45,846 nucleotides of DNA, from contig JAGOJI010000005.1 in the NCBI GenBank assembly GCA_017995195.1, positions 1 through 45,846 of the forward strand, in the 5' to 3' direction. Made by a program: the position numbers and the translations under genes. This DNA is from Cloacibacterium sp. GTDB lineage: Bacteria; Bacteroidota; Bacteroidia; Flavobacteriales; Weeksellaceae. Below the pieces are notes generated by a model that saw only the letters and a list, made by a program, of their open reading frames with translations, made no database searches and had not been told where the DNA came from. Positions 1 through 45,846 of this stretch are shown here, one piece after another (within the stretch, counting starts at the first letter, position 1; each line of letters starts with the position of its first letter).

Positions 1-39
1 TGAAATGATTTGGGAAAATAATGTTAATTTTGAATCCAT
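1..39 (-). CDS. Possible transposase N-terminus (partial, leaves window)
   Basis: Thirteen codons read from an ATG at 39 to the left edge (MDSKLTLFSQIIS). This resembles, from memory, the start of IS4-family transposases of Flavobacteriia, which often begin with a short TLFxQII-type segment. The peptide is too short to prove it. Its position supports the idea: it begins 77 bases past the stop of a truncated restriction endonuclease, and inverted repeats lie between the two. An insertion sequence may therefore have cut the endonuclease gene. The alternative is an unrelated gene. Confidence 0.3.
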   Translation of the reverse strand, partial: MDSKLTLFSQIIS

Positions 40-100
40 AAGAAGGTTTTTTTGTTGTACAACCTCAAAGATACTTTGAGTTACTTTAATTCCTTCTTAT
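38..100. repeat. Nested inverted repeats between truncated endonuclease and left-edge ORF
   Basis: ATAAGAAGG (38-46) is the exact reverse complement of CCTTCTTAT (92-100). Between them lie the perfect 10-bp palindrome GTTGTACAAC (54-63) and a 7-bp hairpin CTCAAAG-ATA-CTTTGAG (64-80). The whole can fold as a stem enclosing two hairpins. It could be the end of an insertion sequence or the terminator of the restriction locus. Which one cannot be decided here. Confidence 0.5.
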
Positions 101-116
101 TTTTTTATTTAGGACG

Positions 117-593
117 CTATTGATTTTCATTAAGCCAATTGAGAATTTTTTCTTGTTCAACCGGAGTAAATTCATTTGCGAACATTCTTCGGTTATCTTT
201 TGGGTTATCAATTGTTGGTTCTATTTCGCCTGTATATTTTTTAAATATTGTTGCAATTTGTTGTGGAATATTCCACATTTCTACATATTTGTTAACCCAT
301 CTTTTATCAATTTGATTAAATCCCTTGGGATTGCTTACTAATTTTACTTGTAGGTTTTGTGCGTCAATAGCTTCTTTTAATTTTATACTTACTTGAACTT
401 GTACATCTGTTTTGCAACCACTTAATTTCAAAGCTTTTATATGTTCAATATCCATCAACTGATATTCCATCATCAACAACCATTTTTGAGCATCTTCATC
501 TGAAAGCCAATTATTAAATTTTTCAACAATATCGTCTTCGTTTAGAAAACCATTTTTTGCTGTTTGTGAACCTAATATTTGTTCTTTACGCAT
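117..593 (-). CDS. HinP1I-type restriction endonuclease, C-terminally truncated
   Basis: A 158-residue protein that matches, from memory, the first two thirds of the type II endonuclease HinP1I (247 aa, cuts in GCGC). Shared blocks are GSxTAKxGFxNExDI near residues 8-22, the catalytic region with Asp63 and Gln82-Val-Lys84 (HinP1I D62 and Q81-V-K83), then VSNxxGFNQIDKxW at about 86-99 and a final LNWLxxN. The reading frame then stops, and roughly 90 C-terminal residues are missing. No continuation of the family is visible in the other frames towards the window edge. The start codon lies inside the end of the methyltransferase gene (8-bp overlap), so the two are translationally coupled. Catalytic residues are kept, but the lost part makes activity doubtful. 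Confidence 0.8.
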   Translation of the reverse strand: MRKEQILGSQTAKNGFLNEDDIVEKFNNWLSDEDAQKWLLMMEYQLMDIEHIKALKLSGCKTDVQVQVSIKLKEAIDAQNLQVKLVSNPKGFNQIDKRWVNKYVEMWNIPQQIATIFKKYTGEIEPTIDNPKDNRRMFANEFTPVEQEKILNWLNENQ

Positions 594-1623
594 ATTCTAA
601 TTCTACTGTGTTTTTATTTTGCTTTTCATTCAATTTTAAAATTTTGCCAATTTCTATAAGAATATATTGTAAGACATTTACAGAGACACTATTCCCAAAT
701 TGTTTGTACGCCTGTGTGTTAGATGAATTTAATACAAAATTATCAGGAAAACCTTGAACTCTTGCACATTCTCTTGGCGATAATTTCCTAATTTTTCCAT
801 TCACTAAATATAATCCTGTTTTGGAGCCTACACCGCCTCCATAAGCAGAAAGTGTAATAGCATGCCCCAGCGTATGGTATATTCTCTCTCCTTGTCCGCC
901 TTTATTTACTTTTCCAATTTGAATGGGTTTGTTTAATACTTCCATTTCAGAAAGCAATGAATTTGAAACGGTATAATTTTTATAAATTTCAATATCATTT
1001 CGTTCAATTATTTTTGCATTTTTGGGTTCATTTTCTAAAAGTTGGTCTAAACAAATTGGCGTATTGGGTGGAACCGGAAATTTAAAAGAATTTGAATTTA
1101 AAGAGTTATGAAAAGCAACAATATATATTCTTTCTCTATTTTGTGGTAAGCCAAAGTTACTTGAATTTAATATTTTTGTAAACACAGAATAACCCAATTC
1201 TTGCAATGAATTTGTTATGATTTTTAGCGTTTTTCCTTCATTGTGTTTAGCCAAATTTTTTACATTTTCTAAAAACAGTACTTTTGGTTTGTGAAAATCT
1301 GTTATTCTTGCAATATCAAAAAATAGTGTTCCTCTTGTATCTTCAAAACCTTTCTGTTTCCCTGAAATTGAGAAGGCTTGACAAGGAAAACCACCACATA
1401 AAATATCGTGAGTTGGAATGTCTTTTTCAGAAATTTTAGTAATATCTCCAAAGGGTTTCAAATGAAAGTTTTGTTCATAAGTTTCCACTGCATATTTATC
1501 CCATTCAGAAGCAAAAACACACTCTGCTCCCATTGAATTTAATGCCAAATGAAAACCTCCTATTCCTGCAAATAGGTCGATAAAATTATAGTTTCGTAAA
1601 ATATTTTTATCTGCTACTATCAT
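586..1623 (-). CDS. C5-cytosine DNA methyltransferase, HhaI-like (GCGC)
   Basis: Transfers a methyl group from S-adenosylmethionine to carbon 5 of cytosine. At 345 aa it is close in length to M.HhaI (327 aa). Conserved motifs run in order: DLFAG at 16-20 (motif I), GGFPCQAFS with catalytic Cys81, ENV at 119-121, QNRERIY at about 161-167, and YKQFGNSV near the C-terminus. The target-recognition region, about 236-265, keeps the M.HhaI signature GGQGERIY and AITLSAYGGG, so the predicted target is GCGC. The partner endonuclease follows directly with overlapping stop and start. The ATG at 1623 is preferred because the methyltransferase fold begins about 13 residues later, as in M.HhaI. With the endonuclease shortened, this may now act as an orphan methylase. 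Confidence 0.92.
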   Translation of the reverse strand: MIVADKNILRNYNFIDLFAGIGGFHLALNSMGAECVFASEWDKYAVETYEQNFHLKPFGDITKISEKDIPTHDILCGGFPCQAFSISGKQKGFEDTRGTLFFDIARITDFHKPKVLFLENVKNLAKHNEGKTLKIITNSLQELGYSVFTKILNSSNFGLPQNRERIYIVAFHNSLNSNSFKFPVPPNTPICLDQLLENEPKNAKIIERNDIEIYKNYTVSNSLLSEMEVLNKPIQIGKVNKGGQGERIYHTLGHAITLSAYGGGVGSKTGLYLVNGKIRKLSPRECARVQGFPDNFVLNSSNTQAYKQFGNSVSVNVLQYILIEIGKILKLNEKQNKNTVELEYA

Positions 1624-1723
1624 TTCTCAAAGGTAATAAAATTTTAAGCTGTGCTGTAAAATAAATTTCGTGTAACTCAGGCACAAAAGCATCTTGTTTC
1701 CTTTGTTCGGTCGATAATTTCAT
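1607..1723 (-). CDS. Possible 38-aa leader ORF upstream of the methyltransferase
   Basis: An ATG at 1723 opens a 38-codon frame that ends inside the first codons of the methyltransferase (17-bp overlap, different frame). It lies between the palindromic operator and the methyltransferase. I do not recognise the peptide. It may be a leader whose translation feeds the methyltransferase start, a remnant of an older gene, or chance. Confidence 0.25.
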   Translation of the reverse strand: MKLSTEQRKQDAFVPELHEIYFTAQLKILLPLRNDSSR

Positions 1724-1743
1724 ATGATAAATAACGATAATAG

Positions 1744-1784
1744 AAAAAATATTATGCACGCATAATATTTTTTATTTATATTAG
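1744..1784 (+). promoter_or_regulatory. etfBA promoter with MarR-type palindromic operator
   Basis: Bases 1744-1757 and 1760-1773 are perfect 14-bp inverted repeats around a 2-bp centre. The core is TTATGCACGCATAA at 1752-1765. Four bases after the right arm comes TATATTAG (1777-1784), one mismatch from the Bacteroidota -7 element TAnnTTTG. The same core operator and -7 spacing occur in front of the MarR gene at 43.7 kb. The palindrome would cover the upstream half of the promoter, which fits repression of etfBA. Confidence 0.8.
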
Positions 1785-1917
1785 CACAACAAAATCTTCA
1801 ATTAACTATTTATGAAATCTTTATGATTTTGGTTAAAGTAAGACTAAAGGAGACTGTTAGCAAATTAGCTACGCTTGTGTATAATAGTAAAAACAAAAAA
1901 ATAATAAAAATCTACAT

Positions 1918-2664
1918 ATGAAAATATTGGTTTGCATCAGTAGTGTTCCGGATACTACTTCGAAAATTAACTTTACAGCAGATAATTCTGCTTTTGACAA
2001 AAATGGCATTCAATGGGTTATAAATCCATTAGATGAGTTTGCTTTAACCAAGGCTGTGAAATTACAAGAAACCCAAGGAGCTACCGTAACCGTAGTTACA
2101 GTGGGAGATGCCGGTACAGAAGCGGTTATTAGAAAGGCCTTAGCTATTGGAGCAAATGACGCTATTAGAGTAAATGCAGAGCCTCAAGACAGCATAAGTG
2201 TAGCAAAAGAGATTGCTAAAATAGCTCAAGAGGGTGGTTATGACTTGGTTTTGGCAGGTAAAGAGAGTTTGGACTATAATGGCGGAGCAGTACCGGGAAT
2301 GGTAGCTCAGCTACTGAACCAACCTTTTGTAAATGCTTGTGTAGGATTAGAAGTAAACGGAGCAGAAGCTACGGCACAAAGAGAAATTGAAGGAGGAAAA
2401 GAAACGGTAACCGTAAAACTACCTGCTGTAATTGCCGGACAAAAAGGAATGGTAGACGAAAAAGATTTAATTATCCCTAATATGAGAGGAATTATGTCTG
2501 CCAGAACCAAAACATTAACAGTGAAAGAACCTACAGAATCCGCAGTTCAGGTAAAAGCAGTTTCGTTTGAAAGTGTTCCTCCAAGAGCAAATGTGAAACT
2601 TGTTTCTCCGGATAATTTAGACGAATTGGTAAGATTACTACACGAAGAAGCAAAAGTAATTTAA
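1918..2664 (+). CDS. etfB: Electron transfer flavoprotein subunit beta
   Basis: A 248-aa small subunit of the heterodimeric electron transfer flavoprotein. It takes electrons from acyl-CoA dehydrogenases and passes them towards the quinone pool. The N-terminal MKILVCISSVPDT, the NPLDEFAL segment near residue 37, the AKEIAK block, and the AGKESLDYNGG loop near 115-125 are typical of the family. It precedes etfA on the same strand with an 82-bp A/T-rich spacer, so the two probably form one transcript. The start is the first ATG, about 130 bases after the predicted -7 element. The shared operator suggests control by the MarR protein encoded at 43.2-43.7 kb. Confidence 0.96.
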   Translation: MKILVCISSVPDTTSKINFTADNSAFDKNGIQWVINPLDEFALTKAVKLQETQGATVTVVTVGDAGTEAVIRKALAIGANDAIRVNAEPQDSISVAKEIAKIAQEGGYDLVLAGKESLDYNGGAVPGMVAQLLNQPFVNACVGLEVNGAEATAQREIEGGKETVTVKLPAVIAGQKGMVDEKDLIIPNMRGIMSARTKTLTVKEPTESAVQVKAVSFESVPPRANVKLVSPDNLDELVRLLHEEAKVI

Positions 2665-2746
2665 TCAGAAAATAGACTTAAAAACAAGAGAGTAGAGGCT
2701 AATTAAGTCTCTAACCTCCAATTTCAAATTTCAAATCTATAAAATT

Positions 2747-3691
2747 ATGTCAATTTTTGTATATACAGAGAATGTAAACGGAGTTTACAAAAAAGCAGCG
2801 TTAGAAGCTGTTTCTTACGCAAAGTCCGTTGCGGACAAAGCAGGGACAGATGTAGTAGCAATTACGATAAACCCTACAGATCAAGCAGATGTATTGTATA
2901 AATACGGAGCTTCCAAAGTTATTGTTTTGAAGAGTGAAAATCTTAAAAACTTCAATGCTAAATCTTACGCCGAAGCATTGGCACAAGTGGCCGACGGTAT
3001 TGTAGTTTTCCCCCATACAGTAGAGGCAAGTTCGGTAGCCCCAATGTTGGCAGTTACCAAAAATGCAGCATTGATTACCAATGTAGTAGCCGTACCGGAA
3101 AGTGTTTCGCCGTTTAAAGTAAAAAGAAAGTCGTTCTCGGGAAAAGCCTTTATGCAAGTTCAAACCGAATCCTCTCAAGTGATTGTTACGGTTTCTCAAA
3201 ACGCTTTTGGTTTAAAAGAAAATCCTACCTCAGGCTCCGAAGAAGTAAAAGAAGTATCTGTCTCCAATGAAGGAATTACTGTAGTAAATCAAGAGAAATC
3301 TTCAGGGAAATTAGACCTTAAAGAAGCAGAAATTGTAGTTTCTGCGGGAAGAGGAATGAAAGGTCCCGAAAATTGGGGCATGATAGAAGACTTGGCAGCT
3401 ACTTTGGGAGCAGCAACAGCGTGTTCTAAACCCGTGTCGGATATTGGTTGGAGAGGTCACAACGAGCATGTGGGACAGACAGGTAAAGCCATAGCTCCCA
3501 ATTTGTATATTGCGATAGGTATTTCCGGAGCTATTCAGCATTTGGCAGGTGTTAACTCATCTAAGACTATTGTGGTGATCAATAATGATGCAGAGGCACC
3601 ATTCTTCAAATCAGCAGATTATGGTGTGGTAGGAGATGCTTTCCAGATTGTTCCTGTCTTAAATGAAAAAATAAAAGCATTAAAAGGATAA
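2747..3691 (+). CDS. etfA: Electron transfer flavoprotein subunit alpha
   Basis: The 314-aa large ETF subunit. The N-terminal domain (about 1-190) is the ETF alpha/beta fold. The C-terminal FAD-binding domain shows GRGMKG near residue 200, then ACSKPVSDIGW, the QTGK motif and the GISGAIQHLAG segment, followed by VINNDAEAPFF. These are the hallmark FAD contacts of EtfA. Together with EtfB it should serve the acyl-CoA dehydrogenase encoded at 36.9-38.7 kb. A strong bidirectional terminator follows. Confidence 0.96.
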   Translation: MSIFVYTENVNGVYKKAALEAVSYAKSVADKAGTDVVAITINPTDQADVLYKYGASKVIVLKSENLKNFNAKSYAEALAQVADGIVVFPHTVEASSVAPMLAVTKNAALITNVVAVPESVSPFKVKRKSFSGKAFMQVQTESSQVIVTVSQNAFGLKENPTSGSEEVKEVSVSNEGITVVNQEKSSGKLDLKEAEIVVSAGRGMKGPENWGMIEDLAATLGAATACSKPVSDIGWRGHNEHVGQTGKAIAPNLYIAIGISGAIQHLAGVNSSKTIVVINNDAEAPFFKSADYGVVGDAFQIVPVLNEKIKALKG

Positions 3692-3714
3692 TCTTTTTAT
3701 CTATCTATCATAGC

Positions 3715-3745
3715 AAAAAGTTCGAGAAAAATCTCGAACTTTTTT
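3715..3745. terminator. Bidirectional terminator between etfA and a convergent barrel gene
   Basis: A 13-bp perfect stem (3715-3727 with 3732-3744) around an AAAA loop. It ends in a T-run on the plus strand and starts with an A-run, so it serves both etfA and the convergent gene. Confidence 0.9.
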
Positions 3746-3785
3746 GTTATACCAATAAGTTTTGTACTTGGTGTATTCAGTTTTT

Positions 3786-4385
3786 TTAAAACTTGTAGTT
3801 CAAACCTATTTGCACAGTGTTGTTTCTGTTTTTCGCTTTGATGTTCGGATCCGAATCAGGCTTTGTAACATCACTGAAACCGTATATATAACGAGCATTA
3901 ATCCCGATATTATCTGTGATGTCTACACCCAAACCTCCACCTACGCCAAGGTTAAATTTATTAAAATCGTCATTGTTAAGTTCTCTAATTACTGTTGTTC
4001 CATTATATGAAGTATTTGTTTTTGCACCCACAAGGAATCCGAAAGTAGGTCCTGCTTCTACATAGAAATGTTCGGTTGGTTTTATCTGTAACATTACAGG
4101 AATAGAGATGTAATTGAGGTCTAATGCTCTGGTGTATGGTTGTCCCAAAACACTTCCTTTGGCTTCGCTTCCTAAATTATTATAAATTACTTCGGGTTGA
4201 ATTCTAAACATTTCTGTTACAGGAATATTATAGAAAGCTCCTGCATAAAATCCCATTTTGGCTTTGGTTTCATCGTAGCCATCGGTGGATATTGTTGAAA
4301 TATTGGTTCCTGCTTTTACTCCAAATTTTTGAGCAAACGATAACGAACTTGCTACAATTGCTACTGCTAAAAATACCTTTTTCAT
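3786..4385 (-). CDS. Outer-membrane beta-barrel protein (PorT family)
   Basis: A 199-aa exported protein. Residues 1-18 form a signal peptide ending in a typical flavobacterial Ala-Gln junction. The next residues, KFGVKAGTNIS, are the usual first strand of small PorT/OmpA-like barrels. Alternating polar and aromatic strands follow, with IGINARYIYGF near the end and a C-terminal strand VQIGLNYKF finishing on Phe, the normal barrel-assembly signal. The role cannot be inferred more precisely. A second relative, about the same length, is encoded at 16971-17621. The gene ends against the terminator shared with etfA. Confidence 0.85.
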   Translation of the reverse strand: MKKVFLAVAIVASSLSFAQKFGVKAGTNISTISTDGYDETKAKMGFYAGAFYNIPVTEMFRIQPEVIYNNLGSEAKGSVLGQPYTRALDLNYISIPVMLQIKPTEHFYVEAGPTFGFLVGAKTNTSYNGTTVIRELNNDDFNKFNLGVGGGLGVDITDNIGINARYIYGFSDVTKPDSDPNIKAKNRNNTVQIGLNYKF

Positions 4386-4575
4386 AATTTCTTTTTTTAA
4401 GTTTTATTTTGTTAAATCTCTACGACAAAGGTGCAATAACTCATATGCCAATGTTTTATATAATTTTCAGCAAATCTTATAGAATTCTTGAAGTAAAAAA
4501 AATTGGAACAAGCACAAATGTTCTTATGTCTTGTACCATATGATTGTTATTAAAAGAAAGTCGTGTGGTAATTAA

Positions 4576-4780
4576 GAGCCTGTTTAAATTTTATTTTATG
4601 CAGTTCCTCAATTAAATAAACTTTGTTTAATATTAAGGCATTCAGTTAATTAAGAAAGTATTTAAGAAATCAATCAATTGATTTTGAGTGAAAATTATTC
4701 AACTAAATTGCCTTAATTTGGCTTCGCCGAACCTAAAGGTTTCTTAATGTTTAAAATACTTTAAAAATTTAAGCAGGCTC
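4576..4780. mobile_element. Miniature inverted-repeat element, copy 1 (205 bp)
   Basis: The ends are GAGCCTGTTTAAATTTT and its near-perfect reverse complement AAAAATTTAAGCAGGCTC. TAA lies on both sides (4573-4575 and 4781-4783), compatible with a 3-bp target duplication of the TNA type that IS1031-like IS5 elements make. No ORF is carried. An inverted, diverged copy lies at 15887-16082. About 25 extra bases near the right end (4718-4743) are absent from copy 2 and resemble another short repeat at 5956-5980. The rest of the gene-free stretch, 4386-4575, shows nothing I can name. Confidence 0.75.
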
Positions 4781-4823
4781 TAAATTCATTGATAAAATAG
4801 ATGATATTGTTTGGGGGATTGAA

Positions 4824-4854
4824 TTGTTCAGTCAGTAAATAATTTTTACATTTG
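4824..4854 (+). promoter_or_regulatory. mdh promoter (TTG-N20-TACATTTG)
   Basis: TTG at 4824-4826 and TACATTTG at 4847-4854 match both halves of the Bacteroidota consensus (TTG, 17-23 bp, TAnnTTTG). The start codon of mdh lies 35 bases downstream. Confidence 0.75.
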
Positions 4855-4889
4855 ATGAATAAAATTGATTTAATAAAAAATAAATAAAA

Positions 4890-5816
4890 ATGAAAGTAAC
4901 CGTAGTAGGTGCAGGTGCCGTAGGAGCGAGCTGTGCAGAGTATATCGCGATGAAAAATTTCGCATCGGAAGTTGTTTTGGTAGATATTAAAGAAGGTTTT
5001 GCCGAAGGCAAAGCCATGGATTTGATGCAAACAGCATCGCTCAATGGTTTTGATACCAAGATTTCGGGATCTACCAACGACTATAGTAAAACAGCGGGTT
5101 CCAAAGTTGCTGTAATTACTTCTGGAATTCCAAGAAAACCGGGAATGACCAGAGAGGAACTCATTGGCATCAATGCAGGAATTGTAAAAGAAGTAACTTC
5201 CAATATTCTAAAACACTCACCGGAGGCTATTATAATTGTGGTAAGTAATCCAATGGATACTATGGCGTATTTGGTGCATAAAACTTCCGGAATTGCCAAA
5301 AACAAAATTATAGGAATGGGAGGAGCTTTGGATAGTGCCCGTTTCAAATACAGATTGGCAGAGGCTTTAGGTTGCCCTTCTTCAGATGTAGATGGTATGG
5401 TGATTGCGGCTCATTCGGATACAGGTATGTTGCCATTGATGAGTAAAGCAACCAGAAACGGAGTCCCTGTTTCAGAATTTTTAGATGCAGAAAAGCAAGC
5501 CTATGTAACCGAAGAAACCAAGGTGGGTGGAGCAACACTCACTAAACTATTGGGAACATCGGCATGGTATGCTCCGGGAGCAGCTGTATCGGTAATTGTG
5601 CAGGCTATTGCGTGTGATCAGAAAAAAATGATTCCTTGCTCAGTAATGCTAGACGGAGAATACGGGCAAAAAGATATTTGCTTGGGTGTTCCTTGTATTA
5701 TTGGTAAAAATGGAGTAGAAAAAATAGTAGACATAAGCCTTACCGATGCCGAAAAAACAAAATTTGAGGAAGCGGCGAACGCAGTAAGAGAAATTAATGG
5801 AGATTTGAAATTCTAA
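4890..5816 (+). CDS. mdh: Malate dehydrogenase (NAD)
   Basis: A 308-aa enzyme that interconverts malate and oxaloacetate in the TCA cycle. A Rossmann motif GAGAVGASCA opens the protein (residues 7-16) and Asp32 in LVDIKEG is the NAD-selecting acidic residue. The mobile-loop arginines appear in PRKPGMTREEL near residue 81-91, where Arg-Lys-Pro-Gly favours malate over lactate. VSNPMDTM follows near 120, and the catalytic His lies in AAHSDTG near 172. The length is normal for the LDH-like MDH group. It is transcribed alone: promoter in front, terminator just behind. Confidence 0.95.
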   Translation: MKVTVVGAGAVGASCAEYIAMKNFASEVVLVDIKEGFAEGKAMDLMQTASLNGFDTKISGSTNDYSKTAGSKVAVITSGIPRKPGMTREELIGINAGIVKEVTSNILKHSPEAIIIVVSNPMDTMAYLVHKTSGIAKNKIIGMGGALDSARFKYRLAEALGCPSSDVDGMVIAAHSDTGMLPLMSKATRNGVPVSEFLDAEKQAYVTEETKVGGATLTKLLGTSAWYAPGAAVSVIVQAIACDQKKMIPCSVMLDGEYGQKDICLGVPCIIGKNGVEKIVDISLTDAEKTKFEEAANAVREINGDLKF

Positions 5817-5846
5817 TTTTTTTGAAATTCCACTTCAATAAAACAA

Positions 5847-5875
5847 AGGCTGTCCCAAAAAGGACAGCCTCTTTT
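5847..5875. terminator. mdh terminator
   Basis: AGGCTGTCC (5847-5855) pairs with GGACAGCCT (5862-5870) around a 6-base loop, followed by CTTTT. It also faces the convergent DUF2867 gene. Confidence 0.88.
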
Positions 5876-5955
5876 ATATGTAAACGTATCACGAAAAGTA
5901 TTTGCGAAGGGCGGGTAAAATTGGACGAAAAGTTCAATTTCAACCAACCGAAGCG

Positions 5956-5980
5956 AAATCTTTAGGTTCGGCGTAGCCAA
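5956..5980 (-). repeat. Short dispersed repeat, second copy of the insert found in the miniature element
   Basis: Read on the minus strand, this stretch carries TTGGCTACGCCGAACC followed by TAAAGATTT. The plus-strand stretch 4718-4743 carries TTGGCTTCGCCGAACC followed by TAAAGGTTT. The unit contains two tiny hairpins and looks REP-like. The flanking gap 5880-6107 holds no gene I can support. Confidence 0.5.
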
Positions 5981-6107
5981 TGCTTTCTTCGTGGAACTAA
6001 ACTATAAAAAATGTGGAACGAAAAAGCAGGTGCGACTAAATGCAACTGATAGTTCTATTAAATATTCAACCTCGCCTTTTTCAAATACTATGTTGGCTGT
6101 TCGTTGT

Positions 6108-6650
6108 TTATTTTCTGTTTTGTTGTTCAATATTTTTTATAATTCCTTTCAATATTGTGGGTACGATTAATTTGTGAAATGGTTGAACTGGAAAAAAATA
6201 AAGTCGCCCAAACCAATTGTTAAATTTTACTGTTGTCGAAATAATTAAATTTTTGTCTGTTTCATTTTGCTTGTTGATAAATAAAGAAACTCTAAAATTC
6301 AAATGTTTGTCATCTTCACCTAAAATTATTTCGTCAGCAGTTTTATCAAACACTTTGAAAAGTCCTATTTGTTCTCCTTTTTCACATTTGAAATCATCAA
6401 GCATTTTTTGTTTGTCAGTTGTCTTTCCAAACGTTTTTAGTCCAAAAAGCCCAACCAACTTATTTCTTATTGCAAATAGTTTGTCAATCCATTTTGGTCC
6501 ACTTGAAAAAAATGATTTTCCAATTTCTGTTGTCCCAATATTTTGATATTTATCGTAAAACTGCCCTTGAAAACTGTCGATATAATCATAAGTCATATTG
6601 TTAGTTTTAAGTAGTGATTTTTTAGGGATTTCAGTCTTTGTTATTGTCAT
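6108..6650 (-). CDS. DUF2867 domain protein
   Basis: A 180-aa protein of the DUF2867 family, whose function is not known. Family features seen: an N-terminal YDYIDSF segment, a WIDKLFAIRNKLVGLFGL block near 55-72, the GEQIGLFKV strand near 93, ILGEDDKHLNFRVSLF near 110-125, and a C-terminal NWFGRLYFFPVQPFHKLIVP with a near-invariant aromatic-Pro-x-x-PxH pattern. No signal peptide is visible. It lies alone between the mdh terminator (convergent) and the FtsX-like gene, with 60 bases of spacer upstream. In related genomes such genes are often patchily distributed. Confidence 0.75.
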   Translation of the reverse strand: MTITKTEIPKKSLLKTNNMTYDYIDSFQGQFYDKYQNIGTTEIGKSFFSSGPKWIDKLFAIRNKLVGLFGLKTFGKTTDKQKMLDDFKCEKGEQIGLFKVFDKTADEIILGEDDKHLNFRVSLFINKQNETDKNLIISTTVKFNNWFGRLYFFPVQPFHKLIVPTILKGIIKNIEQQNRK

Positions 6651-6710
6651 TAAATTATAATTTTTCTTTTTCAGTTCTTCCGTCAGTTTACAATGACAGT
6701 CAACAAGTTC

Positions 6711-7961
6711 TTAGTTGTATTTAATTGATTTTACCGGAGAAATTTTACTAATCAAATAACTTGGGAGAATAAGCGAGATTCCTGAAATTGCTAAAATTCC
6801 TAATGAAATCACCAAAATATAAACCGGATTTAGATCAACAGGAACCGTACTTACATAGTAGTTTTCGGGGTTGAGTTTTATAACTCCAAAGAATTTTTGA
6901 ATAAATAATAAGCCCAAACCAATAAGATTTCCTATAACAAGCCCGGGAACCATAATCATTAAAGTATAATTGATGAAAATGGCTCTTATTTGTGCATTGT
7001 TGGCACCCAATGTTTTTAGTAGACCTATAGAGTTTGTTCTTTCAATAATTAAAATAAGCAATACCATAATGATATTAATGATAACCACAATAAGCATAAT
7101 GGTAATAATTAAAGCAATGTTGGTATCAAAAATATCAATCCACTGAAGAATTTGAGGATATTTGTCTGTAGCTTTTTCGGCATAGTTTCTATAGCCAATG
7201 AGTTGCTCTATTTTCGGGAACACTTCGTCTACCTTATCAAAATCACGCAGAAAAATATCCATTCCACCAATGTCAGTTTTCTCCATTCCTTGTATTCTTC
7301 TCACATGGTTGATGTCACCTATTACAAAGAGATCGTCAATCATTTTGATGTCGGTTTTATAAATTCCTTTAACCTCAAATTTTCGGTAAATAGGTTTTTC
7401 GTTTTCTTTGGAAAAGATAGCAACAATGCTGTCTTTTACTTTCAGGTGCATATCCTTGGCTATTTTTTCGGATAGTATAATCTGGCTGTTGTAGCCTTTT
7501 TCGGTAAATACAGGAATCTCACCAGAAACCATGAATTTCTTGAATCGTTCGGTATCAAAATTCTTTGCCATACCTTTTAGGATAATACCCGCAAAATGGC
7601 TTTCGTTTCTCAAAATACCACTTACGGTAGCAAAAGACTGTGTACTTTCGATTTCAGAGAGCGATTGGAGCTTCTGTGGCTGAAAATTTTCTTTGTGGAG
7701 AACAGAGGAGTTGTAAGACGAGTTGGAGCGGGTAGACTTTACCGAAATATGTCCGCCAAAATCTCCCATTCTGTTTTTAATTGCCTTTTTGGAGCCCAGG
7801 CCTGTGGAAACAGTAATTAATGAAACAATGATTCCCAAAGCTACCGAAAGCCTCCCGATGAATACAATCACTCGCGAAAGATTATTTTTGTTATCTTTGG
7901 AAAACGCAATTTTTTTAGAAAAATATATAGGAAATTTCAAGTCGATGGATTTAAAAGTCAA
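6711..7961 (-). CDS. FtsX/LolE-type ABC transporter permease
   Basis: A 416-aa inner-membrane permease of the lipoprotein-releasing (LolC/LolE) and MacB/FtsX superfamily. The first membrane helix is at about 30-55 (VIVFIGRLSVALGIIVSLI), followed by a large periplasmic domain to about 275 and three C-terminal helices near 278-306, 325-352 and 372-405. The cytoplasmic segment IIERTNSIGLLKTLGA is the coupling motif of FtsX-like permeases. The cognate ATPase is not in the window. The gene is divergent to namZ. With the ATG at 7961 the two coding regions overlap by 17 bases; a TTG at 7940 would remove the overlap and still leave the conserved FPIYFSKK start. Transport of outer-membrane lipoproteins is the likely role, by family. 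Confidence 0.85.
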   Translation of the reverse strand: MTFKSIDLKFPIYFSKKIAFSKDNKNNLSRVIVFIGRLSVALGIIVSLITVSTGLGSKKAIKNRMGDFGGHISVKSTRSNSSYNSSVLHKENFQPQKLQSLSEIESTQSFATVSGILRNESHFAGIILKGMAKNFDTERFKKFMVSGEIPVFTEKGYNSQIILSEKIAKDMHLKVKDSIVAIFSKENEKPIYRKFEVKGIYKTDIKMIDDLFVIGDINHVRRIQGMEKTDIGGMDIFLRDFDKVDEVFPKIEQLIGYRNYAEKATDKYPQILQWIDIFDTNIALIITIMLIVVIINIIMVLLILIIERTNSIGLLKTLGANNAQIRAIFINYTLMIMVPGLVIGNLIGLGLLFIQKFFGVIKLNPENYYVSTVPVDLNPVYILVISLGILAISGISLILPSYLISKISPVKSIKYN

Positions 7962-9159
7962 AATTAAAGATTTCGTAGCAATTGTGCTAATTGTTTTTGG
8001 AACTTGTCAATATTATACTGCTCAGAAGTTATATTCAGCCACTTCAACCTCAGAAAATTGTTTCAAAACAGGGGCAGACAGGCCGGAACTCTATCTCCCT
8101 TTACTCAAAAATAAAACACTGGCTATTGTAACCAACCAAACCGGTTTACTGAGTGATGGTACCCATTTGGTAGATTTTTTGGTAAAAAATAACATCAAAA
8201 TAAAATCAATTTTTGCTCCGGAACACGGCTTCAGGGGAACTGCCGACGCAGGAGAGCATGTTAAAAACGGAATCGATAAAAAAACCAATTTGCCTATTGT
8301 TTCGCTTTATGGTAATAACAAGAAACCTACGCCCAATCAACTGCAAGGAGTAGATTTGGTTTTATTTGATATTCAAGATGTCGGCGTAAGATTTTATACC
8401 TATATTTCTACACTTGCTTACGTAATGGAAGCTGCCGCAGAGAACAATGTAGAAGTAATGGTGCTGGATCGCCCAAATCCACACGACGGGTACATTGATG
8501 GTCCTGTGCTAAAACAAAAATGGACAAGTTTTGTAGGGCTTCACTCTGTTCCGGTGGTTTATGGGCTTACGATAGGCGAGTATGGTAAAATGGTAAATGG
8601 TGAAAAATGGTTGAAAAATGGAGTTCAGTGCAAATACTCCTTGATTCCAATGATGAATTACCACAAAAAACAACGTTATACCATCTCCGAGAGACCATCG
8701 CCTAACTTGCCCAATAGTCAATCCATTAATTTGTACCCAAGCCTTTGCTTCTTCGAAGGGACGCAGGTTTCTGTAGGAAGAGGTACAGATTTTCCGTTTC
8801 AGATTTATGGCAGTCCTTGGACAAAAAAAATGCCTTATCAGTTTACTCCCAAACCCAATTTTGGAGCCAAAGACCCTTTTTTGAACGGTCAGCTATGTTT
8901 TGGAGAAGACTTAAGTAAATACAACAAGGATTTAAGAGAAATTAATCTGGAATGGGTAATAAGAGCCTACGAGAATTATAAAAACCCACAGCAAGATTTT
9001 TTCCTTAAAAACCTTTGGTTCGATACATTGGCAGGAACAGATGAACTCAGAAAACAAATTATCGCCAAAAAATCTATACAGGAAATAAAGCATTCGTGGA
9101 AAAAAGATTTGGAGGATTTTCAAAAAATAAGAACGAAATATATAGTCTACGAGGACTAA
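7945..9159 (+). CDS. namZ: Exo-beta-N-acetylmuramidase NamZ-like (DUF1343)
   Basis: A 404-aa exported protein of the DUF1343/NamZ family, which releases terminal N-acetylmuramic acid from peptidoglycan fragments. Family hallmarks are TNQTGLLSDGTH near residue 59-70, FAPEHGFRG near 92-100, the signature DIQDVGVRFYTYISTL near 142-157, and DRPNPHDG near 175. The open frame extends 74 codons further upstream, but that part is antisense to the permease gene. The ATG at 7945 gives a hydrophobic signal segment (DFVAIVLIVFGTCQYYTAQ) and is preferred. Export fits a role in recycling murein outside the inner membrane. Confidence 0.88.
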   Translation: MDLKVKIKDFVAIVLIVFGTCQYYTAQKLYSATSTSENCFKTGADRPELYLPLLKNKTLAIVTNQTGLLSDGTHLVDFLVKNNIKIKSIFAPEHGFRGTADAGEHVKNGIDKKTNLPIVSLYGNNKKPTPNQLQGVDLVLFDIQDVGVRFYTYISTLAYVMEAAAENNVEVMVLDRPNPHDGYIDGPVLKQKWTSFVGLHSVPVVYGLTIGEYGKMVNGEKWLKNGVQCKYSLIPMMNYHKKQRYTISERPSPNLPNSQSINLYPSLCFFEGTQVSVGRGTDFPFQIYGSPWTKKMPYQFTPKPNFGAKDPFLNGQLCFGEDLSKYNKDLREINLEWVIRAYENYKNPQQDFFLKNLWFDTLAGTDELRKQIIAKKSIQEIKHSWKKDLEDFQKIRTKYIVYED

Positions 9160-9211
9160 AAAAGTGATAAAATATTTTTTTAAGTATCTCTTAACTCTGG
9201 TATAACATAAA

Positions 9212-11347
9212 ATGAGCAAACATATAGACCCTAGTAAAGTAGAAGGTAAAACACATCACCCCTTGTCGGCATGGTTTCTTGGCCCGAAAGCAGAAAATTC
9301 TGCCATTTGGAAGGAACTCATCAACTATATTTTTGATGATTATATCCACTGGAGACGAAATTATTTCCCTACCGATCCTGTAGTGGTAGACAGGGTTCTA
9401 CGAAGAAATCAGGAATTTTGGTATGATAAACTTACGGGGCAGATAGATTCTGTACTCAACGAGCTCAAGGCACATTATCCTTTTTATTCGCCAAGGTATA
9501 TTGCTCATATGCTTTCGGAGCAATCGCTCCCATCAGTTATTGGATATTTTGCGGGTATGCTTTATAATCCTAATAATGTAACAAGTGAGGCAGCACCGGT
9601 AACCGTTCCGCTGGAAATAGAGGCCGGAAAAATGGTAGCAGAGATGCTAGGCTATCATCCCGAATATTCGTGGACACACATTACTTCCGGAGGTACTATT
9701 GCCAATTTGGAGGCTTTATGGGTAGCAAGAACTATTCAGTTTGCTCCTTTGGTGGTTCAGGAATATTGTAAAAAAAATAAGATTGATTTTAAAATACAAT
9801 TACCTAAGCATAAGGAAAACCAAAGTATTTCTATTAGCGAAGTACTTCCCAAAGATTTATTGACCATAAAACCTAAGGAATCTATCTTTATCTATAGAAA
9901 ACTGGCGAATTATCTTATTAATGACTTGCACCAAGAACCCAAAAAGGTTATCCAGTCCATTAATGCTTTTATTCCAACTTCAAAATTCAACATTGCAGAA
10001 AAAGGCTTGCTTTCGGTTTTGGGAGAATTGGGACTTACCCCTAAAATTTTTGTGTCGGAAGCAGCACATTATTCCATTAAAAAGGCTGCTAATATCTTAG
10101 GGTATGGTGAAGATAATGTAGTTAAAATTCCGGTAGAAGCTAATTTCAGAATCAATGTTCAGGAACTAAAAAAATTAATTGAGAATTTAAAAGACAGTGA
10201 GTATATAGCCGCTGTTATAGGGATTTTAGGTACTACTGAAGAAGGTGCTATAGACCCTATTCACGAAATAGCAACGTTGAGAGATGAGTTGAGTAAAAAA
10301 AACAATCTTTCTTTTTGGTTTCATGTAGATGCGGCTTGGGGAGGCTATATGCGTAGTTTGCTGAATCACCCCGATTTGAATAAAGAAAAGATGGATTTGG
10401 AAAAATCTTATGCTTCTTATTCGGATAAATTGTGTGTAAAGGAGCAATATGACATTGATATCAACGAAAAGATCATTGTAAAAGATGTGGAAATAGAATG
10501 GAACGATCCCTCGGTTTATAAGGCATTATTATCCATTCAAAAAGCGGATTCCATTACAATAGATCCTCATAAATTAGGCTATATTCCTTATCCTGCGGGA
10601 ATGATTAGCTTTAAAAATGGGGTGGTAACAGAGCATATTAAGCAAGAAGCACAATATATTTCCGATGAAAAGGGAGGAATTAAAAATATTGATTCTCTGA
10701 GCCAAATCACAGCTGTAGGACCTTATATTATTGAAGGTTCTAAACCCGGAGCTGCTGCCGCTGCTTGTTACCTTGCTCACAAGGCCATTCCGTTAGATAC
10801 TCATGGGCACGGTAAAATCATTAGAACCACCTTACTGAACACGAAAAAATTGTGCAGCTATTTAGATGAGCACAAAAATATGTTTTTGGAGCTGGAACAG
10901 CATCTTTTTTCCGATGAGGAAATAACAGATCACCCTTTCACATTTCAATACCTCTATGAGCCGGATAGTAATGTGGTGTGTTTTATAGCGAAGCCTATGA
11001 AACTGGAAAATGGACGATTGGTAGATGTTGACGTATCGCTGAAAAAACTCAATCAGCTCAATAAAAAATTATACAGCAAACTCTCCATTAGTGATTCTAG
11101 CACGCCTTATAGACAAGAGTTTTTTGTTTCCAGAACTACCTTCAATGAAAGCCAGTATAGTTATAACTCCATCAAAAAACTATTAGAAAAACTCCGTATC
11201 AATCAAAAAGAATACGACCAGAACGGTCTGTTTGTCCTTCGTTCTACAGTTATGAATCCGTGGCACTGGAACGCAAAATTAGCAGGAATGGATTATTTTA
11301 AAGAATTTATATTCTGCTTACACAGGATTACGAGAGAGTTGATATAA
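9212..11347 (+). CDS. Group II PLP-dependent decarboxylase (tyrosine decarboxylase-like)
   Basis: A 711-aa pyridoxal-phosphate enzyme of the group II amino-acid decarboxylase family. Substrate-side features are SPRYIAHMLSEQSLPS near 90-105 and HITSGGTIANLEAL near 155-168. The PLP-stacking motif HVDAAWGGYMRS contains Asp373, and the Schiff-base lysine is near 454 in DPHKLGYIPYPAG. The DPHKxGYIPY form and the long insertions resemble bacterial tyrosine decarboxylases (about 620 aa), but this protein is about 90 residues longer, so the substrate is open. No amine antiporter gene is adjacent. It stands alone, 52 bases after namZ on the same strand, and could be read through from it. Confidence 0.8.
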   Translation: MSKHIDPSKVEGKTHHPLSAWFLGPKAENSAIWKELINYIFDDYIHWRRNYFPTDPVVVDRVLRRNQEFWYDKLTGQIDSVLNELKAHYPFYSPRYIAHMLSEQSLPSVIGYFAGMLYNPNNVTSEAAPVTVPLEIEAGKMVAEMLGYHPEYSWTHITSGGTIANLEALWVARTIQFAPLVVQEYCKKNKIDFKIQLPKHKENQSISISEVLPKDLLTIKPKESIFIYRKLANYLINDLHQEPKKVIQSINAFIPTSKFNIAEKGLLSVLGELGLTPKIFVSEAAHYSIKKAANILGYGEDNVVKIPVEANFRINVQELKKLIENLKDSEYIAAVIGILGTTEEGAIDPIHEIATLRDELSKKNNLSFWFHVDAAWGGYMRSLLNHPDLNKEKMDLEKSYASYSDKLCVKEQYDIDINEKIIVKDVEIEWNDPSVYKALLSIQKADSITIDPHKLGYIPYPAGMISFKNGVVTEHIKQEAQYISDEKGGIKNIDSLSQITAVGPYIIEGSKPGAAAAACYLAHKAIPLDTHGHGKIIRTTLLNTKKLCSYLDEHKNMFLELEQHLFSDEEITDHPFTFQYLYEPDSNVVCFIAKPMKLENGRLVDVDVSLKKLNQLNKKLYSKLSISDSSTPYRQEFFVSRTTFNESQYSYNSIKKLLEKLRINQKEYDQNGLFVLRSTVMNPWHWNAKLAGMDYFKEFIFCLHRITRELI

Positions 11348-11366
11348 GTATCATCTAATCATTTAA

Positions 11367-11576
11367 TTAATCGAAATGATTCGAAGGATGATTATTCTTG
11401 TCTTGATTTCGGTTGTATATGATCATTCCTATGGCGAGTCCTACTACTCCTGCAATACCGTTCATAAGGGCTGTTTGCAGTTTATCAGGCGAAGTATTTC
11501 CGATGTAATTCATCAAGAATATAATAATGAAGGTTAAGATACTTACGATAAGGAATTTAGCACTCTTGATTTTCAT
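11367..11576 (-). CDS. Small membrane protein with two helices
   Basis: A 69-aa protein with two predicted membrane helices, about residues 7-26 (FLIVSILTFIIIFLMNYI) and 38-56 (LMNGIAGVVGLAIGMIIY), and a polar, Asn/His-rich tail. I do not recognise a family. It is the last gene of a three-gene operon, 3 bases after the DUF3575 gene, which supports it as a real gene despite its size. Confidence 0.6.
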   Translation of the reverse strand: MKIKSAKFLIVSILTFIIIFLMNYIGNTSPDKLQTALMNGIAGVVGLAIGMIIYNRNQDKNNHPSNHFD

Positions 11577-11579
11577 GGG

Positions 11580-12140
11580 TTAAAGTTTATAAGATACCAT
11601 AATGCCTCCTCTGTAAGGAATCCACTCTCCACTTTTATTCCAGTGGTCGGCAGTCTCGTATCTTCCAATAGGCTCGGTGCTGCTGTAGCCGTGATAGAAA
11701 CCTTGCGAAAAACCGCCTCCGAGATAAAAATCGATATTCCAGTTTCGTTTCCACTGGTACTGGTAGCCGACTACGCCTCCCAGCATAATGTTGAACCCTC
11801 TTTGGTATTTGTCGGCATTCCAATAATTCCATTTTTGAATATCAAAAACAGATCCTCCAAGGTTGACTCCTGCATACCACTTGTTGAAAACTTCTTTGAA
11901 ATAATATCTGCCCTCTATATGTCCCATATATACTTGCAGATGCCTTCCGTTGAAAGATTTCCAAGGCGATATAAAAACATCGCCTTGTAGGCTGATATTG
12001 TGGTTGATTTCTCTTTCTACACCTATATTTATCATTCCTAAAGGGAGAAATAAAGCATTTGCCTTGATTCGAGTTTGTTTTTCTTGCGAAAACGAAAAAA
12101 CTGCAGTACACAATAAAATGAATAGCCAATATTTTTTCAT
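11580..12140 (-). CDS. DUF3575-like outer-membrane protein
   Basis: A 186-aa exported protein with an N-terminal signal peptide ending FSFSQ near residue 19. The following ANALFLPLGMINIGVEREIN and the HIEGRYYFKE block near 74-83 match the DUF3575 family, typical of Bacteroidota and thought to form small outer-membrane barrels. It has aromatic-rich strands with glycines and a final YRGGIMVSYKL. It lies 13 bases after the thioredoxin-family gene and 3 before the small membrane protein gene, so the three are probably cotranscribed. Confidence 0.75.
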   Translation of the reverse strand: MKKYWLFILLCTAVFSFSQEKQTRIKANALFLPLGMINIGVEREINHNISLQGDVFISPWKSFNGRHLQVYMGHIEGRYYFKEVFNKWYAGVNLGGSVFDIQKWNYWNADKYQRGFNIMLGGVVGYQYQWKRNWNIDFYLGGGFSQGFYHGYSSTEPIGRYETADHWNKSGEWIPYRGGIMVSYKL

Positions 12141-12153
12141 AAACAGCAGGTAA

Positions 12154-13332
12154 TTATTTCTTTTTTAGCGTGTTTAGAAGCTTTTGAGTTTCTTCAAACT
12201 CTTCTCCTTTTGCCTTGGCTAGTTCAATAGATTTTTCTGCCCATAGTATGGCATTTGTTTTATCACCTAATTTATGATAAAGATTGGCGAGTGTATCGGT
12301 ATTATGAGAGGCTTGTTCTTTTTTTATAGATTCTTTTGCCCACTCCAAAGCAATATTTAGTGATTCGGGGCGATCTATCTTTTGGAAAAAATTCCAAGCA
12401 ACACTATTGAGCTCGTTGGCATCAAAAAGTGCAGGGTTTTTATAATATTCCAAAGCTGTTTTCTCGTATTCGGTATATTTTTTTTCCTTTAGATAAAAAT
12501 TGAGTTTGAGTTTATTCAAAGCTTTTGTAGCTTCTTCTTTTCCTACAATTTTAGAGGATTCAGTAATAAAATACTCTTCTTTTATTATTTTTTTATCAAA
12601 ATCTATTGCATTTTTTATAATCCCCGAAAGTTTGACTTGATTATCGAATAGCAAATACTTATCCTCGGGAAGTATTTTGATAATCTCATTTTTATTCTTG
12701 ATGAAATACTGATAATTAGCATCATTGGGCGACTGTGTAAAAAACATCAATATGCCTACTTCGTCTTTAGAAATATCAGGGTTTTTCTTTGTGTTGAAGT
12801 ATCTTTCCGAGGCTTTTTTGGCAAAATCGTAATCACTGGAATAATTGGTGTTGATGATATTTTTGAGAAACTCCGGATTGCTTTCTCCCTCATCAAACCT
12901 TTTCTTAATTGCCTCAATGTTATTATTGGGATTTTGGGCATTTTTTCCTAAATCCAAAAATTGATTTTCCTCAAAATATCCTACAGCCTTGTGAACCACT
13001 TCTCCTTTTCCGTTGATGAACAAATAAGTAGGATAGGCTCTTACATTATATTTTTTTGCAATGGTAACTCCTTCGCCTTTTTCCATATCAATTTTAGCAT
13101 TAATGAAATGGGCATTGTAGTACTCTTTTACCGAATTTTTGGTAAAAATATTTTTGTCCATCATTTTACAAGGTCCGCACCAAGAAGCGTAGGCATCTAA
13201 GAAAATGAGTTTGTTCTGTTTTTTTGCTTTTTCAAGAATTTTAGCGAAATTATCTTTCTCGAACTGAATACTTTCCTGAGAAAATAAAACAGCAGAGGTA
13301 CTTAGTAGAAAGACGAAAAATGTTTTTTTCAT
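12154..13332 (-). CDS. Exported thioredoxin-family protein with C-terminal helical repeats
   Basis: A 392-aa periplasmic protein. The signal peptide spans about 1-18. A thioredoxin-like domain covers about 20-130 with the redox motif WCGPC (in DAYASWCGPCKMMDKN) near residue 51-55 and the cis-proline in VRAYPTYLF near 98-106. The remainder is helical, and the last 80 residues have a TPR-like look (LANLYHKLGDKTNAILWAEKSIELA). It is probably a thiol-disulfide oxidoreductase or reductase. It is the first gene of the operon with DUF3575 and the small membrane protein. Confidence 0.85.
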   Translation of the reverse strand: MKKTFFVFLLSTSAVLFSQESIQFEKDNFAKILEKAKKQNKLIFLDAYASWCGPCKMMDKNIFTKNSVKEYYNAHFINAKIDMEKGEGVTIAKKYNVRAYPTYLFINGKGEVVHKAVGYFEENQFLDLGKNAQNPNNNIEAIKKRFDEGESNPEFLKNIINTNYSSDYDFAKKASERYFNTKKNPDISKDEVGILMFFTQSPNDANYQYFIKNKNEIIKILPEDKYLLFDNQVKLSGIIKNAIDFDKKIIKEEYFITESSKIVGKEEATKALNKLKLNFYLKEKKYTEYEKTALEYYKNPALFDANELNSVAWNFFQKIDRPESLNIALEWAKESIKKEQASHNTDTLANLYHKLGDKTNAILWAEKSIELAKAKGEEFEETQKLLNTLKKK

Positions 13333-13422
13333 TTAATGAAATTTTTGCGAATATACAGATAAAAACTGAACTGTTTTTTCAGATTATCCAAAAAAATGAC
13401 AGAGTTCTCCATTTTGTTATAG

Positions 13423-13480
13423 ATTCCTTTTGTCACCACACCGGAACAAGGTGACAGAATAGGTGACAAAAAAAAGGAAT
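13423..13480. repeat. Inverted repeat downstream of tRNA-Arg
   Basis: ATTCCTTTTGTCACC (13423-13437) is complementary to GGTGAC (13462-13467) followed after an A-run by GGAAT (13476-13480). A third GGTGAC sits in the loop at 13450-13455. A second hairpin (13530-13540 with 13549-13559) lies right behind the tRNA. These may terminate tRNA transcription or be an old integration scar. Confidence 0.45.
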
Positions 13481-13563
13481 AATAAGCCTTATTTCAAAAA
13501 ATATAAATGCTTACTATTCCTATGTTTTCGAAGGATTTAGTGTTTTTTCTAAACCCTTCTTCG

Positions 13564-13637
13564 TGAGCGCGGAAGGAGTCGAACCCTCAACCTCCTGAGC
13601 CGTAATCAGACGCTCTATCCAATTGAGCTACGCACCC
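13564..13637 (-). tRNA. tRNA-Arg (ACG)
   Basis: A 74-nt cloverleaf on the minus strand. The acceptor stem GGGTGCG pairs with CGCGCTC (two G-U pairs), the D-arm contains TAGCTCAATTGGATAGAGC, the anticodon loop TTACGGC holds anticodon ACG, and the T-arm is GAGGG-TTCGACT-CCTTC. Discriminator A. CCA is not encoded. A tRNA-Arg with ACG is normally edited to inosine at the wobble position and reads CGN codons. Confidence 0.95.
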
Positions 13638-13649
13638 GTTTTCGGTTTG

Positions 13650-13657
13650 CAAATATA
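13650..13657 (-). promoter_or_regulatory. -7 element of the tRNA-Arg promoter
   Basis: TATATTTG on the minus strand, a perfect TAnnTTTG, ends 12 bases before the 5' end of the tRNA. No clear TTG lies at the usual -33 distance. Confidence 0.6.
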
Positions 13658-13681
13658 ATACTTTTTCGTTTTCTTTGGCAT

Positions 13682-14728
13682 ATGAAATCAAAAATTTTAA
13701 TTATAATTTCTTTTTTGCTGTTTGTTTCATGCAAAAAAAATCAATCAGAACCGTTAAATTCGTGGACGAAAATATCATCAAAAGTTCAGTTTACAGAAGA
13801 TAAACAGTTTTTTAAATTAAAATCAGGAAAATTCGACTATACTTTCGATAAGGCGAAAATACCTTTTAGGAGAGTTGTTATGCTCAATGCAAGTTTGGTA
13901 GGATATGTAGTGGAGCTTCATGAAGAGCAGAAAATAGTAGGGGTTGCCGGCAAAGAATACATCTATTCCGATAAAATTCGGCAACTGATTCAGAATAATT
14001 TAATTGAAGATGTGGGCAGCGACCAAAAATATAATGTAGAGAAAATTTTGGCTCTGAAACCCGATGTTATTTTTACCAATTATATTTCCAGTTTCGAGAA
14101 TACTTATGATGTACTAAGGAAAAACGGTATTCAGTTGGTGTTTTTAGACGAATATTTGGAGCAAAAACCACTGGAAAAAGCCGCTTATCTGAAAATTTTC
14201 GGAAAATTGCTAGGTACGGAACAAAAGGCAGAGCAAAAATTTTCGGAAATCGAAAAAAACTACCATTCCCTGAAAGAAAAAACAAAAACTGCAAAGGAAA
14301 ATCCGAAAGTTTTGGTAAACGAAATGTATGGGAACCAATGGTTTATGGCTGGTGGAAATACCTTTGTCGCTCATTATTTGCGAGATGCGGGGGCAAAATA
14401 TATTTTGGCAGAAGACCATAGCGACCGCTCGGTTCCTATGAGTTTTGAAGAGGTGTTGGCAAAGTCTCAAAATACACCGTTTTGGGTAAATGCAGGAAAT
14501 TATAAAACCAAGAAAGAACTTTTGAGAATAAATCCTTCTTACGAGAAAATTTCTGCGTTTCGACAAGGTAATATATACAGCATCAATGCACGGCAAAAAG
14601 GCAATGCCAATGATTACTTTGAGAGTGGCACAGTACGGGCAGATTGGGTGTTGAAAGATTATATTCTTATCTTTCATCCGGAGTTACTGCCCCACGAAGA
14701 ACTTACTTACATGAGGCTGTTGAAATAA
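13682..14728 (+). CDS. ABC transporter substrate-binding lipoprotein (iron/B12 type)
   Basis: A 348-aa lipoprotein: signal peptide with lipobox LLFVSC, lipidated at Cys17. The mature part is a class III periplasmic-binding protein (TroA/BtuF/FepB fold) with RRVVMLNASLVGYVVEL near 62-78, then NVEKILALKPDVIFTNY near 118-135, and the long connecting helix QKAEQKFSEIEKNYHSL near 180-195. The family carries siderophores, heme or cobalamin to an inner-membrane ABC permease. The permease and ATPase genes do not follow, so the ligand cannot be named. The gene is divergent to tRNA-Arg, with the start 45 bases away. Confidence 0.82.
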   Translation: MKSKILIIISFLLFVSCKKNQSEPLNSWTKISSKVQFTEDKQFFKLKSGKFDYTFDKAKIPFRRVVMLNASLVGYVVELHEEQKIVGVAGKEYIYSDKIRQLIQNNLIEDVGSDQKYNVEKILALKPDVIFTNYISSFENTYDVLRKNGIQLVFLDEYLEQKPLEKAAYLKIFGKLLGTEQKAEQKFSEIEKNYHSLKEKTKTAKENPKVLVNEMYGNQWFMAGGNTFVAHYLRDAGAKYILAEDHSDRSVPMSFEEVLAKSQNTPFWVNAGNYKTKKELLRINPSYEKISAFRQGNIYSINARQKGNANDYFESGTVRADWVLKDYILIFHPELLPHEELTYMRLLK

Positions 14729-14784
14729 ACTTGTTGTATAATGTTTTAATTCCGTAATTTGTGGTGTTTTTTTAAATTAATAAT

Positions 14785-15699
14785 TTGAGTTCATATCTTA
14801 CTATATTAGGTTTCAATTCAGCGATTCCGACTGTAAAAACGGCTCCTACTTCGCAATTTTTGGAAATGGGAGATCGTTGTTTCTTAATTGATTGTGGCGA
14901 GGGTACGCAGGTACAACTTCGCAGGGCAAAAGTTAAGTTTTCAAAAATCAATCATATTTTCATTTCTCATTTGCATGGCGATCACTGTTTCGGCTTGCCG
15001 GGGCTTATTTCCTCATTTCAACTTTTGGGAAGGGAAATGCCGTTGCATATTTACGGACCTAAAGGCATCAAGGAAATGATAGAAACCGTTCTGAGAATTT
15101 CCCAGACCAATAAAGGTTTCGATTTGGTGTTTCATGAGTTGGAGAGCAAAAGTTCCGAACTTATTTTTGAAGACAATAGGGTAGAGGTTCGTACTATACC
15201 GCTCCATCACAGGATTTATTGCAATGGATATTTGTTTCAAGAAAAACCTAAAGAGCGTCATCTCAATATGCAGGAAGTTATAAAATACCCTGAAATTGAA
15301 ATTTGTGACTACCACCGCATCAAAAGAGGTGATGATTTTGTTTTGAAAGATGGCTATGTTTTGAAAAATGAAATTTTGACTAAAGAAGCGGAACCTTCTG
15401 TCTCTTATGCTTTTTGTAGTGATACCCGTTATTTAGAATCGGTTATCCCTATTATTCAGGGAGTTGATTTGCTGTACCACGAAGCTACGTTTTTGCATAA
15501 CCTGAAAGAGATGGCAGATTATACGGGACATTCTACAGCATTGGAAGCTGCAACTATTGCCCGAAAAGCTCATGTGAAAAAGCTGATATTAGGGCATTTT
15601 TCTAACCGATATAGTGATTTGACCGTTTTTACCGATGAAGCAAGAACTATTTTCCCCAACACTTTTTTGCCCAAAGCCTTAGAAGCCGTAAAGATTTAG
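14785..15699 (+). CDS. rnz: Ribonuclease Z
   Basis: A 304-aa metallo-beta-lactamase-fold endonuclease that trims the 3' end of tRNA precursors. Zinc ligands are in SHLHGDH near residue 61-67, His in the PLHHRIYCNGY block near 134-144, SDTRY near 211 and GHSTALEAA near 249-257; the last is the RNase Z signature. The start is a TTG at 14785, since no ATG is available before the conserved N-terminal strand (LTILGFNSAIPT). This enzyme is needed here: the only tRNA gene in the window lacks an encoded CCA. Confidence 0.93.
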   Translation: MSSYLTILGFNSAIPTVKTAPTSQFLEMGDRCFLIDCGEGTQVQLRRAKVKFSKINHIFISHLHGDHCFGLPGLISSFQLLGREMPLHIYGPKGIKEMIETVLRISQTNKGFDLVFHELESKSSELIFEDNRVEVRTIPLHHRIYCNGYLFQEKPKERHLNMQEVIKYPEIEICDYHRIKRGDDFVLKDGYVLKNEILTKEAEPSVSYAFCSDTRYLESVIPIIQGVDLLYHEATFLHNLKEMADYTGHSTALEAATIARKAHVKKLILGHFSNRYSDLTVFTDEARTIFPNTFLPKALEAVKI

Positions 15700-15886
15700 A
15701 GCTTGGATAGGAGGTTTATAAACTCGCAAGTCGTAAAATCGTTGGTTGTGAGATTAAAAATATTCCGAGTGTATGACGAAATTTTAAAATCATAAGTTTT
15801 TACACAAAAGTTACTATATTATCTTTTCGAAATTCTAAAATGGTGTTTTCTTTGGGTGCTTAGTGGTTAAATTTGTCATATACTTA

Positions 15887-16082
15887 GAGCCTGTTTAAAT
15901 TTGTAAAATATTTTTAACATTAAGATTAAAGACAATTTAGCTTAATTATTTCACTCAAAATCAACTGATTGATTTCTTAAATATTTCCTTAATTAACTGA
16001 ATGTCTTAATATTAAAAAAGAAATAAACAAAGTTTATTTAAATTAAGGAAATTGAGGAATTGCATAAAATTTAGACAACCTC
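15887..16082. mobile_element. Miniature inverted-repeat element, copy 2 (about 196 bp, inverted)
   Basis: It starts with GAGCCTGTTTAAATTTG. Read on the minus strand it aligns over its whole length with the element at 4576-4780, including TTAATATTAAG, CATTCAGTTAATTAAG and ATCAATCAGTTGATTTTG blocks. The end nearest the next gene is worn (GACAACCTC instead of CAGGCTC). Flanking triplets are TTA and ATA. It ends 7 bases before the next start codon. The preceding stretch, 15700-15886, shows nothing recognisable. Confidence 0.72.
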
Positions 16083-16089
16083 ATAAAAA

Positions 16090-16854
16090 ATGAATGAAAA
16101 AGAAATTTTTGCTTTTTTAGACGAAAAAGCTCACGAATTTAATGTTCCCAATTATATTGATAGTGATCCGTTGCAGATTCCACATCGGTTTCAGTTGAGG
16201 CAAGATGTTGAAATTAGTGCATTTTTCTCGGCAAGTATTGCTTGGGGAAATAGGAAATCTATTATCAAAGATGCCGAGAAAATCATGAGTATAATGGGAG
16301 ACAATCCTTACGATTTTGTAATGAATGCTTCCGAAAGGCATTTTAAAGATGTTGTAAATACATCTGTTCACCGTACGTTTAACGGAGAAGATTTTAAGTT
16401 CTTTGTTTTGCGTTTACGTCGTATTTATACTAAATACGAAAGTCTGGAAAAACTATTCTTGCTTAGAGATAACGAGTCTAATTTTTACCATTCATTGCAT
16501 AGGTTTAGAGAGGAGTTTATACGCGATCAACCACACCGAAGTCATAAACACGTGAGTAGCTCTTACAAAAATTCGGCATGTAAAAGACTCATGATGTTCT
16601 TGCGATGGATGGTAAGAAAAGATAACAAAGGAGTTGATTTGGGAATTTGGAAAGAAATAGATGCCCAATACCTTTCTTGTCCTTTGGATGTACACAGTGG
16701 TAATATAGCAAGGAAATTAGGTATCCTTACCCGAAAACAAAACGATTGGAAGGCGGTAGAAGAACTGGATATATTACTAAGAAAATACAATACTCAGGAT
16801 CCGGCTTTGTACGATTTTGCCCTTTTTGGCTTGGGTGCTTTGGAAAAATTTTAA
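16090..16854 (+). CDS. TIGR02757 / DUF2400 family protein
   Basis: A 254-aa protein of the TIGR02757 (DUF2400) family. It is widespread in Bacteroidota and has no proven role. Conserved blocks seen are YIDSDPLQIPHRF near residue 22-34, FFSASIAWGNRKSIIKDAEK near 44-63, KRLMMFLRWMVRKDNKGVDLGIW near 163-187, CPLDVHSGNIARKLG near 195-210, and the ending ALYDFALFGLGALE. The helical content and the LDVHSGNIARxLG block recall DNA-glycosylase-like proteins, but that is weak. The 5' leader of this gene is supplied by the miniature element. Confidence 0.88.
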   Translation: MNEKEIFAFLDEKAHEFNVPNYIDSDPLQIPHRFQLRQDVEISAFFSASIAWGNRKSIIKDAEKIMSIMGDNPYDFVMNASERHFKDVVNTSVHRTFNGEDFKFFVLRLRRIYTKYESLEKLFLLRDNESNFYHSLHRFREEFIRDQPHRSHKHVSSSYKNSACKRLMMFLRWMVRKDNKGVDLGIWKEIDAQYLSCPLDVHSGNIARKLGILTRKQNDWKAVEELDILLRKYNTQDPALYDFALFGLGALEKF

Positions 16855-16970
16855 TCTATAATGCTTAAAAATCAGAGGTATGCGGGTTGACGGGTTAATT
16901 ATTTAGGTAAGAGGGGGTGTTTGTATGTAATTTTTATTATTTTTGCCACTCAAAATTTAAATAAAAAATT

Positions 16971-17621
16971 ATGAAAAAATTATTCTTAGCAAGTGCTTTA
17001 GCACTTTTTGGATTAGTGAGTGGTCAAACAAAATTTGGAGTTAAAGCAGGTTATGCTTTGTCTAGTTTATCACTCAAGCAAGATAATCAAGCAGCTAAAT
17101 TAACAACAGATTCTAAATCTACATTTTATTTAGGAGGGTTGGTAGAGCATAGACTAAAAGAAAATTTAGCTCTTCAAGGAGAGTTATTATATTCTTCTTT
17201 AGGAGGTAAGGTTTCAGATTCCGAATATGGCGGGTACTACTATTTAAATTACACAGAAAATGTTACTCTCGGCACTTTGTTAATTCCCGTTTCTTTAAAA
17301 TACTATGCAAATAGTTCTTTAGCTTTATCAGGAGGACTCAATTTCGGTTTTATAGTTAGTGCCACAAAAAAAACTACATTTAATCATAATTTACCTGCTG
17401 AAGCCTTGCCATACTTGCCAAGCAATGATGAAGAAAAAAATATTAAATCATCAGTAAATACGTTTAACTTTGGACCTTTTCTTGGAGCTGAATATACTCT
17501 TAAAAATGGTTTGTTTTTTGATACGAGATATAATTTTGGAGTAACAAACTTATCCAAAGAATCAGGTGGTAAAGTCTATAATAATTTTTGGCAAATAGGC
17601 TTGGGATATAAATTTAAATAA
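16971..17621 (+). CDS. Outer-membrane beta-barrel protein (PorT family)
   Basis: A 216-aa exported protein: signal peptide 1-19 ending VSGQ, then KFGVKAGYALSSLSL, the same first strand as the barrel protein at 3786-4385. The central strands include LALQGELLYSSLGGKV, LIPVSLKYYANSSLAL and FNFGPFLGAEYTL. The last strand FWQIGLGYKFK nearly ends on Phe. It probably sits in the outer membrane; specific function unknown. A TATTTTTG element at 16938-16945 could be its -7 region. Confidence 0.83.
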   Translation: MKKLFLASALALFGLVSGQTKFGVKAGYALSSLSLKQDNQAAKLTTDSKSTFYLGGLVEHRLKENLALQGELLYSSLGGKVSDSEYGGYYYLNYTENVTLGTLLIPVSLKYYANSSLALSGGLNFGFIVSATKKTTFNHNLPAEALPYLPSNDEEKNIKSSVNTFNFGPFLGAEYTLKNGLFFDTRYNFGVTNLSKESGGKVYNNFWQIGLGYKFK

Positions 17622-17656
17622 TTTTTTCTCGGTATTTTTGACTGAAAATTATTTAT

Positions 17657-17691
17657 AAAACCGTCTTGCTAACTAAGCAAGACGGTTTTTT
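17657..17691. terminator. Bidirectional terminator overlapping the rlmD stop
   Basis: A 14-bp perfect stem (17657-17670 with 17676-17689) around AACTA, A-run before and T-run after. The rlmD stop codon (17673-17675) lies in the loop, so one arm encodes its last residues. Confidence 0.9.
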
Positions 17692-19091
17692 CTTATCAGT
17701 AAAGCAATATTTTCTACGTGATGGGTTTGTGGGAACATATCTACGGGGAGAATTTTTACTAAGGTATACTGTTCTTTCATTAATGCTAAATCTCGGGCTT
17801 GTGTAGCAGAGTTACAACTTACATAAACTATTTTTTCAGGATTGAGTTTTAGGATTTGTTCTACTACCTTTTGGTGCATTCCATCGCGTGGAGGATCGGT
17901 AATCAAGACATCTGCTTTTGGGTGTGTAGACAAAAACTCGTCATTGAAAATGTCTTTCATATCACCGCAGTAGAAAGAGCAGTTGCTTAAACCATTGAGT
18001 GCAGCATGTTCTTTTGCGGCATCTATAGCTTCCTGAACGGACTCTATGCCAATGACCTGTTTAGCATTTTTTGCTACAAATTGGGCAATGGTTCCGGTGC
18101 CGGTATATAAATCGTATACTACTTCATGCCCCTTTAGATCAGCGAATTCCAAGGTTTTTCTATACAGTTCTAAGGCTTGTTGATAATTGGTCTGAAAGAA
18201 AGATTTAGGACCTATTTTGAACTGTAGACCATCCATCTCCTCCATTAAAAATCCTTCGCCGAAATAGGTTTGAATATTTAAGTCGTAGATACTGTCGTTC
18301 CCCTTTGGATTAATGGCAAAAAGAAGAGTTTTAATCTGTGGAAACTGATTTTTAACGAAATCTAATAATGAGATTCTTTCCTGTTCGCTTTCTCTGAAAA
18401 ACTGAAACAAAACCATCCATTCTCCTTTAGAGTTTTGGCGTAGCATGAGCGTTCGCAGAAAACCTTCTTGGTTGCGTACATCAAAAAATTCCAACTGATT
18501 TTCGATGGCGTAATTTCTTACTGCCAATCGAATTACATTCGATGGATCTTCTTGTAGATGACACTCTTTCAAATCCAAAATTTTACTCCATTGTCCCGGA
18601 ATATGGAATCCTAAAGCATCTTTTTGGTTGATTTCTTCATCGGAATTTATTTCTTCTAAAGTGAGCCAACGGGCATTGGAAAAGGAGAATTCCATTTTGT
18701 TTCGGTAGTAGTATTGCTCCTGCGAACCCAAAATTGCTTGGCACTCAAAATTTTCGATACCTCCAATTCTTTTTATATTATTGATAACTTCTTCTTGTTT
18801 GAAATCCAATTGCTTTTCGTAGCTCAAGTTCTGCCACTTGCAACCTCCACAAACACCAAAATGAGTACATACAGGTTCTACTCGAAAAGGCGATTTTTCC
18901 AGAATTTCTATGGCCTCACCTTCCACATATTTGGATTTGGATTTTTTAACCCGAACATTTACTACATCGCCGGGAACTGCTCCTGTGACCAAAACGGTTT
19001 TGCCTTCGTTTGTTTTGCCTACTGCTACACCTTTTGCTCCGGCAGAAAGCAGTTGTATGTTTTCTAAAATGGTATTTTTTCTTTTTTTCAA
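17673..19091 (-). CDS. rlmD: 23S rRNA (uracil-C5)-methyltransferase RlmD
   Basis: A 472-aa class I methyltransferase that makes 5-methyluridine in 23S rRNA (U1939 in E. coli numbering). An N-terminal TRAM domain (about 10-65, GKTVLVTGAVPGDVVNVRV) is followed by the iron-sulfur cysteines CTHFGVCGGC near 77-86. SAM-binding DLYTGTGTIAQF is near 320, TDPPRDGMH holds the motif IV region near 395, and the catalytic Cys lies in YVSCNSATQARDL near 420. All expected elements are present. The final residues (RKNRLA) are written inside the terminator stem. Confidence 0.93.
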   Translation of the reverse strand: MKKRKNTILENIQLLSAGAKGVAVGKTNEGKTVLVTGAVPGDVVNVRVKKSKSKYVEGEAIEILEKSPFRVEPVCTHFGVCGGCKWQNLSYEKQLDFKQEEVINNIKRIGGIENFECQAILGSQEQYYYRNKMEFSFSNARWLTLEEINSDEEINQKDALGFHIPGQWSKILDLKECHLQEDPSNVIRLAVRNYAIENQLEFFDVRNQEGFLRTLMLRQNSKGEWMVLFQFFRESEQERISLLDFVKNQFPQIKTLLFAINPKGNDSIYDLNIQTYFGEGFLMEEMDGLQFKIGPKSFFQTNYQQALELYRKTLEFADLKGHEVVYDLYTGTGTIAQFVAKNAKQVIGIESVQEAIDAAKEHAALNGLSNCSFYCGDMKDIFNDEFLSTHPKADVLITDPPRDGMHQKVVEQILKLNPEKIVYVSCNSATQARDLALMKEQYTLVKILPVDMFPQTHHVENIALLIRKNRLA

Positions 19092-19209
19092 AGGAATTAT
19101 TTTTTTAATTATTTATACAATAACTTTATATAAAGATGAGAATTTTGTTTCTAATTTATGACAGAAGCAAATGATTTATCGAAATCTAAAGATTCCTTAA
19201 ATAAAATCT

Positions 19210-19262
19210 AAAAAAGTAACCACTAAAATTAAAGAAAAATATTCTTCAATTTTAATGGTTAC
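19210..19262 (-). terminator. Terminator of the TlpA-like gene
   Basis: A long hairpin (GTAACCAcTAAAATT at 19216-19230 with AATTTTAaTGGTTAC at 19248-19262, one mismatch, plus an inner AAGAA/TTCTT). On the minus strand it is followed by six T. Confidence 0.75.
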
Positions 19263-19294
19263 AAGTATTTTAACATTTCTGAATAGCTCAAAAA

Positions 19295-20800
19295 TTATTT
19301 GTGTCCGTGTCCTTCGTGTCCTTTAGCTTCAGGAGTGGGAGCAGGTGCAGTACCTTGCGGCATTTGTGCAGGAGGAGCAGTAGGAGCTGTAAGACCGGTT
19401 TGTTTGTTTAAAATTTCAATAAACTGAGTATCGGCAATATTGAAAAAAACTTTGCTGGCTACTTTCCCATCTTTATCAATAACCATGAAACTTGGTAATT
19501 TGAAACCGTAGATGGCAAATTTCTGGGCGGCATCAGACTTCAAACCTCCTTTTGCGTATAGGTTGGTGCCTGTAATTCCGTTCATGAGAGCCTTAGATGT
19601 TTTTCCAAATTGCTTGGCGTTATCATCCATATTAATGAGAGCAAAATTCATTTTCGATTTGTAAAAATCGGTAAGCTCTTTCAGTACAGGAGTAATTCTT
19701 TCTACCATACCCGGAGCCCATGAAGAGTAGAATACCAATAGGGTAGGTTTGCCCTTCATTTCCGATAATTTTGTCGTTTTTCCGTCTTGTTTTATCAACT
19801 CGACATCGGGAACCGGAGTTCCTACTTTTATACCGACCATAGCTTCCTGAACTTTTGCTAAATCAGCTTTTACGCTTGTAGATTTTATTTTTTCGTTCAA
19901 TACTTTCATTACTTGATCCAGCTTGTCGTTTTGAGGATTCAAATCGAACTGTGTTGCTACGAAAGCAGCCAAATAATCTTTGGTATCTTGTGCCAAATCC
20001 TTTTGAGTATCAAGGAAGTTGAGGAAAACCTGAGTATTGGTAGCGTTGGTATCTTTTTGTGTTTGAGCAAATTTTTGCAAATCTGCTCCTAACTTACTCA
20101 ACAGATATTGTCTGTAGGTAGGGTATTTTTTTACGAAATCCTCTTTTTCCAATTTCTTTTGAAATTCTTTGAATTTAGGAGAAACTTTGAAATTCGGGTT
20201 GTTGGTAGCTTGCCCGTGCATAGATTCGTATTGTACAGAAAGCATTAAAAGATTGACGTCTAAGTCTCCTTTTTTCCAATCAATAACATCGGAATCAGGC
20301 TTTTTGGCAGTTGCAATTTCGTCTATTTTTTTGGTAATATCGGTTCTGTATTTTTCCAATTCTTTCAAGAAAGATGCTTCATCTTTGGTAAGCACCGTCA
20401 TATCTAATTTTGATAAATATTGGATGATAAATTTCTGACTATCCATCAAAAACTCGTTGTTGGCTTGTCCGTCTCCTGTTATCTTCAATTCATTTTGCAA
20501 GGTGTTTCCGTCTCCGGAAATATTGATGTTTTTTCCTTTTTTAAGATAAATAAAATTAACTTTTCCTCCGTATGCTAATGCGTAGATTCCATCGTTGGCT
20601 ATAGTAAGGGTATCCGAAAAGTTTCCTTTTTCGTCTAAACCAATATTGGCAACCGGTAAAGTAGCAATTGCCGATGCTTCAATGAGTTCTATTCTTTCCA
20701 AAGGCGAAGCGTTGGCAAGTTTTCCTGTAATAACCACTTCTTTCTTGGAACAAGAAAGCATGAAAATAGTTAGTAATGCAAGTAAAAAATATTTTTTCAT
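19295..20800 (-). CDS. TlpA-like lipoprotein without catalytic cysteines
   Basis: A 501-aa lipoprotein (lipobox MLSC, Cys17). An N-terminal DUF4369-like beta domain spans about 20-110, with VVITGKLANASPLERIELIE at its start. A helical middle follows, and a C-terminal TlpA/ResA thioredoxin fold spans about 325-460 (GTPVPDVELIKQDGKTTKLSEMKGKPTLL is its typical opening). Where TlpA has WCxxC, this protein reads SSWAPGM, so both redox cysteines are gone; the cis-proline in KLPSFMVID is kept. It cannot act as a thiol oxidoreductase by the usual mechanism. The tail is Pro/Ala-rich and ends in a His-rich motif (GHEGHGHK) that might bind metal. A TATTTTTG element lies upstream (20908-20915). Confidence 0.82.
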   Translation of the reverse strand: MKKYFLLALLTIFMLSCSKKEVVITGKLANASPLERIELIEASAIATLPVANIGLDEKGNFSDTLTIANDGIYALAYGGKVNFIYLKKGKNINISGDGNTLQNELKITGDGQANNEFLMDSQKFIIQYLSKLDMTVLTKDEASFLKELEKYRTDITKKIDEIATAKKPDSDVIDWKKGDLDVNLLMLSVQYESMHGQATNNPNFKVSPKFKEFQKKLEKEDFVKKYPTYRQYLLSKLGADLQKFAQTQKDTNATNTQVFLNFLDTQKDLAQDTKDYLAAFVATQFDLNPQNDKLDQVMKVLNEKIKSTSVKADLAKVQEAMVGIKVGTPVPDVELIKQDGKTTKLSEMKGKPTLLVFYSSWAPGMVERITPVLKELTDFYKSKMNFALINMDDNAKQFGKTSKALMNGITGTNLYAKGGLKSDAAQKFAIYGFKLPSFMVIDKDGKVASKVFFNIADTQFIEILNKQTGLTAPTAPPAQMPQGTAPAPTPEAKGHEGHGHK

Positions 20801-20907
20801 TTCGATTAGATAATATAATTTTAATGTTCTTTTTAGTGATATAGTTTTGACTATTAGTGTTATAAAGAGGTTGTTTAACCTTGTTTTCCTGTTTTTTTTA
20901 ACTTGAG

Positions 20908-20915
20908 CAAAAATA
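20908..20915 (-). promoter_or_regulatory. -7 element for the TlpA-like gene
   Basis: TATTTTTG on the minus strand, a perfect TAnnTTTG, about 110 bases before the start codon and just behind the terminator of the preceding gene. No convincing -33 TTG. Confidence 0.45.
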
Positions 20916-20976
20916 GTCTTTTCCTTTGGATATAGGAAATAAACCTTTGATTTTAGGAATAATTTAACAGAACTAA

Positions 20977-21001
20977 AAAAGCCCGATAATTTCGGGCTTT
21001 T
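20977..21001 (-). terminator. Terminator of the pRiA4b ORF-3-like gene
   Basis: AAAAGCCCGA (20977-20986) pairs with TCGGGCTTTT (20992-21001). On the minus strand a T-run follows. It separates this gene from the next transcription unit. Confidence 0.88.
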
Positions 21002-21007
21002 AGGTAT

Positions 21008-21589
21008 TTAGTCTTTATCGTCTTCTATTTTTTCGTCGTAATATCCATCGTTGAAATCATCTTCCTCTTCGTCGTCATCAAAACCACTATCAAACTCGGA
21101 GCCGAAATCATTGTCTAAATCTGCGAAGTCGTCATCCATTATTCCTAACGAACTAGCTCCTTTAGGGTTGGAAGAGCCTCCTTTTGCCGGAGCTTTTAGC
21201 GGAACATTTCCAAATCTGTATACGGTGATGGGGTAATTAACAGATGGCTTCTCCTCCGCAATTTCCAATAATTCGCAGAAAAACTCCCAAAGATCTATAA
21301 ATCCATATTTGAAAAGCATTTTGCTTCCTACAGCAGGAAATCCTTCTCTTAAGTAGACATCTGACATGGTTTCTCCGTCTCCATCATCCGACATATCTTC
21401 CAAAGGAACAGCTTGCCCTTCTTCCCATTCTTCATTGGTATAATAGAATGAGGAAAGTTCATCGCCCTGTAGGCTAAATGCACTTTTAATCCCCAAATGC
21501 AGGTTCCAAAGTGTTTGCTTATCTTTGATTTCTACATCTCTGAAAATACTTTCTTTTGCGTCTAATATTACTCTTATTTTATAAATCAT
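21008..21589 (-). CDS. Plasmid pRiA4b ORF-3 family protein
   Basis: A 193-aa protein. The first 130 residues match the PF07929 family (pRiA4b ORF-3, related to a passenger gene of IS1096): KIRVILDAKESIFRDVEI, a TLWNLHLGIKSAF helix near 26-38, FYYTNEEWEEG near 48-58 and the MLFKYGFIDLWEFFCELLEI block near 91-110. The last 45 residues are very acidic (runs of Asp and Glu). Function is unknown. A TATATTTG element lies 55 bases upstream (21644-21651). No transposase is nearby, so it looks like a resident gene. Confidence 0.8.
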   Translation of the reverse strand: MIYKIRVILDAKESIFRDVEIKDKQTLWNLHLGIKSAFSLQGDELSSFYYTNEEWEEGQAVPLEDMSDDGDGETMSDVYLREGFPAVGSKMLFKYGFIDLWEFFCELLEIAEEKPSVNYPITVYRFGNVPLKAPAKGGSSNPKGASSLGIMDDDFADLDNDFGSEFDSGFDDDEEEDDFNDGYYDEKIEDDKD

Positions 21590-21943
21590 AAAATGTTGTT
21601 ATTCGTTTTAGGTTTTTTTAATATTACTGATGATTTACGGCTACAAATATAATACAAATGTGAAATTACATTTATTTTTTTATTGAAATTTTTTCAGCAC
21701 TTTTTTATCAAGTTAAACGTATTAAAAATAACAATTTAAAAATGTATTTTGGTAAATATTAATCACTTTTTTTATAATTCGAATTTGAAATTAACTTGTT
21801 AATTGTCTCAATATTAAATTTTTATGTAGAGTTCATTAATAAATCTAAACTAAACACATTAAAAATTTAATTAAGGATATACCGAAATTTTTATTTATCG
21901 CAAAGATTTCTTTAATTGTACTGTATAAAGGTTTCGCAAAGGC

Positions 21944-22053
21944 GTTTCACTTAGCAATAGCAAAATTTTTATAAAATTACAGGATATTTTGTGTAGCCCG
22001 TTTTTACAACTCTTATCCGCAAAAACAGTCTTCTTTGCTAAGTGAAATGCCTT
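21944..22053. repeat. Long inverted repeat in a 550-bp gene-free stretch
   Basis: GGCGTTTCACTTAGCAA (21944-21960) and TTGCTAAGTGAAATGCC (22037-22053) are inverted repeats with one mismatch, 76 bases apart. Next to them lie TCGCAAAGA and TTCGCAAAGGCG segments of the kind that recur between genes in Weeksellaceae. The stretch 21590-22140 has no gene I can support; apart from this repeat and the -7 element at 21644-21651 it is plain A/T-rich sequence. Confidence 0.6.
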
Positions 22054-22140
22054 AGTTGTTGTAATTTTTAGCAATTTCTTCTAAAGTTTACCTTCGCATT
22101 TATTGCGATTAATTTGAAGGCAAGATATTTTTTATATTAT

Positions 22141-24060
22141 TTATGTCAATTGCTGTGCTAAAAATTCCCATTCTTGGAGTGCAGAATTCAGGTTTTCCTT
22201 GAGAGAGGCATATTGATCCAAAGTTTCTTCGCTAGGATTTTCTTTTGCGAAACTTTCCTCCAAGGTTTTTATTTTGTCTTCTAATTCGGTGATTTGCTCT
22301 TCTATTTTTGTGATTTTATTTTTAATTGCTTTTTCTTCTTTGCTTAAAAATTGATGAGCAGGTTTTTCTTCTGTTTTTTTGTGTTCTACCGGCGACTCTG
22401 TTTTAGTTTCGTTCAACTTCGATCGTTCCGCTGAAATTTCGCGGATGCTTTCTTTTTGTCTGAACTCCAAATATTCATCAATATTACCTAAAAACTCTTT
22501 CATTCTGCCATCTCGGAACTCGAATATTTTATCGCAAAGCCCTTGCAGAAATTCCCTGTCGTGCGAGATTACAATGAGTGTCCCTTCAAATTTTTGTAAA
22601 GCTAATTTGATGATTTCTTTGGATTGAATATCCAAGTGATTGGTAGGTTCGTCCATAATCAGCGTATTGAAAGGACGAAGCAATAATTTACACAATGCCA
22701 AACGGTTTCTTTCCCCACCGGAAAGTACGCGGGTTTTCTTGGTCACATCTTCTCCTTGGAACAGGAACGAACCCAATAAGTCTCGAACTCGTGGTCGGGT
22801 TTCTTCTGTGGCTGCGTCTTCGGCTTCTTCCAAAACGGTTTTATTGGGCGACAAAACTTCTTCCTGATTTTGTGCAAAATAGCCGATGTTTACATTGTGT
22901 CCTAAGTTCCACTGCCCGGTGTAATCCTTTATTTCGCCTGAAAGTATTTTGGCTAAAGTGGTTTTTCCTTGCCCGTTTTGCCCTAACAAAGCAATTTTTT
23001 CTCCCCGCTGAACAAAGAAATCAACTTGGTCGAAAACTTGTTTGTCACCATAGGCTTTGCCTAAATTTTCTGCTTCAAAAACGACTTTCCCCGGAACTAC
23101 CGATTGCACAAAGCGAATGTTGAATTTGGAAACATCATCGTTCTCTATCTCGATGCGTTCTATTTTTTCTAATTTTTTAATCAAGGATTGGGCGAAAGAT
23201 GCCTTGGTCGCACTTGCACGGAAACGGTTGATGTTATCTTCCATTTGTTTGATTTCTACATCTTGATTTTTCTTTGCTTGCGTCAGTTTTTCTTTTCGCT
23301 CTTTGCTGAGTTCCAGATATTTGGTGTAGTTGGCTTTGTAATCATCAATTTTTTTATTGTTGATGTCGAAAGTTCGGTTGCACACCGCCGTCATAAACTG
23401 TTTGTCGTGGCTTACCAAAACAATGGCACCGGGATAATCTTTTAGGAAATTTTCCAACCAAATGATGCTTTCCATATCCAAATGGTTGGTAGGCTCATCG
23501 AGAAGCATTAAATCATTTTTTTGCAGAAGTAGTTTGGCGAGTTCTATTCTCATTCGCCAACCGCCCGAAAATTCATCGGTAATTTTATGAAAATCATTTG
23601 CCTTAAAACCTAATCCCAACAATACTTTTTCCATATCTCCTTCCAAATTATAGGCATCGTGATGATGGAGAATATCATTCAAATCCGTCATTCGGTGGAT
23701 GAGATCATGGTAGGCATCACTCTCGTAGTCGGTTCTGGTGGCTAATTGATGATTGACTTCTTCCAGTTCGTTTTTCCAGGCATTAATTTGTTCAAAAGCC
23801 TGCATGGTTTCGTTCCAGACGGTTCTGCCTTTCACAAAGTCTAAATCCTGTTTTAGAAAACCAATTGTGATATTTCCGTCAGGAACTACGTTTCCTTCGT
23901 AGAAGTTGATTTCTCCGGAGAGCATTTTCAGCAAGGTAGATTTCCCTGCACCATTTTTACCTACCAAACCTACTTTGTCTTCTTTTTTAATCGTGAAATT
24001 TACATTTTGAAACAGGTAATTTCCCGAATGATGAAGTCCTAAACCTTGAACTGAAAGCAC
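22141..24060 (-). CDS. ABC-F family ATPase
   Basis: A 639-aa protein with two ATP-binding cassettes and no membrane segments, typical of ABC-F translation factors that act on the ribosome. Walker A motifs are GKNGAGKST near residue 37-45 and GQNGQGKTT near 360-368. Signature motifs are FSGGWRMR near 165 and LSGGERNR near 447. Walker B ends LLDEPTNHLD and IMDEPTNHLD near 188 and 474. The linker between the cassettes is charged and helical, and a C-terminal coiled coil covers about 570-639. The start is a GTG at 24060. A TATATTTG element (24088-24095) lies 28 bases upstream. Closest to the Uup/YkpA type; the subgroup is not certain. Confidence 0.93.
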   Translation of the reverse strand: MLSVQGLGLHHSGNYLFQNVNFTIKKEDKVGLVGKNGAGKSTLLKMLSGEINFYEGNVVPDGNITIGFLKQDLDFVKGRTVWNETMQAFEQINAWKNELEEVNHQLATRTDYESDAYHDLIHRMTDLNDILHHHDAYNLEGDMEKVLLGLGFKANDFHKITDEFSGGWRMRIELAKLLLQKNDLMLLDEPTNHLDMESIIWLENFLKDYPGAIVLVSHDKQFMTAVCNRTFDINNKKIDDYKANYTKYLELSKERKEKLTQAKKNQDVEIKQMEDNINRFRASATKASFAQSLIKKLEKIERIEIENDDVSKFNIRFVQSVVPGKVVFEAENLGKAYGDKQVFDQVDFFVQRGEKIALLGQNGQGKTTLAKILSGEIKDYTGQWNLGHNVNIGYFAQNQEEVLSPNKTVLEEAEDAATEETRPRVRDLLGSFLFQGEDVTKKTRVLSGGERNRLALCKLLLRPFNTLIMDEPTNHLDIQSKEIIKLALQKFEGTLIVISHDREFLQGLCDKIFEFRDGRMKEFLGNIDEYLEFRQKESIREISAERSKLNETKTESPVEHKKTEEKPAHQFLSKEEKAIKNKITKIEEQITELEDKIKTLEESFAKENPSEETLDQYASLKENLNSALQEWEFLAQQLT

Positions 24061-24195
24061 TTTTTTCTTGTTTTAAAATTAAGTTTGCAAATATAAGGAA
24101 TATGAAAAGGTTTTCGAAAAGAAAGTTTTATAGTGTGAAGTTATAAAGTCGTGAGGAGTGAAGCTATACTTATTCTTCAATACTTTACCTATATC

Positions 24196-24239
24196 CATTT
24201 TGTATAATATTATTGATAAAGCTCATTTTGTATAATATT
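24196..24239. repeat. Direct repeat upstream of the lipoprotein cluster
   Basis: CATTTTGTATAATATT occurs at 24196-24211 and again at 24224-24239, a 28-bp period, 55 bases before the first lipoprotein gene. A related CAATTTGTATAAATATTA lies in front of the intact paralogue near 25700. These could be regulator sites or promoter duplications. Confidence 0.5.
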
Positions 24240-24293
24240 TTTAGTTATTTATTTTTATAACTTTACTAAACCAATAGCCAAAATATTACCATC

Positions 24294-24937
24294 ATGAAAA
24301 AATTCCTTATTATTAGTTCTATTCTAATCCTGCTCTCTTCTTGTCAAAGAATAGGATTACCGGAGAATCAAAAGATTTATTACAAATTTACCGCAGAAGA
24401 TTATAAGTACATACCCGAAAATACGCCAATATGAAAGGTAGTATTATCACATATAAATCGAGTAGTAATGAAGAAATCAAACTAAAAGTAGAAGGCTACG
24501 GATTATCCGAAAATAACTTTGTTTCTGGAGAATATTTCGGGACAGATTATTATAATGATGGAATTGGAATTGATCTAAAATTTCTTAACAGCTCCGGTGA
24601 TTGTGCAAGGATAGGATTAGGAATTGCAAAATCTGAAAATAACAAGGTGGGGTATAGTTTTACGGTGAATGGAACTTACAGGTTTTTTAATGGAGCATGT
24701 GGAGGGAAGATTAATTATTTTAATCTCCCAAAAGATAAAGAGATTTTAGAAAGCCTTACTGTAAATGGCACAGTTTATAATTCTGTATTTATAATTGATT
24801 GTGTTGGGATATCTAGCGATAATTCCATTTATCTAAACAAAGATTTCCAGTTTGATAAAATATATTTTGACCTAAAACAGGGTGTTATTGGCGTTTTTAA
24901 CGCCAATAACCAAGAAATTTACTGGATTCAACCATAA
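24294..24937 (+). pseudogene. Frameshifted small lipoprotein (paralogue of 25837-26484)
   Basis: The reading frame starts at 24294 with a lipoprotein signal (LILLSSC, Cys17) and then RIGLPENQKIYYKFTAEDYKYIP. Compared with the intact paralogue, one T is missing after 24418, so the first frame ends with a TGA at 24432. The rest of the protein continues from an ATG at 24431 that overlaps that TGA (ATGA), at the Met conserved in the paralogue. Without correction the lipidated N-terminus and the main domain are separate peptides; termination-reinitiation at ATGA would give an unlipidated 168-aa product. The family is unknown to me. Residues near the ends are almost identical to the paralogue, while the middle has diverged. 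Confidence 0.8.
24884..24910. repeat. 27-bp hairpin with TTT loop (copy 1)
   Basis: GTTATTGGCGTT and AACGCCAATAAC, 12-bp perfect arms around TTT. It lies in frame in the 3' end of the lipoprotein gene and encodes GVFNANN. The paralogue has the same arms with AAA in the loop. Confidence 0.85.
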
Positions 24938-24971
24938 TCACAACTTTACTGTAAACCAAAATTTCAATACT

Positions 24972-25526
24972 ATGAAAACATTTTTCTTACTACTTCTTAT
25001 CGGCTTTAGTGCAATAAGTTGTACAGACAGAAACACAGAAACAAAGACAGACCAACTACCGCCAATTACACAAACCGGTGCAAATACAGCAGGTTGCTTG
25101 GTAGATGGTAAAGTATTAATCCCTAAAAATGGAAGCCAAGCAATCGGAGGACCTCCTGCTTATGGGTTAGTAATATCTAGACTTTATGGAAGTTTCAGAT
25201 TAGATATTAAAAACTACAAAAATGCTTTTATTCATCTGTTTATAAAGAAGTTAGAAGATAATAAATCTATATACAATATAGAACAATCTGATGGGGAATT
25301 CTATGAGCCACACTCAAATAATTCAGAATCACAACTCTCTATTTCTTACAACTATAAAGAATATTTATCGTCCAGTAATTCAGGCACTATAAATATTACT
25401 AAAAATTCATACCCAATTATTTCAGGAACTTTTACTGCTACTCTTTATAACAAAGATAATCCTTCAGAAAAAATAAATATCACGGAAGGCAGATTTGATA
25501 TTAATGTAACAACACTAAATAAATAA
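24972..25526 (+). CDS. Small lipoprotein (DUF6252-like)
   Basis: A 184-aa lipoprotein: signal MKTFFLLLLIGFSAISC, lipidated Cys17. The next part, TGANTAGCLVDGKVLIPK near 38-55, and the C-terminal ITEGRFDIN resemble, from memory, the DUF6252 group of flavobacterial lipoproteins. The middle has beta-strand character with many Tyr, Asn and Ser. The open frame begins further upstream (24882), but that part overlaps the preceding gene in another frame; the ATG at 24972 gives the lipobox. It lies 34 bases after the frameshifted lipoprotein. The role is unknown. Confidence 0.7.
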   Translation: MKTFFLLLLIGFSAISCTDRNTETKTDQLPPITQTGANTAGCLVDGKVLIPKNGSQAIGGPPAYGLVISRLYGSFRLDIKNYKNAFIHLFIKKLEDNKSIYNIEQSDGEFYEPHSNNSESQLSISYNYKEYLSSSNSGTINITKNSYPIISGTFTATLYNKDNPSEKINITEGRFDINVTTLNK

Positions 25527-25530
25527 AACT

Positions 25531-25683
25531 ATCAAAACAACTTTAAAACTTTTAGCCCTTTTTCTATGTATTAGCCTTTATGCACAAGAGAAAAACTATA
25601 CCGAAAAAATGGATAGCCTTATGATGTATGTGGACAAAAGCCAAATGATCATTAAAAATAATTACTTACATATCAAATTGTAA
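25531..25683 (+). pseudogene. 5' remnant of a secreted-protein gene
   Basis: Read from 25531, 50 codons form a signal peptide (KTTLKLLALFLCISLYAQ) and a short mature stretch (KNYTEKMDSLMMYVDKSQM), then a stop. The codon where ATG is expected is ATC. It is placed after a lipoprotein gene, as is the intact lipase-like gene at 26502, so it looks like what is left of a first copy of that gene or of a relative. The gap 25684-25836 holds only A/T-rich sequence. Confidence 0.5.
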
Positions 25684-25836
25684 AAATATTATATGTTTAT
25701 CAATTTGTATAAATATTATTTAAAATAATAATAAATATCATTTTTCTTTAAAATAATATAAAAAGAATGTCTGAAATAATTTTAGTTTTGTTAGTAAGAT
25801 TAGAGATAAAAAAAATAAATCCAAAAAAATAATATT

Positions 25837-26484
25837 ATGAAAACGTATTTCAGTTTAGCTTTGTTATTATTATTATTATTTATTTCTTGTAATAGGATAG
25901 GCATACCAGAAAACAAGAAAGTATATTACAAATTTACCGCAGAAGATTATAAGTACATACCCGATAAATACGCCAATATGAAAGGTAGTATTATCACGTA
26001 TAAATCGAGTAGTAATGAAGAAATCCAACTAAAAGTAGAAGGCTACGGATTATCCGAAAATAATTATCTAAAAGGACAGTATTTTGGCACAGATTATTAC
26101 AACGATGGTATCGGTATGACGTTAAAATTTCTTAATGCCTCTAATGATTGTGCAAAAATCATTGTTGACATTAGTAAATATGAAAACAATGTTATAGGCT
26201 ATAATTTTAATGCATCTGGTGATAATAAATTTTTTAGTGGTGGATGTGGAGGTTTTATCTATTATCTAAATTTGCCCCAAGACTTAGGAACTCTACAAAA
26301 AATGACGGTAAATAATATCACTTATGCTTATGTCTACACTATTAATTGTATTGATATATCGAGTTTTGGAGATATTTATCTAAATCCTAATTTCCAGTTT
26401 GATAAAATATATTTTGACCTAAAACAGGGTGTTATTGGCGTTAAAAACGCCAATAACCAAGAAACCTATTGGATTCAACCATAA
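25837..26484 (+). CDS. Small lipoprotein, intact paralogue
   Basis: A 215-aa lipoprotein (lipobox LLFISC, Cys18). I do not recognise the family. The mature part starts NRIGIPENKKVYYKFTAEDY, then has a conserved MKGSIITYKSSSNEEI near 48-63, a variable middle, and a conserved ending FQFDKIYFDLKQGVIGV. Two Cys in the middle (NDCAKI, GGCGG) and one near INCIDIS are shared with the broken paralogue. It lies 17 bases before the secreted lipase-like gene and is probably cotranscribed with it. A partner or anchor for that protein is possible but unproven. Confidence 0.75.
   Translation: MKTYFSLALLLLLLFISCNRIGIPENKKVYYKFTAEDYKYIPDKYANMKGSIITYKSSSNEEIQLKVEGYGLSENNYLKGQYFGTDYYNDGIGMTLKFLNASNDCAKIIVDISKYENNVIGYNFNASGDNKFFSGGCGGFIYYLNLPQDLGTLQKMTVNNITYAYVYTINCIDISSFGDIYLNPNFQFDKIYFDLKQGVIGVKNANNQETYWIQP
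26431..26457. repeat. 27-bp hairpin with AAA loop (copy 2)
   Basis: The same 12-bp arms as at 24884-24910, but the loop is AAA, the reverse complement of TTT. The preceding 52 bases (26391-26442) are identical to 24844-24895. It encodes GVKNANN. Confidence 0.85.
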
Positions 26485-26501
26485 CCACAAATTTTATTAA
26501 T

Positions 26502-29500
26502 ATGAAAACAAAACTATTCCTCTGTATTGCTACAACACTTTTCGCAATACTTATCCGCTCTCAGTTGCCAACTGTTCAGGTTTTTCAAGAGCAACAAACC
26601 AACTATTGGAACACCTCACTTTCTACATTAAAACAAGATTCAAGATACTCTTTAGGTCTGGAAATTCTCTACGACAAGGTAACTCCTTTTTCAGGTTTAT
26701 ATACTTTTAATGATAGAGATAATAATGTTTCCCGAGCATCACATTTTAAACAAGCATTATCGGAGATTTATAGAGCATCTGATAAATTGAAGTTTGAATC
26801 TATTGAAAGTTTACAAAGTAGAATTGAATTACGAGAAAATTCACAATTACAGGCACGAATTTTACCAGACTATACTCCGACGGTAAAAGTGGGAATTATT
26901 AATACCCAGATTAATTATCTGAACTATGATGAAGATTTTCCAAATGATGGAGGCGTTAAATTAGAAAATGGAGTTTTTGTACCTAATAATATCCAACCTC
27001 CATTAATATCCAAACAAGTCAGTATTATATCACCTTTAGAAGAATTAGTTGCTACCTCCAATAATGTGGTTAATTTTGAATTTTCATTATCAGAGCTTTA
27101 CCAATGGGGAAATAAAAATATAAAAAATCTAACTGCTGATTTTGGAAATGGTATCGCTATGACTGTTATTGAAAATGGTCAGTTTGTACAGAATATATTT
27201 ACTGTCAATTATTCTGAATTAGATAAAACACAGCTTTTAAAATTCAATATTACTTATAGTGATAATACCTCAATTACTACCTATGCAGGAATAAGTGTAG
27301 GAAGAGATGCTTCAAATCAAATTTTTGCAAAAGGAACATCTATTTTGAAGGAACATAAATCTGCTATTGCGGGAAATGATGGTTTAAAAGGAAAAATAGA
27401 TTATAGAATCTTTTTTGGAGAACAAAATACGGACAGTAAACTTCGTAAACCATTCATCATAGTAGATGGATTTGATCCAGGTAATAAAAGAAGAATTATT
27501 GAAGCAGATTGTGCTACAGACCCCAAATGCATAGAAGCAAATAGTAACTGGGGAAAAGAGCCATACGAATCCATTGAAACCCTGATGAAGTATAATAATG
27601 GTGCAGCAGACCTTAAAGACCAATTGCTAAAACTGAATTATGATGTTATTGTTGTTGATTTTCCTAGCTATTGCCGCAGCAAAACAGCACCTTATGAGGT
27701 GGTGGATTGTAAAAATAATCCGAATGCAGATCGTATAGACGGCGGTGCAGATGATATTTTCAGAAATGGAAGAACGATTGCTTCTTTTATTCAAGAAGTC
27801 AATAAAGAAATAAAAATAAATGGTAGTAGCGAAAAACTAGTAGTGGTAGGTCCAAGCATGGGCGGGCAAATTACACGATATGCTTTAGCGTATATGGAGA
27901 AAAAGCAAGTAGAAACAGGTGACCAAAATTGGAATCACAACACTAGATTGTGGGTAAGTATGGATAGTCCACATCAAGGTGCTACAATTCCCTTGGCTAT
28001 TCAAGGAGATTTGTATTTTATGGGAGAATTACTTGGAAAAGATGCCGCTAAGACTAAATATAGAAATATTATTAACTCAAAAGCAGCAAGACAAATGCTT
28101 TTAGCTATTGCGGGCAATAAATCTAATTTCTATAATTCTGAGCACGATGTATATAATGCAGAGTTAAAATCTAATGGAGTTGTTGGTAGTAATGGATATC
28201 CAATCTTAAATAATATCAAAAAAATTGCTATTGCAAATGGGTCGCTCATTGGTAGTAAAAATATAAACCCTTCTGAAAAGTTCTATGAAATAGCTGCTTT
28301 TGCCAAAGTCAGACTTTTTGGATTTAAAGTCGATAATAAACCTGTGTTTAGATTAAATAATTGGTTTATGCCAGAAAAATATACATCTAATACTCTAATA
28401 CAGAATTTTTCTTATCAGCCCAAAAAGACACTGAACTGGAACCTTACCAATAATCTTTGGATGGGAAGTTTGGACGCGGCTCCTGGTGGAAATTTTAATT
28501 CTGCAAATGATTTAAAAATTGAAGTTTATAAAGAATTAAAAGGTACAAATGCTTTTAGTTTTCCTTTATCTGGCTCTTGGTATGTAATACCTATCCTTTG
28601 GACTGGTTCAAGATTAAATGTTGAACAACGAATTCCAGGCAATATTGATGTCACAATTACACCTCAATCGTTTATTCCTACGCATTCTGCTTTAGACACT
28701 AATGGATTTACAGATTGGTATCAGCCAATAAATAGAAATTTGGTATGCTCTGGTCAAACTCCTTTTGATAGTTATTACGGAGAAGAGAATAATATGGGAC
28801 ATGTCACTTTTACAAATAATATGGCAAGTTGGCTAAAAGAATGGCTTTCAGGTAATAATCCTCCGCCTCCAGTTTATAATAATAATTCGGTTGTAGCGAT
28901 TCAAGGTTCAAAGAATATTTGCTTAAATCAAAATTCTTTATATTCATTTAATATATGTGATTTTCCTGCCAATCCACAATGGACTGCTACAAATGCTAGT
29001 ATCATTGCTCAAACTAATAATTCCGTAACGATAAATAGCAATACGAATGGACTTGTCAAATTAATAGCAAACTTTCCAAATTCAAATATTCAGCCTATAA
29101 TAAAAAAAATATGGGTTGGAACTCCACAGTTTTATGTAATTCCAGACTCAGAAAATACTAATTATGTAACATTTCATTTAGAAAGTTCAAATCCTGAGGC
29201 ATCATTAGATGACCAAGGTTTAACACCAACTCAAGTCATATGGAAAAGATTAGATACCGGAGCAACAAGAACAGGTTATACTTATTTTGCCAATGGACTG
29301 AGCTACAATTGGAGCTATGATGTTGAAATTAAAGGAACAAATTCTTGTGGTAGTTATACCGATTATACTACTATAACTCCACCACCACCTCCAAACTGCG
29401 ATTATATTTATAGAATCTCAAATGTTCAAAGTAATGATTATACTATTGCAAGGATAATTGATCCTATTTGTCCACAACCGTATGCCATGAATAGGAGTTT

Positions 29501-29678
29501 AGAGACTACTAAGGTCGACGAAACTTATGATATAACCGTAGTGAATAATTTAGGAAATACGATAGTTCAGAAAAAAGGAAAAAATTTTAGTTTATCAAGT
29601 TTTCCAACAGGAACTTATTTTGTAAGAATTGTAAAGGATAATAAAATAGTTTCCAGTCAAACTTTAATCAAAAAATAA
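26502..29678 (+). CDS. Secreted lipase-like alpha/beta hydrolase with T9SS sorting domain
   Basis: A 1058-aa exported protein. A signal peptide ends near residue 20 (IRSQ). After a domain of about 300 residues of unknown type comes an alpha/beta-hydrolase region: IIVDGFDPGNKRR near 318 (oxyanion side), the nucleophile elbow VVGPSMGGQ with Ser near 451, and MDSPHQGA near 487, as in PGAP1/lipase-like hydrolases. A Pro-rich linker near 790 precedes PKD/Ig-like segments (about 800-960). The last 70 residues are a type A T9SS sorting domain (DITVVNNLGNTIVQ, then LSSFPTGTYFVRIV). The ATG at 26502 is chosen because it opens the signal peptide; the frame itself starts earlier. Probably a surface or secreted esterase; the substrate is unknown. 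Confidence 0.85.
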   Translation: MKTKLFLCIATTLFAILIRSQLPTVQVFQEQQTNYWNTSLSTLKQDSRYSLGLEILYDKVTPFSGLYTFNDRDNNVSRASHFKQALSEIYRASDKLKFESIESLQSRIELRENSQLQARILPDYTPTVKVGIINTQINYLNYDEDFPNDGGVKLENGVFVPNNIQPPLISKQVSIISPLEELVATSNNVVNFEFSLSELYQWGNKNIKNLTADFGNGIAMTVIENGQFVQNIFTVNYSELDKTQLLKFNITYSDNTSITTYAGISVGRDASNQIFAKGTSILKEHKSAIAGNDGLKGKIDYRIFFGEQNTDSKLRKPFIIVDGFDPGNKRRIIEADCATDPKCIEANSNWGKEPYESIETLMKYNNGAADLKDQLLKLNYDVIVVDFPSYCRSKTAPYEVVDCKNNPNADRIDGGADDIFRNGRTIASFIQEVNKEIKINGSSEKLVVVGPSMGGQITRYALAYMEKKQVETGDQNWNHNTRLWVSMDSPHQGATIPLAIQGDLYFMGELLGKDAAKTKYRNIINSKAARQMLLAIAGNKSNFYNSEHDVYNAELKSNGVVGSNGYPILNNIKKIAIANGSLIGSKNINPSEKFYEIAAFAKVRLFGFKVDNKPVFRLNNWFMPEKYTSNTLIQNFSYQPKKTLNWNLTNNLWMGSLDAAPGGNFNSANDLKIEVYKELKGTNAFSFPLSGSWYVIPILWTGSRLNVEQRIPGNIDVTITPQSFIPTHSALDTNGFTDWYQPINRNLVCSGQTPFDSYYGEENNMGHVTFTNNMASWLKEWLSGNNPPPPVYNNNSVVAIQGSKNICLNQNSLYSFNICDFPANPQWTATNASIIAQTNNSVTINSNTNGLVKLIANFPNSNIQPIIKKIWVGTPQFYVIPDSENTNYVTFHLESSNPEASLDDQGLTPTQVIWKRLDTGATRTGYTYFANGLSYNWSYDVEIKGTNSCGSYTDYTTITPPPPPNCDYIYRISNVQSNDYTIARIIDPICPQPYAMNRSLETTKVDETYDITVVNNLGNTIVQKKGKNFSLSSFPTGTYFVRIVKDNKIVSSQTLIKK

Positions 29679-29704
29679 TTATATCATTACAATAAACAAG
29701 CAAC

Positions 29705-29729
29705 AAAGCAGATGATTTTCATCTGCTTT
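29705..29729. terminator. Terminator behind the T9SS lipase-like gene
   Basis: AAAGCAGATGA (29705-29715) pairs with TCATCTGCTTT (29719-29729); weaker outer pairing with ACAATAAACA before and TTTATTGT after extends the stem. It faces a convergent gene. Confidence 0.8.
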
Positions 29730-29849
29730 GTTTATTGTCAAAGAGAGACCAAAGGCTCAAATTTTTAATTTACACATTTAGTAGAATAATGTTGTTGTAT
29801 TACATTCATAGATTTACAACTTTGAATGCCTTTACAATAGTAATTTCTT

Positions 29850-30815
29850 CTAATTTTTAACTAATCTCATGATTTCCAAAGCTACTTTTAGGGCTTCGGT
29901 TCCGTCTTGCAGACTCACTTCTATGGGCTTATTTTCTATAATGGCAGTAGCAAAACTTTCCAACTCGTCTAAAATAGCATTGTTGGGCTGAATATTGGGA
30001 TATTCAAAAAGAATTTGATTTTTCTCTCCTTCGGCATTTTCGATAATCATGTCGAAATCCGAAGGCTTTTCAGGTGCAGGTTTCATGCGAATCACTTCTG
30101 CTTTTTTCTCTAAAAAATCAACGGAAATATAGGCATCTTTTTGGAAAAATCTACTTTTGCGCATAGCTTTCATCGAAATTCTGCTGGTGGTAAGATTGGC
30201 TACACAACCATTTTCAAACTCTATACGTGCATTGGTAATATCGGGACTTTTGCTCACTACCGATACACCGCTGGCATGAATGTTTTTTACAGGAGATTTT
30301 ACAATGGACAATAGAATATCCAAATCATGAATCATTAAATCCAACACCACCGAAACATCTGTCCCACGAGGATTAAACTCTGCTAAACGATGGATTTCAA
30401 TAAACATAGGGTTTTGAATGAAAGATTTGGTGGCTATGAAAGCCGGGTTATATCTTTCTACATGACCTACCTGTGCTTTTATGCCCTTTTGGTTGCATAG
30501 TTTAATGATTTCCTGTGCCTGCTCCAAAGTTTGGGTAACGGGTTTTTCTATGAAAAAATGCAATCCTTTTTCAATCGCTATTTTGGCATAATCGTAGTGG
30601 TATAGGGTAGGAGTGACAATGTCGAGCACCTCGATTTGGTGGAGTAATTCATCTAAATTTTCGTAGAACTTATATCCGAATTCGGTTTCTAATTTTTTAC
30701 CATTTTCCACATCTTTATCGTGGAATCCTACTAATTCGTATTTTTCAGATTGATTAAGTAGTTTTAAATGTATTTTACCAAGGTGTCCGGCACCTACCAA
30801 ACCAGCTTTTAACAT
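29850..30815 (-). CDS. Gfo/Idh/MocA family oxidoreductase
   Basis: A 321-aa NAD(P)-dependent oxidoreductase. The Rossmann motif GLVGAGHLGKIHL opens the protein. The hallmark EKPVTQTLEQAQ (Glu-Lys-Pro) is near residue 93-104, GHVERYNPAF near 121-130, and LDLMIHDLDILL near 163-174 carries the active-site acid/His region. The substrate, usually a sugar or its derivative, cannot be read from sequence. It is transcribed from its own promoter and ends against the terminator shared with the T9SS gene. Confidence 0.9.
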   Translation of the reverse strand: MLKAGLVGAGHLGKIHLKLLNQSEKYELVGFHDKDVENGKKLETEFGYKFYENLDELLHQIEVLDIVTPTLYHYDYAKIAIEKGLHFFIEKPVTQTLEQAQEIIKLCNQKGIKAQVGHVERYNPAFIATKSFIQNPMFIEIHRLAEFNPRGTDVSVVLDLMIHDLDILLSIVKSPVKNIHASGVSVVSKSPDITNARIEFENGCVANLTTSRISMKAMRKSRFFQKDAYISVDFLEKKAEVIRMKPAPEKPSDFDMIIENAEGEKNQILFEYPNIQPNNAILDELESFATAIIENKPIEVSLQDGTEALKVALEIMRLVKN

Positions 30816-30834
30816 AGCGAAAATTTTATGTAGG

Positions 30835-30862
30835 CAAAGATAGAAAAAAAGTCGGGAATCAA
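30835..30862 (-). promoter_or_regulatory. Promoter of the Gfo/Idh/MocA gene (TTG-N17-TATCTTTG)
   Basis: On the minus strand TTG (30862-30860) is followed after 17 bases by TATCTTTG (30842-30835), matching the Bacteroidota consensus. The start codon is 20 bases downstream. Confidence 0.7.
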
Positions 30863-30911
30863 GAGCCAGCTACCAATTACCATCAACTATCAATCATCAA
30901 CTATCAACCAA

Positions 30912-32132
30912 TTACCCCAACATTCGTTGTGCTTTTTTTACGCCTTCTGCAAAGGCATCAATTTCGTGGAAAGTATTATATACCGCAAAACTGGCTCTTA
31001 CCGTTCCTGCGATACCGAAAAAATTCATGATGGGTTGGGTACAATGGTGTCCTGTTCTCACGGCAATCCCTAATTTATCCAGAATCATTCCGACATCGGA
31101 AGCAATTCCTAATCCTTCTAAATTGAACGAAACTACTCCTGTTCGTCGGACTCTTTCGGCATAAATTTTTACTCCTTCAATTTCAAGTAATTTTTCTTGA
31201 GCGTATTTTAATAAACTATTTTCGTGGTTTTGGATTTCTAAATGCCCTATGCTTTCCATGAAATCTATGGCAGCACCAAGGGCAATATTTCCGCCTACAT
31301 TGGGTGTTCCTGCTTCAAATTTGAAAGGAAGCCCTGCGTATGTTGTTTTTTCGAAAGAACAAGTGGCAATCATTTCTCCACCGCCGTGGAAGGCTTGTAA
31401 CTGCTCAAGTGCCGATTCTTTCCCATACAAAATTCCTGTTCCCATAGGAGCATACATTTTATGACCTGAAAATACAAAAAAGTCGCAGTCCATTTTCTGA
31501 ACATCAATTTTGAAGTGAGGAACAGATTGTGCCCCATCTATTACAACAAACGCATTGGAATATTTGCGGGCTTTTCCGATGATTTCTTCAATAGGGTTAA
31601 TAACTCCTAAGGCATTGGATACTTGATTAACAGCTACTATTCTTGTTTTGTCACCAAGCCAATCATCTAAAACATCGATTTGCAAAATACCGTTTTCATC
31701 TATAGGGATTACCCGCAATTTTGCTCCTGTTCTTTCACACAGCATTTGCCACGGAACAATGTTGGAATGGTGTTCTAAGTAAGAAATAATGATTTCATCT
31801 CCTTCTTTTACAAGATGGGTAATGGCATAGGCAATAAGATTGATGCCTTCCGTAGTACCTTTGGTAAAAATAATTTCGTAGTCGTGAGCGGCATTGATGA
31901 ATTTCTGAACCTTCTGTCTTGCCAATTCCATTTCTTCTGTAGCCAGTTGGCTTAGTGTATGGATACCTCTGTGAACATTGGCATTGGTAGTGGTGTAGTA
32001 TTTTTGCCAAGTTTCCAAAACAGAAATCGGTTTTTGTGAAGTTGCTCCGTTATCCAAATAAATCAGAGGTTTTCCGTTGATTTTTTGAGTAAGTATAGGA
32101 AATTGCTGGCGGATATTATCTATATTGAACAT
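30912..32132 (-). CDS. sufS: Cysteine desulfurase SufS
   Basis: A 406-aa class V PLP enzyme that takes sulfur from cysteine for iron-sulfur cluster assembly. Seen: YLDNGATSQKP near 25-35, NVHRGIHTLS near 51-60, TKGTTEGIN near 90-98, the PLP lysine in VFSGHKMYAPMG near 220-231, and the persulfide Cys in VRTGHHCTQP near 357-366; the RxGHHC form marks the SufS group. No other suf genes are in the window, which is unusual for a group II desulfurase, so they must lie elsewhere. A TAACTTTG element lies 20 bases upstream. Confidence 0.93.
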   Translation of the reverse strand: MFNIDNIRQQFPILTQKINGKPLIYLDNGATSQKPISVLETWQKYYTTTNANVHRGIHTLSQLATEEMELARQKVQKFINAAHDYEIIFTKGTTEGINLIAYAITHLVKEGDEIIISYLEHHSNIVPWQMLCERTGAKLRVIPIDENGILQIDVLDDWLGDKTRIVAVNQVSNALGVINPIEEIIGKARKYSNAFVVIDGAQSVPHFKIDVQKMDCDFFVFSGHKMYAPMGTGILYGKESALEQLQAFHGGGEMIATCSFEKTTYAGLPFKFEAGTPNVGGNIALGAAIDFMESIGHLEIQNHENSLLKYAQEKLLEIEGVKIYAERVRRTGVVSFNLEGLGIASDVGMILDKLGIAVRTGHHCTQPIMNFFGIAGTVRASFAVYNTFHEIDAFAEGVKKAQRMLG

Positions 32133-32152
32133 GTTGCTTATTTAGAATCGTT

Positions 32153-32160
32153 CAAAGTTA
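32153..32160 (-). promoter_or_regulatory. -7 element for sufS
   Basis: TAACTTTG on the minus strand, a perfect TAnnTTTG, 20 bases before the sufS start. No clear -33 TTG. Confidence 0.5.
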
Positions 32161-32179
32161 CGAATTTTTGTCATAAAAA

Positions 32180-32204
32180 GCCCTCTACTTAAAAAGAAGA
32201 GGGC
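32180..32204 (-). terminator. Terminator of the TonB receptor gene
   Basis: GCCCTCT (32180-32186) pairs with AGAGGGC (32198-32204); on the minus strand a T-run follows. Confidence 0.8.
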
Positions 32205-32217
32205 AAAAAGAAGGCTT

Positions 32218-34014
32218 TTACAATCCTATTTTGTACGTAAAACCTACGTGAAACCATCTGCCCGGCATAGGAACCAGATTGCTTTCGGTGTATTGGGTGT
32301 TGGTTACATTATTAATGAGTACATAAAGATTCAGGTTTTTGAAGTCGTAACTCAGTTTTTCATCTAAAAGATGATAACTTCCTAAAGTGACTCTTTCCAT
32401 GTATTTGTAAATCAACTGATTGGTAAATCCGAATATCTTGTTTTCTAATTTTCCTACCAACTGATGTTTTAGGTTCTGAAGGGCATATTTGGAGTAAAGA
32501 TTGTCTTCAAAAGTCCCCTTCATATCGGTAAAGGTGTAGCCTGCATAAACCGATTTTACAAAACCTTGGAAGTTTTTTTGAAGAACCACTTCAAATCCTT
32601 TGGTATCTACTTTTCCGATGTTTTTAGTCTTCCATTTTTCGTTGCTGTTTTGTTTTACAAAATCAATGGCATCATTAGAATTTCTCCCAAAAGCACTGGC
32701 ACTCGCCAACCAATCTTTTGTCTGAAAACGATAACCTACTTCATACGAAATAGCATTTTCGGGCTTTAGGTAAGGATTTCCTTCGTTGTTTGGATCGTTG
32801 TAGAACAAGTCGGTATAGCTGGGAACTCGATGAACTCTGGCAATATTTCCGTAGATTTTGTGATTTTCGGCAACGTCTACCCCTACATCTAATCCCGGAT
32901 AGAAGAAATTGCCTGCATTGGAATAATTTGCCCACGAAATTCCGGGAGATACTTGTAATTTTTTGTCGAAAAAAGAGAAAAGGTGCTCCAAAAATACTTG
33001 AGTTACCCATCTGTTTCTATTGCCAAGATTATTACTTACCAAAAACTCTTTTCTGAGTTCTACCCCCAATCCTGTAATCCCAAGACTTGAAGGATAGCTT
33101 GCATTAATCTCGCCTCCTAAATTATTACCAATGTGCATATTTCGGTACAATTCGGGTTTTAGTCTGTTGATAAGGAACATATCTTGTGCTCTTCGCCAGT
33201 AAACATTTGAATTGATATTCAAATTCCCTAATTTTTGTTGATATGCAGCACTTACCAAAGAAACTTGGGTCTCTTCGTATTGATTGACAGGACTTGCATA
33301 GAACCCATTAGCCCCGAATTTTTTCTCCGAAAAACCGGCTTGGAGTTTTATGCTTCCGTCTTGGATAGCATAATTATTTTGATACCAAACATTGTTAATT
33401 TTATAATCAGTATTGTATCGGTATCCTTCGGAGGAAGAGGTATTTGCCTGAAAAAAGTTAGAAAACTTGGGAGTTCCGAAGTTGGCTGCCAATCCTAAAT
33501 TATAGGTTTCAAAGTCACCGCCATTTGCAGAAATACGCACTTCTTCTTTATCGTTTACCTTGGTAATGATGTTGATGACTCCTGCATAGGCATTTTGCCC
33601 GAATCTTCTTGCAGCAGGACCTTTGATGACTTCTATGCGTTCTACATTCGATAAATCAATCGGAATATTCATATTGTTATGTCCTGTTTGGCTGTCATTC
33701 ATTCTGATGCCATTGATCAAAATTAAAACCTGTTCGAAAGAACCGCCTCTTATCGAAATATCCGATTGCACCCCGTTTGCTCCTCTTCTTTGGATATCCA
33801 TACCGGTAAACTGAGACATCAATTCTTCAATGCTTTTAGCAGGACTATTTTGGATTTCTTCTTTAGAAACAATAATCATATTTTCATTGACTTTCTTATA
33901 AGGAAGCGAAATAATTTTCCCTTGAACAATAACTTCGTCGATATTCCCTTCTTTTTTTTGTGCAGAAATCCATACGCTTCCTAACACCATCATACTTACT
34001 AATATTCTCTTCAT
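32218..34014 (-). CDS. TonB-dependent outer-membrane receptor (BtuB-like size)
   Basis: A 598-aa receptor. The signal peptide ends WISAQ near 19. A TonB-box-like EVIVQG lies near 27-32. The plug domain spans about 40-155 with ISIRGGSFEQVLILINGIRMND near 87-108 and VERIEVIKGPAARRFGQNAYAGVINII near 125-151. The barrel ends in PGRWFHVGFTYKIGL. It lacks the N-terminal carboxypeptidase-like domain of SusC proteins and is short, so it resembles vitamin B12 or siderophore receptors. No riboswitch is visible in the 124 bases upstream. The ligand is not known. A TATCTTTG element (34069-34076) lies upstream. Confidence 0.9.
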   Translation of the reverse strand: MKRILVSMMVLGSVWISAQKKEGNIDEVIVQGKIISLPYKKVNENMIIVSKEEIQNSPAKSIEELMSQFTGMDIQRRGANGVQSDISIRGGSFEQVLILINGIRMNDSQTGHNNMNIPIDLSNVERIEVIKGPAARRFGQNAYAGVINIITKVNDKEEVRISANGGDFETYNLGLAANFGTPKFSNFFQANTSSSEGYRYNTDYKINNVWYQNNYAIQDGSIKLQAGFSEKKFGANGFYASPVNQYEETQVSLVSAAYQQKLGNLNINSNVYWRRAQDMFLINRLKPELYRNMHIGNNLGGEINASYPSSLGITGLGVELRKEFLVSNNLGNRNRWVTQVFLEHLFSFFDKKLQVSPGISWANYSNAGNFFYPGLDVGVDVAENHKIYGNIARVHRVPSYTDLFYNDPNNEGNPYLKPENAISYEVGYRFQTKDWLASASAFGRNSNDAIDFVKQNSNEKWKTKNIGKVDTKGFEVVLQKNFQGFVKSVYAGYTFTDMKGTFEDNLYSKYALQNLKHQLVGKLENKIFGFTNQLIYKYMERVTLGSYHLLDEKLSYDFKNLNLYVLINNVTNTQYTESNLVPMPGRWFHVGFTYKIGL

Positions 34015-34068
34015 TTCTAAATTTTTTAGGTTTAAACTATTCGAGTTTCAAGAATTGAAAAACGGAGG

Positions 34069-34076
34069 CAAAGATA
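34069..34076 (-). promoter_or_regulatory. -7 element for the TonB receptor gene
   Basis: TATCTTTG on the minus strand, 55 bases before the start codon. Divergent to TACTTTTG at 34119-34126 on the plus strand. Confidence 0.5.
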
Positions 34077-34118
34077 GACAAGTTTTTATAATTGGAAGAC
34101 GAATTGATTTTTTCTTGT

Positions 34119-34126
34119 TACTTTTG
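34119..34126 (+). promoter_or_regulatory. -7 element for the divergent barrel gene
   Basis: TACTTTTG, a perfect TAnnTTTG, only 12 bases before the start codon at 34139, which implies a very short leader. Confidence 0.45.
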
Positions 34127-34138
34127 CGGTTATTATTT

Positions 34139-34705
34139 ATGATGAATTTTAAGACCTATTTCCTGTTTTTTGCTTTTTTTACGAGCATTTTGTTTGGGCA
34201 AAATAAGAGTGAAAGAAATACCCAAGGATTTTATTTAATGCTGGATACACAGGCAGGGCTCAATGCGGTAGATGTATTCAGAAAAAAAGAGAGCAACGCC
34301 CCATCTGCTTCTACAGAAAAAAGTATTTTCAGTTATGGATTTTCATCTTCTGTAGGCTATCATTTTTTCAATTTTTTAGCTTTAAATGCAGGGTTGAAGT
34401 ACAACTATGTTACTGAAAATTATCATCCTGTTTATTGGTTCGTAGAGCCTCGATTTTTCGTGAGTTCCAATACGGTTGGTGAGCCAACTGTTTTGTCGGT
34501 ATATTTGGGCAATAAAATCAACAGAACTACTGTAGATTCCGCGATTTTGTATGGTATAAGCCTTACAAAACTCAATACAACTGATAACGGTCTAAATTCT
34601 TATTATGGTTTGTTTTTGGAAAACAACCAACTGAATTACAAAAATAATTGGTTTGTAGGGATAAAATTAGGTGTAACGCTTTTTACCAATAAAGATTTTA
34701 ATTAA
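34139..34705 (+). CDS. Exported outer-membrane barrel-like protein
   Basis: A 188-aa exported protein. The frame is open further upstream, but the double ATG at 34139/34142 gives a proper signal peptide (NFKTYFLFFAFFTSILFGQ). The mature part has barrel-like strands: QGFYLMLDTQAGLNAVDV, FLALNAGLKYNYVTENYHPV and WFVGIKLGVTLF near the end. I cannot assign a family. It is divergent from the TonB receptor gene and lies 4 bases before rluF, so the two may be cotranscribed. Confidence 0.7.
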   Translation: MMNFKTYFLFFAFFTSILFGQNKSERNTQGFYLMLDTQAGLNAVDVFRKKESNAPSASTEKSIFSYGFSSSVGYHFFNFLALNAGLKYNYVTENYHPVYWFVEPRFFVSSNTVGEPTVLSVYLGNKINRTTVDSAILYGISLTKLNTTDNGLNSYYGLFLENNQLNYKNNWFVGIKLGVTLFTNKDFN

Positions 34706-34709
34706 AAAT

Positions 34710-35432
34710 ATGTCCGAAATACGTATCAATAAATACCTTTCCGAAGTAGGATACTGCTCCAGAAGAGCTGCAGATAAACTTTTGGAAGAGGGGAGAATTA
34801 CCATTAATGGTAAAATTCCCGAAATGGGAACTAAAGTGTCCGATGCAGATGAAATTTTAGTAGATGGAGTTTCTATCCGAAAATCCGAAGAAAAACACGT
34901 ATACATTGCTTTTAATAAGCCTGTAGGAATTGTCTGCACTACCGATACCAAAAGGGAGAAAAATAATATTGTAGACTACATCAACCATCCCAAAAGAATT
35001 TTTCCAATCGGCAGATTGGACAAACCCAGCGAAGGTTTAATTTTATTGACGAGTGATGGCGATATCGTAAACAAGATTCTCAGGGCAAGAAATAATCACG
35101 AAAAAGAGTATTTGGTAAGGGTGGATAAGCCTATAACGCCTGCGTTTCTACATAAAATGGCAAATGGAATTCCGATTTTAGGAACTATGACCAACCGTTG
35201 CGAAATTGAAAAAATAGATACTTTACAGTTTCGCATTGTCTTAACCCAAGGATTGAACCGACAAATCCGCAGAATGTGCGAGTATTGCGGTTATGAAGTG
35301 AAAAAGCTGAAACGCATCCGAATTATGAATATCAAATTAGATCTCCCGATAGGGAAGTGGAGAGATTTAACGGAGGCTGAAATGTCTCAGCTTGCTCATC
35401 TTCTTAAAGATTCCGATAAAACAACGGGCTAA
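34710..35432 (+). CDS. rluF: 23S rRNA pseudouridine synthase RluF
   Basis: A 240-aa pseudouridine synthase of the RsuA/RluF group (U2604 of 23S rRNA in E. coli). An N-terminal S4 RNA-binding domain covers about 3-48 (RINKYLSEVGYCSRRAADKL). The catalytic Asp lies in IGRLDKPSEGLILLTSDGD near 106-124, and NHEKEYLV near 130-137 is typical of RluF. LTQGLNRQIRRMCEYCGY near 184-201 is the conserved C-terminal motif. Its stop overlaps the stop of the convergent FMN reductase gene by four bases. Confidence 0.92.
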   Translation: MSEIRINKYLSEVGYCSRRAADKLLEEGRITINGKIPEMGTKVSDADEILVDGVSIRKSEEKHVYIAFNKPVGIVCTTDTKREKNNIVDYINHPKRIFPIGRLDKPSEGLILLTSDGDIVNKILRARNNHEKEYLVRVDKPITPAFLHKMANGIPILGTMTNRCEIEKIDTLQFRIVLTQGLNRQIRRMCEYCGYEVKKLKRIRIMNIKLDLPIGKWRDLTEAEMSQLAHLLKDSDKTTG

Positions 35433-35965
35433 GCGAGTTCTTTCTTTACTTTTTCAATTTTTTCGGCTAATTCTTTTTGTTTTTCGGTATCTATAATTCC
35501 TTTTTCGTCATCAAAATTTTTCTGGAAAAAAGGAAGTGAAAAAGTTTCTACAACAGTAGTTTGGTGATATTGGAATCGGTTTCCGGCTGCTTCTAAAACT
35601 CCCAAACCACCTCTGCCACCCGGCGAAGTTGCCATTAAAAACATTTTTTTGTCTCCAAAGTGAGGGCGGTTTGGTATTCTGCTAAGCCAATCAAAAAGAT
35701 TTTTGAAAGCGGTGCTATAAGTTCCGTTGTGCTCGGCTAAAGAGATCAACAAAAAATCCGCACCATCTATTTTCGAAGCAAAATCCAATGCTAATTGTGG
35801 AATGCCTTTTTGTTCCCTGTCTGAGCTATAAATAGGCATTTCATAATCGTTGAGATCTAAGATTTCAACTTCATGTTCTCCTGTAAAATGTTGGGCAACG
35901 TAGGTTACCAATTTCTTGTTGATAGATTGGGAAGAATTGCTTCCTGCAAAAGCTACTATTTTCAT
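35429..35965 (-). CDS. NADPH-dependent FMN reductase family protein
   Basis: A 178-aa flavodoxin-like reductase. The phosphate-binding loop is FAGSNSSQSINKKLV near residue 5-19, followed by YEMPIYSSDREQKGIP near 41-56, ADFLLISLAEHNGTYSTAFKNLFDWLSR near 70-97 and the flavin-contact ATSPGGRGGLGVLEAA near 112-127. It should reduce FMN, quinones or azo compounds with NAD(P)H. It converges on rluF with overlapping stop codons (CTAA). Confidence 0.9.
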   Translation of the reverse strand: MKIVAFAGSNSSQSINKKLVTYVAQHFTGEHEVEILDLNDYEMPIYSSDREQKGIPQLALDFASKIDGADFLLISLAEHNGTYSTAFKNLFDWLSRIPNRPHFGDKKMFLMATSPGGRGGLGVLEAAGNRFQYHQTTVVETFSLPFFQKNFDDEKGIIDTEKQKELAEKIEKVKKELA

Positions 35966-35994
35966 ATGTAGATGTTTATTGTTTTTTTAAGGTC

Positions 35995-36054
35995 ATATGG
36001 AATCGCCAAATCTTCATAAGTGTTTTTGTTTTACCAATCATGGCGATTTCATAT
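35995..36054. repeat. Inverted repeat in the spacer upstream of the FMN reductase gene
   Basis: ATATGGAATCGCCA (35995-36008) and TGGCGATTTCATAT (36041-36054) are inverted repeats with one mismatch and a 32-base loop. A T-run follows on the plus strand, where no gene would use it as terminator. Confidence 0.5.
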
Positions 36055-36111
36055 ATTTTTTAATGTATTGTTCTTTTTAAACCTTCAAAGTTTCCTTTAT
36101 CCAAATTTAGG

Positions 36112-36684
36112 TTAGTTTAAACGTTTTTCTATTCTGGTGTCGGGGATTAGCCAAATTATGGCTACAAGACTGTAACAAATAACACTTATGTTAGGTAAAA
36201 AATTAGCTAAGATAATGCCTATAATATACAGCCCGAGCGATAGCATTTCTTTGGTTTTATTTTGGAGAGCCATACCAATTTTCGAATCCTTACCTTCATG
36301 TTTAATGGCAGATTTTGCTAAGATTAAAAACATAATCGCACTAAATAACAGGTTGATTCCGTATAGCAATACAGGATTGCTTTCAAAGTGGTTTTCTCCC
36401 ATCCAACCCGTAGTAAAAGGGATTAAGGAAAGAGCAAAAAGTAATCCTAAATTCGCCCAAAGTATCTTTCCGTTAACTTTCTCTATTGCCTGAAAAAGAT
36501 GATGGTGGTTGTTCCAGTAAATACCGACGTAGATAAAACTTAACAAATACGATAAAAATTTAGGAACCAAAGGTCGCAACACCTCAAAAGTAAATCCTTC
36601 CTGTACCTTAATTTCCAAAACCATAATCGTAATGATGATAGCAAGAACCCCATCACTAAAGGCTTCTAAACGTCCTGTTTTCAT
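36112..36684 (-). CDS. TMEM175-family potassium channel
   Basis: A 190-aa membrane protein of the TMEM175/DUF1211 family, which in bacteria forms tetrameric potassium channels. The family signature is at the very start: RLEAFSDGVLAIIITIMVLEIKV with the conserved Phe-Ser-Asp near residue 8-10. About six membrane helices follow, including WNNHHHLFQAIEKV near 57-70 with its conserved Asn-His-His. A TACTTTTG element (36766-36773) lies about 80 bases upstream. Confidence 0.9.
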   Translation of the reverse strand: MKTGRLEAFSDGVLAIIITIMVLEIKVQEGFTFEVLRPLVPKFLSYLLSFIYVGIYWNNHHHLFQAIEKVNGKILWANLGLLFALSLIPFTTGWMGENHFESNPVLLYGINLLFSAIMFLILAKSAIKHEGKDSKIGMALQNKTKEMLSLGLYIIGIILANFLPNISVICYSLVAIIWLIPDTRIEKRLN

Positions 36685-36810
36685 AACCGTTGAGTTAATT
36701 GTTTATTTTAGATGAATGAATTTGATTGTTTTCATGAAGTTTTTTCAACTCTTGTTTTGATACTGCAAAAGTACTTTGCAACAAAAGAAAAGTCATTGAT
36801 GTAGGATAAG

Positions 36811-36845
36811 AAAAACGCTCCGAAAAAAATATCGAAGCGTTTTTT
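36811..36845 (-). terminator. Terminator of the beta-oxidation operon
   Basis: AAAAACGCTCCGA pairs imperfectly with TCGAAGCGTTTTT; on the minus strand it ends in a T-run. It lies directly behind the acyl-CoA dehydrogenase gene, the last gene of the operon. Confidence 0.75.
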
Positions 36846-36882
36846 AGAATTAACAAATTTATTACTAAATAGGTAAAAAATA

Positions 36883-38661
36883 TTAATAAGCCCCTTTCGC
36901 AACGTAATGTGCAGCTACTTTTTCGGTTAAAGCAATTACATTTGGCGTGTTGGTATATTTGGTAAATCTTCTAAGTCCGGAAAGCATCATACGTTGCTCA
37001 TCTCCTTCTGCGAAAGATACAATACCTTCTTTGGCTGCTACAATAATTTTTTCTACGGCTTTGTAGAGTTTCAGTTGTGCCATTGCTGCTTCTACACTAT
37101 CCGGAGCGAAATGTTTTTCGGCTCTTAAGATAGCAGATTCAGCCAAATAAATTTGGTTCAAGATTTCTGAAGCGTTGTAAAGCAAGTGTTGTTGCTTTTC
37201 TATTTCGGTCATATATTTCTGAAGTGCTGCACCGGAAACCATCAAAAATACCTTTTTCAGGTTGGCTAAAACAGCTTTTTCTTCACTCATATATTCAGAA
37301 TAGTCCGGAGTTTCAAAAGAAGGAATTCCCATCAATTCTTTACCAACTGCCATTGCAGGAGAAATGATGTCTAATTCTCCTTTCATTGCTTTTTTAATGA
37401 GCATTCCTACGGAAAGAAGACGGTTGATTTCATTGGTTCCTTCATAGATTCTGCCGATTCTGGCATCTCTCCAAGCGGCTTCCATTGGGGTTTCTTCGGA
37501 GAAGCCCATTCCTCCGTAGATTTGGATACCTTCGTCCGCAGCTTTTTGAGCGGCGTCAGAGGCATATACTTTCATTATAGAACATTCTACGGCAAACTCC
37601 TCCACACCTTTTAGTTCGGCTTGTTGGTGGTTCATTCCGCCTGCTACCAATTCTTCAATTTTTTCTTGAATATCACTTGCAGCTCTATACGCTCCCGATT
37701 CGCAAACGAAAGTTTCCATTGCCATATCTGCAATTTTCATTCTGATGGCTCCAAAGGTAGAAATTGGAACACCAAATTGCTTTCTTTCGTTGGCGTAAGT
37801 GATACCGTAGGTCAAAATCCTTCTTTGTGCGTCCAAACAAGCAGCAGCTAATTTTATTCTACCGACATTCAGAGCATTCAGAGCGATTTTGAAACCGTTG
37901 TTTCTTTCTCCCAAAAGATTTTCCACCGGAATTTTCATATCATTAAAGAAAACCTGACGGGTAGAGGAAGCTCTGATCCCCAATTTATGCTCTTCTTCGC
38001 CTAAAGTAAGGCTTGCGGGATTTTCGAGTTCGCTTCTGTTTACTACGAAACCGGTAATGTTTTTATCATCATCTATTTTAGCAAAAAGCGTGAAAGTATC
38101 GGCAAAACCTGCATTGGAAATCCACATTTTTTGTCCGTTGATGATGTAGTGTTTTCCGTCTTCGGAAAGTTTGGCTTTGGTTTTACCGGAGTTGGCATCG
38201 GAACCGGCATCGGGCTCTGTTAAACAATACGCTCCAAACTTGGTTCCGGCAGCTAAATCGGGAAGATATTTTTGTTTTTGCTCTTCTGTTCCGTACAATA
38301 GAATCGGCAAAGTCCCGATTCCTGAGTGTGCACCGTAAGCGGTAGCCAATGAACCGCTGCAACCGGAATAATAATCGCAAGCAAGCATGGTGGTAATAAA
38401 GCCCATACCCAAACCGCCGTAACTTTCCGGAACGGCAATACCCAAGGCACCTTGTTCGCCAATTTTACGCATCACTTCTTCGGTGAAAGCGTAATCTTTT
38501 TTCTCGAATCTTTCTTTTTGAGGAACAACTTCTCGATCCATAAATTCTTTTGCGGCATCGCGGATCATTTTTTGGTCGTCGTTCAAATCTTCAAGCGAAA
38601 AAACGTGCTTCGCTTCTGTTTCTTTTATTAGGAATTCTCCTCCTTTTAATGTATTGTTCAT
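36883..38661 (-). CDS. Acyl-CoA dehydrogenase with C-terminal extension
   Basis: A 592-aa FAD enzyme that oxidises acyl-CoA to trans-2-enoyl-CoA. Seen: SYGGLGMGFITTM near 80, CLTEPDAGSDANSGKTKA near 146-163, KMWISNAGFADTFTLFAK near 178-195, and QIYGGMGFSEETP followed by IGRIYEGTNEINR, which contains the candidate catalytic Glu near residue 415. About 170 residues follow the usual ACAD core, as in very-long-chain dehydrogenases. Electrons go to ETF, encoded at 1.9-3.7 kb under the same operator. It is the last gene of the operon headed by the MarR gene. Confidence 0.93.
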   Translation of the reverse strand: MNNTLKGGEFLIKETEAKHVFSLEDLNDDQKMIRDAAKEFMDREVVPQKERFEKKDYAFTEEVMRKIGEQGALGIAVPESYGGLGMGFITTMLACDYYSGCSGSLATAYGAHSGIGTLPILLYGTEEQKQKYLPDLAAGTKFGAYCLTEPDAGSDANSGKTKAKLSEDGKHYIINGQKMWISNAGFADTFTLFAKIDDDKNITGFVVNRSELENPASLTLGEEEHKLGIRASSTRQVFFNDMKIPVENLLGERNNGFKIALNALNVGRIKLAAACLDAQRRILTYGITYANERKQFGVPISTFGAIRMKIADMAMETFVCESGAYRAASDIQEKIEELVAGGMNHQQAELKGVEEFAVECSIMKVYASDAAQKAADEGIQIYGGMGFSEETPMEAAWRDARIGRIYEGTNEINRLLSVGMLIKKAMKGELDIISPAMAVGKELMGIPSFETPDYSEYMSEEKAVLANLKKVFLMVSGAALQKYMTEIEKQQHLLYNASEILNQIYLAESAILRAEKHFAPDSVEAAMAQLKLYKAVEKIIVAAKEGIVSFAEGDEQRMMLSGLRRFTKYTNTPNVIALTEKVAAHYVAKGAY

Positions 38662-38709
38662 ATAGATAATTTTAAATTTTAGATTATAAATTTTAAATTT
38701 GATTCGCCA

Positions 38710-39066
38710 CTATAAATTTTCAGATGATGTTTTGATGATTTTAGTCAAAATATTAATAATACTTTCAATCTCTTTTAAATATATTTCAATTTCAATTTGA
38801 ACTAAATTAGAGTTTTGATAGAGTTTTAGCCAATATTTTGTTTCTCTTGCTTCTTTGTTAGCAATGGAAAGTTTTGAGATAAAATCTTTTTTAGATTGAG
38901 CAGCAATTGCTTCTTCTACATTTGCACCAATTGAAGTCCCGCAACGAAGAATTTGTTTTGACAAAATAAATTCATTTTGAGATTTGCAATCAGTATAAAA
39001 TTTAATAATACTTAAAGCAAACTCAAATGTCTTTTTTTGTATTAAATTATCTTCTTTGAAACTCAT
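38710..39066 (-). CDS. Four-helix-bundle protein (23S rRNA IVP/S23 family), copy 1
   Basis: A 118-aa helical protein of the four-helix-bundle group first seen in intervening sequences of 23S rRNA genes (TIGR02436/PF05635). The hallmark RCGTSIGANVEEA lies near residue 42-54, followed by KEARETKYWLKL near 91-102. Function is unknown; some relatives (Avd) work in diversity-generating retroelements, but no reverse transcriptase is present here. It sits between thiolase and acyl-CoA dehydrogenase genes, flanked by TAGATTTTAAATTATAAATT-type sequence on one side and its inverted form on the other (38664-38702 and 39067-39104). Confidence 0.88.
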   Translation of the reverse strand: MSFKEDNLIQKKTFEFALSIIKFYTDCKSQNEFILSKQILRCGTSIGANVEEAIAAQSKKDFISKLSIANKEARETKYWLKLYQNSNLVQIEIEIYLKEIESIINILTKIIKTSSENL

Positions 39067-39099
39067 TCATCTAAAATTTATAATTTAAAATCTATAATT

Positions 39100-40278
39100 T
39101 TATAGCAATTCTATCACACTTGCGGCTCCTTGTCCTGTTCCTACGCACATAGAAACGATTCCGTATTTAGAGCCTCGGAGTTTCATCTCGTCGAGGAGTT
39201 GAACGGTAAGTTTTGCTCCGGTACAGCCAAGTGGATGCCCAAGTGCAATAGCACCGCCGTTCACATTTAAAATATCAGGATTCAATCCCAATTCTTTTTT
39301 GATGGCAACGGATTGAGATGCAAATGCCTCGTTGAGCTCAATTAAATCAATATCATTCAGCGTAAGACCTGCTTGTTTTAATGCTTTTGGAATCGCATAA
39401 ATAGGACCTACTCCCATGATTCTCGGTTCCAAGCCTGCTGCGGCGTAGGAAGCCAATCTTGCAATAGGCTCTAAGTTGAGTTCTTTTACCATTTCTTCGG
39501 ACATTACCACTACGAAAGCAGCTCCGTCGCTCATTTGAGAAGAATTTCCTGCCGTTACAGAACCTCCATTTGCAAATACAGGTTTTAGTTTTGCCAAACC
39601 TTCCAATGAAGTGTCTTTTCTGGGACCTTCATCTACCGAGAAATCAAATTTTTTGGTTTGAACTTTCTGGTTTTCGTCCAAGAAATTGTATTCTACAGGA
39701 ACCGGAACAATTTGTTTTGCAAATTTACTTTCAGCAATGGCTTTCAATGCTTTTTGATGAGATTCAAAAGCGAATTGATCTTGCTCTTCTCTTGTAATAT
39801 TGTACTGTTTTGCCACTTCTTCTGCGGTGTAACCCATTCCCCAATAATAGTCGGGATTAGATTTTGCATAATGACTTTCGGGAACAGGTTTATAGCCACC
39901 CATCGGAATGTAAGACATAGATTCTGCACCACCTGCGATGATGCAATCTGCCATTCCTGCCTGTATCTTGGCAGAAGCAATGGCTATAGCTTCCGAGCCC
40001 GATGCACAATATCGGTTTACCGTAACGCCCGGAACTTTGTCGGTATTTAATCCCATCAAAGAAATGAGGCGTGCCACGTTCAGACCTTGTTCTGCTTCCG
40101 GCATTGCATTGCCTACGATAAGGTCATCTACTCTATTTTTATCTAATTGTGGCAAATCTGCCATCAATTTTTCTAAGACTTTTGCTGCCATTACATCAGG
40201 ACGAGTAAATCTGAGGGAACCTTTCGGTGCCTTTCCTACTGCTGTTCTGTAACCTGCAACGATGTATGCTTGTTTCAT
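39100..40278 (-). CDS. Acetyl-CoA acyltransferase (3-ketoacyl-CoA thiolase)
   Basis: A 392-aa thiolase that cleaves 3-ketoacyl-CoA to acetyl-CoA and a shortened acyl-CoA. The nucleophile Cys lies in [15 protein letters not shown] near residue 89, [11 protein letters not shown] near 119-129 is the loop that marks degradative thiolases, and His/Cys of the second half appear in [18 protein letters not shown] near 338-355 and [10 protein letters not shown] near 376-385. It works with the two other enzymes of the operon. Its start region has been duplicated just upstream (40325-40338). Confidence 0.95.
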
Positions 40279-40358
40279 TTTATAGATTTTAGATGTTAGA
40301 TTTTAGAAGTTAGAGACTGATAACTGTTTCATTTTATATGACGTTAGAGACTGCTAAC
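40271..40358. repeat. Tandem duplication covering the thiolase start
   Basis: TGTTTCATTTTATA, which contains the thiolase start codon on the minus strand, occurs at 40271-40284 and again at 40325-40338. Each copy is followed by GTTAGAGACTGxTAAC (near 40309-40324 and 40343-40358). The second unit lacks about 20 internal bases. The extra start opens a nine-codon mini-ORF (40303-40332, minus strand) ahead of the true start. The end of the neighbouring four-helix-bundle gene lies in the outer repeat. Confidence 0.8.
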
Positions 40359-40716
40359 TATTTTTTAATTTTATTTTGAATGAATAAATCATTTTTTGAA
40401 TCTCCGAAAGTTCGTTAAGCAAAGGTTGAACATCATTTTCTGTTTTAAAATTTAATTCCTGTAAAAGGATTAACTGTGTTTCTAATTCATATGTTGAACC
40501 AAAAGCTATTCCTAAAAATTGAATAAATTCATTTACATTATTTCTGCCTGCACCCTCTGCAATATTAGAAGGAATAGATACAGCACATCTCCTGATTTGA
40601 CTAATAAGTCCGAATTTCTCTTCAGAAGGTAAGTCTTTTGTTAAAATGTAAACATTTTTTACTAAAGTAATTGACCTTAACCAAATTTGTAAATCGTGCA
40701 ATCTGTGTGCTCTCAT
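40354..40716 (-). CDS. Four-helix-bundle protein (23S rRNA IVP/S23 family), copy 2
   Basis: A 120-aa helical protein of the same broad family as the one at 38710-39066 but clearly from another subgroup: LQIWLRSITLVKNVYILTKDLP near residue 9-30, the hallmark RRCAVSIPSNIAEGAGR near 42-58, and YELETQLILLQELNF near 76-90. It lies between the 3-hydroxyacyl-CoA dehydrogenase and thiolase genes, again between T/A-rich inverted repeats (TTAGAATTTAGATATTAGAA upstream, its inverted form downstream). Function unknown. The two copies look like independent arrivals. Confidence 0.9.
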   Translation of the reverse strand: MRAHRLHDLQIWLRSITLVKNVYILTKDLPSEEKFGLISQIRRCAVSIPSNIAEGAGRNNVNEFIQFLGIAFGSTYELETQLILLQELNFKTENDVQPLLNELSEIQKMIYSFKIKLKNS

Positions 40717-40745
40717 CTTACTTCTAATATCTAAATTCTAACTTC

Positions 40746-43139
40746 TTAATTGCGAAGCGGTTTTCCATTCTGCAACATGTACTGAATTCTTTCTAAAGTT
40801 TTTCTTTCGCCACACAATTGTAGGAAGGCTTCTCTTTCGAGGTTCAATAGATATTGTTCAGATACTTCGGTGGGTTCAGAAAGGTTTCCTCCTACCATTA
40901 CATACGCTAATTTGTCTGCAATTTTCTTATCGTGTTCGGAGATGTATTTTCCTGTAACCATTTGGTCTGTACCTACTAAGAACATTCCCAAAGCTCCATT
41001 CCCCAAAACTTTTACTTTTTGTTCGATAGGTTGGGTGTAGCCTTGTTCTGCCATAAGTTTAGCCACTTTTTTGGCTTCGGCGATTTGTCGGTTTTTGTTC
41101 ACCACAACAATGTCTTTGTGTTTTTGCAAAATTCCCATATCGAATGCCTCATAGGCCGAAGTAGCTACTTTTGCCATTGCGATATTCATGAATGCGTCTC
41201 GCATACGGTTGTTTTTTACGTCATCGGAAACAAATTCTTTGGAAGTTCTCAAGGCAAATTCTTTGGAACCGCCACCTCCGGGAATTACACCGACACCAAA
41301 TTCTACCAAACCAATATAGGTTTCTGCGGCGGCTACTACTCGGTCTGCGTGCATGGTCATTTCACAACCACCGCCTAAAGTCATTCCGTGAGGAGCAACT
41401 ACCACAGGAATTGAAGAGTAACGAACCCTCATCATTGATTTTTGGAAATAAGAGATAGCCATATTCAGGTCGTCCCAGTCTTGGTCTACTGCCATCATAA
41501 AAATCATCGCCAAATTGGCTCCTACGGAGAAGTTAGCGGCTTGATTCCCAATAACTAAACCATCGTACTCTTTCTCTGCAAGGTCTATGGCACGGTTCAG
41601 TCCGTCTAAAACACCACCTCCGAGGGAGTTCATTTTGGAGCGGATTTCAAAGTTGATAATTCCGTCTCCCAAATCTTGAATGGCACTTTCGGAATTGCTC
41701 CACAAAGTTTTATTTTGTCTGATATTATCAAGGATAATGAATGAATCTTGCCCCGGAATTTTAACAAAATCCGATGATTTTTGGTTAAAGAAATTCTTAG
41801 CCCCTTCTTCGTTTACTTGGTAAAAAGTGTTGACCGATTTTACCCAGTCGGCTACTTCGTAGCCCGCTTCTTTGGCTAGTTCAATTCCTTTTTGAACGCC
41901 TACTGCGTCCCAAATCTCAAACGGACCATTTTCCCAACCGAAGCCGGCTTTCATGGCATCATCAACTTTGTAAAGTTCGTTGGAAATTTCAGGAATTTTG
42001 TGAGAAACGTAAGCGAAAAGTGCTCCGAGAGATTTTCGATATAATTCGCCTGCTTTATCTTTCCCACCGATTAATACTTTAAATCTATCAATCGGTTTGT
42101 CAATATTTTTGGTAAGTTCCAGTGTTGGGAAATTGGATTTGCCTTGAAGCTCGTACTCCATTGTCTCCAAATTCAAACCATGAATTTCGGATTTTCCTTC
42201 GGCGTTTTTAATTTTTTTGAAAAACCCCTGTTCTGTTTTCGAGCCCAGCCATTTGTTATCCATCATTTTTTGGATATAATCCGGAAGTGCAAAAACATCG
42301 TTGAAATCATTGGCTTCTGCACCACTTTGGCGAACACCGTTTGCTACGTGAACCAAAGTGTCCAAACCTACCACATCAGCCGTTCGGAAGGTTGCCGATT
42401 TTGGACGACCAATAACGGGACCGGTTAATTTGTCAATATCAGTTACATTGAGTCCAATATTTTTCACTTCGTGGAGCAAATTCATCATGCTGAAAACTCC
42501 GATTCTGTTGGCGATAAATGCAGGAGTATCTTTAGCTTCTACGGTGGCTTTTCCTAAGAATTTAGCACCGTATTCCATGTAGAATTTTACAATTTCCGGA
42601 TCGGTTTCTTGGGTAGGAATGATTTCTAAAAGTGGTAAATAACGCACAGGATTAAAGAAGTGTGTTCCTGCGAAATATTTTTTGAAATCATCGCTTCTTC
42701 CTTCCACCAACATATTAATAGGGATTCCCGAAGTGTTGGAAGACACCAAGGTTCCCGGTTTGCGGAACTGTTCTATTTTTTCGTACACCGATTTTTTGAT
42801 GTCGAGTCTTTCTACTACTACTTCGATAATCCAGTCGGTATTTTTGATTTTTGGTAAATCATCATCAAAATTCCCTACAGAAATTCTATCGGCAAATTCT
42901 TTTTTGTAAAGTAGTGCAGGACTGGCTTTTACCAATTTTGCTAAACTTTCTGTTGCAATTCTGTTTCGTACGGCTTTGTCTTCTTTGGTAAGACCTTTCT
43001 TGGTTTCGGCTTCGGTAAGTTCAAACGGAACAATATCCAGCAACAATACTTCTACACCAATATTGGCAAAGTGTGCTGCAATTCCGCTTCCCATAATCCC
43101 TGAGCCGAGAACGGTAACGTGTTTGATGTGTCTATTCAT
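40746..43139 (-). CDS. 3-hydroxyacyl-CoA dehydrogenase / enoyl-CoA hydratase fusion
   Basis: A 797-aa bifunctional beta-oxidation enzyme. The dehydrogenase comes first: NAD motif VLGSGIMGSGIAAHFANIG near residue 10-28, SSNTSGIPI near 133, HFFNPVRYLPLLEIIP near 160-175, then the C-terminal 3HCDH domain to about 440. The enoyl-CoA hydratase (crotonase) domain follows: GLVIGNQAANFSVGANLAMI near 530 and GMTLGGGCEMTMHADRVVAAA near 583-603 with VEFGVGVIPGGGGSKEFA near 611-628. This order is opposite to E. coli FadB and usual for Bacteroidota. It is the second gene of the MarR-led operon. Confidence 0.95.
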   Translation of the reverse strand: MNRHIKHVTVLGSGIMGSGIAAHFANIGVEVLLLDIVPFELTEAETKKGLTKEDKAVRNRIATESLAKLVKASPALLYKKEFADRISVGNFDDDLPKIKNTDWIIEVVVERLDIKKSVYEKIEQFRKPGTLVSSNTSGIPINMLVEGRSDDFKKYFAGTHFFNPVRYLPLLEIIPTQETDPEIVKFYMEYGAKFLGKATVEAKDTPAFIANRIGVFSMMNLLHEVKNIGLNVTDIDKLTGPVIGRPKSATFRTADVVGLDTLVHVANGVRQSGAEANDFNDVFALPDYIQKMMDNKWLGSKTEQGFFKKIKNAEGKSEIHGLNLETMEYELQGKSNFPTLELTKNIDKPIDRFKVLIGGKDKAGELYRKSLGALFAYVSHKIPEISNELYKVDDAMKAGFGWENGPFEIWDAVGVQKGIELAKEAGYEVADWVKSVNTFYQVNEEGAKNFFNQKSSDFVKIPGQDSFIILDNIRQNKTLWSNSESAIQDLGDGIINFEIRSKMNSLGGGVLDGLNRAIDLAEKEYDGLVIGNQAANFSVGANLAMIFMMAVDQDWDDLNMAISYFQKSMMRVRYSSIPVVVAPHGMTLGGGCEMTMHADRVVAAAETYIGLVEFGVGVIPGGGGSKEFALRTSKEFVSDDVKNNRMRDAFMNIAMAKVATSAYEAFDMGILQKHKDIVVVNKNRQIAEAKKVAKLMAEQGYTQPIEQKVKVLGNGALGMFLVGTDQMVTGKYISEHDKKIADKLAYVMVGGNLSEPTEVSEQYLLNLEREAFLQLCGERKTLERIQYMLQNGKPLRN

Positions 43140-43236
43140 ATAGGTTGGGTTTTATTAAAAAAATTAAGAGATTAAGAAATTAGGTTATTGTGAATTTTTC
43201 AATCATTCAATTTCTAAATTTTTTAATCTTTTAATT

Positions 43237-43689
43237 TTATTTTTTAGAATTCATTTCATTGGTAATTTTTTGGATTTCCCCCATCACTTCTTTGAAAACT
43301 TCAAATTTTTCTTCAGGGATTCTTTCCAATACTTTTTTGTTGAAGTTAATCACGACTTCTTTAGATAAATTTCTAGAGTTAAGCCCTTTATCTGTAAGTT
43401 TGATGATGACTTCACGCTTATCGTTGGTTGTTTTTTCTTTATAGATATAGCCATTGTCTTCCAGTAATTTAATGATTCTGGTAAGAGAGGTAGGTTCAAT
43501 TGCCATTTTCGGACCGAGGTTGGTACTTCTTGTTCCTTCTTTAGGGTCTATTTTTAGTAGTGTAAGAGCCTGTACTGCGGTAGAATTGTGCATTGATGCT
43601 TGTTCGGAATACATTTTAGAAACAGCCAACCAAGCAGATTTCAAAATTAAATCTACACTTTCCACTTTTTCTGTTTTTCTTTTGTTCAT
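43237..43689 (-). CDS. MarR-family transcriptional regulator of beta-oxidation
   Basis: A 150-aa winged-helix regulator: dimerisation helices at both ends, the recognition helix in MAIEPTSLTRIIKLLEDNGY near residue 62-81, and the wing DKREVIIKLTDKG near 90-102. The frame is open to 43806, but the extra 39 codons run through the promoter and its two palindromes (they give a false repeat LLCxHNIF), so the ATG at 43689 is chosen. It heads the operon that codes for all three beta-oxidation enzymes and carries its own operators, so autoregulation is likely. The inducer is probably an acyl-CoA or fatty acid, by analogy to FadR-like MarR proteins; that is inference. Confidence 0.9.
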   Translation of the reverse strand: MNKRKTEKVESVDLILKSAWLAVSKMYSEQASMHNSTAVQALTLLKIDPKEGTRSTNLGPKMAIEPTSLTRIIKLLEDNGYIYKEKTTNDKREVIIKLTDKGLNSRNLSKEVVINFNKKVLERIPEEKFEVFKEVMGEIQKITNEMNSKK

Positions 43690-43699
43690 ATAAAATATG

Positions 43700-43746
43700 T
43701 TATGCGTGCATAGCAAATATAAAGAAAAAATATTATGCACGCATAA
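43700..43746 (-). promoter_or_regulatory. marR promoter with two operator palindromes
   Basis: TTATGCACGCATAA at 43733-43746 is perfect. TTATGCGTGCATAG at 43700-43713 has one mismatched position. Their centres are 33 bp apart, about three helical turns. Between them lies TATATTTG (43714-43721, minus strand), a perfect -7 element. The arrangement operator, ATATTTTTT, 4 bases, TATATTxG is the same as in the etfBA promoter. Confidence 0.85.
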
Positions 43747-43804
43747 CAAATTTAAAATATAGAAATATTCTATAATTTTTTTAAAAAACTTGATGAATGG
43801 GTAC

Positions 43805-43830
43805 AAAAAAAATCCCTTACGGGACTTTTT
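43805..43830 (-). terminator. cysK terminator
   Basis: On the minus strand AAAAAGTCCC-GTAA-GGGA is followed by eight T, directly behind the cysK stop codon. The stem is short but A/T extension strengthens it. Confidence 0.75.
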
Positions 43831-44766
43831 CTATTTAGATTCGAAATATTGTTCTTCAAATAAATCGGGAACCGACCAGTATCTCTCTCCGGTATCGTAA
43901 TTGAAGGTAAGTATTCTGGAACCTTTGGGGAAATCGTGAAGTTTTTTTGCAATGGCTGCCAATGATGCTCCCGTAGAAATGCCTGCCAAAATACCTTCTT
44001 GTTTGGCTAATTTTTTGGCAAAATCAAAAGCCTCGTCTTTTTCTACCTGAATGCTTCCGTCTAAGGTTTCTTTGTTCAGTACTTTAGGTATAAATCCTGC
44101 CCCAATTCCTTGTATTGGGTGAGGTCCAGGTTGTCCTCCGCTAATTACGGGAGATGATTGAGGTTCTACCGCTAAAGTTTTTAAGTTAGGATGTGTTTTT
44201 TTGAGAATTTCGGATACTCCTGTGATGTGTCCGCCTGTTCCTACTCCTGTTATGAGATAATCGAATCCTTCGGGGAAATCCTGTAGGATTTCTTGTGCGG
44301 TGGTATTTCGGTGAATTTCGGGATTACTGGTATTTTCAAACTGTTGTGGTATCCACGAATTTTTATTTTTCTCGTGGAGTTCTTTGGCTTTGTTGATAGC
44401 TCCGGACATTCCGAGTTCTCTGGGAGTCAAAACTAATTGAGCTCCGTAAGCAGACATGAGTTTTCTTCTTTCGAGGCTCATGCTTTCTGGCATTACCAAT
44501 ACCAATCGGTAGCCTTTTACGGCACATACCATAGCCAATCCTACACCTGTATTCCCAGAGGTTGGCTCAATAATGAGTGTTTCTTTATTTATTTTCCCCT
44601 CTTTCTCGGCGTTTTCAATCATTGCTAATGCGATTCTGTCTTTTATGCTTCCTCCGGGATTTTGTTTTTCTAGCTTTATCCACACCTCTACTTCATTGCC
44701 GAAAAGTTTGTTGATTTTTACAATTGGTGTTTTCCCTACGGCTTCTAATACATTGTTGATCTTCAT
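43831..44766 (-). CDS. cysK: Cysteine synthase A (O-acetylserine sulfhydrylase)
   Basis: A 311-aa PLP enzyme that makes cysteine from O-acetylserine and sulfide. The PLP lysine lies in [13 protein letters not shown] near residue 37-49, with Lys near 42. The substrate loop [14 protein letters not shown] is near 67-80, the PLP-phosphate loop [15 protein letters not shown] near 173-187, and [10 protein letters not shown] near 264-273. It follows cysE by 15 bases on the same strand, so the two are cotranscribed; CysE and CysK typically form the cysteine synthase complex. Confidence 0.94.
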
Positions 44767-44781
44767 ATATTTATTCTTTAA

Positions 44782-45609
44782 TTAAATGGTAAAATTAATG
44801 GGTTCGTTCTTTATATTTTTGTTTTTGATGGTTACTTGCCCTTTGTGAAAAACTACGGAATCGGGTGCAACACTTTCGGTTATCCAAACGTTTCCTCCAA
44901 TCAGGCTGTTTCTACCAATAATAGTTTCTCCTCCCAAAACTGTAGCGTTGGCGTAGATAACTACATTGTCCTCAATAGTAGGATGTCTTTTGGTATTGGC
45001 AAAGTCTTTGGAAACTGCTAACGCTCCTAAAGTAACACCCTGGTAGATTTTGACATGGTTTCCTATAACGGTTGTCTCTCCAACTACAATACCCGTGCCA
45101 TGATCTATAAAAAAAGATTCGCCGATGCTTGCTCCGGGGTGAATGTCTATTCCGGTTTTACTGTGTGCCAGCTCTGTCCAAATACGCGGAATAAGTGGTA
45201 CTTTTTGTAGATAGAGTTCGTGGGCGAAACGATAGATGGCAATAGCATAGAAGCCGGGATAAGAAAAGGTAACCTCTTCCAAACTTGTTGCTGCAGGATC
45301 GTTTTTAAGAATGCTTTTTGCATCTAATTCCAAAATTTTGTATACTTGTGGAAGTCTCTCGAAGATATGTTCTGTGGTTTTTTTTCTTTCGCTTTCATCG
45401 GAGATTACACAATTAAGAATTTCTTTGAATTCCTTTTTGAAAAACTCCAACCTGTTCGAAATTTCTTCTTGGGAATTACATCTTTGATACTCGAGAAAGA
45501 ATATGAAGTGAAACAGAGCATCAATAAAACTTTCTATTTTTCTTTTATCTAAATCGTATTTTCGGTTGCTATATCCTTTGTAGAGAAGGTTTAGGAAGTT
45601 TTCTTTCAT
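44782..45609 (-). CDS. cysE: Serine O-acetyltransferase
   Basis: A 275-aa acetyltransferase that makes O-acetylserine from serine and acetyl-CoA. The N-terminal helical domain runs to about residue 140. Then comes a left-handed beta-helix of hexapeptide repeats: GIDIHPGASIGESFFIDHGTGIVVGET near 153-179 (His and Asp of the active site), YQGVTLGALAVSK near 189-201, KRHPTIEDNVVIYANATVLGGE near 206-227. The C-terminus ends PINFTI; an Ile end is what allows CysE to dock in CysK. It is the first gene of the cysE-cysK pair. A TATTTTTG element lies upstream (45629-45636). Confidence 0.92.
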   Translation of the reverse strand: MKENFLNLLYKGYSNRKYDLDKRKIESFIDALFHFIFFLEYQRCNSQEEISNRLEFFKKEFKEILNCVISDESERKKTTEHIFERLPQVYKILELDAKSILKNDPAATSLEEVTFSYPGFYAIAIYRFAHELYLQKVPLIPRIWTELAHSKTGIDIHPGASIGESFFIDHGTGIVVGETTVIGNHVKIYQGVTLGALAVSKDFANTKRHPTIEDNVVIYANATVLGGETIIGRNSLIGGNVWITESVAPDSVVFHKGQVTIKNKNIKNEPINFTI

Positions 45610-45628
45610 CTGTTTATTTTATTGGTTT

Positions 45629-45636
45629 CAAAAATA
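45629..45636 (-). promoter_or_regulatory. -7 element for cysE-cysK
   Basis: TATTTTTG on the minus strand, 19 bases before the cysE start. No TTG at the usual -33 distance. Confidence 0.45.
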
Positions 45637-45683
45637 ATTAAAACTATACAAAAAATCTGCTGATTCACAGAAATAAGGGCATA

Positions 45684-45707
45684 AAAAAAGACACCTATAT
45701 GGTGTCT
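45684..45707 (-). terminator. Terminator behind a tRNA-like fragment
   Basis: AGACACC (45689-45695) pairs with GGTGTCT (45701-45707); on the minus strand seven T follow. It lies just downstream of the tRNA-Ser-like fragment, as expected behind a tRNA gene. Confidence 0.75.
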
Positions 45708-45718
45708 AAGATAAAGTC

Positions 45719-45742
45719 TGCGGAGAGTGAGGGAAATGAACC
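45719..45742 (-). other. Fragment resembling the 3' end of tRNA-Ser
   Basis: On the minus strand GGTTCATTTCCCTCACTCTCCGCA resembles the T-arm and acceptor 3' strand of a flavobacterial tRNA-Ser (GGTTCGAATCCCT, then CTCTCCGCA), with differences in the T-loop. The rest of a tRNA is not present to its right (45743-45846 is A/T-rich with nothing I can name). It may be an integration-site duplicate or a decayed tRNA. Confidence 0.4.
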
Positions 45743-45846
45743 TTGTTAAAATTATCATAACTCATTTTATATAAATATACTATTTACCAATATTTTACGT
45801 ATATTTACACATATAAAAACAACTTGTTTTTATGTTTAATTATAAA

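Follow-up and report, generated by a model that had tools for sequence, protein, structure and literature searches.

Genes and promoter elements at the two loci

The analyzed window, i.e., the whole stretch of 45,846 nucleotides from Cloacibacterium sp., carries on its forward strand the genes for the electron transfer flavoprotein (ETF) subunits beta (etfB, 1918–2664; Pfam ETF, 7.9e-32) and alpha (etfA, 2747–3691; Pfam ETF_alpha, 2.1e-32). On the reverse strand, marR (43237–43689, with the ATG at 43689; Pfam MarR, 1.1e-11) encodes a winged-helix regulator of 150 aa, and is followed by genes identified by profile searches as fadB-like (3-hydroxyacyl-CoA dehydrogenase/enoyl-CoA hydratase, 40746–43139), fadA-like (acetyl-CoA C-acyltransferase, or thiolase, 39100–40278), and fadE-like (acyl-CoA dehydrogenase, 36883–38661; NF058590, 687 bits, above the cut-off).

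Two genes of the four-helix-bundle 23S rRNA IVP family (PF05635) lie inside this operon on the same strand, at 40354–40716 (5.5e-39) and 38710–39066 (4e-24). In 80 relatives (loci L042–L121), zero, one, or two copies are seen at varying positions, and in 25 loci the operon contains none, as if these genes had been inserted into it repeatedly. Divergently from etfB, the segment 117–1623 holds an ORF for a HinP1I-like restriction endonuclease and a C5-cytosine methylase; the former, 158 aa long, aligns to no more than positions 1–120 of the 208-position profile and may be truncated.

The preliminary description of this DNA had reported the same palindrome in front of etfB and of the marR gene 42 kb away, and the 14-mer TTATGCACGCATAA is indeed found exactly at 1752–1765, before etfBA, and at 43733–43746, before marR–fadB–fadA–fadE. 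In the orientation of the marR gene, the copy in front of it reads TTATGCGTGCATAA; as double-stranded DNA it is identical to the etfB copy. The list of two sites was incomplete, as a third, near-identical copy is located at 43700–43713 (CTATGCACGCATAA on the reverse strand, one change relative to TTATGCRYGCATAA), between the −7 box and the start codon of marR, about 10 nt before the ATG. We denote the two putative MarR operators at marR O1 (43733–43746) and O2 (43700–43713). At etfB, the 14-bp putative operator forms the core of a wider palindrome, TAYTATGCRYGCATARTA, as A/T flanks extend it to perfect arms of 14 nt, AAAAAATATTATGC/GCATAATATTTTTT.

At both promoters the operator is followed by the flank TATTTTTT-n-TTTATATT-n-G, in agreement with the earlier reading. 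This common flank belongs to the promoter and not to the operator; it contains the Bacteroidota −7 box, whose consensus TAnnTTTG occupies positions −12 to −5 (PMC9723704, PMC2483708). The consensus is matched or nearly matched by TATATTAG at etfBA (1777–1784, forward strand) and by TATATTTG at marR (43714–43721, reverse strand), each 11 nt after the operator (O1 in the case of marR). Transcription is predicted to start near 1789 for etfBA and near 43709 (reverse strand) for marR. Given the position of the −7 box, the two operators would span approximately −37 to −24, i.e., overlie the −33 region, and by the same spacing O2, directly after the −7 box and with its center 33 bp from that of O1, would cover the predicted transcription start of marR.

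A palindrome next to a run of T may also be read as an intrinsic terminator or another RNA hairpin, and the 14-nt arms on the etfB side are followed by TTTTTT. Here this reading is very improbable: the palindrome lies 5′ of the gene and of the −7 box and, at etfB, between divergent genes; the T-run is not kept in other families (e.g., TATAATTATTCCAAATT), whereas the core TATGCnnGCATA is; and cysK has a terminator-like hairpin of its own before the marR promoter.

From the base composition, one would expect 0.0006 exact copies of the 14-mer in the window and 0.03 in the assembly to which the window belongs (G000, 2.33 Mb, 89% complete). A scan of this assembly, proposed in the preliminary description with up to two mismatches, yields sites with zero or one mismatch to TTATGCRYGCATAA at the etfBA and marR promoters only, that is, the three copies given above. 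With two mismatches the count is at the level of the control (11 sites in total vs. 10 for the reversed pattern), and most of the two-mismatch matches (L004–L011) fall within ORFs. One of them, 3 nt before an sdhB-like gene, was considered as a further target and is regarded as a chance match.

Conservation of the putative operator

In the 80 closest orthologs of the MarR (77–89% identity; Chryseobacterium, Epilithonimonas, Kaistella, Cloacibacterium, Halpernia, and relatives), the palindrome followed by the TAnnTTTG box is present upstream of marR without exception, and in 79 of these loci marR, fadB, fadA, and fadE follow in the same order. Many of the marR promoters contain two sites, spaced by 31, 78 (a minority), or 82–84 bp; the arrangement of O1 and O2 recurs with a spacing of 31 bp in genus g11 as well as in L057, L065, and L071. 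Spacings of 31–33 and 83–84 bp are close to whole helical turns (31 and 82–84 bp being near three and eight), and may point to cooperativity in binding.

The family etfB promoters show the same picture. All 30 best etfB matches have a site within one mismatch, 60–170 nt before the gene, with a TAnnTT[AT][GA] box 10–13 nt after the operator; a site within one mismatch is likewise found at 30 of 30 family marR loci. Exact-site loci taken from other genomes of the family correspond to marR–fadB or etfBA in 29 cases out of 30; the single exception is a perfect site 132 nt before an enolase gene (L041, genome G103). The operator columns carry 1.8–1.9 bits of information compared to 0.7–1.0 bits in the flanks, so that the conservation reflects selection acting on the site itself and not an overall similarity of the sequences. 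Exact TTATGCRYGCATAA is present in 46 of the 120 family genomes and YTATGCNNGCATAR in 106; the former count understates the conservation, as the outer base pair varies. In one genome (G055:C1:1095344–1096086), etfB is broken into two overlapping fragments containing in-frame stops, apparently by a frameshift or an assembly error; the operator is intact.

Outside the family, the site (with at most one mismatch) is seen at 20 of 20 marR and 20 of 20 etfB promoters of a second family, f3, compared to 0 of 40 for the reversed-pattern control. In family f7 it is present at 13 of 16 marR and 9 of 16 etfB promoters, and single genomes of f2 and f4 have it at both genes. In f5 and f11 the site is clear at marR only, the etfB site being absent in G141 (f11). 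In genomes beyond the order, the site (again with at most one mismatch) still stands before marR in 21 of 24 cases (control, 0 of 24), and 23 of the 24 marR genes adjoin fadB. The core common to all these families is TATGCnnGCATA, and TATGCRYGCATA precedes marR in nearly every genome sampled.

The A/T-richness of both promoters and their common −7 context would also be compatible with a chance match or a recent duplication of an A/T-rich promoter element. We assign this explanation a practically negligible probability. Against it stand the 0.03 exact copies expected per assembly, the control counts (mostly 0–1 matches of the reversed pattern per genome where the family genomes have 2–4 sites), and the conservation at both genes in separate families; the control counts together with the conservation in other families and outside the order already refute it.

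Co-occurrence of the regulator, the site, and FadB

Both MarR and the site are present in 104 of the 120 family genomes; three have MarR without the site, two the site without MarR, and 11 neither. Thus, the site accompanies 104 of 107 MarR genomes vs. 2 of 13 MarR-less ones (Fisher, 2e-11, for counts uncorrected for phylogeny). The 13 MarR-less genomes, 11 of them without the site, mostly lack FadB as well. A close FadB is seen in only one, G071, as a fragment (residues 442–797); as the etfB site is also present in this assembly, its MarR is probably unassembled. Another, G101, has only a remote dehydrogenase of 33% identity. Ten of the MarR-less genomes retain etfB and show no match to the site before it, even with two mismatches allowed. 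The same partition is observed inside a single genus, g17, where G070, G096, and G106 have both MarR and the site; G016, G040, G057, G080, and G101 have neither; and G089 has only a chance-like site. In two genomes (G003 and G030), the etfB site is absent and a marR site with one mismatch is kept.

These data bear on the possibility that a different, unlinked transcription factor binds the palindrome at both promoters, the adjacency of the MarR being incidental. One genome, G002, speaks for it, as its MarR (70% identity) is present, FadB is absent, and no site is found at marR or etfB; the MarR here is possibly a repurposed regulator. Binding of the palindrome by the MarR is, moreover, what we infer, and marR and fadB reportedly respond to Fur in Riemerella: in Riemerella anatipestifer, marR and the nearby fadB-like 3-hydroxyacyl-CoA dehydrogenase gene (RAYM_03864/03869) change together upon iron limitation and in a fur mutant, marR and fadB being raised by iron limitation, and a Fur box, ATTTATAATATTGATTATT, has been predicted (PMC5609570). 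However, this box differs from the palindrome; the site stands directly before marR in 80 of 80 near and 21 of 24 far relatives; and it is gone where the MarR is absent, even within genus g17. Hence, we consider an unlinked factor improbable, and binding by the MarR itself is the reading followed below.

Features of the MarR protein and extent of the proposed regulon

The protein is assigned to the MarR family by PF01047 (44.8 bits, cut-off 24.6). Searches for GntR or TetR DNA-binding domains, characteristic of the FadR and PsrA families, gave only MarR-type/winged-helix domains; none of the NCBIfam equivalog models reaches its cut-off, the FabT model NF050133 scoring 29.2 bits against a cut-off of 200. 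In the structural model (pLDDT 87), the recognition helix comprises residues 66–78 and the wing strands residues 82–86/94–98. The model superimposes on the SlyA–DNA structure 3q5f with a TM score of 0.80; among solved structures, the nearest to this protein are generic MarR/SlyA proteins of about 20% identity. Orthologs with as little as 35% identity retain the motif TSL[ST]R in the recognition helix, which is what an unchanging DNA target would lead one to expect. Consistent with autoregulation, the palindrome occurs in the protein's own promoter, with two sites in the window and at least one in all 80 orthologous loci.

MarR proteins can also act as activators. Accordingly, this MarR might bind the palindrome and activate, or repress in response to some other signal, e.g., redox or iron state; related solved structures include the redox-sensing AbfR and OhrR, and the increase of marR and fadB under iron limitation in Riemerella (PMC5609570) fits such a signal. 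We consider this variant unlikely, since the operators over the −33 region and O2 over the predicted transcription start are positions that favor repression over activation, several of the additional targets in relatives are lipid genes, and the 150-aa protein, lacking cysteine altogether, is a poor candidate for a thiol-based redox sensor.

The additional targets are seen in families f3 and f11. An acyl-CoA ligase gene next to the marR operon is preceded by an exact site in two f3 genomes (L324, L325). Other exact sites in f3 and f11 precede genes for 2,4-dienoyl-CoA reductase (L317); FabK-like flavoproteins (L193, L315, L323); a FabH-like synthase (L316); esterases (L195, L197, L320, L321); and TonB-dependent receptors (L313, L314). 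The lipid-related function of several of these genes fits a fatty-acid signal. In other genomes, some sites stand before genes without an evident link to the pathway, namely the enolase gene of L041, TonB receptors, and short unknown ORFs, and chance matches may be included among the receptors and the few unrelated neighbors.

The Cloacibacterium assembly itself gives a narrower picture. At its 89% completeness, the predicted regulon comprises two promoters only, with no ligase or transporter; its AMP-binding genes of the acyl-CoA ligase type have no convincing site, and a search for the ETF–quinone oxidoreductase (PF05187) as a further target gave no match. The sites before the ligase and dienoyl-CoA reductase genes of relatives suggest the kind of regulon that the preliminary description had named as support (acyl-CoA ligase, transporter, or further acyl-CoA dehydrogenase genes); such a regulon is not seen in the genome for which it had been proposed.

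Proposed regulation and relation to known systems

The site and its conservation, the fact that it is present or lost together with MarR and FadB, and the functional coherence of additional targets in relatives make repression by the MarR the best-supported model. In our assessment it is highly probable that the palindrome is the operator of the MarR encoded at 43237–43689, and that this protein is an autoregulated repressor of beta-oxidation and etfBA, probably released by a fatty-acid-type ligand; the evidence is comparative, and the binding, the repressive rather than activating effect, and the nature of the ligand are deduced from it. According to this model, the MarR dimer would bind the two sites at the marR–fadB–fadA–fadE promoter and thereby repress the regulator gene together with the genes for the beta-oxidation enzymes; bound to the single etfBA site, it would repress ETF, to which the acyl-CoA dehydrogenase passes its electrons. 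In both promoters an operator immediately precedes the −7 box and overlies the −33 region, so that the bound protein would exclude RNA polymerase; at marR, O2 would additionally cover the transcription start. Upon arrival of fatty acids, the repressor would be released by a metabolite of the pathway, acyl-CoA or free fatty acid being the most likely candidates, so that the enzymes and the electron carrier would rise together. The earlier suggestion that one regulator sets the pathway and its electron carrier is thereby supported by genome comparison, namely, by the retention of the site before both marR and etfB and by its co-loss with the regulator.

A response to fatty acids or acyl-CoA is consistent with the increased expression of beta-oxidation genes in Flavobacterium psychrophilum with mucus or plasma (PMC9723704). 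The Fur-dependent changes of marR and fadB described above for Riemerella point to a second input in at least one relative, and suggest that iron status feeds into the marR–fadB operon there.

Two proteins of the same winged-helix fold have detectable similarity to this MarR, CouR (6c28) and FabT (6jbx), the latter with 17% identity in structural alignment. CouR answers aromatic acyl-CoA, and FabT controls lipid genes; their targets, aromatic catabolism and fatty-acid synthesis, respectively, differ from those proposed here.

The FadR protein of Bacillus subtilis has the TetR fold. Its regulon consists of lcfA–fadRB–etfBA, fadNAE, and fadH (PMC6529636), so that, similar to the situation proposed here, one repressor controls both beta-oxidation and etfBA, and its set of enzymes (ligase, FadB/N, FadA, FadE, and dienoyl-CoA reductase) is similar to that obtained by pooling the targets across the relatives analyzed. 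The B. subtilis system differs in its operator and in the placement of etfBA inside the operon of the regulator, whereas here etfBA has a promoter of its own. PsrA, FadP, and FadR of Proteobacteria are likewise dedicated regulators of fatty-acid degradation that have been reconstructed from conserved operator motifs (PMC5343134, PMC3223726); they come from another phylum and belong to the TetR or GntR families, none being a MarR. In the literature searched, which leaves most subscription journals outside, we found no prior description of a MarR regulator of beta-oxidation in Bacteroidota, of the palindrome itself, or of a corresponding RegPrecise reconstruction, and no described counterpart of FadR or PsrA in this phylum.

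Extending the model to the class (Bacteroidia, as judged from the taxa seen), we somewhat favor an apparently undescribed MarR master repressor of fatty-acid oxidation acting through TATGCRYGCATA operators. The marR–fadB site would be ancestral and ETF a conserved second target; ligase, dienoyl-CoA reductase, esterase, and receptor genes would have been gained in a lineage-specific manner; and acyl-CoA would be the likely effector.

The analysis thus yields a candidate regulator of fatty-acid degradation for this class of Bacteroidota, together with an exact operator, and offers an explanation of how joint control of the pathway and its electron carrier could be achieved. The kind of regulator is already known, both in its FadR/PsrA-like function and in its MarR family; the practical use is real, as it covers much of a class of bacteria. 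Since the operator is so constant (TATGCRYGCATA), regulon membership should be predictable from sequence in hundreds of genomes, including those of Flavobacterium and Riemerella, where beta-oxidation or marR–fadB reportedly answer host material or iron.
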